Origin: Ahaetulla prasina | Taxonomy: Eukaryota > Chordata > Lepidosauria > Squamata > Colubridae | Direction of reading: 5' to 3' | DNA length: 64,000 bases | Assembly: GCF_028640845.1 (NCBI RefSeq) | Contig: NC_080540.1 | Coordinates: forward strand, 164,319,252 to 164,383,251 | Part shown: positions 1-64,000 of the stretch, one piece after another | Layout of the letters: every line of letters starts with the position of its first letter | Position numbering within the stretch: position 1 is the first letter of the stretch | Program-made: the position numbers and the translations under genes | Notes under the pieces: model-generated | Told to the model about the DNA's origin: nothing | What the model saw: only the letters and a program-made list of their open reading frames with translations | The model's database searches: none

Positions 1-502
1 CTCTGAGTGAAAGAGAATAGCGAAGAGTGGCTGGATAGCAGAAGATTGCCCCAGGGGCTCTGCTTTCTTATGCAGAGTCTCGGAGGGGTGCCTGCTTAAT
101 CCAGCCCTACTCCAGACTCGGCTCAATCCTGCTAATTAGGCAGGACAAGAGGAAGACGCCCACCTCTGCTCCATTGATTCCGTTTTGAATAACTAAAAGC
201 AGACGGGACAAATACAAGTGATCGATTACTGGGGAAGCAAGAAGAGAGCTGACTTCTACTTCTTTTTTAAAAAAGGGGAAAACTTTTTCTCACTTTAACT
301 TAGTGAAGGAAGAAATGGCGTCTGAGAGGAAGTGGATTGGAGGCTGATTGTGAGAGAAAGGAAGTTCGTCTTTGTGGATTTTGGCTGAATAGAAGCTCTC
401 CATAGAAGGCAAGGTGAAAGTTTTTATTTTACAACTTTAATTTGAGACTTTTTGAGACGTTGAGATTTTACAATTCTAATTAGAGACTTTACTTAAATTA
501 AA

Positions 503-1575
503 ATGGCTTCTAAGCCACCAAAAGCTCCCATGACGAGAAGGGGGTCTGAAACTAACTTAGAAGATATGTTAAAGGAACAGAACAGAGTTTCTGAAGAGCG
601 ATTTAAAGAAATTAGGATTAATATTCATGGTGTGAAGGATCAACTTAGGGAAGAAATTAAAGAGACTAATAAAAAAATTAGAGAAGATTTATTGATGGTT
701 TTTCAAGGTTTGGCAAAAAATTTGGAAGTAATGGAGGATAAAGTGGAAGTAATTAGTCAAGCAAATCAGTATTTGGATAATAAAGTTGGAGAGCTCCAAA
801 ATAAAGTGGATAAAAATGAGGACCATGTGGTGGTATTGCAATATAGAGCGTTGGAGAAGGCTTTGAGAATTAGGGGTCTTCAAGACTGGAAGGAAGAAGA
901 TCTTTAAAAAGTTATATCAGAAGCCTTAGCTGAAATGTTAGGAATGGACTCTCGAGAACTTGATTTTCAAATTGATATGGCATATAGGGTTAATTCTTGG
1001 GTAGCGAGGCAGAAAAAGCTCCCAAGAGACATTGTAATTTATTTTTTGACTTCTACAATAAGAAATCAGATTTTGCAAGCTACATACCAAAAGAAATTGC
1101 AAATAGCAGAACAGGAGGTATTGGTTTTGAAAGAGATCCCTGCTAAAATGTTAAAGGATAGAAGGGATTTTAGGTTTTTTACACAAGAGCTTAAGAAGCA
1201 TCAGATTCAATATAGATGGGAGGTTCCAATTGGCTTAACAGTATTTTTTCAAGGCAGGAGATATCGAATTGATCTGAGTTGAAAGCAAAAGATTTTCTTT
1301 TTAATGTATTGAAAGTGGATGTAGAAACAGTGGATAAAAGTCTTCAAGAGAAACAGAGTGGGAAAGCTGAAACTGCACCTGTGATGTCAGTACCTCAAGA
1401 ACAACCTCAAGAACAAAGAGTGACAAGGGGAGCTATTAGGCGTAAGGAGATAGAGGAACGACTTCAAAGACAGGAACGGGATTCCACTACTGAAGCTATG
1501 GGAGGAGCCAAGCCGAAGAGTGAGAGTCTTCAGCTAATTGCTCAGAAGCTTCAAGAGGCCAGTGATGGCAAATAA
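503..1575 (+). pseudogene. L1 ORF1 (RNA-binding protein), broken
   Basis: ORF1p is the coiled-coil RNA chaperone that packages L1 RNA in the cytoplasm. The reading starts at ATG 503. Residues from about 20 to 110 are rich in Glu, Lys and Leu with heptad-like spacing, as expected for the coiled coil. A stop (TAA, 905-907) interrupts the frame, which then continues in the same frame from about 935 to the TGA at 1280-1282. The C-terminal part continues in another frame to 1575, so there is also a frameshift near 1270-1285. The RRM-like middle region falls at about 860-1260. ORF1 ends 11 nt inside the start of ORF2. Confidence 0.85.
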
Positions 1576-4500
1576 ATTTTTGACATGGAATGTTAATGGT
1601 TTAAATTCAGCACAGAAAAGAAGAAAAATATTCCATTATTTGAAACAATTTAAAAATGATGTGATATGTTTGCAAGAGACACATATAAAATTATCAGATC
1701 AGAAATATTTGATTAATTCGAAATTAGGTAAACATTTTGTTTCTTCTGCTCCGAATAAGAAAAATGGTATAGTTATATATTTGAAGAAAAATATATCAGC
1801 TAAATTAATTGAAACGGACATTCAAGGAAGATATATTGCTATTGAATTGATTTTAGAAGGAAAAAAGACACTTGTGATTGGCATATATGCACCTAATCAA
1901 CAACAAGAAAAATTTTATAAACTGTTACATGAAAAATTGACTCTTTGGGACTATAAAACATTTATTATATTAGGGGATTGGAATGGTGTAATGGATATTA
2001 GAAAAGATAAAAGAACTCTTTCTAAGAAAATTCCTATGCATGCAAAACTGCCTAAATCTTTTTTTGATTTGATGGAAGATTTTGAGTTGAAAGATATATG
2101 GAGAAGGCAGAATTTTGATGATAGAGATTATACTTATTTTTCGGATAGGCATCAATCTTTTTCACGTATTGATTTAATATTAATTACCAATGACTTGCTT
2201 TCTAGGGTTAGGAAAACAAAGATATTTCCAAGGTGTTTAACTGATCATAGTCCAGTATGGATGGAGTTGCACTATGAAGGTGGAAGAAGATCATGGAGAA
2301 TAAATGAAAATTTGTTTAGATATGAGGATAATGTAAATCAATGTAAAAAACAAATGAAAGAATTTTTTGATTATAATTTGGGTAAGGGAACTTCGATAGA
2401 AATGGTGTGGGACGCTAGCAAGGCCTTTATGAGAGGAAAATTGATATATATTAATAGTAGACAGAGGAGAAAATTACAAAAACAGCTTAGGGATTTAGAA
2501 GAGGAAATTCAGAGGAAACAACAATTATTGGTATATAATCCACATGATTTAAAAACTACTGAGGCGATAAAGATATTACAGAGTCAATTTAATATGTTAA
2601 TGGCAGATCAGGTGGCAACCAATATACAATATGCTAAACATAATACTTTTTGTAATGCCAATAAATCAGGGAGGTGGTTGGCTTATATGTTAAGGAAAAG
2701 ACAGAAAGCATGTACTATTGAAAGAATTGAATACAAGGGTAAAGTGCGGTTTCAACAGGATAAAATTAAAAAAGCTTTCTTGGAATATTATACAAATTTA
2801 TATGCCAGAGATACAATATTGAATATGGATATTGATAAATATTTGAAAGAATATAAGGTTAAAGGTTTAACTAATGAACAAAGGGAAGAGTTGAATCGGC
2901 CTATAACTTCTGAGGAAATTATTTGGGTAATAAAGCAATTAAAAATAGGGAAATCCCCGGGCATAAATGGACTTACAGCAATATATTATAAAAAGTTACA
3001 GGATGAGATAGTTGGTCCACTTATGGAGTTATTTAATCAGATACTGATGGGAGGAGGAGTGCCACCATCATGGAGGACTACTTTTATTTCATTGATACCA
3101 AAAGAGGATCAGGATTGTACTAAGCCTGGGAATTATAGACCGATTTCACTCTTGAATAATGATTATAAGATTTTTGCGAAAATAATGGCAAATAGGTTAA
3201 TGGAAATTGTACAACAAAGGATTCACACTGACCAGTCTGGTTTTATAAAAGGGAGACAAATGAGGAATAACGTTAGGCAGATAGTGAATTTATTGGAATA
3301 TTTGGAAAAGAAAAATCAGATTCCGGCAGCGTTTATATTCTTGGATGCAGAGAAAGCTTTTGAACGTTTGCATTGGGAATTTTTATTTAAATTAACAAAC
3401 AAAATGCAATTTGGAAATGGTTTTATACGAATACTTAGGGCAATTTATGGAGAGCAAACAGCTCAGATAATAATTAATGGTAGTTTGACAGATAGTTTTA
3501 AAATTGCGAAAGGAACAAGGGCAGGGGTGTCCTTTATCACCTTTATTGTTTATTTTGTCTTTGGAACCTTTATTGGATAAGATAAGAGAGTTAAGGGAGA
3601 TAGAGGGTATTAGAATTAGAAGACATGAATACAAAGTCAGAGCATTTGCAGATGATCTGGTTGTTATATTGACTCAGCCTATAAATTCGAGTGTATATTT
3701 GTTGGAAGTAATTAATCAATATGGAAGGGTCTCAGGGTTTAAAGTGAATCAAAATAAAACAAAAGTGTTAACCAAAAATATGATTAAGAACCAGAAAGAA
3801 AAACTAGAGGAAATAACAGGATTTGAAATTGTAAAAAAGGTTAAATATTTAGGAGTCTTTCTTACTTCATCAAATGTAAAATTGTATAAGAATAATTATG
3901 ATGTGTTATGGAAAAAAATTCAGAAGAAAATGAATACTTGGAAAAAATTACAATTATCTTTGTTGGGGAGAATAGCAGCTATAAAAATGAATGTTTTGCC
4001 TAAATTCTTGTTCTTGTTTCAGATGATACCAATAATTAAGAAAGATAAAAATTTGGAAGAATGGCAGATTGGAATTAATAAATTTATATGGGAAGGGAAA
4101 AAAGCGAGAGTCAAAATGAAAATAATGCAAGATACACGGGAAAAAGGAGGATTAAAAATGCCTAATTTAAAACTGTATTATGAAGCAGTTGTTCTTTCGG
4201 TAATAAGTGATTGGTTTAATTTGACGGAGGAAAGGATTTTGAATATAGAAGGTTATGTTTTATTATATGATTGGCATGCATATTTATTGTATGATAAGAA
4301 AGTAGATAAAGCTTTTAAGAATCATGTGTTGAGAATTTCTCTTCTGGAAAAAATATTATTATAAGTTAAATTATAAAATTCCTATATGGGCAAGTCCTCG
4401 GCACGCAGTAGAGAATATAAATATAGAACAGGAACAAGAAATGATTACTTATAAAGATCTTTTATACAATGAGAGGGGAAATTTACAACTAAAATCTTTG

Positions 4501-5310
4501 GATACATTAAAAGAAGAAGGGAGGAATTATACTTGGTTTCAATATGGACAGTTAAAGGCTAGATGGAAAGAAGATCAGAAAATTGGTATTATTCAAAATG
4601 AAGAAAATTTGGTTAAACAAATTAGAAATCAAACCCAGGGGCATATAAAGAGATTGTATACTGTGTTGATAGAAATAGATTCTGAAAGAGATTTAATAAA
4701 GGACTATATGATAAAATGGGCACAGAATATTCAAGAACCAATAATGTTGGAAACATGGGAAAAAATTTGGGTTAGAAATGTTAAATTTACACAAGCGCAG
4801 AATTTAAGGGAAAATTTTTATAAGATGTTTTATAGATGGCATTTAGATCCTAAGAAATTATCATGTATGTATCCAGATATGCAAGCGAAATGTTGGAGAT
4901 GTAATTGTGATGATGCTACATATTTTCATGTATGGTGGACTTGTAAGAAAATTAAGTCTTTCTGGATAAGAATCTGGTGGATTATGCAGAACGTTCTGAA
5001 GAAGAAGCTAAAGTTCCTACCGCAATTTTTTCTTTTGGGAATAACAACGGACTGTACAGTGATTGAGACTAAGTTGATTTTGAACTTAATAACAGCAGCA
5101 AGACTGTTGATTGGACAATATTGGAAGAAAAAAGAATTACCCACAATAGAAGAATGGATATTGAAAGTTTCCAATTTGGCTGAGATGGCTAAAATCTCAG
5201 CCTTCTTGAAAGACAGTACTCAAGAAAGATATTTAAATGAATGGAAGAATTGGATTGACTATATTCAAAATAGATATCAGATTAAGAAATTTCGGATTGC
5301 CTTTGAATGA
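1565..5310 (+). pseudogene. L1 ORF2 (endonuclease / reverse transcriptase), broken
   Basis: ORF2p nicks target DNA and reverse-transcribes L1 RNA. I chose ATG 1565 because the protein then opens MANKFLTWNVNGLN, the usual start of the APE endonuclease; the longer open frame upstream is not needed. The endonuclease spans about 1565-2290 (LQETH, GDWNG and TDHSPVW motifs). Reverse-transcriptase blocks follow: NYRPISLLN near 3130, QSGFIKGRQ near 3233 and FLDAEKAFE near 3340. A frameshift near 3515-3530 splits the conserved QGCPLSPLLF block; FADD, the catalytic box, is in the new frame near 3646. A stop at 4362-4364 and a further frame change precede the C-terminal Cys/His-rich segment (CWRC ... 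HVWWTCKK) near 4890-4950. The frame ends at 5310. Confidence 0.9.
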
Positions 5311-5541
5311 AGGATGTTGTTTTTGATTTTAATGGAAGTCAGGTTGTGTGAGAGAGAAGGATTATAATTGTGTTAGATTTTAAAAATTTAATGTATGACT
5401 GTTTGTTTAATGAACTATATCTTGTGTTTGCTCCGGGAAGTCCGGGGGGGGAGGGGGGTTTTGGAGGGAGGAGGGGAGGGGGGGGAAAAATTTAATTGTT
5501 GTTGTAAAACTTTTTCAATTAAAAAAAGAAAAAAAAAGAAA

Positions 5542-5786
5542 CCAGAACTGTTCTTATTGAGTATCTTAAAAGGAAATATAAGTAAAAAGAACCAGTACAA
5601 TACTTCACATCGTAACAATAGCAACCAGAATTACATTTGCCCAGAACTGGAAACAGAAAGACAATCAAATGCAATGATAATAAAAAAAAGGTGCTCAATT
5701 ACGCTGAAATTGATAAATCAACCATGGAGTTAAAAGACAGAGACGAAAGAGTATTATAAGATCTGGAGCATGTGGTATAAATGGCT
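5542..5786. other. Unassigned A-rich sequence between L1 and CR1
   Basis: This is non-coding sequence between the L1 tail and the next LINE end. I see no gene, RNA or recognised repeat in it. Confidence 0.4.
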
Positions 5787-6290
5787 AGAATAGAATAGAA
5801 TAGAATAGAATTTTATTGGCCAAGTGTGATTGGACACACAAGGAATTTGCCTTGGTGTATATGCTCTCAGTGTACATAAAAGAAAAGATACGTTCATCAA
5901 GGTACAACATTTACAACACAATTGATGATCAATATATCAATATAAATCATAAGGATTGCCAGCAACAAGTTATAGTCATACAGTCATAAGTGGAAAGAGA
6001 TTGGTGATGGGAACTATGAAACGATTAATAGTAGTGCAGATTCAGTAAATAGTCTTGACAGTGTTGAGGGAATTATTTGTTTAGCAGAGTGATGGCCTTC
6101 GGGAAAAAACTGTTCTTGTGTCTAGTTGTTCTGGTGTGCAGTGCTCTATAGCGTCGTTTTGAGGGTAGGAGTTGAAACAGTTTATGTCCAGGATGCGAGG
6201 GATCTGCAAATATTTTCACAGCCCTCTTCTTGATTCGTGCAGTATACAGGTCCTCAATGGAAGGCAAGTTGGTAGCAATGGCTAGAAGCT
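5787..6290 (-). mobile_element. CR1/L3-type LINE 3' end with (AATAG)n tail
   Basis: Read on the minus strand, a C-terminal ORF2 fragment (about 6267-6073, including LLPSKRRYRALHTR and [12 protein letters not shown]) is followed by a 3' UTR ending in GGCCAATAAAATTCTATTC. The tail is an (AATAG)n microsatellite (plus-strand 5789-5810). The link between this tail and the pentanucleotide microsatellite is known from snake CR1 LINEs. Further copies are at 24806, 28620, 46552 and 52884. Confidence 0.82.
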
Positions 6291-6650
6291 AGAAGTAAAA
6301 TTAATGTATAGAATATATATAGAAATCATGTTAAAGTGAAAAGCGGATAAATATATGAATATGATAAAAGATGTCAAAGGTTAAAGTTATTATGTAAATA
6401 TATATAAGTATATTTAATATATAAATCATTTATAAAACGTATACTAAAGGAAAACAATTATACAACATAGGAAAAGGTTTTATGTATTTAGATGTATAAA
6501 TACAGAAATTAAATAAATGTATAATACAAAAGGCCGTAAATGGAAAATATGTAATTAGAAGTGATACCAAATTGATAATTGAATGCTGTAAAAGTGGAAA
6601 TGTGATTTTAAAACTAAAATGGTTGAATAAAGATTATTTTTAAAGAAACC
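6291..6650. other. AT-rich intergenic sequence, nothing recognised
   Basis: Low-complexity AT-rich sequence with many short ata/taa runs. No open frame, RNA or known repeat is recognisable. Confidence 0.4.
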
Positions 6651-6770
6651 AAAAAAGACGTTGAGACTTTGGAAAAAATGCAAAGAAGAGCAACTAAGAT
6701 GATTAAGGGCCTGAAGACAAAAACATATGAAGAACAGTTGCAGGAATTAGGTATGGCCAGTCTAGAGCAG
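6651..6770 (+). mobile_element. CR1 LINE fragment (ORF2 C-terminal part)
   Basis: The plus frame reads EKMQRRATKMIKGLK ... YEEQLQELGMASLE, the familiar CR1 segment shortly before the ORF2 C-terminus. It stops abruptly where the hAT-like element begins at about 6774; the expected continuation is not seen beyond that element. Confidence 0.7.
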
Positions 6771-6773
6771 TGG

Positions 6774-7536
6774 TCACCAACGGGTGGTCCGTGGACCACT
6801 GGTGGACCACAAGAAAATTTTGGTGGTCCACAGAGAAATTGTTGCATTTCTCTCAAGGAGCCCAGCCAAGGTTTCCTGTGCCACTCACCCTTCAGCACTT
6901 TGACTCCCAGAGGCAGGATGGGGTCCTTTAGGCCGTTAGCTTGGTCGCCTGTTAGCAGAGAGAAGCAGTCGGAATCAATCCTGGCTTTCCTGTCCGTTGC
7001 AGACGCTATATCAGCCCCCAGCAAACTCTTGTCTCTCAGGGAATGCTGGCTGAAGCGGCACAGGAAACTTTGGCCAGGCTCCTCGAGAGACGAGAGTTTG
7101 CAGGGGGCCGATCTAGTGTCTGCAACGGACAGCAAAGCCAGGGTTTACTCTGGCTGCTTCTCTCTGCTGTAGTGCTTCCTGGGCACGGTTTATCATTCCG
7201 AGCCCTAAGCACTCCAAGCCCCAAGCGCCCCCTCATCAGTCCCCCGCAGCAGCTCCCCTCCAGCCGGCAGGTCAAGCCCAGCGCTGGCTTTTGTATGCCA
7301 AGCCAAGCCCTTCATCTACTTCAAGCCATCCCCCATCAGAGGGACCTCACAAAGCCATCGCCTCCCCTTCCATCCTTCTGTCCCCAACCAACCTTTTGGA
7401 TGAGGTGGAAATACTGGATTTTCAGAGGTTGGGTGGCTACGGCCAGGAAGAAAAGGAAGAAGAGCCGCAGCAGTTTCAGGAGGAATTTTTGCCCTGGCTG
7501 CTAGACCTTCATGGTTGAAAGCTCTCCTTTTGCGAA
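6774..7536. mobile_element. hAT-like non-autonomous DNA transposon
   Basis: The left end is CAGTGGTCACCAACGGGTGG and the right end is GCGAACCACTG, so the termini are short inverted repeats of the CAGTGGT/ACCACTG hAT type. No matching 8-bp target duplication is visible. The interior holds a long hairpin: about 6977-7040 is the near-perfect reverse complement of about 7085-7142. The open frames here on both strands are by-products of GC-rich sequence and not genes. Confidence 0.55.
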
Positions 7537-7852
7537 CCACTGAAGGAATCCTACTGCCTCTATCAATGCCTTCCCTTTGCACCAGGAACAAAAAATTAAA
7601 AGCAGCCATCAAGCCTCCCTGATCTGGTCAATTTTAATCTTTTGCCAACAACATGTTTCAAAACTCAAATGTTTTGGGGGGGAAAAAGGAGGGATTGTAG
7701 GAAGTCCTCTTCTCCTTTCCTCTCTGATTTTTCACCCAACATCTTGAAACATGTGATTACCTTTTCTACTCAGGAACGCAAGCCATGTGCTCCTGTTCAG
7801 GAACTCAAGCTATGTGATTCCTGTCCATTAAACCATCTTTCCAAGCAGTCTC
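7537..7852. other. Intergenic sequence, nothing recognised
   Basis: Non-coding sequence between a DNA transposon and a LINE. A 99-residue open frame here has no recognisable domain and I do not call it. Confidence 0.35.
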
Positions 7853-7871
7853 CATGGACATTTCTTCCAAC

Positions 7872-8659
7872 CATTTGGCGACCGTCTCCAGGAGAGCTTT
7901 TTACCAGGTTCGCCTGGTTCGCCAGTTGCGCCCCTTTCTAGACCGGGATTCCTTATGCACAGTCACTCATGCCCTCGTCACTTCTCGCCTGGACTACTGC
8001 AATGCTCTCTACATGGGGCTCCCCTTGAGGAGCACCCAGAGGCTCCAGTTGGTCCAGAATGCAGCTCGCGGGTGATAGAGGGAGCCACTCGTGGCTCTCA
8101 TATAACAACTATCCTGCGCAGGCTGCACTGGCTGCCTGTGGTCTTCCGGGTGCACTTCAAGGTGCTGGTTACCACCTTTAAAGCGCTCCATGGCTTAGGA
8201 CCGGGATATCTTCGGGACCGCCTTCTGTTACCACATGCCTCCCACCGACCGGTGCACTCCCATAGAGAGGGTCTCCTCAGGGTGCCGTCAGCCAAACAGT
8301 GTCAGCTGGCGACCCCCAGGGGGAGAGCCTTCTCTGTGGGGGCACCTACCCTCTGGAACGAGCTTCCCCCAGGACTTCGACAACTTCCTCACCTCCGGAC
8401 CTTTCGCCGCGAGCTGAAGACGTATTTATTCTTCCGAGCAGGACTGGCATAAAATGGGTTTTTTAATTGGATTTTAAATGGGGTTTTATATTATATTATG
8501 TATTTAATATTTTAATTTATAGGCCATATCGAATAAGTTTTTTAAATAGTGATTTTATTGTAGTGTATTGTACTATATTTTATCTGGCTGTTCACCGCCC
8601 TGAGTCCTTCGGGAGAAGGGCGGTATAAAAATTAAAATATTATTATTATTATTAATCCA
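7872..8659 (+). mobile_element. CR1/L2-clade LINE, 5'-truncated, with 19-bp TSD
   Basis: This encodes the C-terminal part of ORF2, partly frameshifted (FYQVRLVRQLRPFLDRD, SRLDYCNALYMGLP, LHWLPVVFRVHFKVL, GAPTLWNELPPGLRQLP). The 3' UTR contains the stem CCGCCCTGAGTCCTTCGGG/AGAAGGGCGG, and the tail is (ATT)n. The direct repeat CATGGACATTTCTTCCAAC flanks it at 7853-7871 and 8660-8678, fixing both borders. A longer copy is at 46050-47263. Confidence 0.88.
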
Positions 8660-8700
8660 CATGGACATTTCTTCCAACAGATGTATTAGATACAATAGAT

Positions 8701-8799
8701 CAGAGGTCTCCAATCTTGGCAACTTTAACCTTTGCTGGCTGGGGAATTCTGGAAGTTGAAGTCCACCAGGCTTAAAGTTGCCAAGGTTGGAGACCCCTG
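8701..8799. mobile_element. hAT MITE (CAGGGGTCTCCAACCTTGG family)
   Basis: A 99-bp palindromic element with CAGAGGTCTCCAATCTTGG and CCAAGGTTGGAGACCCCTG ends. The 8-bp target duplication CAATAGAT is exact at 8693-8700 and 8800-8807. Confidence 0.88.
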
Positions 8800-8899
8800 C
8801 AATAGATTGCAGCATGAGACAAGGGTAAAGCCATCTGCTCATCATGCCATGTTTCTCATCCAAGGAGAAACAAGTTGCTCCTGCAGTACAATATTTTAT

Positions 8900-8958
8900 A
8901 AACTGCTGACCTTTCCATCGACAAGCTCAGCATCTTAAGCCACTGAGCCACCCCATCA
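8900..8958 (-). mobile_element. tRNA-derived SINE fragment (GGCTCAGTGGC family)
   Basis: Minus-strand head fragment of the SINE seen in full at 21330 and 29446. It contains GTGGCTCAGTGGCTTAAGAT and GCTGAGCTTGTCGATGG. Confidence 0.6.
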
Positions 8959-8987
8959 GGGTTCAGATTTCGCACGGTCCTCTGTAG

Positions 8988-9099
8988 CAGGGGTCTCCAA
9001 CCTTGGCTACTTTAAGACTTGTGGACTTCAGTTTCCAGAATTCCCTGGACAGCCATGCTGGTCCACAAGTCTTAAAGTGGCCAAGGTTGGAGACCCCTG
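8988..9099. mobile_element. hAT MITE (CAGGGGTCTCCAACCTTGG family)
   Basis: A 112-bp palindrome with perfectly matched ends and an exact 8-bp target duplication CTCTGTAG at 8980-8987 and 9100-9107, the hAT signature. Confidence 0.92.
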
Positions 9100-9164
9100 C
9101 TCTGTAGAACCCAATTATTATTGGTGGTGAGTGAGGCAGAGGGAGGGATTTTACACCCGAGTGC

Positions 9165-9207
9165 TCTTTCTTTTTCTTTTTCTTTCTTTCTTTATTTTAT
9201 TTTATTT
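9165..9207. repeat. (TTTCT)n / (TTTTA)n simple repeat
   Basis: A pyrimidine-rich run followed by TTTTA repeats, upstream of the PYD-DD gene. Confidence 0.7.
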
Positions 9208-9339
9208 TGTCACAACAGTATATATAAGCATAAGCATGAAGTAACTATATAATATATAAGCATATATACAAGTATGTAATAACTATATAAATTGGATATA
9301 ATGAAAGGAAACAGTAGGACAGGAACGGTAGGCACGTTT

Positions 9340-9664
9340 GTGCTCTTATGCACGCCCCTTATAGACCTCTTTTCCTTTTTTTTTAAGACCCAGGAAATCT
9401 TGGCTCCTCTTCCATCCTTTAGTTCCACAAATCGAACATGAATCTCCTCCAATAAGGGGTGTGGGGGGGGGAGAAATATCTGAAAGCGAAAGGGAAATGA
9501 ACCATCTTCCCGCGCGCGCCCTTTTGTTCTGCAGGGCTCCTTTCCTTGCCGCGCTGCAAAATCAGGCCCGATAACAAAGAGGGAGTGGCATTTCGATCCT
9601 CCTCCCCCCAACCCTTCGCTAAGCGCCCCACTAGCCCCCGCACCCCAGGAACTGAAAAGCGACC
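9340..9664 (+). promoter_or_regulatory. Probable promoter / 5' UTR of the PYD-DD gene
   Basis: GC content and CpG frequency rise from about 9400 towards the start codon (for example CCCGCGCGCGCCC near 9510), unlike the AT-rich flanks. No clear TATA box is seen. The start site is unknown; this is inferred from composition and position only. Confidence 0.4.
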
Positions 9665-9962
9665 ATGGACGAGAGAGAGAGATTGCTCGGAATCCTTGAG
9701 GAGCTGCCAGACAAAGAGCTGAAGGCGTTTGCTTTTTTATTGCCCGACGCCATCCCGCGCGGGAAACGCAACGCCGACTCGCGGGTGGATCTAGCGAAAG
9801 TGCTCCTGCAATACTACCCCGAAAATGCCTTAGATGTCCTCGCCGAGGTGTTAAACAAAATCCCGAGGAAAGATCTCGTCTTGCAACTTCAGGGCGAACC
9901 GAGACGGGGGGGTTCTCGCTATCCTAGGACCGAAGAAGAAAGGGAAAAGGCGGCAGCGGCGG
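9665..9962 (+). CDS. PYD-DD gene, exon 1 (pyrin-like domain)
   Basis: Encodes residues 1-99 plus one base of codon 100. The donor G|GTAAGC is at 9963. Without splicing the frame stops after three more codons, so splicing is needed to reach the death domain. Confidence 0.82.
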
Positions 9963-12916
9963 GTAAGCAATAAAGGCGGTCGAGCAGCCGCGCACCGCGC
10001 TCGCTGGCTTGAGATCCGTAGAAACCGAAAGTTGCTTTTCCTGGAACTGCATGTAGGATTATCCAGGATAACAGGACACGTAGCAATGATCACCTCGGCC
10101 CAATTGCCCATGCTTTAAAAAGACAGCAAAGAAGAACGTAGCTGCATGCTGCGGGCCAGGGAAAAAAACATTTTTAAAAAATGTATCGATCATCTACTGT
10201 CCTGTATTTACTTCGAAGTGCCCCTGCTGTCACGGAATCGCAATTTGGAGACCGGTTGCGTTTTTCAAGGCAAATCAACGCAGGAATCGAAAGGCTTTCA
10301 AATATTCTTGAGTTCTTTAAAATAATCCAGAACGATTGAGATGTAGGCAGAACACAGCTTGGGATGGGAATGGGGAGACAGAAGAGAGACTGGGGAAAAG
10401 TGCAGAAATTAGTGTGAATTACGGTTGGTTGCAAGATCTGCATTTAAACCTATCACTATTACTAGCAATAACCTAGTTGTCCTTTCTAGTTATAACTAAA
10501 TGAGAATTCCAAAGAAAAAGAGAGAGGGTACAATTTTTTAAATAATAAAGCAGATAATAAAAGGATGGAAAGAGAAAATACAGAATAATGTTTGTTAATA
10601 TAGATCAGGGTACACATAGGAGAGAATATATCTCAATGTTGAACTGACACTCCCCTCCACACCCCATCAGCGTTCCCCAATCTTGACAACTTCACAATAT
10701 GTGGCATTTTGGGAGTTAAAGTCTATACATTATAAAGTTTCCAAGAATGAAAAACGCTGATGTACATTCTATTTTTTTAATGAATAGTTAAACTGGCCAC
10801 ATTGAACTAAGAAAAAAGCCTTGATCCATGAGTCGAGCCAGGTTATTATGGGTTTGCTGCTTATTGAGATTGCTGGTTGATTAAAATTTATCAACAGTTT
10901 TAGGGGCAAATTAGCAAATGAGTTGGAGGGCACAATGTAGTTCATGATACCATAGCTATGTTTTCTTGGATAACAATCACTCACATTTTTTCCCAAGTTA
11001 AAAAGCATATAGTATAGCCTTATTAACGATGTGTTTCATCAATAAATAGAGGTTGAGTGATTAAGCCAAAGGTTTTGCAGAACAGATGAGCTTTGAAGAA
11101 AAAGATAGATGTAAATAAAATCCACTGAGCATACAGTGTGTTTAGGCTGAGTTGATGCAGCACCAAAAATAGATAGGATGAAGGCAAAAGCACTTCAAAT
11201 GCTTAAGTTGTAGATGCTGCAAAGTCTGATCTTCCCCAAAGAGCTGCAGTCTGGGTAGAACTAACATGGCAAATCTGCCAGTAAGAAGAATTTGCATTGT
11301 CTTTGATGGAAGAAATGAGCGAAGTTGTGGTGCACCTGAGCCAGGTGCCATCTGATGTAGCAGACCTAAAGCAAGGTTTTCTTCTGCTATCCTTTATAGT
11401 TGAGCCCAACCTCTCAAGATTCCAGAACAGCAAAGAAGTGACAACTGCTCTTGATTTGGGGGTTATTAAGAGTGTGGGTGTTTTAAAAACACATGAATTG
11501 TGATTGACTCTTTTGACTAGCAAAATTAGGACTCAAAAATTAGTCCTTGTATTTTCTGAAAAGCCCACAGCTTGCAAATAAATCCATGAGGCTTATTCAT
11601 GCATAATATTTTTATAGTGTTACTAAACAATCCATGACCCATTGGCTCATTCTTTTTACATATAATATATAGGCTTTATTTCCTCTCCCCACATGATCCT
11701 CAAGAGAGCCCTAGTGAAGCTGCCTCCTCCACCTCCTCAGCTGACCCACAGAACTGTCTGCCACTTTGCTGGGAGATGGGTAATTTCCCTAACAGATTCC
11801 TTAATGCTTCTATAGTAGCAGAGTTTCTATTGTACTGCCTTCACTAGAAAAGTTCTTAAAAATTCAGATATTCAAAAATGTATCTGCCTGGAAAGTGTCC
11901 CTATTCCACAATTAAACATCAGGAGCTGAGCAGAGGAAATGTTTTATGACATTTTCTTTTATGTCATAAAATACTTTATGATAATTTTTGTCATAACTTG
12001 TTCTATAAATTTGTTAGATTTCGGTTCCACCGGAGTCATGGGTGCTGCGCTTTGGATGCACATTCTGTAATGAAGCCCATTTGTGGTACCTTGTTTCAAA
12101 AGGTTTTACCCTATGGTGCATTGTTTCACCCAATTGTGAGTTACAGACACAAAGGTTTGAGTAATAAACAGATACAAGGCCCATGATTGTAATCAGCCAC
12201 TAGCCATTACACAGCTTGTGGTATATGTGTTTGTGCCTTCAAATCTGGACTCGGCCTGGACAAGTTCATACAGTTTTCTTGGCAATGTTTACCCAAGTAA
12301 TTTTCATTTTTTTCTTCCTAAGCCTGAGAGAGAAGTTCATGTAGGTGGTTTCATGTCTAACAACTAGAACTCAGTCTCCCGGTTTCTAGCATGATGCATT
12401 TAAGCACTACACCAAACTGACTCTCATGTGGTTTTTACAATTTATCAATTTTTTTATAAAGCTTGTTATGGGGGAACATATCTAAATATCCAGAGTCCAC
12501 ATCCTGTATAATAAAATCCCCAAATTAAAATAATTTAACCATAAAATCCCTGCTTTTATAGTTTCCTAGGAATACAGCAAGCAGATGGCGATATTTTTCT
12601 TTATTCTATTTGTCCCATAAAAAGTAGATCATAATCCAGCACTTTTTATGACCCTAACCATCATCATATAATCTTACATGATGACCTGCGTGTTACGGTA
12701 GGAACATTGTAATATTAAATCCTTGAACAGATTTTAGGCAAGTACAGGTAGTCGTCAGTTAATGACCTCCTCATTCAGTGGTGCTGAACAAGTGGTAGTA
12801 ACAACTGCTTCTTGGCAACCTTGCAGCGTCCCACAATCTTGTGATTGCCATTTCTAATCTTCTCTGCTTGCTTTCGAACCTTCCCCAAAGTCAGTGGCAG
12901 AGCCAGGAGGGAAAGT

Positions 12917-12947
<31 letters not shown>

Positions 12948-13739
12948 CATTTATACCCCGCCCTTCTCCGAAGACTCAGGGCGGCTTACAGTGTATAAGG
13001 CAATAGTCTCATTCTATTTGTATATTTTTTACAAAGTCAACTTATTGCCCCCCCAACAATCTGGGTCCTCATTTTACCTACCTTATAAAGGATGGAAGGC
13101 TGAGTCAACCTTGGGCCGGGCTTGAACCTGCAGTAATTGCAGGCTTTGTGTTCTTAATAACAGGCCTTACCAGCCTGAGCTATCCGGCCCCTTGCAAGTA
13201 ACCTGGCTACTTGCCAGTTCTAAGCACTAAAGCACTAAAGCCAGTTGCAAGTAACCTGGCTACTTGCCATTTCTAAGCACTAAAGTCATGTGATGTGTAC
13301 TTTACAGTTGCATTGCTTAGCAACAGAAATTCCTATCCCAACTATTGTTGTTAAGTGAGGGCTACCTGTATGATATTAGAGATAATAAAGGAAAGAGGTG
13401 TCAGCTCATCTCTTTTACATCTGTAAATTTTCTCTTACCCTCTTCTGTCATTTTTCAGCACCATCCAAGCTGGTTTCACAAGAACAGCTGATGAAACTAG
13501 CCCGGAAAATGGGCAAGAACTGGAAGGAGATTGGCATTTTGTTCCTGGGTATGGAAATGTCACGTCTGGAGCAGTTTGAAGAGGAGCATTCTAAAAACAT
13601 GGTCATGCAGATTTTCTCCATGCTGTTGGACTGGAGGAATCGTGAAAAGAACAAGGCCACTGCACGCCACCTGTATAACATTCTCAACCAGGAAGGGGTA
13701 GAACTTGACGTCAGTGCCTATGCTTTTCTTTTAGAGTAA
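9665..13739 (+). CDS. Two-exon pyrin-domain/death-domain adaptor-like protein
   Basis: Joining 9665-9962 to 13459-13739 gives 579 nt, or 192 aa. Seen: exon 1 ends at a consensus GTAAGC donor in phase 1, and exon 2 starts after a pyrimidine-rich TTTTTCAG acceptor; the joined codon is GCA and the frame stays open to a TAA at 13737-13739. Residues about 5-78 look like a pyrin domain: LLGILEELPDKELKAFAFLL, then IPRGK, then RVDLAKVLLQYYPENALDVL and IPRKDLVLQL. Residues about 104-185 look like a death domain: KMGKNWKEIGILFLG, a helix-3 region RLEQFEEEH, and LLDWRNREKNKATARHLYNIL. The linker (79-103) is short and charged. No signal peptide or membrane segment is seen, so it is probably cytosolic. 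Known: these folds assemble by self-association in inflammasome and death-receptor signalling. Inferred: a PYD-to-DD bridging adaptor. FADD also has two exons (DED, then DD), so a diverged FADD relative is possible, but the first domain fits PYD better. The ATG sits in a good context (GACCATGG). Confidence 0.8.
10668..10759. mobile_element. hAT MITE, decayed
   Basis: A diverged copy of the 8701/8988 family (CAGCGTTCCCCAATCTTGAC ... AACGCTG) in intron 1 of the PYD-DD gene. No clear target duplication remains. Confidence 0.6.
10760..12744. other. PYD-DD intron 1, middle part
   Basis: Mostly unassigned AT-rich sequence. A minus-strand open frame of 106 codons (11523-11203) overlaps a plus-strand frame of 68 codons (11297-11503); neither shows a domain I recognise. 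No splice-compatible extra exon is evident. Confidence 0.4.
12745..13368. mobile_element. Tigger-like (pogo/mariner) MITE, interrupted by a SINE
   Basis: It begins TA|CAGGTAGTCGTCAGTTAATG and ends GTTAAGTGAGGGCTACCTG|TA, with TA on both sides as in Tc1/mariner-type insertion. A minus-strand SINE sits inside it at 12917-13192. Related copies are at 15090, 19034, 45438, 51571, 54831 and 59621. Confidence 0.65.
12917..13192 (-). mobile_element. tRNA-derived SINE (AGCTCAGGC family)
   Basis: On the minus strand: tRNA-like head (ATAGCTCAGGC A box, GGTTCAAGCCC B box), body with CTCATTTTACC complement, and a tail with the GCCCTGAGTCTTCGGAGAAGGGCGGGGTATAAA stem followed by (CAA)n. The tail resembles the LINE tails at 8600 and 47150, the likely source of its reverse transcriptase. 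Copies are at 20789 and 52274. Confidence 0.8.
13459..13739 (+). CDS. PYD-DD gene, exon 2 (death domain)
   Basis: Completes codon 100 and encodes the death domain to the stop. The acceptor is TCTGTCATTTTTCAG|CA. The C-terminus (ELDVSAYAFLLE) follows the last predicted helix directly, so there is little tail. Confidence 0.82.
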
Positions 13740-14409
13740 AATGCATCAGAAAAAGCTCACCCAACCCTGCAGAAGATGAGCCTCACCAGCATTCAGTGTC
13801 TGCCTCACCACCTGTGGTACTTAATATTGTCATATGAAATACCAAAGTTTCTATTCAATGGGATGCCATTGTAGGGATTTATTTATTTTTTTAATATCAG
13901 GAGAAACAAGGTGCTTCAGAACAAGTGCTGGTGCTGTCTTAACTCAGGTATACATTTTCCTGGAATTGCTACTGTTGTGAGCCCTGAAAAAGGTAGTCCT
14001 TCTTTAAGGAAGTGACAAAGGTATACAATGTGTGACCTCACCTGCTTTAAAGCATATTCTTAGCTTTGGATCTGAAGTGCTGCGAAGTACTAGTAATAAC
14101 AGTAATGTGGGATGAAGGTTGTTGGTAACTTTCCGTACAGGACAAATTTTTAACTTCTTTCCCAAGTTTTCTTCCCCTTGCTTCATCTCTGTTGCAGTAG
14201 CTCCTTTTTGATGAACAGGCCTGCAATTGTTCTTTTCTCTTTATTTTTTCTCCCTTTTTATTTTCTCCATTCCATTGCTTTATATAAAATGACAAAGCAA
14301 ATCTAATTCTCTGTCTTCTCCCCTGCATCTGCATCATGTACTAGTCTTGTCTTGTCCTGACTTCTTCATTGGATCCTCTCCCATTTATAAAAAAAATCTT
14401 TTTAAAAGA
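13740..14409 (+). other. Probable 3' UTR of the PYD-DD gene
   Basis: Non-repetitive sequence after the stop. The first candidate polyadenylation signals are weak or distant (ATTAAA at 14994; AATAAA at 15118 lies inside a MITE), so the transcript end cannot be placed. Confidence 0.35.
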
Positions 14410-14410
14410 T

Positions 14411-14484
<74 letters not shown>
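14410..14484. repeat. (GATA)n microsatellite
   Basis: About 18 uninterrupted GATA units, followed by imperfect GACA, CATA and GATA variants to about 14520. GATA tracts are abundant in snakes (Bkm-type). Confidence 0.95.
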
Positions 14485-14611
14485 TAGACAGACATGCACG
14501 CATACATACATAGATACATATATGTGAAGTGCGCCGCACGTGCACTTCCAAGCCGGTAAGGAAGGTAAGTAGATTTCATCCTGGTTTAGAGGTTAATAAT
14601 AATCATGATAG

Positions 14612-14632
14612 ATTAGAGAGAGAGAGAGAGAA
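14612..14632. repeat. (AG)n dinucleotide repeat
   Basis: A short, uninterrupted GA run. Confidence 0.8.
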
Positions 14633-14654
14633 ATATAGAGATAGACAGATAGCA

Positions 14655-14702
14655 GTAACACTTAGACTTATATACCGCTTCATAGTGCTTTATGAGAGAG
14701 AT
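14655..14702 (-). mobile_element. SINE 3' fragment
   Basis: Minus-strand GCACTATGAAGCGGTATATA-type tail, matching the ends of the SINEs at 44531 and 62258. Confidence 0.55.
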
Positions 14703-15089
14703 ATCATCAATCAGTTCACACTTCATTCACTGACAGTGTTATAAAGAAGGGAAATGAAACATTTTGAAACCAAACTCGGAGAGAACCCAGTAATACTTAC
14801 CTCTCTAATCACAGACTGCATGTCCTTTTAAATGCATGTCATTGGTTTCCCATCCCTTTCCAGTACAAACTCCTGAGACGGGGCCAAATACTGTGCTAAG
14901 TTGGTGCAATGCTGTTTGTTCATCTGCAATTTGATACAATCCATGATTTTATTATGTCTGATTGCATTACCTTTTTTTTTTTTTGCTGTGGCCATTAAAT
15001 GAATCACATGGTCCTTAAGCAAATCCAGCTTCTCCCATTAACTTTGCTGTGGGAAGCCTTCTAGGAATGTCATAAATGGCAATCATGTA

Positions 15090-15273
15090 ACCCCTCCTGG
15101 ATGCTGCAAATATAGGAAATAAATGCTTGTCAAGTACCCGAATTTTGATCATGGCGTAGTGGGGATGCTGCAATGGTCACAAGTGTAACGACTGGTCATA
15201 AGTCAAGTTGTCAGCACTGTTGTAATTGAATGGTTGTTAAACAAATGATTGTAAGTCAAGGACTACCTGTACT
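15090..15273. mobile_element. Tigger-like MITE, right half
   Basis: Contains GGGGATGCTGCAATGGTCAC and ends GTAAGTCAAGGACTACCTGTA, matching the right half of the copies at 19034 and 59621. Confidence 0.7.
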
Positions 15274-15780
15274 CACTGCAGCACATGTTAACTCTGGGCA
15301 GAAGTAAACTAGTTATTTCAGTTTAAGGCTTAAATTTTAGGTTTAGATTGTAGTTTAAATAAATGTCCGTACCTTGTTGATTGTTATTTTAAAATTCACT
15401 TTAATGATTAATTGCTTACATTATACTGGCTGTAGGGCTTCTTTCCTGTTTGTTGTCTTTGCTTCTGTAAATTCTAGGTCCGTGTTTGTCCTATGTTTGT
15501 TTTTATACTTTTTAAAAAATAAAAAGGATCACTTAATACCTCTACCAAAATAACATGTTAAAAAATATAAAGGACTTAATGCTGTTCGGAGGCAGAAGCT
15601 TTACTATTTCTAATGCTGCCATGTATAAAATGGTGGAGTTTTATAAAAGCAGTACATTTAAATACATAGGAAGGTAAGTAAAATGCGCATACAGTACATA
15701 AATTCAACCTCTGTAGCAATTAAGCTTTACGTTGTTTTCATCTTTCCCTTTCATTAAAAATACAAATAACTTTAGTAGGT
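15274..15780. other. Intergenic AT-rich sequence
   Basis: No gene or repeat recognised between the PYD-DD gene and CSAD in this stretch. Confidence 0.35.
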
Positions 15781-15784
15781 TAAA

Positions 15785-15955
15785 CAAGTAAAGCTAGAAC
15801 CCAGGAGTCTGTGAGTTCTAATCACACCTTAGGCACAAAGCCAGATGCATGTCTTTAAGCCAGTCACTCCCTCCCAGCCCCAGGAAGAAAGCAATGGCAA
15901 ACTACTTTGAAAATTCTTGCCCCAAAACTATAGAGACTTTTTAAGGAGTCAAATG
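15785..15955 (+). mobile_element. Sauria-type SINE fragment
   Basis: Contains CTGTGAGTTCTAATCACACCTTAGGC and a region with AGCCAGTCACTC and GCAATGGCAAACTAC, the body of the tRNA-derived SINEs also seen at 21778, 22650 and 48003. Confidence 0.6.
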
Positions 15956-16289
15956 GGGAAAGAGAGAGAGAGAGAGAAGAATGTGGATTAGATTTTAATT
16001 AAATCTTACTTGAAAAGTAGGTTAGTTTGCAAAAAAAAAAAAAAGAACTATCCATTTTTATCTTCTAAAGCAGGGCTTGTCCATATCATTTTCTTGGTAA
16101 AAATACAGGAGTGATTTACCATTGTCTTTCTCCCCCCCCCCATATGAATCTGAATTAATGCCTTTGCCATTGCCACTAAGTGATCATCTGACCCAACATC
16201 TTCCTATACTGTTCCTGCCAACTATAGGTTCCTGCTTGCTTTAGCTGGGTGACCTTCCCATCTGCTGGGAATATATACTCTTGGCATTT

Positions 16290-16700
16290 CAGTTGGCATC
16301 ATTCAGTCTCAAAAGACTATGGTATCATGCTCTGGAAACAGCATCGAGTGTGGCTAAAAAGGCCAATTCGAGAGTGGCAATCCCTTCCACACTGAGGGCA
16401 GATACATCCTGTCCCCTGCCCAGCCCCCAGATTTCGCTGGTTCCGGGACTGCCTCTTTGCCTCAGCCTGCTGAACAAATGTCTCTTCGAATTGGAGAAGG
16501 CCATGCTGTGTCTTTAGCCTCCAAGCTGAACGATCGGAGGTCAAGGTTTCCCAGTTGTTAACGTCCATTCCCAGGGCCTTTAGGTCCCTCTTGCAGGTAA
16601 CCTTATATCACAGCTGTGGTCTCCCTCTGGGGCGCGTTCCCTGCACTAATTCGCCATACAGGAGATCTTTCAGAATCTTGGCATGTACTCCCAATATTCT
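16290..16700 (-). mobile_element. LINE ORF2 C-terminal fragment with zinc-finger motif
   Basis: The minus frame (16568-16317) reads MDVNNWETLTSDRSAWR ... CPQCGRDCHSRIGLFSHTRCC. A DxNxWExxxxDRxxWR segment followed by CxxCxRxxxxRIGLxxHxR is typical of the C-terminus of vertebrate non-LTR ORFs. The fragment is isolated, with no upstream reverse transcriptase. Confidence 0.55.
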
Positions 16701-17494
16701 TCACTAGTCCCTCCCAGAACAGCCCCAGTTCACGATGAAGCAGCACAGTAGAAATTGGGGGAAATCTCAGACCAGGTTAGGAGCAAATCATTCATGGAGA
16801 CTATGAGTCCTTAAGACCCAGCAACACATAATCAGAGCAGGGCTCAGGAAGCAGAGATGCTGTACTCTTGATCTGCTAATCCCTCAAACCAGCCTCAATC
16901 ATCTTTTCTTTCTCCAGCTGCTCCTCTTCAAGAAGAGAAGGGCTACAGAAAGGTATACCAGAAACTTATGGAAAAGCACTGAGGTGATTCAGACAGAAGA
17001 GGTGAAGCCAGAATAAATGATCACTAGGGAGTTACAATTTCCCAAGGGCTACCAGTTCCGAACTGCAAAACTCCAAGCTACTAGCTGGCAGCAAAGAGGT
17101 TGAATTGTCTGTATCTATTTGCTGCTACTTGGTGGCTGCTGGATTTTGGAGTTCACCTCTGATAATCCTAGGCTTTCCTTGTTTTTTGCAGAAGGCAGCG
17201 AGGAAATTAAAAGCATGCATTCGCTTTAATTTTGGAACACACCCACAGTTACAGAAAGAGAGAACAATGGGGCGGGGGGGGGGAGAAAAGGGTGGGGCGC
17301 ACACATTATTGTGACATCTTCACAGCATGTTTATCTATAAAATGGTTTGGTAGCAGCAAAGACACCATGTCAGTAGTTGGAGAAGTGTAGCTTCCAAGCT
17401 ATTTCAACCATGGTGCACGGTGATTGGAATTAAGGTGGCTGATGTCTGCTTTTGAACCACATACGTAACTGTTCCAGTCCGTATTGTACACAAT
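16701..17494. other. 3' flank and probable 3' UTR of CSAD
   Basis: Downstream (minus strand) of the CSAD stop. A minus-strand ATTAAA at 17229-17224 is a possible polyadenylation signal about 270 nt after the stop. Nothing else is recognised. Confidence 0.35.
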
Positions 17495-17668
17495 CTATAG
17501 ATCTCTGCCAAGCCTCTCAATTTCATCAAGGAAGAAATCTAGGTCATCCCTGGTGACTGCTGGATTGGTGACCACCTGGCGGAAAAAGTTCACCTTTTTG
17601 CCATGTGGCTGATAGCCCACCAACATGGAACCTTTCTTCATCATCCGCTCCTTAATCAGTGGAGCTAC
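17495..17668 (-). CDS. CSAD: CSAD coding exon 14 (last)
   Basis: Residues 437-493 and the TAG stop (17497-17495). Acceptor TTGATTAG|GTAGCTCC. Carries [16 protein letters not shown] and the C-terminus LGRDL. Confidence 0.95.
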
Positions 17669-20600
17669 CTAATCAAGGAAAAACAAACAAAACCTCTCAG
17701 AAATTGGTTGCACTATAAGGTATTCCCCCTCACACCCCTTTTATTTTCTTTTATCAACCCTGTACTCCCTTGCATTAGGGTGGAGGCCGGGCAACTGAAT
17801 GAAACTGAGCATTTACTAGCTGGGTGCCCTTCCTGTTGCCTACACAGAGTTCACAGCAGATATTTTCTCTGCATCCAGAGACAAAAATATCTGCCACTAC
17901 ATAGGTTCGAACTCACAGCCTCCTGATTGTGAGGCGAGAGTTCTACCTCTACGCCATCATACTACTCACGTTCCCCCACCCCCACCCTTAATGAAACTTT
18001 ATTCCCAGACAGGCTCTAAAAATGGCTTTCAAATGTGGAATCAAATTAGGTGCAATTTTTTACCAAGGGTTGCCCCCTTGATGTATATACTAAATGTTTA
18101 TATGAAAATCTGGCAAAACCCATATATTGAAGATTCAGTTACTATTCATGACTTTTTCCCCAGATTACCTATGTGCCAATTGATCCCCAATTCAAATCAA
18201 ACCTCTTATTTGTGGCTCGGTCAACAGGCGCTCAGATTAACCATTTTTTGAATGAATGGTGGATGATATCTCATAAATTAGGACACCAGAAACCCCTGGC
18301 AAGGCTTCACAACATCACTGGCCTCTTCACCAGGGACCAGAGAAGCTCGGTATGGCTTTGCCTCCGCAGTTTGTGAGTGCTTAGCATGCACGTTCTGCAC
18401 TTCTAAGCAGGGGTGAAATGTAAAATTCGTTACTACCAGTTCTGTGGGCGTGGCTTGGTGGGGGGGAATGTGACTGGGTGGGCGTGGCCAACTTTTTTTT
18501 TTTTACTTTTAAAAGCATTTTTTCTACAACCTCTTCGGCCAAAGAGGTTGTAAAAAATGCTTTTAAAAACCTCAGATGATCAGGCAACTCAGCTGAAATC
18601 ACCAGCTTTTAAAGGGTTCTGACAATCCCAGCTGAGTTGCCTGATCGGCGGAACCTTTCAGCTGAAGAGGTTGTAGAAAAAATGCTTTTAAAAGGTTCTG
18701 ACAATCCCAGCTGAGCCACGCGATCATCAGAGGCTTTTTTTTAACTTTTAAAAGCATTTTTTCAGCCAAAGAAAAAAATGCTTTTAAAAATAAAAAAAAC
18801 AAACCTTTGATGATCGTGCGACTCAGCTGGGCATGGGGGTGGGGCAGGGATTTTTGCTACTGGTTCTCTGAACCACCCGCCGCCATCGCTACTGGATTGG
18901 GCGATCTGGTCTGAACCAGGAGCATTTCACCCCTTCTTCTAAACTTTGCCAGCTCTGTTATAGGTGGGCTTTACTAGCTTCTCTCTTTAGCTTTTTCACA
19001 CAAGCATTGCAAGACAGGTCAATGGGCTGCATTTACAGATGTATAGACTTACAACCACAAGTGAGTCCAAAATTCTGTTGCTAAGCAAGGCAGTTGTTAA
19101 GTGAGCTTTGCCCCATTTTACGACCTTTCTTGCTAAGTTCTTAAGTGAATCACGGCAGTTGTCAAGTTAGTAACGCAGTGGTTAAGTGACTCTGGCTTCC
19201 CCGTTGACTTTGCTTGTCAGAACTTTTCAAAAGGGGATCACATGATCCCGGGACACTGCAACCGTCATAAATAGGAACTAGTTTCCAAATATCCACATTT
19301 TGATCATGTGAGCTTGGGGATGCTGCAACGCTCCTAAGTGTGGAAAAATAGCCATAAGTCACTTTTCTCAGTGCCCTTGTAACTTCAAACAGTCACTAAT
19401 GAATGGTGGTAAGTCGACAACTACCTGTACCCTTGAGTGACTGGGTGGAGCTTGCTTAAACTTGGAACTAAATCGGACTTCGAGCGCTAGCTGACAGTTA
19501 ACCCCTCCTTCATGTTCCATACTACTCTAGCCCATTCCCCTTACCCCCAATTAAGCACGCTGTGGAAATAAGGTCAATGACCAACGGATGCTGTTCAGTG
19601 GTGGAATTCTACCGGTTCTACCTGGTTCAGGCAAACCAGCAGCGGCGGCGGCAGGAAGCTCCACCCACCCACCCGGACGTCATCATGGAGGCTGAGTGCA
19701 TGCGCAGAGGTGGCACGTACGCTCACAGTTCCGAATCGGTAAGCGAAGGTTAGTGAATACTACTATTGGTGGTGTTGCCTACATCTGGATCCCCATAGTC
19801 TACGTCCTCTTCTGACACTGGGAAACTGAGCATTAGGCGGCAATTCCCAACCTTGGATTTTATGTGAGTTTTTAAGCTACGTCTCCAACGTAACAAGCCG
19901 GAATGTCTAATTGCCAGTTGTAAGAGATGATTGGACTTCTAGCCCTATAACATCAATGGGCTGAGGCTGAGAACCACTGCATCACAACACAAGTGGCCCA
20001 TCCTTGCCCCTTGTCTTTCTTTTCTGCAGAGCTCAGAGGCAGGAATTACTGTATTGCATCCTGCTTGATGCTGTAGGCAAGCAACAAGTCCATTTATCCT
20101 GGAAAGAGCTCTCTTTCTTTTTAATGAATGCTGGATCCAGAAGCATGTGTGAACTCGGTTTTGTAGTTCTTTACAACCCAGGAGCCTCCAGAGGGATTTT
20201 TTCCTGTTCTGATTTCCTATTTAAAAGATGCCAACATTTACCTTCTCCAATTTCACCCAGTAACCGGTGCAGCCTTCCTGCCCTCGCAGACTGGGAGGTA
20301 CATACCAAAAACAGAGATTGATAAACTCTGGCTGAAAAAGTAAAAAAAAAAAAAGTTAAAAACTTGAAAAAGTTAAAAAAAAAATCTTATGGCAGTGATA
20401 CATTGTCAGTAAACAAACTGGAATACAGAACCATAAAATGGTTTATTTGGTTTTAATCTAGCATGATGTATGAACCCAACCATTGTGGCTTGTAATTCAT
20501 AGTTTATGTCACCTATAATAAGCAAAATATGATCTCCCTGTGAGTCAGTGGTGGGATTTCAATTTTTTTACTACCAGTTCTGTGAGCATGGCTTGGTGAG

Positions 20601-23600
20601 TGTGGCAGGGGAAGGATACTGTAAAATCTCCATTACCACCCCACTCCAGGGGAAGGATACTGCAAAATCCCCATTTCCTCCTGATCAGCTGGGACTTGGG
20701 AGGCAGAGAATAGATGGGGGCGGGGCCAGCCAGAGGTGCTATTTACTGGTTCTCTGAACTACTCAAAATTTCTGCTATTGGTTCTCCAGGGCCGGGATAG
20801 CTCAGGCAATAGAGAAGCCTGTTATTAGAACACAGAGCCTGCAATTACTGCAGGTTCAAGCCCGGTCCAAGGTTGACTCAGCCTTCCACCCTTTATAAGG
20901 TAGGTAAAATGAGGACCCAGATTGTTGGGGGGGCAATAAGTTGACTTTGTAAAAAAATATACAAATAGAATGAGACTATTGCCTTATACATTGTAAGCCG
21001 CCCTGAGTCTTCGGAGAAGGGCGGGGTATAAATGTAAAACAAAAAAAACAAAAAAAGAACTGGTCAGAACCTGCTGAAACCCACCTCTGCTGTGAGTACC
21101 CTAAGGAGCCCAAGGCTCCTCAAGATTGCATTACTGCAGGTCTGTGGCAAACTGTCAAATTATATGGCTTAACTTCCTGCACTGTTTTAGCCAGAGCAAT
21201 AAAATGGATATATTAGTCATCGAAAAGGCTAAAAATACTAGTTCCCATTTTTTAAACAGTATGTCAATCCCCCATAAAAATGAAATCAAAATTCCTGCCT
21301 CCACCCCTTCGGATGATACTACCATATTAAAGGTAAAGGTTCCCCCGCACATGTGTGCTAGTCATTTCCCACTCTAGGGGCCGTGCTCATCTCCATTTCT
21401 AAGCTAAAAAGCCAGCGCTGTCCAAAGATGTCTCCCTGGTCACATGGCTGGCATGACTAAGCATTGAAGGCACACGGAGCTCTGTTACCTTCCCATCACA
21501 GTGGTCCCTATTTTTCTACTTGCATTTTTTATGTGCTTTCGAACTGCTAGGTTGGCAGAAGCTGGGACAAGTAACGGGAGCTCGCCCTGTTACGTGGCGC
21601 TAGGGATTCAAACCGCTGAACTGCCAACCATCTGATCAACAAGCTCAGTGTCTTAGCCACTGAGCCACCACATCCCCTACCACTACATTACTGCCCTTTT
21701 AATATTTGTTTTTAAAAAATGAGACCCAGGCAGCCCAAGAATGTTGCAAATCCCAATTTCTGAATTGAGATCCAGCCTGGTGTAGTGGCTTAAGGCATCA
21801 GGCTAGAAACTGGTAAACTGTTGAGTTAGGCATAAAATCAGCTGAGTGACCTTGTGCCGGTTACTCTCTCAGTCTCTTAAGAAGAAGGCAAGGGCAAACC
21901 GCTTCTGAAAAACAATCCAAGAAACTGCAGGGACTTATCCAGGCAGTCGGCAGGCGTCAACAATGACTTGAAAGCACACACATGGCGTGCGCGCGCACGT
22001 GCACACAATCTGGGTTAGCAGTATGTGAAAACATGTTTCAAAAACCCAAAAAAGAAAACTGTTGACTTAATGGACAGTTAGAACTGAAGTGTCAGATCAT
22101 GAATTGGTAGGAATCATTTAGACCAGAGGTCTCCAACCTTAGCAACTTTAAGCCTGGTGGACTTGAACTCCCAGAAATCCCCAGCCAGCAAAGCTGGCTG
22201 GGGAATTCTGGGAGTTGAAGTCCTCCAGGCTTAAAGTTGCCAAGGTTGGAGACCCCTGATTTAGACTAGTGGTCCCCACCAACCATTTCAGCTCTGCAGA
22301 CTGGGAACAGGAGCAGCAGCAGCGGGGTGGGTGGGGGCGGAGAGGATGGTTTTGCGGGCACGCACACTCGCCTGCTGTAAAGTTTCACTCACTCGCCTGC
22401 TGCTTGCAGATTCCCAATGGGGATCGTTGGGAACCATTGAATCGAAACCTCCTTCAGTTCAGGAATCCAAATTGAAGCATTTGTGACTGACGGGTATCCA
22501 GCTTCTCTTTTTCAGCACATGCAGAACCCACCTCTTCCCTTGTTAATCAGTGATCTGAGCATAAGGCAGGGTCTTAAGTGTGAGAACAGCCCATTATTTA
22601 TTATGGCAGAAATACTACTTTGGACATGATGTCACTTTTTCCTGGTAGCTTCGCCAGGCTAGAAAGTAGGAGATTGCAAGTTCTAGTTCTGCCATAGCTA
22701 TGAAAGCCAGTTGAATGACCTTGGGCCAGTCACTCACTCTCAGCCTAACCCACTTCACAGGATTGGTTGCTATGGGGAGAAGAGGAGGAGGAAGGTTTGT
22801 TGGATACGTTCACTGCCTTGAGTTATTTGTAAAAATCATAAAGGCAAGGTACAAGTAAATAAATAATGTCATACAATATACGAATTTCAGCAGCAAAGCA
22901 AGCCCTGAAGGCTAGATAGCTCTTACCTCTATCACTAGCTGAAAACCTTCTCTCTTCTTAATTTCATCAGCTAGATACCTAGGATAAAAAAGAAGAAAAT
23001 GCTAGGGAAAATGCTTGAACCACATGCCAGTCACCAGGAATGGCAGAAGAACTTATCCCAAACTAGGGTTTTTCCAGGGGTGAAATGCTCCCGGTTTGGA
23101 CTGGATCACTTGATCTGGTAGCAATGGCGGCAGGTGGTTCGGAGAACCGGTAACAAAAATCCCTGCCCCCCCCCAAGCCCAGCTGAGCCGCGCAATCATC
23201 AGAGGTGTTTTTTTTACTTTTAAAAGCATTTTTTCTTGGGCCGAAAAAATGCTTTTAAAAGTTAAAAAAAAAGCCTCTGATGATCGTGCAGTTCAGCTGG
23301 GATCATCAGAGGCTTTTAAAAGCATTTTTTAACAACCTCTTTGGCCAAAAAAAAATGCTTTTAAAAGTTAAAAAAAAAGTTGGCCATGCCCACCCAGTCA
23401 CATTACCCCACCACCAAGCCACACCCAGAGAACCGATAGTAACAAATTTTACATTTCACCCGTGGTCTTTTCATGTACCTAGTGTAAGCAAAGGCCCTAT
23501 CCACTCTCTGCTCCAAGCCTTTGCTGCCGTTGGCCTTCCACATCAGCCACAACTTAAAGCAATCTACTTTGCGTCCACACTGGATGGTTTGATCTCCCCT

Positions 23601-26600
23601 GTCATAAGCTATGTTGTAGAACTTGTCCGTCTGGAAGAGGTAGGTAGCTTGGGCACAGTGGCATCTCTGCAGGAGTCCCTGGGAAGAAAGAGGTATCAAA
23701 AGAGTTTTTTGTTTTTTTAAAAAAAACTTTGTGTTTCACATAAAATGATTTATTCTACTTGACAATGCAAAATACTCAAAGCAGAAGTTCATTCCAAAAA
23801 ACTTCAAAATGAACTGGAAAACGTGATAAGAATAGGGTGATCATAGACTCAGAAACCAGAGAGTTTAAAAGAGAGGTGTGCAGCATAAGACCTTGGGAGA
23901 TTGCTAAACTACAATTGGTCCTAGGTCAGTGTTGGCGAACCTTTAGTGTTCTCGCGTGCTGGCCCGCATGCCAGAAGTGGCACACAAAACTGTTCTGCGC
24001 TGAATGCGCGGCCCCGTCAGCTCCCGTCGCATTCCTGTGCTCAAACACATGCCAGTCAGCTGACCATCGTGTGTGCGATGCCACCAACCCCGGAAGTGCG
24101 GCAGTCCATCGCGCATGGGCACAATGCCAACCCGGAAGGCTGGGTTCTGGTTTGCACATGCGCGATAGACTGCCACACTTCTGGGGTCCGCCAACACCAC
24201 GTGTGCGACGGCTAGCTGAGCGGCAAGCGTTTGAGTGCAGGAACGCAATAAGGAGCCAGCGAGGCCACGCATTTGGCATGGGACAGTTTCGCGTGCCATA
24301 GGTTCACCAACACTGTCCCAGGTAGTATGATCAACGGTGTGGGATAAGAAGTTAAGTCCTATTTGGAGTGTATTATTCATTGCAGTCTCTGGTTCGAAGC
24401 AGGAACAGCATGGCAGATAAAATACCTGCCAAAATTGGAAAGAGGGCGAACAGGAAGAGGGAGTGTTCAGAGGTGAACTTCTGTTATAAAGGCCTGCAAA
24501 TGGAAAAGGCTCTTTTTTGGAATCCCAACCAAAGCATTTCTAATTTTCATGAAGAAAACTAAAAAGTTCCAAGAAAACTTAATTGGCAGACATACTCATA
24601 TTAGAGTAGATCATCTTCACCTAATAAGAAAATAGACCTTGTCAGTTGGACAGGATCTACTCTGCCCAAAGCAAGGAATGGTAAGACTACAGCTGAGTAT
24701 AGCCCACAATCCCACAAAGTTTTTTTATCGGACATTTATTTCAATACCTTTAGAAACTTTAGTTTGGGTTTATAAAGTTTCTAAATATTAGAATAAATTT
24801 AAATATTAGAATAGAATAGAATAGAATAGAATAGAATAGAATAGAATAGAATAGAATAGAATAGAATTTTTTATTGGCCAAGTGTGATTGGACACACAAG
24901 AAATTTGTCTTGGTGCGTATGCTCTCAGTGTACACAAAAGAAAAGATACGCTCATCAAGAATCATAAGGTACAACACTTAATCATAGTCATAAGGTACAA
25001 ATAACAATCAGGAAACAATATCAATATAAAGCGTAAAGATACAAGCAACAAGGTTACAGTCATACAGTCATAAGAGGGAGGAGATGGGTGGTGGGAACGA
25101 TGAGAAGATTAATAGTAGTGCAGATTCAGTAAATAGTTTGACAGTGTTGAGGGAATTATTTGTTTAGCAGAGTGATGGCCTTCGGGAAAAAACTGTTCTT
25201 GTGTCTAGTTATTCTGTTGTGCAGTGCTCTATAGCATCGTTTTGAGGGCAGGAGTTGAAACAGTTTATGTCCAGGATATGAGAGGTCTCAAAGTTTTCAT
25301 AGTAAATAGGTGATAACATTTCAGAGATACTGAGAAGTTAGACAATATTAGCCTTGACCGGGAATATCAAACTTCTATATTCTGCAGTATGGAGTTCCCC
25401 CTTTAATGCTGCTAGCTGAGGACGTATTACAGTAATGAAGCCGAAGAAATAAGCATAAATCCAGAATTAGTTAGTAGTGTACAAGAAGGTCTCAGTTTGA
25501 CTTTTGGACAGAGAGTTGGACTAGGTAGCTCTGGATTTCCTCTAACCATATTATCTGGAGGGAGAGATAACTTGTACTATAGCCTGCTTAATGTCCAGGA
25601 AGAGAAAGAGAGATTCTGAATACCTACAGAGTTATCCTGGACCAGAAAGGCAGAACACTGAAGCCCAGTCATAAGCATTTTGTGGGGATTCCAAGCCACC
25701 GAATCAGCCCTGGATGGAAAATAGAAATGAACATTTCATAATTGGATAAACCTCGTATGCAAATAAATACTAATAACCATCTTTAGAAGACTGGTAAAAA
25801 TTCATTGGTGCACCTCTTTATTTTGGATCTTTCATATATATGAATTGTCAGAGAAATATGTTTATCTATAATTCAGGGGTGTCCAAACTTGGCAACTTTA
25901 AGACTTGTGATTTCAACTTCCAGAATTCCTCAGCCAGCTTTGTTCCCAATTCTGGGAGTTGAAGTTCACAAGTCTTAAAGTTGCCAAGTTTGGACACCCC
26001 TGGTCTATATGGTATCCAAAAATCAGAAGGAGCACCTATTCGACAAATAAAATTTGTATTTAAAAAACACAAGTTTTTTGAGCTGCAGCTTAAGACATCA
26101 GCTGCAAAACATTGGAGGCTAAAGTACCAATCTTTTAATGTTTTAACTTTCAACGCCCAATGTTTTTAATGTTTTAATTGTTTTATACTATTATCTAGTA
26201 CAGGGGTCTCCAACCTTGGCCACTTTGCTGGCTGGGGAATTTTGGGAGTTGAAGTCCGCCAGGCTTAAAGTGGCCAAGGTTGGAGAGCTGTGATCTAGTG
26301 CATTGTAAACCACCCAATTGCTTGATAGTGAGCTGGGCAGCTTATACATTTAATAAATAACTAATTAAATAAAATTTACATTTATATTGATTTTTTTTAG
26401 ACTGAAAGAAGTCAACCTATCCATGGAGATGCAGAAGACTTTTCTTTCAAGCCAATCCCTCAGAATGAGCAAACTGGCAACCTTACATCACAAGTGGCCA
26501 GCCTCGTCCACCAGCCAACCAGCACTGCATCTAACCAGCAGCCCACCTCTGACTTTCAATTATGCATGTGCCTGATCCAGTGCGTCATTCCAGCACATCT

Positions 26601-29600
26601 CTATGGTTGTCTTGTTTGCTCCTCCTTCCGCTTACTTTGCCTAGCTAGACTTTGGGCCTCAAACTGACTTTCTAAGGAACTGAATTGGGTCAATAACAGA
26701 AGATTTCCAGCAATGTAATTTACCAACATCATGCAGTTAGCAATACTTGATCTGCATCTACATGTTCACAGCAGGGGTGAAATCTACTTACCTTCCCTAC
26801 CGGTTCGGAAGTGCGCACTCCGCACTAGTAGTCCGCACTAGTAGCAGGATACTAGACATCTGCAGCTGATGAATTAAAGCAACAGGATCCTGCAAGGGTA
26901 TTCTTTGGGGCAGCTCTGCCAGGAGAGGGAACTGTTGTCTTACTGTTCGTTCTACTGACAGGGCAAATAGCCAGTGAATGTGGCCCTGTAGTTCTAATTC
27001 AGTGGGGATGGAATGGCACAAAGGCCAATCAAGATCTCTCTAACTCAGGGATGAAATGCTACCAGTTCAGACCAGTTCAGTTGAACCGGTAGTAAAAAAT
27101 GCTACCGCTTCGGGCGAACCGGTACTTCCAATGATCAGCTGGACGACGATCAGCTGTGACACACGCAATTTATATTGGCTAGAATCGTCGGATTTCCTGC
27201 TTTCTAGCTAATCTAAATCGCGTGGCACAGCAGATTTCCCCCCCCCCCTCGCTGTTCTACTTACCTTTGCAGACTTGGAAGGCTTCAAAATGTTCCTTTT
27301 TTGGTGCTGTGAGGGCGCGCATCAGGCATGCATGCACGTGAAGCGTACATGTGCATGAAGCGTACATGTGCATGAAGTGCGCATGTGCATGAAGCGCACG
27401 CTCGGTAGCAGGCTCACAGAACCGGTAGCAGAGACTCCAGAGAATTTCACCGCTGCTCTAACTCCATAAAGAGACTGACTAGAAACTACAGTATTTGTTC
27501 ATACATTTGAATGACATGGTTATTTGTGGCCTGATAAAATCAAGCTCAGTGTGGATTTTAAAAATCATTTTATTAGACGTGCCATACTGAGAATTTGGAA
27601 CAGCTAAAAGGCAAAACTGACTCTTAAAATTCCTTTATGCTTATCACCCTGAGAAATCTTTTTCAGAAGGGAAATTGATAATTAAACAAGAATGGTTGCC
27701 GTACACTGATTTGTTGACTTTTTTTCTCAAGGAGAATTTAACTTAAAAATGATAACATTAGGAGGTTTTAAATGCCATTGGTTTCCTTCTGTACATCTAA
27801 TGGAAAAACTTAAGGTGGATAAGAGGAATTATGAATGATAAAAGGGTAAAACTGATGTAGAGATTTGTACAAATGATGATCACATTATTTCTAAGATCAG
27901 GGGTGAAATGCTCCCAGTTCGGTCCGGTTCGCCCGAACTAAAAGTAAAAATGTTAAAAAAAAAGTTCCGACAATCAGGTGAGCAATGCCCGATAGCCGGC
28001 ACTTTTTTTTTTTTTTTTACTTTTCTAGCATTTTTTTCTGGTAGTTAAAAATACTTTAAAAAGTTTTTTTTAAAAAGTTCCGAAGATTGCACGTCGCTCA
28101 GCTGATCGTCGGAACTTTTTTTTTTTTACTTTTTAGGCATTTTTTTACTACCGGTTCTCCCGAACCGGTATAAAAATGCTTTTAAAAAGTAAAAAAAAGA
28201 GGCTCTGACAATCACAGCTGTGCCATGCAATCGTCAGAGCCTTTTTTTTAATTTTTAAAAACATTTTTACAACCTATTCGCCTGAATAGATTGTAAAAAA
28301 ATGCTTTTAAAAGTAAAAAAAAAGCTCGCGCACCACAGCTGATCACACACACCCCACACTGTTCTACTTACCCCATGCCTCCTTTTGGTGTATACTGCAT
28401 GGGCGCCCACCTTGAAGTTGGTGCATGGCACGCATGCACAGCCAGCGAACCGGTAGTAAACCAGTTCAGATTTCACCACTGTCTAAGATGTACAAACTTT
28501 TATTAAAAACAGAGACAGAGGACGAACAAGTCCAAAGTCAGGCTGTATTTTTTCACAGCTCATTTCTGCAAGATCCTTACGATTTATATTGATATCGACA
28601 GTTTCCTGTTTGCTTATTTGTACCCTATCACTATCATTAAGTGTTGTACCTTAGAATTCTTGATGAAGGTATTTTTTTTTATGTACACTGAGAGCATATG
28701 CACCAAAACAAATTCTCTGTGTGTCCAATCACACTTGGCCAATAAAAAATTCTATTCTATTCTATTAAAAAAAAATACTATCTACCTTTCGATCCCATCC
28801 AGAAGATGCCGATGTCTTTGGGAGAGGAGAGCACTGCCACCCCAGGCTGCCTACAGCAGAAAAAAAGGGCCTTGTGAGTTACTTAAAAAAAAGTCCAGTC
28901 AAAAGCATGGGGATAATGCTGCTATTGGAAATCCCAAATTAAAAATACAAGACTATAATTCAAATGGTAAGAGACTAGCTAAAAGCCTAGCTTTTAAAGG
29001 CTAAAAGAATCTCAAGATAGCTTTCAAGCAGAATGTGAAAATCTGGGCTTATGCCGAATTTCCACAAACATCAAGGAAACCACTTTTCTACAAATGTACC
29101 CAAATAATAAATCACACTTCACTCAGCAAGACAGCTGTCCGCTCCACCTCTGTGTGACTGAACCATTCATTAGCTATTTTCTTACCTATCTCCATTGGGG
29201 AATAATATATCTGCTGGATGAGTTGTTAAGACAGCGTGCATCAACATCTCTAGAAGGTCTTTATCTCCACAGACTGTACTTACGTCCACATGGAACCAGA
29301 GTTTGTGTCTTGTGCACACCTCTGCAATTTCAGGCAGGGGGTCAAAAGCTCCCAGGACAGTGGTGCCACAGGTGGCATTGACAAAGAAGGGGAGCGCTCT
29401 CTGGAAGAGAAGATCACAGGTTTCATTAGCATAAAAAGGTAAAGGTAAAGGTTCCCCTCGTACACATGTGTTAGTCGTTCCTGACTCTAGGGGGCAGTGC
29501 TCATCTCCGTTTCAAAGCCGAAGAGCCAGCGCTGCCTGAAAACGTCTCCGTGGTCATGTGGCCGGCATGACTAAACCCCAAAGGCACACGGAATAGAGTT

Positions 29601-32600
29601 ACCTTCCCACCAAAAGTGGTCCCTATTTTTCTACTTGCATTTTTATGTGCTTTCGAACTGCTAGGCTGGCAGAAGCTGGGACAAGTAATGGGAGCTCACC
29701 CCGTTACACGGCACTAGGGATTCAAACCGATGAACTGCCGACCTTTCAATCGACAAGCTCAGCGTCTTAGCCACTGAGCCACCGCATCCCTTTATATGGC
29801 CCAGTCAATAGGATCTGATACATATGGTCACATCTGCCTGAATTTCATTTCATTCATGTATAACTCTTTGATAAAGGAAGCATAAGCTATTGCATTAGCA
29901 CACTGTTTCTTCACTTGCTGCACACCTCAGACAAAGAGTCAGAGTTTGCAAAGCCCCTATGCCTATTGTGTGTCTCTTTTAGCAGGATCACTGGCTTAGA
30001 TGTGGGAAGAAAATGCATCCTGTTACATATAGCTTGGTGGGAGCAAAGGGAAAATTGTAACCTCCCTCAAACCCCTCCACAGGCAACATACCTCTGATTT
30101 GGCCTGGTTGATCTTTTCCTCTAGATCAGCGGGGATCATTTTCCCTCTGAGGAAGAAAAGAGTGATTGAAATGACTGAGCCATTCAGCAGGTCCTTTCAA
30201 CTAGTCCCGCTTGCTTAAACCACACTGACTTTAAGTCATTCCAAGCAGGCGGGAGAATGAAGCTATGTGTTTTCACTTTGGTAATATAGAAGGACCTTTC
30301 ACTTTGAACCTACCTGTCAGGGTTCCAAGGAACACCCCCAATGAAATAAAGCTCTGAGGCTTGAGGTTCCTCAAAATTCCAATTTATTAGAGATGTCATG
30401 TTGGCACAGCTGGGAAAACCTGAAACTGAAAGCTTCCAGGTTTTCCACACCCAGTGGACAGTTCACATCCCTGCCCCACACCTACAAGTTCATCACATTG
30501 TCCAATCAACTCTTCACACTCAATTGGATACAATCTTCTGGCAGTCTCCATCAGGATGTCCTTGAATACATAATGTTGTTATGACTAACTTTCTACCGCT
30601 CCAACAACAAACCCCTCCCAACTTCCCCAGCTAAAATATGTGACAGTTAAGAAGCAAAAAACAAAATTGCCTTCCAAAACTGACACCACCTCTACTGCAA
30701 ATTAGATCAGAGGAAAAGGTTCCGCGTTAGCCTTATGTGAAGCATTAGGATTTGTTTTTTTACCGCAGGAAGATTTTTCCTTATAATAAGATCTGTTTCA
30801 TGCACACTGAAATAATATGATTGTCGTGTCCCACTCCTCCGCTGACGGCCAGGTCAGGGAAATCCGAATCAGGCTCGCCTCTGCAGCTCTGCCCAAAGTC
30901 CTAGCAAAGTCCTCAGAGCAGGCAGGAGACCAGAAAGTGACTTCAGCAAGATAAGTTCGACTTTGCCTGACTCAGAGACTGCCAGAAAGCAGATCCTTTA
31001 TATAGGCCATGGGGTGTGGCTCCATGACTCAGCACTCATTAAGGCCTGCCCCTCCCTTCCTTCTGTTGCCTCCGCCTATCCAGTCTTCTGATGCGAGGGT
31101 CACTCCAATCAGCAGCTGTTGGAAATAAACTTTCCTCAGGCTCACATGCTGTGGAGGAGGGGGAGGGGTCTAGCTGCTCCGTTTGCCTGGGCATGGAGCC
31201 AGGGCTGGGGCCGGGGGATGCTCCCTCCTCTGCAGCCTGCTTGGGCATGGAGCCAGGGCTGGGACCGGGAGGTGCCCCCTCCTCTTCAGCTTGTCTGGGC
31301 ATGGAGCCAGGACTGGGGCCAGGAGGCATACATTCCTCCGTGTTCGGGAGCAGATAAGAAGGCCCTGGCTGCTGTGAGAGCGGACAAGACACAACAATGA
31401 TCTAGAATAGGCTCCCCAACCTGTGGGCCATGAGGGGTTTGCAACTGGGCTGTGGAAATGGCTGGTGAGTGCACGTGCACACACCTGCTGTTTCAAGTAG
31501 TTTAATCGTAAGAAAGACCCATAACAAGCCATCATTACAGGTATATATCTACATATGACAAGAACTGGAAATACCTCACAGGAGCAGCTGAAGATAGCCC
31601 CTCAAGAGGCAAGGAATACATCTCAAACTAATCCTGCCAAGACTGCAGACATAACCACTGTAACATCTTCATTTTTTCATTAAAGCACATACATGTGCAC
31701 TCCAGTGGTGGGTTTCAAAAATTTTTACTATCGCTTCTGTGGGTGTGGCTTGGTGGGCAGGTCATGGCTTGGTGGGCGTGCTTGGTGGGCATGGCAAGGG
31801 AAGGATACTGCAAAATCCCCATTCCCTCCCAATCAGCTGGGACTCGGGAGTCAGAGACTAGATGGGGGTGGGGCTGGTTCTCTGAACTACTCAAAATTTC
31901 CACTACCAGTTCTCCAGAACTGGTCAGAATCTGCTGAAACCCATCTCTGATGCGCTCCAGTTTCATGAGTGGTAAGCACGCGCACGCACCACTCGTAGAA
32001 ATGGAGCTGCACATGCACACACGCACTTGTCAGTTGCTTGCGCAAACCATCGCCTTCCCCACCCAGCAGTGCACAAAGCTGGAAACATTGGGGAACGTCT
32101 GATCTAGAAGAAACTCTTTCATATGAAACCTGCTATTTATGCAGACCAATCATGATAAAGAATGAGAACTAGATCCAAGACTTGCCATAGATCTGCTTAG
32201 GTGCTCTTTCTTTGGTGCTCTGTTTTATCATACATTGAAAGTTCCTATACAAAGTGATGTTTCAATCTTAGTTCTTACTATGTCCTCAATAATTGCGCCA
32301 CCAGTTAGAAACTACAGCTGATGGAGAAAACACTCTCTTGCAATCTTAAGGGCTCGAAACCCAAACTTACTTAAAATAAATATTCTTAGCAGGTTGAATT
32401 CCACAGGTATAAATAAGTTGAACTATGTAAACATGAAACTGAAAACCCAGAGTTCAGATTAAGAGATTGTAATTTTTTAGACCATAATTTCTGCAGGGGC
32501 AAAGGGTTTCTAAAATCGGGGGTGGGAGGGAACAATTGAACAATGGGATATGCAATTCACAGTGGTTCTGATAGCTGTGTTGAGTACGGTTAGGAAGATA

Positions 32601-35600
32601 ATCCAGATTAAATGATCCATTTATAACCATGATGGCGAACCTATGGCATGCGTGCCTATCTTTCCAGGCACATGAGCTTGTCACCCAACTCACCTGCAGC
32701 TGTGCATGCGCATGTGCCCCAGCTGGTATTTGGGCCTCTGGGGTGCAGGCATGTAATTCAGGGACCCAGGTGGTCTTTGGAGCGCATGCAGCGCAAGGGG
32801 GAGAAGCCACGTGTTAGCGCGGATAGCACATGTGCGCATGTGTGCAAAGCTTGTGAAGCACACACCTGCTCGGCACTCAGTGAGTAAAAGGTTCACCACC
32901 ACTGACTTATAACATCAAGATGGAACCAGGGGTGAAATTCAGCCAGTTCTATCCAGCTTGGGCAAACCGATAGCAACGGCTGCGGGAGGCTCCACCCACC
33001 CACGCGAATGTCATGATGGCGCTTTTTTGCGACGGTTTTAAGCCTCTGTGCATGCGTAGAAGGCTTTGCGCATGCCTGGATGAGGGCGCACCCACATTTG
33101 CGAACCAGTAGGGAAGGTAAGTGAATTTCACCCCTGGACAGAACCTTTGATTTCTCTAGTTTTATAAGGATTTCCAGTTATTAACACTCACTTTTCATCC
33201 ACTGCTACAAGGTAGACATTGTCAGTGCCGATGCCCAAAAAAGCTGCTCCTTTTTGGATGGAGTAGTGGCACTAGAAAGCAGAAAAAGGAGGATCAGCAA
33301 TTTCTTCCCTTACGAAAAACCTTCTCCCAGGACCCTGTTCTGAGTCCTGGGAAGCCATTTAGAAATCAACTATCACACAAAGAAATATCAAGTTGCATTT
33401 TTACCTAACCAACACAATCCTGACCCTGGTTCTGGGGAGAGAGCATTCCCTAGGATTATTCCCCCTTATCTTGTCTACATTTAGAGCAATAGATTACAGA
33501 TTCAGACAAAGATCATGGTCTACCAGAAGATACACAGCAATAGAAGGCTTCAAAATGAAGGCCATTTGGTGTTTTCACAGCTGTTATTAGCAAAATGGGA
33601 ATAATTAATTTACTTTAGGCAAGTAGAGAATAACAGCAAGATTTTCTGGCAGGTGGCCCTATCTCTGGCATTCTTTTTCCAGGGGGCTCACATATTTACC
33701 AATATCCAGACAAATCCTTTTTTTTTCTTTTTTGAGGAAATAAATTAAACTTTCTTTGGAATAAATTAAAAGCAAATAAACACCACCTCCACTTTCAGAA
33801 ACCATTAACAAAACAAATCTGTTCCACTGCTGCACAAAAATATTCAGCTTTTTTCAGCAGTTTGATCTCAACTGACCCTCCAATAAATAAACAAACAAAC
33901 CTAAATGAGGTCAGAATAAAATTGGATTTAATTTGATTTAAAAGGAAATGATACCTACAAAGATCAGAAATATGCACCTTCTGAAATTCCCTGCAACACC
34001 CTATGCAAGTGTTAACTGGAGTTTGAAGAAGCAAGATAGGAAGAATATTGATACTTTTGAACTTTGGTGTGGGAGAAAACTCCCGAGAAAACAAATCATT
34101 AAAAAAAATTAACCCAGAATTCTCACTCAAAACACAAATGACCAGGTTCAAATTATCCTACTTTGGACACATTAAGCAAAGATCTATCCGTTCTAGAGAA
34201 GGCTACAATGCTGGAAAAGAAATAAGGAAACAGAAGAATGGGACAATCAATCAGTAACAAGACTCAATTACAGTCATAAGGAAGGTGCCATCTGGATCTT
34301 CCCAAAATGTCTGCTGTTAACAGGTCAGTCTGGTCCAAATTCTGATGTACAAATTCCAGCTTTAGTCTCTCTTAGTTGTACCCAATCTGGTGCAGTGGTT
34401 GGATTCAGCCAGTTCGCACCACTTCAGGAGAACCGGTTGTTAACTTTCTGAGCAGTTTGGTAAACTGGTTATTGGAAGAAATCATTAGGGCAGAGAACCA
34501 GTTGTTAAATTACTTGAAACCCACCTGGTGCCCTCCAAATTAGGGGACTACACGTTCCCTAATCTCCAATATGTCCCCTCCAGAGGTTCTCATAAAGAAG
34601 CCAGCTCAATCTTATTTTAGCGTTGCTGATAAGACAAGGCCTTCTCTCTGAAGATAGCACTACTGGGTGAGCTTTTGTTCCAGAGACCATTAGTATCTTG
34701 CCCGGCTCTCCCAAATCCCAACAACAATTCTGCTGTCTGAGGCACTGCTTGTCCCCTCAGGAGTGGGTCTAGGACTGGGCACAGAATATTCAGGAACCAA
34801 TAATGTTGGAAACATGGGAGAAAATCTGGGTTAGAAATGTTAAGTTTACACAAGCACAGAATTTAAGGGAAAATTTTTATAAGATGTTTTATAGATGGCA
34901 CTTAGATCCCAAAAAATTATCATGTATGTATCCTAATATCCAAGCGAAATGTTGGAGGTGTGATTGTGATGATGCTACATATTTTCATATTTGGTGGACT
35001 TGCAAGAAAATTAAGGTCTTTTGGATAAGAATTTGGTGGATTATTCAAAATGTACTGAAGAAGAAGATAAAGTTCCTGCCACAATTTTTCCTTTTGGGAA
35101 TTATAACGGATTGTACAGGGATTGAGACTAAATTGATTCTGAATTTAATAACAGCAGCAAGACTGTTGATTGGACAATACTGGAAGAAAGAAGAGATACC
35201 TACAATAGAAGAATGGATATTGAAAGTTATTAATTTGGCTGAGATGGCTAAAATCTCAGCGTGTTTAAAAGACAATACGCAGGAAAGATATTTAATTGAA
35301 TGGAAAAATGGATTGATTATCTACAAAACAGATATCAGATTAAGAAATATCAGATTGCCTTTGAATAATTAGAAAGTTATTTTATGTAATGGGAGGGGTT
35401 GGGAGATGAAAAGCTTTGGATGTGGTTATTTGGATTGGAAGGAAAATTTTATTCTATGTTTGGTTTATGTATAACAATACCTTGTGATTGACCCGGGAAG
35501 CCGGGGGGGGGGAAAGGAGAGGGGAAGGGGGTTTTCTGGGAGGGAGGGGGAAAAAAGGGGGAAAAATGTTTTTGTTTTTTAAAACTCTTTCAATAAAAAA

Positions 35601-38600
35601 AAAAAAAGGAGTGGGTCTAGGAAAAGCCAGTTTTGGGGCAACAGGTCATACTTTTATTACTGATCTTTGAAAGTCACAAAGGCACAGGCAACACTGTGGC
35701 TGAATTATTCAAAATAAACATGTTAAGTGGTATTAAAGTGGAGGGCGTGTTTTAATCATACCCCAAAACAAAACATTTTGTCACCAAATTTCAATAGCAT
35801 TCTCAGGAGGAAACCCCCCTCCTCCCCCCCGCAAAACTAAAACCAAGTTAGGCTGGGTTAACCAAAAGCAAGTAGGTTGGTTCTCTAGAGCATACGCAAG
35901 AAAACAATACCTCTTCTGATGTAAACACTGCCAGCTTTGGTATTGCCCAATGCCCTTTCTGCTTGCAGTCTGGGAAACGGTGATACCGTGCCACATTCAT
36001 GGCATACATGTTGGAGATGGACCCTCCTACCAAGGAAAACAACGCAGAGAATTGTTCAATGGCCCACTCGTTACCATTTTAAAGTCAAATCTTAAGGTTA
36101 GCATGTAATTCCCGGACTTCTCCAGGGCATCCATTGTAGACATAATGAATGGCAGAAATGGGTTTCATTTGGATGATCAAAATTAAGGGCCTTCTCTGTG
36201 GTGGCTCCCTCCCTTTAGAACCACAATTCCCTCAGAGATTCGCCTCCATATTGTTGCTTTTCCAAAAGGTCTTGAAGACATAGTTTTGTCAGAGAGCTTG
36301 GGGACCCCATTCAAAGCCAGTCAAGTAGCTTGTCTGATTCTGTTACGGCCACCAGGTAGGTGGAAGAAAATGTGGAGGTTAAATTATGAATTTTTAACTG
36401 TGGATATGTAATGTTGTACGCCGCCCAAAAGTCACTATGTGCGTGAATTGAATTATGCAGATTTTACTGCGGATTTTTAATGTTCTATGCTGCCCAAAGT
36501 CTCTATGTGAGAGTTGAGCAGCTATATACATTTGTTTAATTAATAAATAAATAATATTGGCTGCATGTCACCTCTAAAACATTTATAAACAAACACAAGC
36601 CCTTCTAAATCCCTGGGTTGTAGGTTTTACACACCAGGGGAGAAGATTCCATCGCCTTTTTCCCAGCCAACCAATTTTCGCAGTTTCTTCAGCACCACTT
36701 CCTCCATCAAGACAAATACAGGTGCAATCTCATACGTGTATCTAAAACACAAGCGGTCTAATGAGTCTCCTTTGAGAAACAGCCAAAATAGCCAGCAAAT
36801 TATCGGAAGGCAATGAAGGTGTTCGGTTTAGATTAGGAGTGAGAGTGGCTAGAATGTGCCACTGCTCTGGTCTTTAGTAAAACTGCCAAGATTTATCTGC
36901 TCCATCTAACCTAGGAGGAGAGGATACTTAGACAAATTTGAAAGTGCAGGATTTTTATAGTTTTCATTTTTTTTTTATTTTGTGTCTTTTTCTTTACTCT
37001 TTTTTCTCTTCCTTATAGAGGTTTTTATCTGATGATGATAAATGAAGTACATATGTAAATAAATATAAATCTTTGCAGGGATAAAATCAAGGGAAGCAGA
37101 CTCCCATTCTTTTCCCTTTGTCCTTGTCTCTTGCTCCACACAGTTAATTGTATGGAGCAGGACTAACATATCTGGGCTGCAAAAATATGGACGATTGCTA
37201 CAGGGCAGCAAGGAGATTTTTCGATACCTCTTTGTGGCCATGACTAGTAGTCATCCAGATTTCTGCAGCCTTCACCCTGGTAGCTCAAACACCTAACAAC
37301 AGAAGCCATAGCAAATGAGCAGCTTGGGAGGAAGAAAGTTAGCAGTCATGGACCTTATGAGAATTTAACTACTGGGAGTAGAGTGCAAATAATACTATAG
37401 ACCAGAAAGGGCTCTAGGTTCCAAATAGAGTCATCTTACCAATGCATATCTCTTGAGTATCATGGTGTCTTCATATTAATATTTACTCAATTGCAGAGAT
37501 AGAATGTAATGATTGCTCAAGATAGAAGAAGTCTGCATTCAGCCACTATATTCATTGGCTGGTTTTGGGCCAATCACTGGCCTGATTCACATCAAACCAA
37601 GGTTGGTTTTAACATTTAGTTTAATGAACACCTAGTTTAATGAAAAGAAGGACTAGGGGAGACATGATAGCAGTGTTCCAATATCTCAGGGGTTGCCACA
37701 AAGAAGAGGGAGTCAAACTATTCTCCAAAGCACCTGAGGATAGAATAAGAAGCAATGGGTGGAAACTAATCAAGGAGAGAAGCAACTTAGAACTAAGGAG
37801 AAATTTCCTGACAGTTAGAACAATTAATAAGTGGAACAACTTGCCTGCAGAAGTTGTGAATGCTCCAACACTGGAAATTTTTAAGAAAATGTTGGATAAC
37901 CATCTGTCTGAGATGGTGTAGGCTTTCCTGCCTGGGCAGGGGGTTGGACTAGAAGGCCTCCAAGGTCCCTTCCAACTCTGTTATTATTATTATTTTTAAG
38001 CAAGCACATCTATTGTACATCACACTAAACTCCAAGCAAAGAAGTCACATTTTGGCTTAGCTTTATGTATGAACAGAATATTTTATCTGAGCTCAAATTA
38101 TTACATAGAGTGATCATGAGGATAAAAGGAAGAGGAAACACTATATGTAACAATTTTACTGTTTGCCACCAGGGGAGAAATGTTAGTATAATGATATCAA
38201 ATTACTTTCCCCCTCCCCCACTCACTATCCATTTACTAGGGAGAAGCTAGTCAGCTTCCACAGAGCAAATGTTTCACAATTGGAGGAATCCACTCTATTA
38301 TTCTCCCTGAATTAGAGAGAAAGAAGATTATTTATATTATATTATTCTTATATCACAATACATTAGTGTTGCTCATAGGACTATTATCCTCTGCAAAAAA
38401 TTTTCCTCTGCAAGTTTGGATTGTTTCAAAACTTTGACAAACTTATCTGATACTGCTAGAGTGAAAGACATTAACAGACTTTGTAGATAAACTAGTACAT
38501 CATAAAAAGCAAAGAATTTTCTTTTTCAAACTGCTTTCTAGTGGTCACTTGTAAAAATTACAATCTCTAGTCCAAAAAAGCAGCAATAAAATTCACCTAT

Positions 38601-40930
38601 GCTGTAGCTGAGTCTTGGGAATTCTTTTCCTTTTCTTTTTCTTTTTTTTTTTTAAATGCCAATATATATGAGAAAATGGAGAACACATACTGGCTAGTGT
38701 TGAGCATCTCTGTGATCATCCGTCCAGCCAGAGCATGGGGATCAAGCCCAGAAAATAGCTGATTGCAGAAGCGTGGATGACCTGCAAGAAAAAGGAGAGA
38801 CATAGCAAGAGGAAAGGAAATTGTGCAAAAGGAAATAATCTCAATGGAAGTACTTCATATTTTCTTCGCCATTACAGGTATTGATGTGATTATTGTTGCA
38901 CCATGAGCAGGGCTGGCTTAACGCATGGGCCTGATGGGCACTTGCCTGTGGGCCCCACAACCATAGGGGGCCCATACTAATCTGCAAATGTTAACCCTTC
39001 AGTGCACTTTGCATCATATAAGTACAGCAACTCTAAGGCTTTACTGAGTATTATTGTGTTTTTCAAGCCTCGTATATTGTTCAAATGTTTATCGTGTTGA
39101 TTAGTTGTTGCTGCACAGCATGCTTTTAATGTTTCGACACTGATTTTGTTAGAAGTGCCAATAAAATAAATATACGTTTAATTTTATCGACCACTTATAT
39201 TTTTATTCCTGTGAGTAGTTGTCGTAGGGGCCCCAGTACACTGCTTTGCATGAGGCCCATAATGCTGTTAAGACGGCCCTGACCATGAGAATTTATTAAC
39301 GGCTCATTTGTGTTACTGTACCTATCCAGGATATTCCTTAGTGCTTTCCTGAATCCCAGCTATCTGCTCACATTTCACTCACTTTCCAATAATTGTACAA
39401 GAACTATTTTAAATTCATTTGCCTTTACCCTTAAGAAAATTATAGTTTGGAAAGAATCATAGCAAATCCTAAGTATATAGGGCTTTTCAGTGGTGGGATT
39501 CAAGTAATTTAACAACCGGTTCTCTGCCCTAATGATTTCTTCCAGCAACCAGTTTGCCAAACTGCTCAGAAAGTTAACAACCGGTTCTCCTGAAGTGGTG
39601 CGAACTGGCTGAATCCCACCACTGGGGCTTTTCCCCCCCTCAACCTGAAACTTAGTCTCTTGGTACACGTTACATTTCAACCCAAATTACCACGTTCAAA
39701 TTATCCTACTTGGGTACATTGCATAACTAACGTACCGTACTTTTCTGGAGAAATCTAAAATGCTGGGGAAAAGAAGAAAACAACGAGAAGCAAGGTGAGT
39801 GGACTCAATTATAGTAGCAATGGGTAAACCATTGGAAGATCTGAAGGACTAGATTAGAGACAGATCATCAGGGAGAAAATCTATTTATATAAGGGCACTA
39901 ACTTTATGGCACATGATCAATCACGCACTTATTATTTTAAAAAAAGACCATTGAAAGTACAGTAAACTGGGGAATTAACTAACTCAAGATGCCAGAATAG
40001 ACAAAACAATCTCAATAACTGGACTGGAACAATCCTATATCTACTAAGAAGTTCTGAAGAAGGAACCATACTCTCTTAACTCTTGCCGTGTAGAACACTT
40101 ACACGTTTTCACACTGTATCTGATAACTTCCCGACAGCGTTCCAGCAACCTTTCATGTGGCTCCCCAATGTCTTTTAGATTCAGGTCCAGAATTTGCTGC
40201 AGTTCCTCAGGTTCTTTCCAAATACACACCTACCAGCAAGATAGTCAGTTCATGTCCGAAAAGCCATAGAAAGTTGTATGCAAGCTGAAAATCTAAGAGT
40301 GTAATCCTATATCCAGGTTATGCTTCCTGGATAACAAGGGGTTGGTATAAAATTCTATATATCAGCACAAGTCCAAATTCTGCTGCGTGAGGATACTGCT
40401 ATGTTGTCAGAAATTTAAGTTAAATGTCCCAAGCTGGAGCCCTCCCAATGCCTTATGACGATTAATCCTTGACATTTTTAGCCAGCATTCCTGTCTGGCC
40501 AGGAGTCTGGGTCTTATAGTTTCAATGCTTCTTGAAGACATTGGGTGGGGAAATGTTGCCCTACCTACAGTAATAAACTGGATGTTGGGAGGGGAACTAG
40601 AAAAATTAAGAAAAAAGTGAATTATACCCAATTTACTCAATGCAAACCATCTGGGATTAGGAATCGGTGATTTTTCTGCTGAGGGACTACTTTGTTAGCT
40701 TGCAAATAAAATTTAGTTTGGGTACCTGGCCCAAGCCATTGCTTAAAGTATATAGAGTGGACATCTCAGCTCAAGGAAACTCAATGAAAATCAATATACC
40801 TTACCTTTTCAGAGGCATCCATCCCTTTTCGAATCCCTTCTTCAAGCATGATCTGGAAGGCTTCCTGCAGGAACTTCTCACCAGCTACCTGATCCAAGCC
40901 AGGAGATGACAACGAATCTTCTGCTGCCAT
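17495..40930 (-). CDS. CSAD: Cysteine sulfinic acid decarboxylase (14 coding exons)
   Basis: CSAD is a cytosolic PLP enzyme that decarboxylates cysteine sulfinate to hypotaurine, the main step of taurine synthesis. Fourteen exons join with matching phases to 1482 nt (493 aa, the human length). Seen: HYS at 191-193 (H191 stacks on PLP), HVD|AAWGG across 271-278 (D273 binds the PLP nitrogen), and NPHK with the Schiff-base lysine at 305. Phe94 (NQLFSG) and Ser114 (NTSQY), residues linked to substrate choice in mammalian CSAD, are both kept. The C-terminus [13 protein letters not shown] ... ERLGRDL fits CSAD better than GADL1. Its divergent partner ZNF740 matches human 12q13.13, which settles CSAD over GADL1. 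All donors are GT. Exon 1 carries 18 nt of 5' UTR after an acceptor-like TTATAG, so at least one non-coding exon lies further upstream (to the right). Introns are rich in mobile elements but the frame is intact, so the gene looks functional. Confidence 0.95.
17775..17965 (-). mobile_element. tRNA-derived SINE in CSAD intron 13
   Basis: Read on the minus strand, ATGGCGTAGAGGTAGAACTC (A box) and GTGAGTTCGAACCTA (B box) form a tRNA-like head. The body continues to about 17775. Confidence 0.6.
18408..18935. mobile_element. hAT MITE with multiple internal hairpins
   Basis: Ends are CAGGGGTGAAAT and ATTTCACCCC. The target duplication is CTTCTAAG (18400-18407) against CTTCTAAA (18936-18943), 7 of 8. 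Internally, ACTTTTAAAAGCATTTTTTC and its complement recur several times around the loop CCTCTTCGGCCAAAGAGG, giving stacked palindromes. Relatives are at 23075, 27898 and 42147. Confidence 0.82.
19034..19429. mobile_element. Tigger-like MITE
   Basis: A complete copy of the family with ends ACAGATGTATAGACTTACAA and GTAAGTCGACAACTACCTGT, and the typical core GCTTGTCAGAA ... GATCACATGATCCCGGGAC. Confidence 0.75.
19596..19765. mobile_element. hAT-like MITE (CAGTGGTGGAATTC)
   Basis: Left end CAGTGGTGGAATTCTACCGG; core with GGAAGCTCCACCCACCCACC and GCATGCGCAGAGG shared with 32927. The right end is degraded and no duplication is found. Confidence 0.5.
20242..20331 (-). CDS. CSAD: CSAD coding exon 13
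   Basis: Residues 407-436 ([17 protein letters not shown] ... KLEK). Acceptor CTTTTTCAG, donor GAAG|GTAAAT; both phases 0. Confidence 0.94.
20546..21089. mobile_element. hAT MITE (CAGTGGTGGGATT) split by a SINE
   Basis: Exact target duplication CTGTGAGT at 20538-20545 and 21090-21097. The left part runs to about 20788 and the right part resumes at about 21057 (AGAACTGGTCAGAACCTGCTG). The copy at 31703 shows the unsplit sequence, proving that the SINE landed later. Confidence 0.88.
20789..21056 (+). mobile_element. tRNA-derived SINE (AGCTCAGGC family)
   Basis: GGCCGGGATAGCTCAGGCAA head, GGTTCAAGCCCGG B box, and a tail GCCGCCCTGAGTCTTCGGAG/AAGGGCGGGGTATAAATG followed by A-rich sequence. It is inserted in the MITE 20546-21089. 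Confidence 0.85.
21330..21676 (-). mobile_element. tRNA-derived SINE (GGCTCAGTGGC family)
   Basis: The minus strand starts GATGTGGTGGCTCAGTGGCT (A box), then GTTTGAATCCCTAGCGCC (B box), and ends in the GGAACCTTTACCTTTA tail. A better-preserved copy is at 29446. Confidence 0.78.
21778..22012 (+). mobile_element. Sauria-type SINE
   Basis: Head CTGGTGTAGTGGCTTAAGGC, middle GAGTGACCTTGTGCCGGTTACTC, 3' part with GGCAAGGGCAAACCGCTTCTG. It sits in CSAD intron 12. Confidence 0.65.
22124..22258. mobile_element. hAT MITE (CAGGGGTCTCCAACCTTGG family)
   Basis: A 135-bp palindrome with exact target duplication ATTTAGAC at 22116-22123 and 22259-22266. Confidence 0.92.
22650..22866 (+). mobile_element. 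Sauria-type SINE
   Basis: CTTGGGCCAGTCACTCACTC body and the 3' end CCTTGAGTTATTTGTAAAAA-TCATAAAGGC typical of tails shared with Bov-B LINEs. Confidence 0.78.
22927..22978 (-). CDS. CSAD: CSAD coding exon 12
   Basis: Residues 390-406 ([17 protein letters not shown]) after completing Arg389. Acceptor TTTATCCTAG, donor GAG|GTAAGA. Confidence 0.94.
23075..23463. mobile_element. Hairpin-rich hAT MITE beside a CSAD splice donor
   Basis: CAGGGGTGAAATGCTCCCGG at the left and ATTTCACCC at the right, with stacked TTTTAAAAGCATTTTTT palindromes inside. The right border is about 14 bp from the donor of CSAD exon 11. The target duplication is poorly preserved. Confidence 0.75.
23479..23678 (-). CDS. CSAD: CSAD coding exon 11
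   Basis: Residues 323-388 and two bases of 389: [38 protein letters not shown]. Acceptor CTTCCCAG, donor TAG|GTACAT. Confidence 0.95.
23927..24315. mobile_element. hAT non-autonomous element (CAGTGTTGGCGAACC)
   Basis: Ends CAGTGTTGGCGAACCTTTAG and GTTCACCAACACTG; duplication TCCTAGGT (23919-23926) against TCCCAGGT (24316-24323), 7 of 8. Its halves are largely inverted copies of each other, which creates long overlapping open frames on both strands that are not genes. Confidence 0.85.
24806..25290 (-). mobile_element. CR1/L3-type LINE 3' end with (AATAG)n tail
   Basis: About 12 AGAAT units on the plus strand (24808-24867), then the 3' UTR and, further right, a frame matching the ORF2 C-terminus seen at 6073-6267 (NSFFPKAI region). 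CSAD intron 10. Confidence 0.85.
25628..25709 (-). CDS. CSAD: CSAD coding exon 10 (PLP lysine)
   Basis: Residues 295-322: [20 protein letters not shown]. Lys305 of NPHK forms the internal aldimine with PLP. Donor TCT|GTAGGT; a GTATTC donor four bases on would break the frame. Confidence 0.95.
25874..26002. mobile_element. hAT MITE (CAGGGGTGTCCAAACTTGG variant)
   Basis: A palindrome with CAGGGGTGTCCAAACTTGG and CCAAGTTTGGACACCCCTG ends. The duplication is weak. Confidence 0.82.
26201..26292. mobile_element. hAT MITE (CAGGGGTCTCCAACCTTGG family)
   Basis: Left end intact, right end decayed (GGTTGGAGAGCTGTG). Duplication ATCTAGTA (26193-26200) against ATCTAGTG (26293-26300). Confidence 0.8.
26300..26376 (+). 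mobile_element. LINE 3' end fragment
   Basis: GTAAACCACCCAATTGCTTG ... GGGCAGCTTATACATTTAAT followed by AAATAA repeats, the same 3' end type as at 36180-36556. Confidence 0.45.
27046..27455. mobile_element. hAT MITE (CAGGGATGAAATGC)
   Basis: Exact target duplication CTCTAACT at 27038-27045 and 27456-27463. Contains a short tandem of GTGCATGAAGCG units near 27335-27400. Confidence 0.88.
27898..28481. mobile_element. Hairpin-rich hAT MITE
   Basis: Exact target duplication TCTAAGAT at 27890-27897 and 28482-28489. The interior repeats the TTTTTACTTTT...AAAAGTAAAAA palindrome at least three times. Confidence 0.9.
28620..28767 (+). mobile_element. CR1/L3-type LINE 3' end
   Basis: A short plus-strand copy ending GGCCAATAAAAAATTCTATT and (CTATT)n. 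Its tail ends about 18 bp from the donor of CSAD exon 9. Confidence 0.82.
28786..28850 (-). CDS. CSAD: CSAD coding exon 9
   Basis: Residues 274-294 and part of 295: [20 protein letters not shown]. Acceptor CTGCTGTAG, donor AAAG|GTAGAT. Confidence 0.95.
29284..29400 (-). CDS. CSAD: CSAD coding exon 8
   Basis: Residues 235-273: [19 protein letters not shown] and LWFHVD, ending on Asp273, which pairs with the PLP pyridine nitrogen. Donor GAC|GTAAGT. Confidence 0.95.
29446..29793 (-). mobile_element. tRNA-derived SINE (GGCTCAGTGGC family)
   Basis: The minus strand opens GATGCGGTGGCTCAGTGGCT, with GGTTTGAATCCCTAGTGCCG as B box and a GGGGAACCTTTACC end. The element starts about 45 bp upstream of the exon 8 acceptor. 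Confidence 0.82.
30092..30146 (-). CDS. CSAD: CSAD coding exon 7
   Basis: Residues 217-234 ([18 protein letters not shown]) after completing Lys216. Acceptor TTCTTCCTCAG, donor GAG|GTATGT. Confidence 0.94.
30315..30685 (-). mobile_element. Solo LTR-like element (TGTCAG...CTGACA)
   Basis: 371 bp bounded by TGTCAG and CTGACA. On the minus strand an AATAAA lies about 70 bp before the 3' end, as in an LTR R region. Flanking CTACC and CCACC could be a 5-bp duplication with one change. Near-identical copies lie at 45761 and 56029. No internal retroviral coding sequence is present. Confidence 0.65.
30822..31396 (-). mobile_element. Solo LTR with TATA box and tandem repeats
   Basis: Bounded on the minus strand by TGTTGTGTC and GACACGACA, with exact 5-bp duplications ATGAT at 30817-30821 and 31397-31401. 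The minus strand has CCTATATAAAGG (about 31005-30994) as a likely TATA box. The upstream part holds a 54-bp tandem repeat. No internal region or coding sequence remains, so this is a solo LTR left after recombination. Confidence 0.87.
31187..31345. repeat. 54-bp minisatellite inside the LTR
   Basis: Three units starting with GGGCATGGAGCCAGG at about 31189, 31243 and 31297, spaced 54 bp apart (18 codons). The period keeps frames open on both strands, which explains the proline- or glycine-rich open frames here. Confidence 0.9.
31407..32100. mobile_element. hAT element abutting the LTR, with a nested MITE
   Basis: Target duplication GATCTAGA exact at 31399-31406 and 32101-32108. Its left duplication overlaps the LTR target ATGAT, so two insertions used nearly the same site. 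A second MITE lies inside at about 31703-31949. Confidence 0.85.
31703..31949. mobile_element. hAT MITE (CAGTGGTGGGTTTC), nested
   Basis: An unsplit relative of 20546-21089. Duplication GTGCACTC (31695-31702) against ATGCGCTC (31950-31957), 6 of 8. Confidence 0.75.
32628..32904. mobile_element. hAT element (CATGATGGCGAACC)
   Basis: Related to 23927 (GGCGAACCTATGGCATGCGTG ... GGTTCACCACCACTG). Flanks ATTTATAAC and ACTTATAAC are near-identical. Confidence 0.75.
32927..33136. mobile_element. hAT-like MITE (CAGGGGTGAAATTCAGCC)
   Basis: Ends CAGGGGTGAAATTC and GAATTTCACCCCTG are perfect inverted repeats. Flanks GATGGAAC and GACAGAAC match at 6 of 8. Confidence 0.82.
33192..33271 (-). CDS. CSAD: CSAD coding exon 6
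   Basis: Residues 190-215 and part of 216: [18 protein letters not shown]. His191 stacks on the PLP ring. Acceptor CTTTCTAG, donor AA|GTGAGT. Confidence 0.95.
33272..34392. other. CSAD intron 5, right of exon 6
   Basis: Unassigned intron sequence. Around 34140-34256 a frame reading [12 protein letters not shown] resembles the decayed C-terminal region of an RTE/Bov-B-type LINE; a similar stretch lies at 39690-39840. Confidence 0.35.
34393..34522. mobile_element. hAT MITE (CAGTGGTTGGATTCAGCC)
   Basis: Near-perfect reverse complement of the element at 39488-39624, so the two copies are inverted relative to each other. Flanks ATCTGGTG and ACCTGGTG match at 7 of 8. Confidence 0.8.
34775..35606 (+). 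mobile_element. 5'-truncated L1 with 16-bp TSD
   Basis: Matches the L1 at 1-5541 from about its position 4719 to the tail. It encodes the last ~190 residues of ORF2 ([15 protein letters not shown] ... [20 protein letters not shown]) with a frameshift near the end. The direct repeat AGGAGTGGGTCTAGGA occurs at 34759-34774 and 35607-35622. CSAD intron 5. Confidence 0.95.
35911..36026 (-). CDS. CSAD: CSAD coding exon 5
   Basis: Residues 151-189: [29 protein letters not shown]. Acceptor CTTGGTAG, donor GAG|GTATTG. Confidence 0.95.
36180..36556 (+). mobile_element. LINE (L2/CR1-type) 3' end, decayed
   Basis: CCTTCTCTGTGGTGGCTCCC looks like the ORF2 C-terminal AFSVxAPSLWN region. The 3' UTR contains CGCCGCCCAAAAGTCACTATG-type sequence (part duplicated), ending in AATAAATAAATAA. 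Confidence 0.55.
36635..36741 (-). CDS. CSAD: CSAD coding exon 4
   Basis: Residues 115-150 with split codons at both ends: [27 protein letters not shown]. Acceptor GTGTTTTAG, donor CCTG|GTGTGT. Confidence 0.94.
36742..37620. other. CSAD intron 3, near exon 4
   Basis: Unassigned AT-rich intron. No gene, RNA or clear repeat is recognised. Confidence 0.35.
37630..37998 (+). mobile_element. CR1 LINE 3' end
   Basis: The frame at 37640-37921 reads [16 protein letters not shown] ... [20 protein letters not shown], the CR1 ORF2 C-terminus. The UTR has GGTTGGACTAGAAGGCCTCC and CCCTTCCAACTCTG, ending in (TTA)n. The frame is open to its natural stop. Confidence 0.9.
38691..38781 (-). CDS. CSAD: CSAD coding exon 3
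   Basis: Residues 85-114 and part of 115: [28 protein letters not shown]. Contains Phe94 and Ser114. Acceptor TTCTTGCAG, donor CCA|GTATGT. Confidence 0.95.
38908..39281. mobile_element. hAT element (CAGGGCTGGCTTAA)
   Basis: Ends CAGGGCTGGCTTAA and TTAAGACGGCCCTG. Exact target duplication ACCATGAG at 38900-38907 and 39282-39289. 374 bp with no coding capacity. Confidence 0.92.
39488..39624. mobile_element. hAT MITE (CAGTGGTGGGATTCAAG)
   Basis: Ends CAGTGGTGGGATTC and GAATCCCACCACTG; exact target duplication GGGCTTTT at 39480-39487 and 39625-39632. Confidence 0.92.
40103..40229 (-). CDS. CSAD: CSAD coding exon 2
   Basis: Residues 43-84 and one base of 85: [33 protein letters not shown]. Acceptor GCTGGTAG, donor CGT|GTAAGT. 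Confidence 0.95.
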
Positions 40931-40948
40931 TGTCAAGCAGACCTCCTC
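40805..40948 (-). CDS. CSAD: CSAD coding exon 1 with 18 nt of 5' UTR
   Basis: Coding 40930-40805, residues 1-42 ([20 protein letters not shown] ...). The 5' UTR part is 40948-40931, preceded by an acceptor-like GTTATAG. Donor AAAAG|GTAAGG. I chose this ATG because it is the only one before the conserved [10 protein letters not shown] segment. Confidence 0.92.
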
Positions 40949-41625
40949 CTATAACAGGCCAGGAATCAGGAACATGAATTCAAATAAGACCCTGAAGGCA
41001 AATCCACTAAAATGTTTCCATACTGGCATGGTATATATCTCCAGGAAAAGAATGTTACAAAATGCAAACAGTCATTGTAACTAGGATCATATCAATTTCC
41101 AACTAGCGACACTCAGTTCTTTGAGCTTGACAATAGAACTGACAATAGAGGTACTTGGTGTTTTTTTCCCAGTACCCTTTACAGTATAACGTTTATGCTA
41201 ATTTAGAGACGTAGCCATCCCTGATGCAGTCATATATTTAACAGCATGAGGGATACAACTGTAGCCCATGAGCAGCTAACCTTCAATGAACTTTTTTACT
41301 TTACGGACAATGGCAAAGGCAGCCATTCATACTGCGTAGATAGGAAAAAGCAATGGTAAACCACTCCTGTATTTTTATCAAAAAAACCACATGATTAGAA
41401 AATTCAGAACGATTGAGAAGACCTGAAAGATCAAGTTAGGGACAAATCGTTATGCAGGAAATTTATCATATGTGGTCACTAAGAGTTGACAAGAACTTTA
41501 TAACGATGGCTCATAATCAATCAAGTCCATTTTTGGCACTGAGGTCCTCATATGACAACAGTGATAAACGGGGCAGCTGCTAAATATAAATAAGCATTAT
41601 GACCAAACAAAGGTATATTATAGAG
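40949..41625. other. CSAD 5' intron, left part
   Basis: Unassigned, except that 41290-41400 (GGAAAAAGCAATGGTAAACC) resembles the 3' body of Sauria-type SINEs. Confidence 0.35.
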
Positions 41626-41763
41626 CAAGGGTGTCAAACCTGATCGCATCACAGGCCATATCGTGACATATTAGGATGTTTTTTTGCCTTTGCCTTTACC
41701 AGAGTGGGCGTGGCCTGCGCAGGCTGTATACGGCCCACGATGCGATCAGGTTTGACAGACCTG
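41626..41763. mobile_element. hAT MITE (CAAGGGTGTCAAACCTGATC)
   Basis: Ends CAAGGGTGTCAAACCTGATC and GATCAGGTTTGACAGACCTG. Exact duplication TTATAGAG at 41618-41625 and 41764-41771. Related to 61385. Confidence 0.9.
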
Positions 41764-42146
41764 TTATAGAGGGACCCATTCATATTCATGCATATTAATT
41801 AGGCTCATGCATTGTGGTAAGCCAGGTTTAAGTTAATCATGGCTTACTGAATTAAACTCATGGTGCTTTATGGGTATGCAGATCTGGATTTGCAGATCAG
41901 GCAGAGTCAATAACATGAGACATTCATAGATGCATTCAATTACCAATCTATTTCCCCCCATCTTAAGCCATTTCCAATAGCAAGGAGATATAGTATCCTC
42001 AAACACTGGATATCCTTAGAAATTATGAGCTAAACCAAATCCATATTCCTTTTAAATTACATGTACTAAACAGATTTGCATAAATGCTATTTTACATTAC
42101 TGCATCATAGTTCATGAAAGCAGACAAAACTATATAAAAAATGGGT

Positions 42147-42728
42147 CAGTGGTGAAATCTGAACCGATTTACTACCGGTTTGGTGGCTACGCAGGCGCTC
42201 TGCACGCCAAATGGGAGGTGCGTGTGCGCGCACGCGCAGTGCACACCAAAAGGAGGCCTGGGAAGGAAGTTAAGTAGAACAGCGCGTGTGGGGGAGGGGG
42301 GTGATCAGCTATGGCGCCCAATCATCGGAGCCTTTTTTTTTTACTTTTTTTAAAGCATTTTTTTACTACCTGCTTGGGCGAATAGGTAGTAAAAAAATGC
42401 TTTTAAAAGGTAAAAAAAGGCTTGACGATCACAGCTGAGGCACATGATCATTGGAGCCTTTTTTATATTTTAAAAGCATTTTTTTACTACCTATTCGGGC
42501 AAATAGGTTGTAAAAAAATGCTTTTAAAAGTAAAAAAAAAAGGCTCTGATGGTTGTGGGAAAAGTGAGCGAGCCAGAAAGAAGAGGCAAGAGGGCAAGCA
42601 GGCAAGCGGATGATTGGGTGGGCATGGGTGGGGGGGGGAGGGATTTTTGCTACCAGTTCTCTGAACCACCTGCCGCCATCGCTATTGGATCGGCCGATCT
42701 GATCCGAACCAGGAGCATTTCACCCCTG
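42147..42728. mobile_element. Hairpin-rich hAT MITE
   Basis: CAGTGGTGAAATCTGAACCG left, GAGCATTTCACCCCTG right; flanks AAATGGGT and CAATGGGT match at 7 of 8. Stacked GCTTTTAAAAG palindromes inside, as in 18408 and 27898. Confidence 0.85.
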
Positions 42729-42899
42729 CAATGGGTATATGATAAGACGAAAGTATCACGCGCATAAAGATTAAAAAAGAGTCATACAAGCTAAGAGCTT
42801 TTGTGGATTTGGTTTTGATTTAGACAGACTCTTTAAAGGACACTGAACTTTTGATGGGTAAATTTTAAAAAACTGGGTTACTAACAGGTTTCAAGATTA

Positions 42900-43700
42900 A
42901 TAACAGAAGACAAATATATTAATAAAAATACAAAGATAAAATATCAAACAGAATTGAATGTATAAAACAAATCTTAAAATTGAGAAAGTAAAATATTTGG
43001 GTTGTTTTAGTATCATTTTACTTAAGTGATAAGTAAAAATAAATTGTTAACTAATTGTGAAGTATTAGAATTGTCTCAAAGAGACTAAAATGAGATCAAG
43101 AAAAAGAAGATAACAGAACACTATTCTTGTCAATGGATGTCTTATGTATAATTAACAGAAAGCTTTAAACTGGTTTTAAAAGGACATCATTTTGAACAAA
43201 GACCAAGTCTGAAACAGAATTATATACGGATGAGGAAATGTTATTGCTAAAATGTATGAGCTTTTGCTGAAATGTGAGACAAGATAAGGAGTAAAAGAAT
43301 GTATGATAAAATGGATAAATTTTTTGGTTTTCATATACAAATGGAACAATGGAAAAATATGTAGTTGAAAGCATAATGTACGTTACGTGCTAGTCTTCTA
43401 GAATATTTTTATAAAATGATTGTCATATGTCACCAGAGAAATTGTCTAGATCTAGAAGATATAAAGGCACTTCAAATTTATGTTGGAAATGAGAACAGTA
43501 ATAAGGAACATTTTATCATGCTTGGTGGATTTGTAAAAAAGAAAAAAAAAGGGGGGGGTTGGATATTGATTCAGAGGATTTTAATATATAATTGAGATCA
43601 GCAGTCTGCTTCCTGAGACTGATGGATAAAGACTTGAGGGGTAAAGTCATGTTACTTTGATTCTGTATATGATAACTGCACATTGCATCTTATAATCAGT
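42900..43700 (+). mobile_element. Old L1 relic (ORF2 C-terminal half)
   Basis: Disrupted plus frames show EKVKYLG near 42980 and HAWWICKK near 43515, matching VKKVKYLGVF and HVWWTCKK of the L1 at 1-5541. It is far more decayed and full of stops. Confidence 0.6.
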
Positions 43701-44130
43701 GAAAGATTCATTATAAATCACTTTAAGTTCTCAATCTGTAAAACAGCATCATCTGCATTAAAAAAAAATTACATTCTTACTTTCAACCAACAGACATCAC
43801 TTCAAGCGCTCATTACACATTAAGACCCCCATAGTTTTGGGGGAAAATAACAACTTTCTTGAAATTATTAGACACTGATGAAATCTTCACAAGCCTAATA
43901 ATTTTTCCATCCGCAAACCACATCCACGTTTTAACATTTTTTTTGTAATTTAATAACTACTTCTGCAGATTTCCAATTTTTCAGCTTTGAAAACCCATCT
44001 TTCCAGCCCTGAAAATTTTTAAAATGCAAGGCTGAAACATGTTAGACTGAAGAAGTTCAAAGAAATTTCAGATTTGCTACTGTGGTTAACTATAACACAA
44101 CTGAAAACAAGCAGCCCATTACCACCTCAC

Positions 44131-44340
44131 CTTCTCTTGTTGAATGGGAGTCAGGTGCGCTGCCTCTCTCTTTTTCCCTCCCAAGAAGATTCCACTGCAC
44201 CCTACAGATGAATTGTTTCAAAGGGCAGAAGGATGAGCTCCCGCTTCTTCAGCTGGTTGCAACCTCTGCTAACTCTCTCTCTAATTCCTTCAGCAAAGGA
44301 AGCTGCTCAGCCTGCACCAACATTATTTTGTAGGAGTTTT
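44131..44340 (-). other. Possible CSAD 5' UTR exon
   Basis: On the minus strand, AGAAG|GTGAGG at 44131/44130 is a consensus donor at the end of a less AT-rich segment. CSAD exon 1 opens with an acceptor, so an upstream non-coding exon must exist; this is one candidate. Nothing else supports it. Confidence 0.25.
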
Positions 44341-44530
44341 ACTCTCCACATTAGAGGAAGGAAAGAACAGAACGTCCAATTACTATAGTTACCTGCCCAA
44401 TCCTGTACAAATTCCCACTGCTTTCAGGGACAAAGTACAAAGGGAGTGACCATATAACCAGCAAGTATCATTATATATTGTGGGAGTAAAAATATTTGCA
44501 TTCAAACTCTGCCCTCTGGATTGCTTGCTA

Positions 44531-44772
44531 CGCCACGGTGATGCAGTGGTTAGAATGTAGTATTTCAGGCTACTTCTGCTGATCACTGGCTGCCAGCAGT
44601 TTGGCAGTTTGGGTCTCACGGGCTCAAGGTTGACTCAGCCTTCCCTCCTTCTGAGGTGGGTAAAATGAGGACCCATATTGTTGGGGCAACATGCCGACTC
44701 TGTAAACTGCTTAGAGAGGGCTGTAAAGCACTGTGAAGCGGTATATAAGTCTAAGTGCTATTGCTAAGTGCT
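44531..44772 (+). mobile_element. tRNA-derived SINE (GTGATGCAGTGGTTA family)
   Basis: Head CGGTGATGCAGTGGTTAGAA, B-box-like GGTCTCACGGG, AAGGTTGACTCAGCCTTCC middle, tail AAGCGGTATATAAGTCTAAG. A second copy is at 62258. Confidence 0.8.
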
Positions 44773-45437
44773 ATAATGCCCTGGGTTTACATATATGATT
44801 TGTGAACCAAAGCAACTACCGGTAGGTTAGAATGTAATGCTAGGTGGAAGTTCAGTAAACCACATTATATCATAATCTGATTAAGAACTTGATTATTGAA
44901 ACAGAAAGGCCAGTATGTTGGTATTTTTGCCCACAGAGTTGTTTTATCCTTAAAAAGTAAGGGATGAGGACGCGATGAGGATACCTTGGGATGCCAAAAG
45001 GAGCCTTTATAGCTGTTTCTCTCAAAAAGTAACATCAATTACATTCCAGTGATTCTACATTTTTACTCCTACTAAATATATGGATTTTATGTGTGCCTGT
45101 ACACAGAAGTCCGAAGAGTTGATTTGGAGACCTAAATTTGCATACAGGAAATATCATGATTGCAGATATAAATGCAGGTCTATGTGCAGACACCTTTCCA
45201 AAGAACTCCTTTCTCACCTCCCAGCAATAAAACATTGTATAGATATAAATTCCTCTGCTGGGTTCTGGAAAATATTTGTGCTATTTTGCGACAGTGAACA
45301 AAGAGACCTGAAAATTTAGGGATTCTACCCATCTGGTTTGATATATTTGTGATTTGAACTCTGCATCATCTGGCCACCAGATTATTTGTTGATTTGTTTG
45401 TCTTAATTTGATTATTCAAGATTATTCATTGCTCATA

Positions 45438-45720
45438 CAGGCAGTGCTCAATGCAATTATGGTCATGTTGTGACGCTTGGTAAGCAGGTCATCATACCTG
45501 ATTTTACCACCTTTTTTGCAGCAGTTGTTAAGCAAGCACGGCAGTTGTTAGCAAACACCATGGCCATTAAGCAAACGCAGTGGTCATTAAACAAGCCCAT
45601 TATTCACTATGGGGCATTTTTTGCTAGAAACCTGAAGTAAATACCAGTTTCCAGCAAAAACAGCATAAATCACGGTCATAGATTGTGGATGCTATAAATG
45701 GTTGTAAATGTTAGATGGCT
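45438..45720. mobile_element. Tigger-like MITE, decayed
   Basis: ACAGGCAGTGCTCAATGCAA left end and repeated GCAGTTGTTAAGCAA-type segments as in the better copies. The right end is not clear. Confidence 0.55.
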
Positions 45721-45760
45721 GCCTAGAGTCCATTGGTGGGGGTAGGGAATAAATTTCAAG

Positions 45761-45978
45761 CCCCACACCCACAAGTTCATCACATTGTCCAATCAACTCT
45801 TCACACTCAATTGGATACAATCTTCCGGCAGTCTCCATCAGACACAGAATGTCCTTGAATATGGAATGTTGTTATGACTAACTTTCTGCTGCTCCAAAAA
45901 CAACCCCCTCCCAACTTCCCTAGCTAAAATATGTGGCAGTTAAGAAACAAAAAGGAAAATTGCCTTCCAAAACTGACA
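45761..45978 (-). mobile_element. Truncated LTR-like element (…CTGACA)
   Basis: Copy of 30315-30685 lacking its plus-strand left ~150 bp. The CTGACA border is kept. Confidence 0.7.
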
Positions 45979-46049
45979 AAATCTTTATTTTCCAAGGAAG
46001 GCATCCCCAAATGGATGCTTTCTTCTTAAATGAGGTGAGGTCATCAGTG

Positions 46050-47206
46050 GTTTTGGGGTGATTTATCAACTGTACGCGGATGACACCCAGCTGTACATTT
46101 CCACTCCTGACCACCCCAATGTAGCTGTTGAAGTGTTGTCTCGGTGTTTGGAGGCCGTACGGGTCTGGATGGGGAGAAACAGGCTCAAGCTCAACCCTTC
46201 CAAGACTGAGTGGCTGTGGATGCCGGCATCCCAGTACAGTCAGCTGCAACCGCGGCTGATTGTTGGGGGCGAATCATTGGCCCCAATGGAGAGGGTGCGC
46301 AATCTGGGGGTTCTCCTGGATGGACGGTTGTCTTTTGAAGATCGCTTGGCGACCGTCTCCAGGAGAGCTTTTTACCAGGTTCGCCTGGTCCGCCAGTTGC
46401 GCCCCTTTCTAGACCGGGATGCCTTATGCACGGTCATTCACGCCCTCGTCACTTCTCGCCTGGACTACTGTAACGCTCTCTACATGGGGCTCCCCTTGAG
46501 GTGCACCCGGAGACTTCAGTTGGTTCAGAATGTAGCCACGCGGGTGATAGAATAGAATTTTTTTTTTATTGGCCAAGTGTAATTGGACACACAAGGAATT
46601 TGTCTTGGTGCATATGCTCTCAGTGTACATAAAAGAAAAGATACGTTCATCAAGGTGATAGAGGGAGCCACACCAATCCTGCGCAGGCTGCACTGGCTAC
46701 CTGTGGTTTTCCGAGTGCACTTCAAGGTGCTGGTTACCATCTTTAAAGAGCTCCATGGCATAGGACCGGAATATCTTCGGGACCGCCTTCTGTTACCACA
46801 TGCCTCCCACCAGCCGGTACGCTCCCATAGAGAGGGTCTTCTCAGGGTGCCGTCAGCCAAACAGTGTAGGCTGGTGACCCCCAGGGGGAGAGCCTTCTCG
46901 GTGGGGGCACCTACCCTCTGGAATGAGCTTCCCCCAGGACTTCGACAACTTCCTGACCTCCGGACCTTTCGCCGCGAGCTGAAGACATATCTATTCTTCC
47001 GAGCAGGACTGGCTTAAATAGGGTTTTTAAACATAGATTTTATTGGGGTTTATTTTATATTTTGTATTGTATTTTAAATTTAGGCTATATTGAATAAGTT
47101 TTTAAAATAATGTTTTTATTGTAATGTATTGTATTATTTTATCTGCCTGTTCACCGCCCTGAGTCCTTCGGGAGAAGGGCGGTATAAAAATTAAATAATA
47201 ATAATA

Positions 47207-47263
<57 letters not shown>
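46050..47263 (+). mobile_element. CR1/L2-clade LINE with RT core, split by another LINE
   Basis: The frame at 46058-46555 contains the catalytic box YADDTQLY, followed by LKLNPSKTEWL and the region shared with 7872-8659. It is interrupted at 46552 by a minus-strand CR1/L3 tail and resumes at 46663 (LRRLHWLPVVFRVHF ... LWNELPPGLRQLP). The tail is (ATT)n from about 47188 to 47263. 5'-truncated. Confidence 0.9.
46552..46653 (-). mobile_element. CR1/L3 LINE tail nested in another LINE
   Basis: 102-bp 3' end flanked by the direct repeat GGTGATAGA (46543-46551 and 46654-46662). The sister LINE at about 8071 shows the empty site, GGGTGATAGAGGGAGCC. Confidence 0.92.
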
Positions 47264-47265
<2 letters not shown>

Positions 47266-48002
47266 ATATTTAGCAAGAAGCCAAGTAAAGCTGTATATTT
47301 CCAAATGCACTTGGTACACGCGATTCAGGCCTTAAGACATTTACTCACCAAGCTAAAAAAAAAAATCCTACTTTCCAGTAACTGCACTCTGCAATAGAGC
47401 CTTGTTTGATCTTCTGTTTGAATGGTTTGCTTTGGCCAAACCACTGTTAAATATTAGCATGCATTATTGTTTTCAATGTTTTCAACATTGTTGGAAAGAA
47501 CGGGATGAGTGAGTGCACAATGAGATAACTGTGTCCTTAAACATCTCCTCTTGCACTGCAGAGGGGAAGATAAGGAGGAATGGAGACCCTGTCCTTCAGG
47601 TGTGTCGTCTTGACAACTCCTGACTTCTTAGAAAACCTCCAAACAACTGTTCTTCTGTGAAATAGTGAAATAAACTGTTCTTTTTCCAAAACTCTTTTAA
47701 GAATCAACTTTGTGAGTCATGGCACAGTCTGTCCTCAGCTTTATTGACTTCAAAGCTATAAAAGTACTTATTTTTCATGCTTACCATTATCATTTAACTG
47801 TTCAAGCATAATATCAAACTCAGTAGCAAATCTTTTCCCTCAAAAGACCCTTTTTCCATGTCTGACTCAAAGTATTTACCGACCAGCCCTTGAATCTGTA
47901 GAAAACCACAGCGTCTTTGCGGAAAAAAATAATGTTTCATTGGTGATCTCCATCCCTGCCCACAGAGGCAGCGTGGCCAACTGCTGATGCCCTCATTCGC
48001 AG
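47264..48002. other. Intergenic sequence, nothing recognised
   Basis: Between the nested LINE and a SINE. No gene or repeat is recognised. Confidence 0.35.
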
Positions 48003-48240
48003 ATTGGTCTAGTGGTTACGGCACCAGCGGGAGTGGAAAGCGGCAGATCATGAGTTCAGATCCCACCTTAGCCATGAAAACCAGCTGGGTGACTTTGGGC
48101 CAGTCACTCTCTCTCAGCCCAACCCACTTCGCAGGGTTGTTGTTGCGGGGAAAATAGGAGTAAGGAGGAATATTAGGTATATTTGCCACCTTGAGTTATT
48201 TGTAAAAATAATAAAGGCAGGACACAAACAAACGAACAAA
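48003..48240 (+). mobile_element. Sauria-type SINE
   Basis: TTGGTCTAGTGGTTACGGCA head, GTTCAGATCCCACC B box, GGGCCAGTCACTCTCTCTCA, and the tail CCTTGAGTTATTTGTAAAAA-TAATAAAGGCAGGA. The best-preserved copy in the window. Confidence 0.88.
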
Positions 48241-50277
48241 CAAAATGGAGAGCACACCGAGGAAAGAAATTGGTGAAGTCTCTTGGCTTTGTTTTGCTCC
48301 CCTTCCTGCAAATATCACCAAGTGGCAAGAAAACTTCAAAAAGAAGATAATTCCAGATTCACTGACAGTTGTTAAATGGAGACCAGGCAGAGGGGAGCTT
48401 TACACTATTAAGAAGTTTCCCACCTGCTCCCATCCCATCAGTTCTTAGCTGTTAATCTGTCAGCTGCTGGTTGGGCTGATGCTGATCCCTCTTTGTAAGG
48501 CAGGCCTCTGATCTGGAGATTGGCTCAGTGACTGGACAAGAGTCACACAGGTGAGATGAGCAGATATACAAACTGAGTAAATAAATACCGATAAATAAAT
48601 AGTTTGAAAGATCCCAGCTGTGTGAAAGTTGGGCTGATCAATGATTGGTGAAGCACATCAGTTGATACCCACAGTAAAATTGCTGCCACTTTTTGCCTGT
48701 TGAAGAGAAAAATGGCATTTGAACCCAGAAACGAAGAGAGAAAGTTGATTTAACAGCAGTTTAATCTAAATTTATCTTGGTAACTTCCTCTTGCACATCA
48801 AAATAAAGCAAGTTGTGCCAGGTTCTTCCCCACTACTGCAGCCTTTAGCAATTTGAACAAAAAAGCAAAATTATGGAAAAATACTGATGTTTCAGGGAAA
48901 TGCCTAGCATTAAATGCAGCTCCTTTAATATAATGAAATGTCTGTCTAGGGAATATCATAAGCAATAATTAAATGGTGATAAAAGCAAAGAGACTATCAA
49001 GCTTGGATATTTGCCTTGTTTTTTAGGCCAAGGGTTCCCAAATTGGGAGGCATGTGCTGCAGGAGGTCATGAAGAAATTTAGGGGATCATGATGAACTTT
49101 GAACGATGGCTTTTTGATGTGAAGGTGTGTAAAATCAGCCAGTGGAGAAACTATGGTATACTATAAACATCTAGTTTTAAAATGGCAAGCCTTTGATAAC
49201 ATTGATTATGGTATATACATACATGTACATGCATACATAAAATTTTATAATGGTCTTTGACCAGCATTCAAAGTAAAAGGAAGTGAACTGTTACACGAAA
49301 TCCATTAAGAGAATTATCACAGTACAATAAAACAATAAACAATATCTAAATCAGAGCTTTGTGGCATGACAAAAGTATTTTGCTACCTGAAATGTAAGTG
49401 AGGGGTTAACATCCCTTAGAAGATAACATACATAATATTTATCTGAATAGCCCTCAAATTTGGGAATAATTGGGGATAGCAAAAAATTTCTTGAAATGTC
49501 ACGATTATAGCGTAAAAAGACACGTGTTTCTTCCCTGAAGCCACAAAGGCTGTAAGGTCTTTGAAATCTATTCCACTATGAGTGCAGAAGGAAAAGGCAT
49601 TAAAACAGGGTATAGATAAACCCATCTATATTTACTCAGAGTTCAATTGTGCAAATACTTTGCAATAAATGGTTTATGGTCTACTATTTGGCAATAAACT
49701 TCATAAGCATTGGTGTTCTGATGTTTGATGTTGCCCGTTTGTTCCTTAACTGTTCATTTGATTTGCACAAATATATGTGACTAGGAGAAAGGCCAAGGCT
49801 ACAGAACGTCAGTTTGATATCAATGAGACTGGTAGCTGTCCATCAACAGCAATAGTAATAATTCTGTCTGTAGAATTAATCATAATTCTGAGCCATAAGA
49901 TTAGAATGCTAATCCAGGCATTGACTTTAACACTTTGAACTTCCGCTTCAAGCCTCAGGGATGCAATAGGGACACATCAGGTTGCTTCATACCCTCAGTA
50001 AATAAAACAAAGGGAGGAGAATGGCATCATCTGCATAAAATAAGAGTGGAAGATGTCCATCAGCTAATTTGAGCCTATCAGTGCCAACTCTTTGAAGAGT
50101 TTTAATTAGGAAGTTAATAATAGATACCGTAGGTTAAAAAGTAGTGAGAGTACAACGAATGCTTGCTTTACTCTCTCAGATGTCTGAATAAAATTAGAAA
50201 GATCCTTTGTCAAGTCACATGTTACCCTAAGACCAATTTTTTCTATAGGTGATAAATTAATAATAAGACAAATTTAT
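48241..50277. other. Intergenic AT-rich sequence
   Basis: No gene, RNA or clear repeat recognised; short open frames only. Confidence 0.35.
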
Positions 50278-50285
50278 CTATAGAT

Positions 50286-50629
50286 CAGGGGTCGGCAACC
50301 TTAAACACTCAGAGCCACAAAAGTCCTAACCGGAAGCCACCATTCAATTCTGGAGCCAATCGGAAGTCCGGTTCGCCCATCATAATCTCCTCCTAGTGCG
50401 GCGTCCTTTTTCCTCTGCTGACCAGAAGTCTGGTTCCCCACCATAAAGTCTCCTCCTAGCACGGCGTCCTTTTTCCTCTGCCAACTGGAAGTCAGTTCCC
50501 TCCACCATAGTCTCCCCCAGCTCCTTTTTCTTCTACCTGTCCTAACCGAAAGCCCTATCAATTGTGGAGCTGACCAGCAACAGGGAGCCACAGCAGAGGG
50601 ATGAAACAGCCACGAGCTGCTGACCCCTG
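50286..50629. mobile_element. hAT element (CAGGGGTCGGCAACC)
   Basis: Ends CAGGGGTCGGCAACCTTAAA and GAGCTGCTGACCCCTG. Exact target duplication CTATAGAT at 50278-50285 and 50630-50637. Contains an internal ~65-bp repeated unit (TCCTTTTTCCTCTGC ... CGGCGTCC). Confidence 0.9.
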
Positions 50630-50699
50630 CTATAGATAACCTAGACCAGTCCAGATGTCATTATTAACTGGACATTATCAGCTGTACTTTGAAATCAAT

Positions 50700-50732
50700 A
50701 AAATCAAATCAAATCAAATCAAATCAAATCAA
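50700..50732. repeat. (AAATC)n simple repeat
   Basis: About six units of AAATC. Confidence 0.9.
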
Positions 50733-50859
50733 TAAAAACTGAATAAAAAGTCAGGTCAGAGTGAGCTGGATATTTCCCCACCAAATGTAACTCTAGGCAG
50801 TGGTCTCTGGTGGAATGTCCTGTTGGAATCCCATTTGCTCAATATCAATTATTCCTCCA

Positions 50860-51095
50860 TTTACCATCCCATAACCATATCAACTCACTGGAGAAGAGCC
50901 TAATGCTGGGAAAGATTGAAGGCAAAAGAAGAAGGGGACGGCAGAGAATGAGGTGGCTGGATGGAGTCACTGAAGCAGTAGGCGTGAGCTTAAATGGACT
51001 CCAGAGGATGGTAGAGGACAGGAAGGCCTGGAGGAACGTTGTCTATGGGGTCGCGATGGGTCGGACACAACTTCGCAACTAACAACAACAACAAA
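50860..51095 (+). mobile_element. Bov-B (RTE) LINE 3' end
   Basis: The frame reads LMLGKIEGKRRRGRQRMRWL, DGVTEAV, EDRKAWRNVVYGVAMGRTQL, the Bov-B ORF2 C-terminus, then ACTAACAACAACAACAA at the 3' end. Bov-B is known for horizontal transfer involving squamates. Confidence 0.9.
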
Positions 51096-51570
51096 TGGAA
51101 ATTTAATCAATAGATTAAAACCTGGTGTACTGTTTGTTGATGGTGTTCAAAAGGCTAACTGATCCATAGTTGGCTGGGTCATTCCTGCCAGTCTTTTAAA
51201 ATAGGGGATCAATTATTGCTATTCCCTGCACCTCTAAGTTATCTGAAACTTAGCTGTATTAACATGTGAGAACGGGAAGGCCAGCACTGGACTCTACCAG
51301 TTAGAGTTTTGGACTTGATTAACTTGGCTGGAATGCAGTCACTGGGGGTGGGGAGGCGGGCTTTATCTCACTTAAGTTGCTTAATAATCCTTTTTAACCC
51401 CTGGTATGTGAACAGAGCCATTGCGGTAAAGAGGATAAAGGCACATCCATCACATAGTCTCCCTTACAAAAGTTTGGCATCTGGCTATAAACAGCACAAT
51501 GTACATCAAATATTTTATTGAGGGTCAGATAGGTGTAAATATAACCCGAATGAATACAGAATCAGAGTGC

Positions 51571-51951
51571 GTGTAGTCCTTAACTTACACCCTTTCATTT
51601 AGTGACCACTCAAATTTACAACAGCACTGATAAAAAATGACATGGCATTTTTTTCACACTTACGACTGTTGCAGCAGCCCCATGGTCACATGATCAAAAT
51701 TCAGACACTTGGCAACTGGCATGTATTTATGATGGTTGCAGTGTCTCAAGCTCATGTGATCCCCTTTTATGACCTTCTGACAAGCAAAGTCAACAGGGAA
51801 GCCAGTTTCACTTAACAACCAGGTTACTAACTTAACAACTGAAGTGAAACAACTGTGGCAAGAAAGGTCATAAAATGGAGCAAAACTATAACAACTATCT
51901 TGCCTAGTCATGGAAACTTTGGGCTCAGTTGTAAATCGAGGACCACTTGTA
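51571..51951. mobile_element. Tigger-like MITE
   Basis: GTGTAGTCCTTAACTTACAC left and GTAAATCGAGGACCACTTGT right. The interior order is inverted relative to 19034, so this copy lies in the opposite orientation. Confidence 0.75.
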
Positions 51952-52273
51952 TCCCCTTTCTTCCACTGAAATTATTGGGAGTCATTCCATCTGACTGTGT
52001 AGAAACCCATTTGGCAGTTTAAATAAGCTTTAATTTGATTCCTGATTGGACCCTGGATAAATTTATAAGTTAAAGTTAAAGGAAAGCAATTACCTTCAGA
52101 CCTGGGAACTATGCCAAGTACTTAAGGCATGGAGCCAATTTCTAGAAATTATTAAATGCTCCAAAATACATCATCTATGATCTGATCAAAATGTGCACCG
52201 CCCAGGAAAATTACTTGTAATGGAATCATTTAGCATTTGTAAGTTAAAAACATATTTGAAATACGTACCAGCT

Positions 52274-52560
52274 TTATTATTTATTTATTTATTATTTATT
52301 TTATTTATTTGCATTTATATCCCGCCCTTCTCCGAAGACTCAGGATGGCTTACACTGTGTTAAGCAATAGTCTTCATCCATTTGTATATTATATACAAAG
52401 TCAACTTATTGCCCCCAACAATCTGGGTCCTCATTTTACCTACCTTATAAAGGATGGAAGGCTGAGTCAACCTTGGGCCTGGTGGGGCTTGAACCTGCAG
52501 TAATTGCAAGCAGCTGCTGTTAATAACAGACTGTCTTACCAGTCTGAGCCACAGAGGCTA
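52274..52560 (-). mobile_element. tRNA-derived SINE (AGCTCAGGC family)
   Basis: Minus-strand copy with (TTTA)n at its 3' end (plus 52274-52312), the CCCGCCCTTCTCCGAAGACT stem and GGGGCTTGAACCTGCAGTAA. Confidence 0.8.
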
Positions 52561-52883
52561 ATAATAATAATAATATATTGTGGTATACTGGGAAATAACT
52601 ATCTTTTGATATTTAATAAAAAAATAAAAGTGCTGCAGGAAATGCATATGTGCTTCTGTGTCTTTTTAATTTGTGCATTTTGTTAAAAGGGAGGGTTGCC
52701 TTTTGAATGAGAATTAGAAGGGAATGCTGTATTTCTTTTTCCAAATAATAACATTGTTGAATTGCTTTTCTTAAAAAAAAAAAAAAACAACAACAACGAA
52801 TAAAGAGACCATAAATGAAACCCAGAAAGGAAAAGGAAAATACAGAAAGAGTGAATGCAATGTGCAAGGAGTGTTTCTAAATC

Positions 52884-53130
52884 AATAGAATAGAATAGAA
52901 TTTTTTATTGGCCAAGGGTGATTGGACACACAAGGAATTTGTCTTGGTGCATATGCTCTCAGTGTACATAAAAGAAAAGATACCTTCATCAAGAATCATA
53001 AGGTACAACACTTGATGATAGTCATAGGGTATAAATAAGCAATCAGGAAACAATCAATATAAATCATAAGGATACAAGCAACAAAGTCACAGTCATACAG
53101 TCATAAGTGGATGGAATAAATAAATAAATA
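52884..53130 (-). mobile_element. CR1/L3-type LINE 3' end with (AATAG)n tail
   Basis: Plus strand AATAGAATAGAATAGAATTT then TTGGCCAAGGGTGATTGGAC; the element body runs to about 53110. Confidence 0.85.
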
Positions 53131-53259
53131 AAAGTCTGGGAATCCCTGATTTAGGCTCCGATAATACCGCAAAGGGAAAAAAGCAGTTTCCTAGTCAAAA
53201 ACTTTTTTTTTTAAATTTTTTCAGGTGGGACTACAACTCCTACCATTCGAGCTACGCGA

Positions 53260-54130
53260 GGCCACCCCAACGTCTCTTTCCTTCTTACCAAGATGGGGGG
53301 GGGGGGGGGAGGAGGAAGGGGCAGGGCAGGGCAGGGCAGGAGGAGGAAGGGGCAGGGCAGGGCGGGGCGGGGCGGAGGAGGAAGGGGCGGGGCAGGGGCG
53401 GGGCGGCGGAATAGATCTCTCAGACCTACCCGGAAGCCGTCAGGCGCGCGCGCGTGCGCAAAGCTACCGGAAACCCCGCAGAGCGTGTACCGGGTCCCGA
53501 TGTTTCCGCTTCCAGGGCGGCGGTGGGTGGAGGGGGGGTAGGACGGCTGCGGTGGGAATAGCAGCAGCGGCAGCAGCCGTAGCGGTGTTTCGCTTTCGTG
53601 TCTCCCCGGGAGAGAGGAGAGCCGGCACGCCGGGAGTTTGAACTCAGGTGCGGGGGCTGGGTGGGGCTGCGCGCGGGCGAGCGTCCCCTGGGAGGGGCGC
53701 GCGCACGCCTTAGGCGCTCGCGGGGAAAGAGGAGGAGGAGCAGCGGGGGTGGGAGAGGGTACGGCCGCCGCCCGCTCATTGTCCGCCCGGGCGGGGCGAC
53801 GCGGGGGGGGGGAAAGGGGGAGGAAAAGCGGGCATTTGTTCTCGCGCGAGGCGGCGCGTGCTCGTCCACGCGCCCTTCGGCCCGATGAACCTTCGCTCGC
53901 TCTGCCGGGGGTTCGTCCGCCTCACCTGTTCGTCCGCCTTGGCTGCCTGTCTGCAGGGACCGGGAATACCTTGCAAGACGGGTGTTTTTAACGAGCGAGA
54001 CGGAGCCATGAGCCCAGGTCTCCCCGATCCTTCCCGCCGACTCACTCTCACCCCGGTCGGGCTGCCCTGGAGGGAAGGAGTGTCGGTTTTTCAATGAGGC
54101 GGCCAAAGCAAGCGCCGCGCTTTTCTTCTT
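53260..54130. promoter_or_regulatory. CpG island, probable ZNF740 promoter and first exon
   Basis: Strongly GC- and CpG-rich (for example GGCGCGCGCGCGTGCGC at about 53442 and many CGG/GCG runs), in sharp contrast to flanks. It lies 3 kb before the first ZNF740 coding exon. A possible first-exon donor is CTCAG|GTGCGG at 53648. Whether CSAD also starts here is unknown. Long GC-driven open frames on both strands are not called as genes. Confidence 0.65.
53295..53408. repeat. G-rich tandem repeat (GGGGCAGGGC / AGGAGGAAGG)
   Basis: Imperfect alternation of GGGCA and AGGAGGAAGGGGC units with G-runs, at the edge of the CpG island. The plus strand fits G-quadruplex spacing. Confidence 0.85.
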
Positions 54131-54159
54131 TGCGGTGCGAATTGTGTAGATGGATGCGG

Positions 54160-54238
54160 TGACAAGAGTTGGAAGGGACCTTGGAGGTCATCTAGTCCAA
54201 CCCACCCCCCCTCCCGCTCACGCAGGAGACCTATAAAA
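54160..54238 (-). mobile_element. CR1 LINE 3' end, short
   Basis: Minus strand GTTGGACTAGATGACCTCCA and GGTCCCTTCCAACTC, the CR1 terminal signature. It abuts the CpG island. Confidence 0.75.
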
Positions 54239-54830
54239 AAAAAATCATCCTCTATTTGTAACGGCCTGATGGTCTTTGTCCGGTTCTCCTGGACCTTCCT
54301 GGAGCCAAAGGGTCGTGAAATTGTGAAGTAGCCGTTTACACCAACACGTGATTTCAAGTTGACCCCTGTCCTTAAAAGATTTGAGTCTGAACCTTGACAT
54401 TTGTTCAGGGACGTTGCAGTAAAGAATTGGCTAGGATGGATAAAGGCTTAGTCGTTTTCCACAGTTCTGCAGGCTCCTCTCTGCGGAGATAACCTGGTAT
54501 TAAAATATTCTTAATGTGGGGGAAATGTTGATGTTGATCCTTTTCCGAACAAAAAGGATCCAAAATACCAAACTTTTGGTTTTTGTGAACACCAATGTCC
54601 ATGCTGTGCGGTGTATATTTAAAGGGTCAAGGATTCTCAATATTCCAATCCATTGAAAAAAAAAGGAAAGGTTTTAAATACGGTAGGAAATAAGAATTTG
54701 TTTTGTGTCATAGGTTTTAATGTCGGTTAAGTCAGGTTAGGGCCTTGCTGTTGTATTTTTCAGCTTTATTGCAATAATTGGCATGGAAAATCATATGGGC
54801 TTTTTCATAATCAACCCCCAACTTTTAATA
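54239..54830. other. ZNF740 upstream intron, left part
   Basis: Unassigned; no gene or repeat recognised. Confidence 0.35.
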
Positions 54831-55257
54831 CAGGTAGTCCTCAACTTACAACCACAAATGAGTCCAAAACGTATGTTGTTAAGTGAGATATTAAAGGAGT
54901 TTTGCCCCAATTTACAACCTTTCTTACCACAGTCGTTAAGTGAATCATTGCAGTTGTAAAGTTTAGTAACATGGTTGTTAAGTGAATCTGGCTTCCCCAT
55001 TGACTTTACTTGTCAGAAGGTCATAAAACCTGTTCACGCAACCCTGGGACACTGCAAACTTCATAAATATTCACACAACTCCAGGACATTGCAACCGTCA
55101 TAAATATGAATGAGTTGCAAGCATCGGAATTTTGATCACATGACCATGGGGATGCTGCAACAGTCGTAAGTGTGAAAAACAGTCATGTCACTTTTTTCAG
55201 TGCTGTTGTAACTGAATGGTCACTAAATAAACTGTTGTAAGTCGAATGACTACCTGT
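54831..55257. mobile_element. Tigger-like MITE with TA duplication
   Basis: TA|CAGGTAGTCCTCAACTTACA and GTAAGTCGAATGACTACCTG|TA. An internal segment around 55030-55090 (CACTGCAA...CATAAATAT) is duplicated. Confidence 0.82.
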
Positions 55258-56028
55258 ACTAATTTTCTTCATTTTTTTCACTGTTTTTTTTCCAGTTTAC
55301 TCTTGTTTACTCCAGTTTACTCTTGTGCATTGTAACATTTGGTTTCTTCAATGAGGCACTATAGATTACTTAGTATTTTCTAACTCTGGTGCCTTTCACT
55401 TGTATACTTTCAAGTCTGAGAATTCCCAACTCAAAATGGTCATTTCTGAAAATTTGGGGAAATTTCCATAATAATCTGAAATTTCCAATTTGGTCAACAC
55501 AGTGTTATTGGTGCATGTATATTGTAATGCTTACTTACATAATCACATTGGTTTTGCTAAAAGGCATTATGTGCTTCATTCTGTCAATAATGTTAGATTT
55601 AAGGCTGTGTTGTGTAAAGTTAAAAAATGTGTTGATTTTGAGTTTAAAACATTTTTTATTGAACTATAGTAATGAAGAGACTAGGATGTTCATATTAAAT
55701 ACCATAAATAAAATAAATAATTAAACAGAATGGTTATGTGTGGAGACTAGTTTAACTTTGTAAAGTTTTAACAATCTCTATTTGAGTTACTAATATTTTA
55801 ACATAAGAATCTGATTCAAATATCCACTGTGTATCTAGTGAGAAATTACCTTCATTGTATGAGTATAACCAGTTGTTTAACTGCAGTAGAGTATATCTGT
55901 GGTTTTGCTTAGATGGACTTTACAAAACATTGTGATTTTCTACATGATTCTTATATTTCCTACTGAGGTGTTTTTTTTAAGAAAACAAGCAGATATAAAA
56001 TTCTTATATTAATGTTGCATTATGATAA
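55258..56028. other. ZNF740 upstream intron, AT-rich
   Basis: No recognisable feature. A 111-codon open frame at 55389-55724 has no domain and low-complexity composition. Confidence 0.35.
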
Positions 56029-56405
56029 TGTCAGGGTTCCAAGGAACACCCCCAACAAAATAAAACTCTGAGGCTTGAGGTTCCTCAAAGTTCCAATTTA
56101 TTAGAGATGTCATGTTGGCACAGCTGGGAAAACCCGAAACTGAAAGCTTCCAGGTTTTCCACACCCAGTGGACAGTTCACAGCCCTGCCCCACACCCACA
56201 AGTTCATCACATTGTCCAATCAACTCTTCACACTCAATTGGATACAATCTTCAGGCAGTCTCCATCAGACGCAGAATGTCCTTGAATATGGAATGTTGTT
56301 ATGACTAACTTTCTACCGCTCCAAAAACAACCCCCTCCCAACTTCCCCAGCTAAAATATGTGGCAGTTAAGAAGCAAAAAAGAAAATTGCCTTTCAAAAC
56401 TGACA
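56029..56405 (-). mobile_element. Solo LTR-like element (TGTCAG...CTGACA)
   Basis: Complete 377-bp copy, very close to 30315-30685. Flanks GATAA and GATAT resemble a 5-bp duplication with one change. Confidence 0.7.
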
Positions 56406-56630
56406 GATATTTTAATATAGAAGAATACAGATCACCAAGGTGATGTACTGATTCAGCAGTTCAGAATTTAGTGCAAGAGCTTGCAGAAATCATATAGAGA
56501 TGGGAACTTAGTAATAAGCAGAATACTTCAGTAGTCTAGAGACACCAATACCTTTTGCCATTGCAGTAAAACTATCTGGTGTGTAATTATAATTTTAAAA
56601 AATATTGTTCTCACTTTCTTTTTTTAAATA

Positions 56631-56660
56631 TATGTATGTATATATATATATATATATATT
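56631..56660. repeat. (TA)n repeat
   Basis: A run of TA/TATG units directly upstream of the acceptor of the ZNF740 start-codon exon. Confidence 0.85.
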
Positions 56661-56676
56661 TTCTCTTAACCCACAG

Positions 56677-57050
56677 GTGGAAACTGGAGGTGGACATACA
56701 GCAATATTGTGGCTTCTTTACAAGGAAGACCTCAGCACCCTTTCCCCCAGCAAGGGCCATCCTGAAGGGGGATTTAGGGTTGGGGTGACTCATCTGCAAG
56801 AGCAGCACAGTCTGTAATTTTCCTCAGCTTTTAACAAGGCTGGGAAAACTTGCTGCACGCCATTCTGGACTCTCCGACTCCAGAAAGATGTCAACAAAGT
56901 GGAAGGTATTGGACGGGACCGGCGCAGAAACGATTTACTGAAAAATCTTTGTAGTCGTAAAATTCTTTCCTGAGCAAGAGAGAGAGAGAAAGCGTAAGGA
57001 CTTGGCGTAATCTCCGTGTTGAGGACTGTCAGACTAACGCGATGGCTCAG
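56677..57050 (+). CDS. ZNF740: ZNF740 start-codon exon (mostly 5' UTR)
   Basis: Acceptor TTTTCTCTTAACCCACAG|GTGG. The first 365 nt are 5' UTR; coding is 57042-57050 (Met-Ala-Gln). Donor CAG|GTAACA. A short upstream frame (ATG 56888, 17 codons, TGA ending 56941) is out of frame with the main start. The UTR extent is inferred. Confidence 0.7.
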
Positions 57051-60000
57051 GTAACAGACCCCCGGTTCTCCCATCCTGTCCCACAGGAATCCATCATTGA
57101 AGAAGTGGCTGCTAAGAGCCATCTGTGATAATCTATTCTGTTGTCACATAAACTGTTCAGCTGTTGATGGTCTGCTGCAGGGGTCAGCACTGCAGAGCTT
57201 GGAGTGCTGGACCCCTCCCAAAGTTCTGGGGGTTACCAAGCTATTCTGGTCTTCTTCTCACAGCCATGTTTGGAGAATGTGTTTGCTTTCTCTTACAGCC
57301 AGTTCCAGTTCAAGCCGGAAATGTTTTCGTATTTTTCTCGTCTTTCGTTCCAAGCCTAGGGGCTTACATGCATGCTGGAGTAGGGGCTGATGGGAGAGGG
57401 ATGAAGACCGTCAAAGCACTTCTACTGCCCCAACCCCATTTTCCAGCTTCACGTTTCATCAGCAATATTCGACTGTAGTATCAAAGTTTCTAGGTAGCAC
57501 TATTTTTACAGTGGGATTTGCAAAAAAAAAAATGGGACAAAGTAAATGTGTAAAAACCTACATAAAACTTTATACCTACTTTTTTTTTTTATCATCTTCA
57601 GACTAACCCAAAAAGCCATCCCAGAAATTCAGCTTTGCCACCCAGATTATGTTATCTGCCATATCCTTTGCAACCCACTAAGGGGGGAGGGGGAGAAAAA
57701 GTACACCTCAGCCATAGGAAATTTGACTCTCTGTTTCACCCAATACATCAAACTGCATCTTTGTTTGATCTTAAAGCATTGAGTCTAATCCAGCATTTAC
57801 TGCTGTATTTCTTTTTATGTACATTTTATTATTCACAGATTTCCTGTTCTCTTTACTTCCTCAGTCCAATGATCAATACATCTTGGGATCTTAAACTCAT
57901 AGGGAAATGTTCTTCTGCCCTGGTTTTCCACTAGCCTTTTATGCCACTTTTCAAAAATCACAGAGTGTCATTCCAGAGCTTATTGCCCCATCAGGATGCC
58001 AGATACACTGTGAGGAAGTTAAAATGGCAGCTCCAGCAGTAGCCCTTATAGGCATGAGATCCATGTGTTACTGCCTTTTTTTCCTAAAGATCCTTGGAGA
58101 GATTGAAATGGCCATATCCTCTTTCCCCCCATCCCTCACAATAGCAACTGTGCAAGGAGGGACAGAGGGAGAGAGAATAATGTAGTCAAATCATCTAGGG
58201 AGAGCTGTCTGGTGGAGGCTTAAACCCAGATATCCTTGGTTCCAGACCCCTTCACACAAGTTGCCTATCTCAACTTTAGTGTCTGAAAGGAGGGGAGCTT
58301 TTTAGGCTCTACCTGACGGGCTTCATTCACAGAATCTGGCCAAGTTTTGCCACTGTTGGCAATGCTTTTTTTTCTTCAGCAAGAAGAATGCAAACAGAAT
58401 CCCCACTGGCTGTAGGCTCCCAGTAGAGTGGCAATTAGGGCTTTACTAATCCCACTTCTATTTGTTTTACCATTCACAGAGTGAGGAGGTGGCCTGTTTC
58501 ACTGCCACTGAGGCTGATGCCCAGCCAAACCCAGCTCCCGATTCTTCATAATTTTTTTTCCCTTCATGGCTGACTTAGCTCTTCTCTGAAGTATTGTAAT
58601 TCTCTTTTTGTAATCATCTGTGACTAGAATGCTAGAGTCTGGCACGTGTCCAGATTGCTGCCATGCTGTACCTCTGTGCCTATGCAGTCCCTGGGTTGCA
58701 GATTCAGCTACTACATTTGGTGTTGAAAGTTGTCACTTTGACTTGTGCCTCGTTTAAGATGTTGGGGGACAGTGGGACATGCCCTTCGGGTTTTGCATTC
58801 TCCCTCTCCTATCTCCCTCTGTCTTTCACTTAATGGACAGCATCTGTTCTCTTGGCAATCAACACGACTTACTTTGTGTTAATGACCTCAGAGCGAGGCC
58901 CTGAAAGATTATTAAGCTAGGTCTCCAGACATAACCAAACTGCAGAGTTTCTGCTGTTTTATGGCTGTCTCTCAACATCTATCTTTAAATATGAGCAAAA
59001 CGATAGAAGCCAAGGCTGCCAGTTAGTCTCTTAATTCGTTGGAGAAGAATTGATGGAAATGCTTTGCCTTAGGGAAGCTGACCAATAGCCGTGGATTTAA
59101 GAAAGCTTGGGAGGATAACTAAATAAAACAAGCACGCTTTTATGGTCTAGATGGCAAATGGAAATAACTTTCATGCCTGCATATGTACGTGTAGAATTCT
59201 GTCTGTCTTCATGACCCTGCTAGCACAGAGAATAAACAGTTAACTTGCTGTGCATGGGGGATGAGAATTGTCCCAGATAACAAGGAAAGATGTTCAGAAA
59301 AGCCAGTCCTTTTCCCCTTGCTTTAATGGATAGCTGTACACAGAAAGCTGAACAACTTGGATTCTGGTAGATGTGAAATGATTTCCAAGACACAGAAAAG
59401 TTGAGTTCTTCAGCTGTTCAAAGGAGAAGCAAGCATCAGAGGTGGCATTGGCATCATGATGGTTGAGTGTGTTGGCACTTCCTTAAAGAAGCCATGCCTG
59501 TTTCTCAATGGGCACAGTAACCAGGCTTTCCCAGGAAAATACACCTTTTAAGTTATGGAGGGGGACAGGGTGAGATTAGCTTGTGACACCCTATCAGCAC
59601 TTCCTTAACTCACATATATACAGCTAGTCCTCAACTTGTGACCACAATGGAGCACAACGTTTATGTTGCTAAGTGAGAAATTCCTTAAGTGAGTTTTGCC
59701 CCATTTTACGACTTTTCTTACTACATTTGTTAAGCGAATGACTACAGTTGTTAAATTAGTAACACAGTTGTTAAGTGCATCTGGTTTACCCCATTGATTT
59801 TGCTTGTCAGAAGGTTGCAAAAGGTGATCACATGACTCCGGGTCACTGCAACCGTCATAAGTATGAGTTGTCATGCATCTGAATGTAAATCACATGACCA
59901 TGGGGATGCTGCAATAGTCATAAGTGTGAAAAATGGTCATAAGTCACTCTTTTCAGTGCCATTGTATCTTCGAACGGTCACTAAACAAACTTGTAAGTCG

Positions 60001-63000
60001 AGGACTACCTGTATTTACCTGAAATCACATGGCTTTTGTGTGGGTCCAGGAAATAGGCAGCTTTTTAAAGAAAACGGCAGGAAGTACAGTGTGGCCATCT
60101 CACCTCTTAATCACCTTTTGGGGTTTGGATCCAAAGTTGGTTCTTTCAAGGAAATTTTTGGAAGCATTCCTAAACTGACCTAACGAGAGTCTTCTCTCTC
60201 ATCAGACATGATTGACATTCGCCAATCTTTAGTGGGTAAGCTTGCAAAATCTGCAGCAAGTCTGACTGTACGTCAGATTGTAGCCCAATCCTTAAAAGGC
60301 ACAGCCGCGATCTTAATAGGGATGACTTCTTGGTTTGGAATCAGCTTGGCTGTATTGTTTGAGGTCATTGTGGTTTTTGTTTTTCTCTACAGGCGAGCCT
60401 CCTGGCCTGCGAGGGACTGTCCGGTGTTTGCCTGGTGCCAACAGTTGCCAGCAAGAAGATGATGCCGAAGCAAAGCTCTAAGCAGGTGGAGAACGGGGAG
60501 AGAGGGGGTGCACCGGACATGCTGGTAAGGGCCAGCCTGTTTTCAGCTGTCTGATGCTGCACCTGTGCTTCGTTGTTCTCTGTTCCAGACACGTTGGATG
60601 ATGGAGCAGAGAAAACAGGATTGGGGCAAGGGAGGCTTGGCTTGCAAATTGCCAGATTAAATTTTTAAGCCGTTGTAGCCAGTCTCCTCCTTTCTTGTCT
60701 GCCAGAGTCATCGCAAGGAGAGTGAGAAATCACGTAGTCGGAAGGAAGAAGAAACAGCAGAAGGGTCTCCTCCTAAAAAATCCCTTAAAAAGGCAGGTAA
60801 TCTTTCATTATATGGCCTAGTAAAGATCAAGCTCTCCACAGAATGCCTGTCCTGCTCTCAGAAGCCGTCAAGATGATGTAGCTAAAAAAACAGAAGCTAT
60901 CAGCTGGAAGTGGGTTCTCCTCCCACCCACCCCCATACTGGTGAGCAGGGCTGTGATTTGTTTTCAGGAAATTTCTACCTAGTTTCTAAGCCTGAAGTAG
61001 CTTCCAGTTTAAATATGTGAAACGACAATAATGAAAAAGTAAACTGTATAATTCAATTTTAGAAAGAGTTACAAGAGACGGGGTTAAAGCAAGCGCCTCA
61101 GTTTAAAAACCAGGAGCAAAGCAGGTAACTGAAAAGTGTTAAAAGCATGAAGAAAGAAAAAGCATATACCAACCTTCCAATATTCAACAGAAGGGGCAAG
61201 TGAGATTGTTTTTAGTAAGGTATTCCCAAGCAGCGGTGTCACCACTAACAAGGCCTCTCCTCATATCCACAACAAGGAAACCTTTGAGCCTGGCTTGATG
61301 AAACTTGGCGCGGGGCTTCAAGGTCTGACGGCAGTGCTTGAACAGCTTCATGCAGGTAGTCAGGTTCCTTCAAATGATTGGGTGCAGGGGTGTCAAACTC
61401 GTGTCGTCATGGTGTCACATGACGTAGCATGACTTCTTTGCTAAACTGGGCGTGGGCGTGGCCAGCGCGTGACGAATCTGGCCCATGGGCCATGAGTTTG
61501 ACACCCCTGATCTGGTGCAAAACCATGGAGAGCTTAATAATTTGTAACCGGTACTTTGCTTTGTGCTTTGGAAACCAATGAAAGCCAGTGCAGATGGGGA
61601 AAAATTCTGTAAAAAATGTTCTGAGTAGATGGCCATTTAAATCCACTTTGACCACTACCCTTTAAACTTCTAGGGTTTCTGCACACTTTTCAAGACAATC
61701 TTAGATAGACTCCTAGCCAGATGCTGGCTGGGAGTGATTTAGGCTGGCCAAATGGGCAAAAATTGAAAGATGCAACTGTTTTCACAAGCTGAAGATAAGC
61801 AGAACCACAACCATTGCTATAGCATATATGAGTAAGCCCAGGAATCTTCCATGGGAATGCATACCTGACTAGCACAAGCGTCTGTCTTTGTGCAGTTTTT
61901 ATTTTATTTTATTTTTTATGATTGCAAGCCATCCAGGGTTACCCTGAGGTAAGATGGGTTGCCAATAAATTTTACAAATAAATCAAATTGTTAACTTCTC
62001 TACATGCTTGATTATTTTAAATAGTTCATGTGTTTCTGAAGAATAAGAAATAGGAGAACTTTATTGTTCAGGCTTGTGCAACATCTGTGACAAACTTCAT
62101 TCTGCTCCAGGTCAGCCTGTTAATGATCATTATCCCTACCCAGGGTAGCCAATAAGATTTGTCATTTAATACATCTGGAAGGCAGAAATTCAGGGTTGAA
62201 GCTGTCAGATGCTTGACTAGGCGGCTTTTCCCCCTCACTTAGCGTCTGCTACATATTGAGGCACCGTGGTTAGAGTGCAGTATTGCAGGCTAATTCTGCT
62301 GACTGCCGGTTGCCTGCAGTTTGGCAGTTCAAATCTCACCAGGCTCAAGGTTGACTCAGCCTTCCATCCTTCCGAGGTGGGTAAAATGAGGATCCGGATT
62401 GTTGGGGGCATTAGGCTGACTCTATAAACCGCTTAGGGCTGTAAAGCGGTATATAAATCTAAGTGCTACTGCTATTATAAGACATCATCCTGTGGCTTGT
62501 GATCGTAGCAATATGGTTAGTTAGTGCCTCTGAATTTACTTTTAATTCTTGTGGCCGAATTACAATGCACATAGATACTGTTGCTGCATCCAGCACCTTT
62601 TGCACTGGAATAATTCAAACGAAGAACTTGGCAATCATTATGTGACCTTTTAAAATAAACATTGTCTTTCTATGAAATACCAAACAAAACAAAAAACAAA
62701 AAAACCCAAAACTTGTGGAGTTGTACTCTGAGCCCCGTAGATAATCTCTGGTGGTAAACCATAAGAATTGAAGAAAATACTATTCAGCTGAAGTAAATGA
62801 GATTAAAAGAATTGGGGCAAAGTACATTTTACATATTTAGCTAAAGTTAATGCTGTCAGATTATTTATCTTCCCAAGATTTCTGTTCTCTTTTAAAACTG
62901 TCCATCTGCTGTTAACAGACTCAGGCGCCCCGAGACAGATGACCAACCCTCAAGGGAAGGCTGGGTTTCTTTCTGTGGAATTGCCCTATAATACCCAAGA

Positions 63001-64000
63001 CAGTGAAATAAATCGTTGGATGGCTGAGCAGATATTTGCTGGAAGCTCCATGTTAATAGTAACAGTTCTTCTTCAGAATGTTGCAATCTTATCCAAAACA
63101 GACCACAAGGGTTTGGGCATTCCTGGAAGTGTATCTCCCGAACAGGAAGTGGATTTTAATGCTCCAAGAAAAAATTGCTTCCTGGCCTGGAAACTCACAG
63201 ACCACTCCACAGTTCTCAGATGCAGAGGAAGAACAGATTGCTTTGCACATGCCTATCATATATTAAGCTTAATGCGATAAAGTGGAAGTGGGCAAATATA
63301 TACCCCCGTTTCTAGTCAAAGATCAACCTATTTCCGCCAGGGGTCAAACATCGGATTTTTTTGCATTTTTAACAGCAGAAGATATTAATGAATCTGTAAT
63401 TTAAAAAAAAAAAAAATCCAGGCAGATCTGTTTTATACCGAACAAAGCTAAAGAAGCAAGATGTTATCAATTGTAGAAATTCAAAAGAGTTACATACATG
63501 AGAGAGATGCTTTGTTTTCTTCTGTTGTGTTGTGCAGTTCATTCTGTTGTGGCTTGAAACAGGGAGAGTGGACAGTCTGTAGTGGTAGCCCCCCAGCCTT
63601 TTGGGCACCTGGGACCGGTTCGGTGGAGAAAGGTTTTTCATGGACTGGAGGGGGTGCGGTTTCACATGTGGCCTGCATCCCACGGATGGGGCTTTGCTTG
63701 TTTGCGTGGCCCAGTTCTGGCATGCCAGTCCATGGACCAGGGGTTGGGGACCCCTGGTCTATAGAGGAGGCAGAGATACTATATAAGCACTGATAAATGT
63801 CTTAGCTAAACCTCCTGACAGACCTGCAAGTTAGAAGATATGCCCGGAAGATATGCCCATGTTGCCTCTTTGTTGAGAAGCTGTTCTATGCTTGCTTCCA
63901 GGTAATGGTGATAGAGCAGAATGGATCCTTCCAGGTCCGGATTCCCAAGAATTTTATTTGCGAGCACTGTTTTGGAGCGTTCCGGAGCAGTTACCACCTC
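57042..64000 (+). CDS. ZNF740: ZNF740, C2H2 zinc-finger protein (partial, 3' end outside)
   Basis: A nuclear protein with C-terminal C2H2 fingers, presumed DNA-binding; function poorly known. Four coding segments are visible: 57042-57050, 60393-60524, 60706-60792 and 63902-64000, giving residues 1-109. The product opens MAQ|ASLLACEGLSGVCLVP, then a basic Ser/Lys/Glu-rich region (SHRKESEKSRSRKEEE), then VMVIEQNGSFQVRIPKNF and the first finger, ICEHCFGAFRSSYHL, with Cys96 and Cys99; its histidines lie past the window. The link from segment 3 to 4 works only if the intron starts GC. The name rests on recalled ZNF740 sequence and on CSAD being the divergent neighbour, as in human 12q13.13. Confidence 0.92.
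57051..59618. other. ZNF740 intron after the start-codon exon
   Basis: Few repeats are visible up to 59618. Open frames of up to 104 codons (57097-57478) have no recognisable domain and no fitting splice sites. Confidence 0.4.
59621..60011. mobile_element. Tigger-like MITE with TA duplication
   Basis: TA|CAGCTAGTCCTCAACTTGTG and GTAAGTCGAGGACTACCTG|TA; the best-preserved copy. Confidence 0.85.
60393..60524 (+). CDS. ZNF740: ZNF740 coding exon 2
   Basis: 44 codons, residues 4-47 (ASLLACEGLSGVCLVPTVAS, KQVENGERGGAPDML). Acceptor TTTTTCTCTACAG, donor CTG|GTAAGG; phase 0 at both ends. Confidence 0.94.
60706..60792 (+). CDS. ZNF740: ZNF740 coding exon 3 (GC donor)
   Basis: 29 codons, residues 48-76 (SHRKESEKSRSRKEEETAEG, SPPKKSLKK). 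Acceptor TTCTTGTCTGCCAG. Ending at AAG with donor GCAGGT gives KK|VMVIEQNG, in line with the family. The GT four bases on would leave a phase-1 end and shift the next exon out of frame. Confidence 0.85.
61385..61509. mobile_element. hAT MITE (CAGGGGTGTCAAACTCG)
   Basis: Ends CAGGGGTGTCAAACTC and GAGTTTGACACCCCTG. Flanks ATTGGGTG and ATCTGGTG match at 6 of 8. Confidence 0.88.
62258..62476 (+). mobile_element. tRNA-derived SINE (GTGGTTAGAGTGCAG family)
   Basis: GCACCGTGGTTAGAGTGCAG head, GTTCAAATCTCACC B box, GACTCAGCCTTCCATCCTTC, and tail GTAAAGCGGTATATAAATCT. Confidence 0.85.
62477..63582. other. ZNF740 intron before the zinc-finger exon
   Basis: No recognised feature. Open frames up to 113 codons (62939-63280) show no domain. 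Confidence 0.4.
63583..63756. mobile_element. hAT element ending GGTTGGGGACCCCTG
   Basis: GTAGCCCCCCAGCCTTTTGG left and CCATGGACCAGGGGTTGGGG right. Flanks GTCTGTAG (63575-63582) and GTCTATAG (63757-63764) match at 7 of 8. Confidence 0.82.
63902..64000 (+). CDS. ZNF740: ZNF740 coding exon 4 (cut by window end)
   Basis: Residues 77-109: VMVIEQNGSFQVRIPKNFIC and EHCFGAFRSSYHL. Acceptor TGCTTGCTTCCAG. The first C2H2 finger starts at Cys96; the rest is outside. Confidence 0.93.

What the first reader, a model, noticed from the sequence alone, without database searches (positions are those of the whole stretch)
9665..13739. Candidate PYD-DD adaptor gene beside CSAD
Two exons join in frame at consensus splice sites into a 192-residue protein with a pyrin-like domain followed by a death domain and almost nothing else. 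Established: ASC pairs PYD with CARD, and FADD pairs DED with DD; these short adaptors link sensors to effectors by like-with-like assembly. I know of no mammalian PYD-DD adaptor, and I recall no such gene beside CSAD in human. If real, it could connect NLRP-type sensors to death-domain partners (FADD, RIPK1 or TRADD type), which would be a lineage-specific link between inflammasome and cell-death signalling.
Basis: partly seen in the sequence, partly recalled or inferred. Interest (0 to 1): 0.85.

Follow-up and report, generated by a model that had tools for sequence, protein, structure and literature searches.

The report
Unrecognised pyrin–death-domain adaptor in vertebrates
A vine-snake gene beside the likely CSAD gene encodes a small protein made of a pyrin domain and a death domain, a pairing also found in lizards, a turtle, amphibians and coelacanth, and it is predicted to act as an adaptor that would likely link cell-death signals to inflammatory enzymes.

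Summary
Exons 9665-9962 and 13459-13739 join at GT/AG sites into 192 residues identical to a database protein of Ahaetulla prasina named 'FAS-associated death domain protein-like'. Pfam finds PYRIN (57.1 bits, cut-off 22.9) and Death (43.7, 22.6); DED scores 34.5 of 35.9. The gene is not snake-specific: the listings show PYD-DD in 31 named species, namely snakes, lizards, a turtle, caecilians, salamanders and coelacanth. In 30 aligned proteins, PYRIN and Death match 30 of 30. Both domains are conserved while the linker drifted (median pairwise identity 46% and 56% against 15%). Teleosts carry a relative with a similar death domain behind a CARD, so the N-terminal domain was apparently exchanged. 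The gene is annotated under conflicting borrowed names; I saw no description in the listings of nine paper searches. Most likely mechanism, inferred: the DD docks on an upstream DD platform, as in FADD and CRADD, and the PYD nucleates a PYD effector such as ASC or caspase-15. Partners, expression and function were not tested.

The parts
9665..9962 (+). Exon 1 coding part: residues 1-99 and the first base of codon 100; carries the PYD
   Evidence: matches P0001 residues 1-100 by tblastn
9680..9880 (+). Pyrin domain (residues 6-72)
9963..13458 (+). Intron, 3496 bases, phase 1, GT/AG
13459..13739 (+). Exon 2 coding part with stop codon TAA; carries the DD
   Evidence: matches P0001 residues 99-192 by tblastn
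13482..13697 (+). Death domain (residues 108-179)
9500..10249 (.). CpG-rich stretch over exon 1, possible promoter
   Evidence: CpG observed/expected 1.07 and 1.15 in the two 500-base windows, against 0.38 for the whole window
11705..11779 (+). Possible alternative linker exon (25 codons, in frame), homologous to a linker segment of Erythrolamprus isoforms; use in this species not shown
   Evidence: tblastn match of P0009 residues 109-134 at 11680-11763, E 0.004; open frame between AG and GT, one of three acceptors that fit
17495..17668 (-). C-terminal exon of the neighbouring decarboxylase, best read as CSAD; other exon pieces recognised up to about 36 kb

Best explanation
This is a conserved two-exon gene whose 192-residue product consists of an N-terminal pyrin domain and a C-terminal death domain, and it is predicted to work as a death-fold adaptor whose DD would dock on an activated DD platform while its PYD likely nucleates PYD-bearing effectors. 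Shown: gene structure, both domains, their joint presence in 31 named lobe-finned vertebrates, and a teleost relative with a similar DD behind a CARD. Inferred: the DD is the input side, because it is the part kept between teleosts and tetrapods and because FADD (DED-DD) and CRADD (CARD-DD) use their C-terminal DD towards the receptor or PIDD1 and their N-terminal domain towards a caspase (established knowledge). Inferred: the PYD is the output side, recruiting ASC (hence caspase-1) or the PYD caspase, caspase-15, whose homotypic PYD partner is reported as untested (PMC12292325). DED proteins are also possible, since human inflammasome PYDs and DISC DEDs nucleate each other (PMC13012725).
For: Domain calls: 30 of 30 aligned orthologues match PYRIN and Death at E<=1e-3. 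Profile A4 hits PDB PYDs (NLRP6, pyrin, NLRP4 and others) with one half and THOC1, FADD, RIPK1, ankyrin and CRADD DDs with the other; no DED is among the 60 rows shown of 92. The AlphaFold2 model gives two helical bundles joined by a linker of pLDDT under 50, residues 77-101. Conservation: PYD 46%, DD 56%, linker 15% median pairwise identity, as expected if both domains are used and the linker is only a tether. Swap: profile comparison of 30 PYD-DD with 16 teleost proteins aligns only from the last helix of the first domain through linker and DD, E 2e-31. CARD is matched in 15 of 16 teleost proteins, and the teleost model's N-terminal fold is closest to NOD1 and ARC CARDs. DD scores: PYD-DD against teleost CARD-DD median 70 bits; teleost against FADD 42.6, CRADD 24.8, THOC1 0 (only these three references, given as shorter segments). 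ASC self-assembly residues: E13 is acidic in 26 of 30, R41 is R or K in 24 of 30, K21 is K or R in 21 of 30 (roles from passages of PMC7830601 and PMC4917984). FADD itself is reported as well conserved in all vertebrates (PMC12119088, passage), so this gene is probably an addition and not a renamed FADD.
Against: No interaction, expression or localisation data. Other ASC residues are not kept: D48 acidic in 0 of 30, K26 as K or R in 0 of 30 (6 His), Q79 in 0 of 30, D51 acidic in 15 of 30, so ASC may not be the partner. The first domain has a DED-like side: DED reaches 34.5 of 35.9 bits in the window's protein and passes the cut-off in 1 of 28 proteins scanned singly (Pituophis, 36.1), the precomputed annotation lists DED beside PYRIN for P0001 and other advanced snakes, and caspase-8 and cFLIP DEDs appear weakly for the snake sequence (E 0.013-0.7). 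The snake PYD lacks about six residues in the helix 2-3 region against lacertid lizards, and the salamander PYDs are only 28% and 35% identical to the snake's. Fold scores of 12-13 for helical bundles are, by the tool's note, not decisive. Which DD is closest is not stable: THOC1 leads with the snake sequence and with profile A4, FADD with the coelacanth sequence and the teleost profile. The DD tree does not place the three reference DDs and does not recover PYD-DD as one clade. The direction of signalling rests on analogy, and whether snakes have caspase-15 was not checked.
Confidence: 0.5

Rival explanations
1. Reverse wiring: an NLRP-type sensor would bind the PYD and the free DD would recruit FADD, RIPK1 or TRADD, turning an inflammasome sensor into an apoptosis or NF-kB signal.
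For: The PYD is closer to NLRP and pyrin PYDs than to ASC by profile (NLRP6 52, pyrin 50.7, best ASC chain 38.3 bits). The DD fold is tied with RIPK1, FADD and TRADD DDs.
Against: The part kept between teleosts and tetrapods is the DD, the exchanged part is the N-terminal domain. That is easier to read as a constant input with a changed effector, though the reverse is not excluded. FADD and CRADD use the opposite direction.
Confidence: 0.25
2. Dampener: the protein would cap PYD or DD assemblies in the way PYD-only and CARD-only proteins do, without passing a signal on.
For: Small size, no enzyme domain found, and incomplete conservation of the ASC interface residues (D48 and K26 absent).
Against: Two conserved domains joined by a tether in 30 of 30 aligned orthologues favour bridging; a single-domain decoy would not need both.
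Confidence: 0.15
3. It is simply FADD (or ASC), as the databases label it, with a diverged N-terminal domain.
For: [quoted passage not shown] Pfam DED at E<=1e-3 in 17 of 30, above its cut-off in 1 of 28 scanned singly, and listed in the precomputed annotation of several snakes.
Confidence: 0.05
4. Annotation artefact or pseudogene: two unrelated exons joined by gene prediction.
For: No RNA reads were seen here; most database entries are predictions.
Against: The same joint architecture is listed in 31 named species. Domain-specific conservation with a drifting linker; CpG-rich first exon; consensus splice sites.
Confidence: 0.03

Closest known systems
FADD (DED-DD adaptor of the DISC)
   Same: About 200 residues, N-terminal death-fold domain, short linker, C-terminal DD; FADD DD is the best PDB match of the coelacanth DD and of the teleost profile
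   Different: N-terminal domain is PYD rather than DED; DD about 20% identical to FADD DD in structural alignment
CRADD/RAIDD (CARD-DD adaptor of the PIDDosome)
   Same: Same order of domains; the RAIDD DD crystal structure is the top Foldseek hit of the model. The teleost relatives share the CARD-DD architecture
   Different: PYD instead of CARD in lobe-finned species. The teleost DD is closer to PYD-DD than to CRADD (medians 70 against 24.8 bits; the CRADD row was a shorter segment)
ASC/PYCARD (PYD-CARD adaptor of inflammasomes)
   Same: N-terminal PYD, size, flexible linker; ASC residues E13, K21 and R41 mostly kept
   Different: C-terminal DD instead of CARD; no CARD match among 30 of 30; D48 and K26 not kept
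zgc:174906 family of teleosts (CARD-DD proteins)
   Same: Homologous DD and linker region, E 2e-31 by profile comparison; the coelacanth PYD-DD protein carries the same database name
   Different: N-terminal CARD, matched in 15 of 16
Caspase-15 and zebrafish caspy/caspy2 (PYD caspases)
   Same: Possible effectors: they carry the same type of N-terminal PYD (PMC12292325, passages)
   Different: They are proteases, not adaptors; no link to this gene was tested

Membership tests
FADD | N-terminal DED | tested here: not met
   DED 34.5 bits, below its cut-off 35.9, while PYRIN 57.1. Across 28 proteins scanned singly PYRIN outscores DED in 28, and DED passes its cut-off in 1 (Pituophis 36.1, PYRIN 61.0). 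Precomputed annotation does list DED for P0001
FADD | C-terminal DD | tested here: met
   PF00531 43.7 bits; 30 of 30 at E<=1e-3
FADD | Binds Fas/death receptors and caspase-8 | not testable with these tools
   Needs bench work
CRADD | N-terminal CARD followed by DD | tested here: not met
   No CARD match at E<=1e-3 among 30 PYD-DD proteins; met in 15 of 16 teleost relatives
ASC/PYCARD | N-terminal PYD | tested here: met
ASC/PYCARD | C-terminal CARD | tested here: not met
   C-terminal domain is Death; no CARD match
Bipartite death-fold adaptors (kind, not family) | Two death-fold domains joined by a linker, nothing enzymatic | tested here: met
   Pfam and model: PYD 1-76, linker 77-101 (pLDDT under 50), DD 107-191
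Bipartite death-fold adaptors (kind, not family) | Bridges two partners by homotypic assembly | not testable with these tools
   Needs binding or speck assays
PYD-DD / teleost CARD-DD family (proposed here) | Shared DD, closer to each other than to FADD, CRADD or THOC1 | tested here: met
   against three reference segments only; the tree does not resolve the reference rows
PYD-DD / teleost CARD-DD family (proposed here) | Conserved position beside CSAD in teleosts, coelacanth and turtles | not tested
   No vertebrate genome besides the window was reached (genome search unanswered; the other collections are viral, metagenomic or prokaryotic by their descriptions)

The most novel reading that the evidence does not exclude
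An overlooked vertebrate adaptor family, at least as old as lobe-finned fishes and not named among human tandem death-fold types, keeps one death domain as its input and has exchanged its output domain, PYD in coelacanth and tetrapods, CARD in teleosts; in reptiles it is the missing activator of the PYD caspase, caspase-15, wiring death-domain receptors directly to inflammasome-type PYD filaments.
Probability: 0.2. Interest if true: 0.85.

Novelty: new variant of a known kind. Interest (0 to 1): 0.62.

Why it matters
The known two-domain death-fold adaptors FADD, CRADD and ASC pair DED-DD, CARD-DD and PYD-CARD. A conserved PYD-DD protein fills an empty cell of that table. It would give reptiles and amphibians a direct connector between death-domain signalling and PYD filaments. 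It also offers a candidate partner for caspase-15, whose PYD interaction is reported as untested, and the PYD/CARD exchange between lobe-finned and teleost relatives would be a natural experiment on how signalling adaptors are rewired. Practically, orthologues are labelled FADD-like or ASC in reptile annotations, which can mislead comparative work on cell death.

Tried and rejected
FADD or ASC under another name: rejected on domain identity (see membership tests), with the DED-like side of the snake PYD told there. Chance or artefact: rejected on 31-species conservation. THOC1 as the parent of the DD: THOC1 leads with the snake sequence and with profile A4 but falls behind FADD, CRADD and RIPK1 with the coelacanth sequence, so no parent is claimed. 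A DD tree was run to place the family among FADD, CRADD and THOC1; the reference rows were too long-branched and PYD-DD needed three label changes, so it supports only the teleost CARD-DD clade (96/100) and some groupings of near species. The neighbour as GADL1 rather than CSAD: three exon pieces favoured GADL1, seven pieces CSAD. Two minus-strand frames near 15 kb and one near 16.3 kb (by order) were scanned as possible genes: two had no Pfam match at E<=0.1, one a weak dual-specificity phosphatase match at 0.011, below its cut-off; not pursued. Families missing from lists of fold hits were not used as evidence.

Rows left out of alignment A4 among the PYD-DD hits: isoforms, partials and one-domain entries (P0003, P0008, P0009, P0011, P0014, P0018-P0020, P0029, P0031, P0039, P0044, P0046, P0047). 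P0029 (Eublepharis) has a PYD but its predicted C-terminus does not match Death. A5 took 16 of the teleost rows listed. P0032, a teleost protein, was inside query A3, so the ranks of teleost rows there are inflated; (query without teleosts) is the independent hit. One search scored only the 7997 candidates sharing most words. One search listed 120 of 224 hits, so weaker hits were not seen; I saw no mammal, bird, crocodile or frog named among the 120, but absence there was not tested directly. In one search, 20 residue positions were compared with ASC; the report names seven of them, and the others are mixed (for example E80 is D in 30 of 30, while at E62 proline stands in 27).

Paper searches (open-licence PubMed Central only): searches gave 0 papers ('PYD-DD' with the two domain names; 'zgc 174906'). 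Searches gave listings in which I saw no description of a PYD-DD protein, but the papers listed were not read through. One search was for ASC residues. Papers seen as passages only: PMC12292325, PMC12119088, PMC8564539, PMC4917984, PMC7830601, PMC9978379, PMC2779465, PMC13012725, PMC7156525, PMC12436146, PMC3196919.
Full report
What was checked. The donor after 9962 and the acceptor before 13459 fit consensus, the intron is in phase 1, and the joined frame is open for 192 codons. The product is identical over its full length to a predicted protein of the Asian vine snake Ahaetulla prasina, named there 'FAS-associated death domain protein-like', so the window very likely comes from that species. 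Exon 1 sits in a CpG-rich stretch (observed/expected 1.07 and 1.15 in the 500-base windows from 9500 and 9750, against 0.38 for the whole window).

How far it is conserved. Three protein searches list the joint architecture in 31 named species: 11 snakes, 14 lizards (lacertids, agamids, a phrynosomatid, skinks and geckos; group names recalled), the turtle Chelydra serpentina, two caecilians, two salamanders and the coelacanth. In the 30 proteins aligned as A4 (29 named, one from an unnamed source), PYRIN and Death match 30 of 30, DED 17 of 30 at E<=1e-3. Median pairwise identity is 46% in the PYD, 56% in the DD and 15% in the linker, whose length runs from 18 to 89 residues; the salamander PYDs are the most diverged, 28% and 35% identical to the snake's. 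This pattern is what two used domains on a tether would give, although without DNA of the relatives dN/dS could not be computed. Database names of orthologues disagree (FADD-like, ASC, ankyrin-3-like, uncharacterised), which suggests that the gene is predicted but not understood.

The teleost relative. The best hits without a PYD are teleost proteins, many called zgc:174906, with Death in 16 of 16 and CARD in 15 of 16 scanned. Profile-profile comparison aligns only from the last helix of the first domain through linker and DD, E 2e-31, 34% identity. In pairwise scores the teleost DD is closer to the PYD-DD proteins (median 70 bits over 480 pairs, 51.6-89) than to FADD (42.6), CRADD (24.8) or THOC1 (0); these three references were shorter segments, which lowers their scores somewhat. 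The A1 profile, made of snakes and lacertids only, already reached two teleost proteins at 87 bits. The teleost model's N-terminal bundle is closest to NOD1 and ARC CARDs, while its DD was modelled poorly (pLDDT 41-56). I read this as one family in which the N-terminal domain was exchanged. Which state is older cannot be said, because gars, bichirs, sharks and lungfish were not seen in the part of the list shown and the DD tree is unresolved.

How it probably works. Shown: two conserved death-fold domains on a tether. Established knowledge: FADD and CRADD, with the same order of domains, use the C-terminal DD towards a receptor or PIDD1 and the N-terminal domain towards a caspase. Inferred: here the DD takes the input and the PYD seeds a PYD effector. 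Candidates are ASC with caspase-1, or caspase-15, which has a PYD, occurs in the green anole, is a degenerated remnant in humans, and whose homotypic interaction is untested according to PMC12292325 (passages); its presence in snakes was not checked. [quoted passage not shown] ASC's interface residues are partly kept: E13 acidic 26 of 30, K21 as K or R 21 of 30, R41 as R or K 24 of 30, D51 acidic 15 of 30, but D48 acidic 0 of 30, K26 as K or R 0 of 30 and Q79 0 of 30. So binding to PYDs is plausible while binding to ASC itself is uncertain.

Comparison and novelty. [quoted passage not shown] PYD-DD is not named, though the wording does not close the list. FADD is reported as well conserved in all vertebrates (PMC12119088, passage), so this gene is probably not the reptile FADD. 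In nine of my ten answered paper searches (the tenth was for ASC residues) I saw no description of it in the listings; the library holds open-licence papers only. In amphioxus, unusual combinations of death-fold domains are known, such as DED in place of PYD in ASC homologues (PMC3196919, passages). So new pairings are a known kind of event; this pairing, conserved through lobe-finned vertebrates, is the new part.

Limits. No RNA, binding or cell data; no vertebrate genome besides the window could be searched (genome search was busy at eleven calls). Synteny with CSAD in other species, and absence from mammals, birds, crocodiles and frogs, were not tested.

Noticed in passing
window 11680-11779: The intron holds a stretch homologous to an extra linker segment of Erythrolamprus reginae isoforms (E 0.004); here it is open in frame between AG and GT, so a third, alternative linker exon is possible.
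   Followed up: partly
window 500-5300: Long open frames on the plus strand look like an L1-type LINE (recognised from memory, not searched), and frames at about 7.8-8.4 and 46-47 kb look like part of another retroelement.
   Followed up: no
window 14900-15200, minus strand: Two adjoining frames with protein-like sequence, one with a weak dual-specificity phosphatase match (E 0.011, below cut-off); possibly a decayed copy of a gene.
   Followed up: partly
window 30399-30575 and 56113-56133, minus strand: A near-identical frame (VFPAVPT segment and its upstream part) occurs twice, suggesting a repeat family around the neighbouring decarboxylase gene.
   Followed up: no
database proteins P0001-P0044: Orthologues of one gene carry at least three misleading names (FADD-like, ASC, ankyrin-3-like).
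   Followed up: yes
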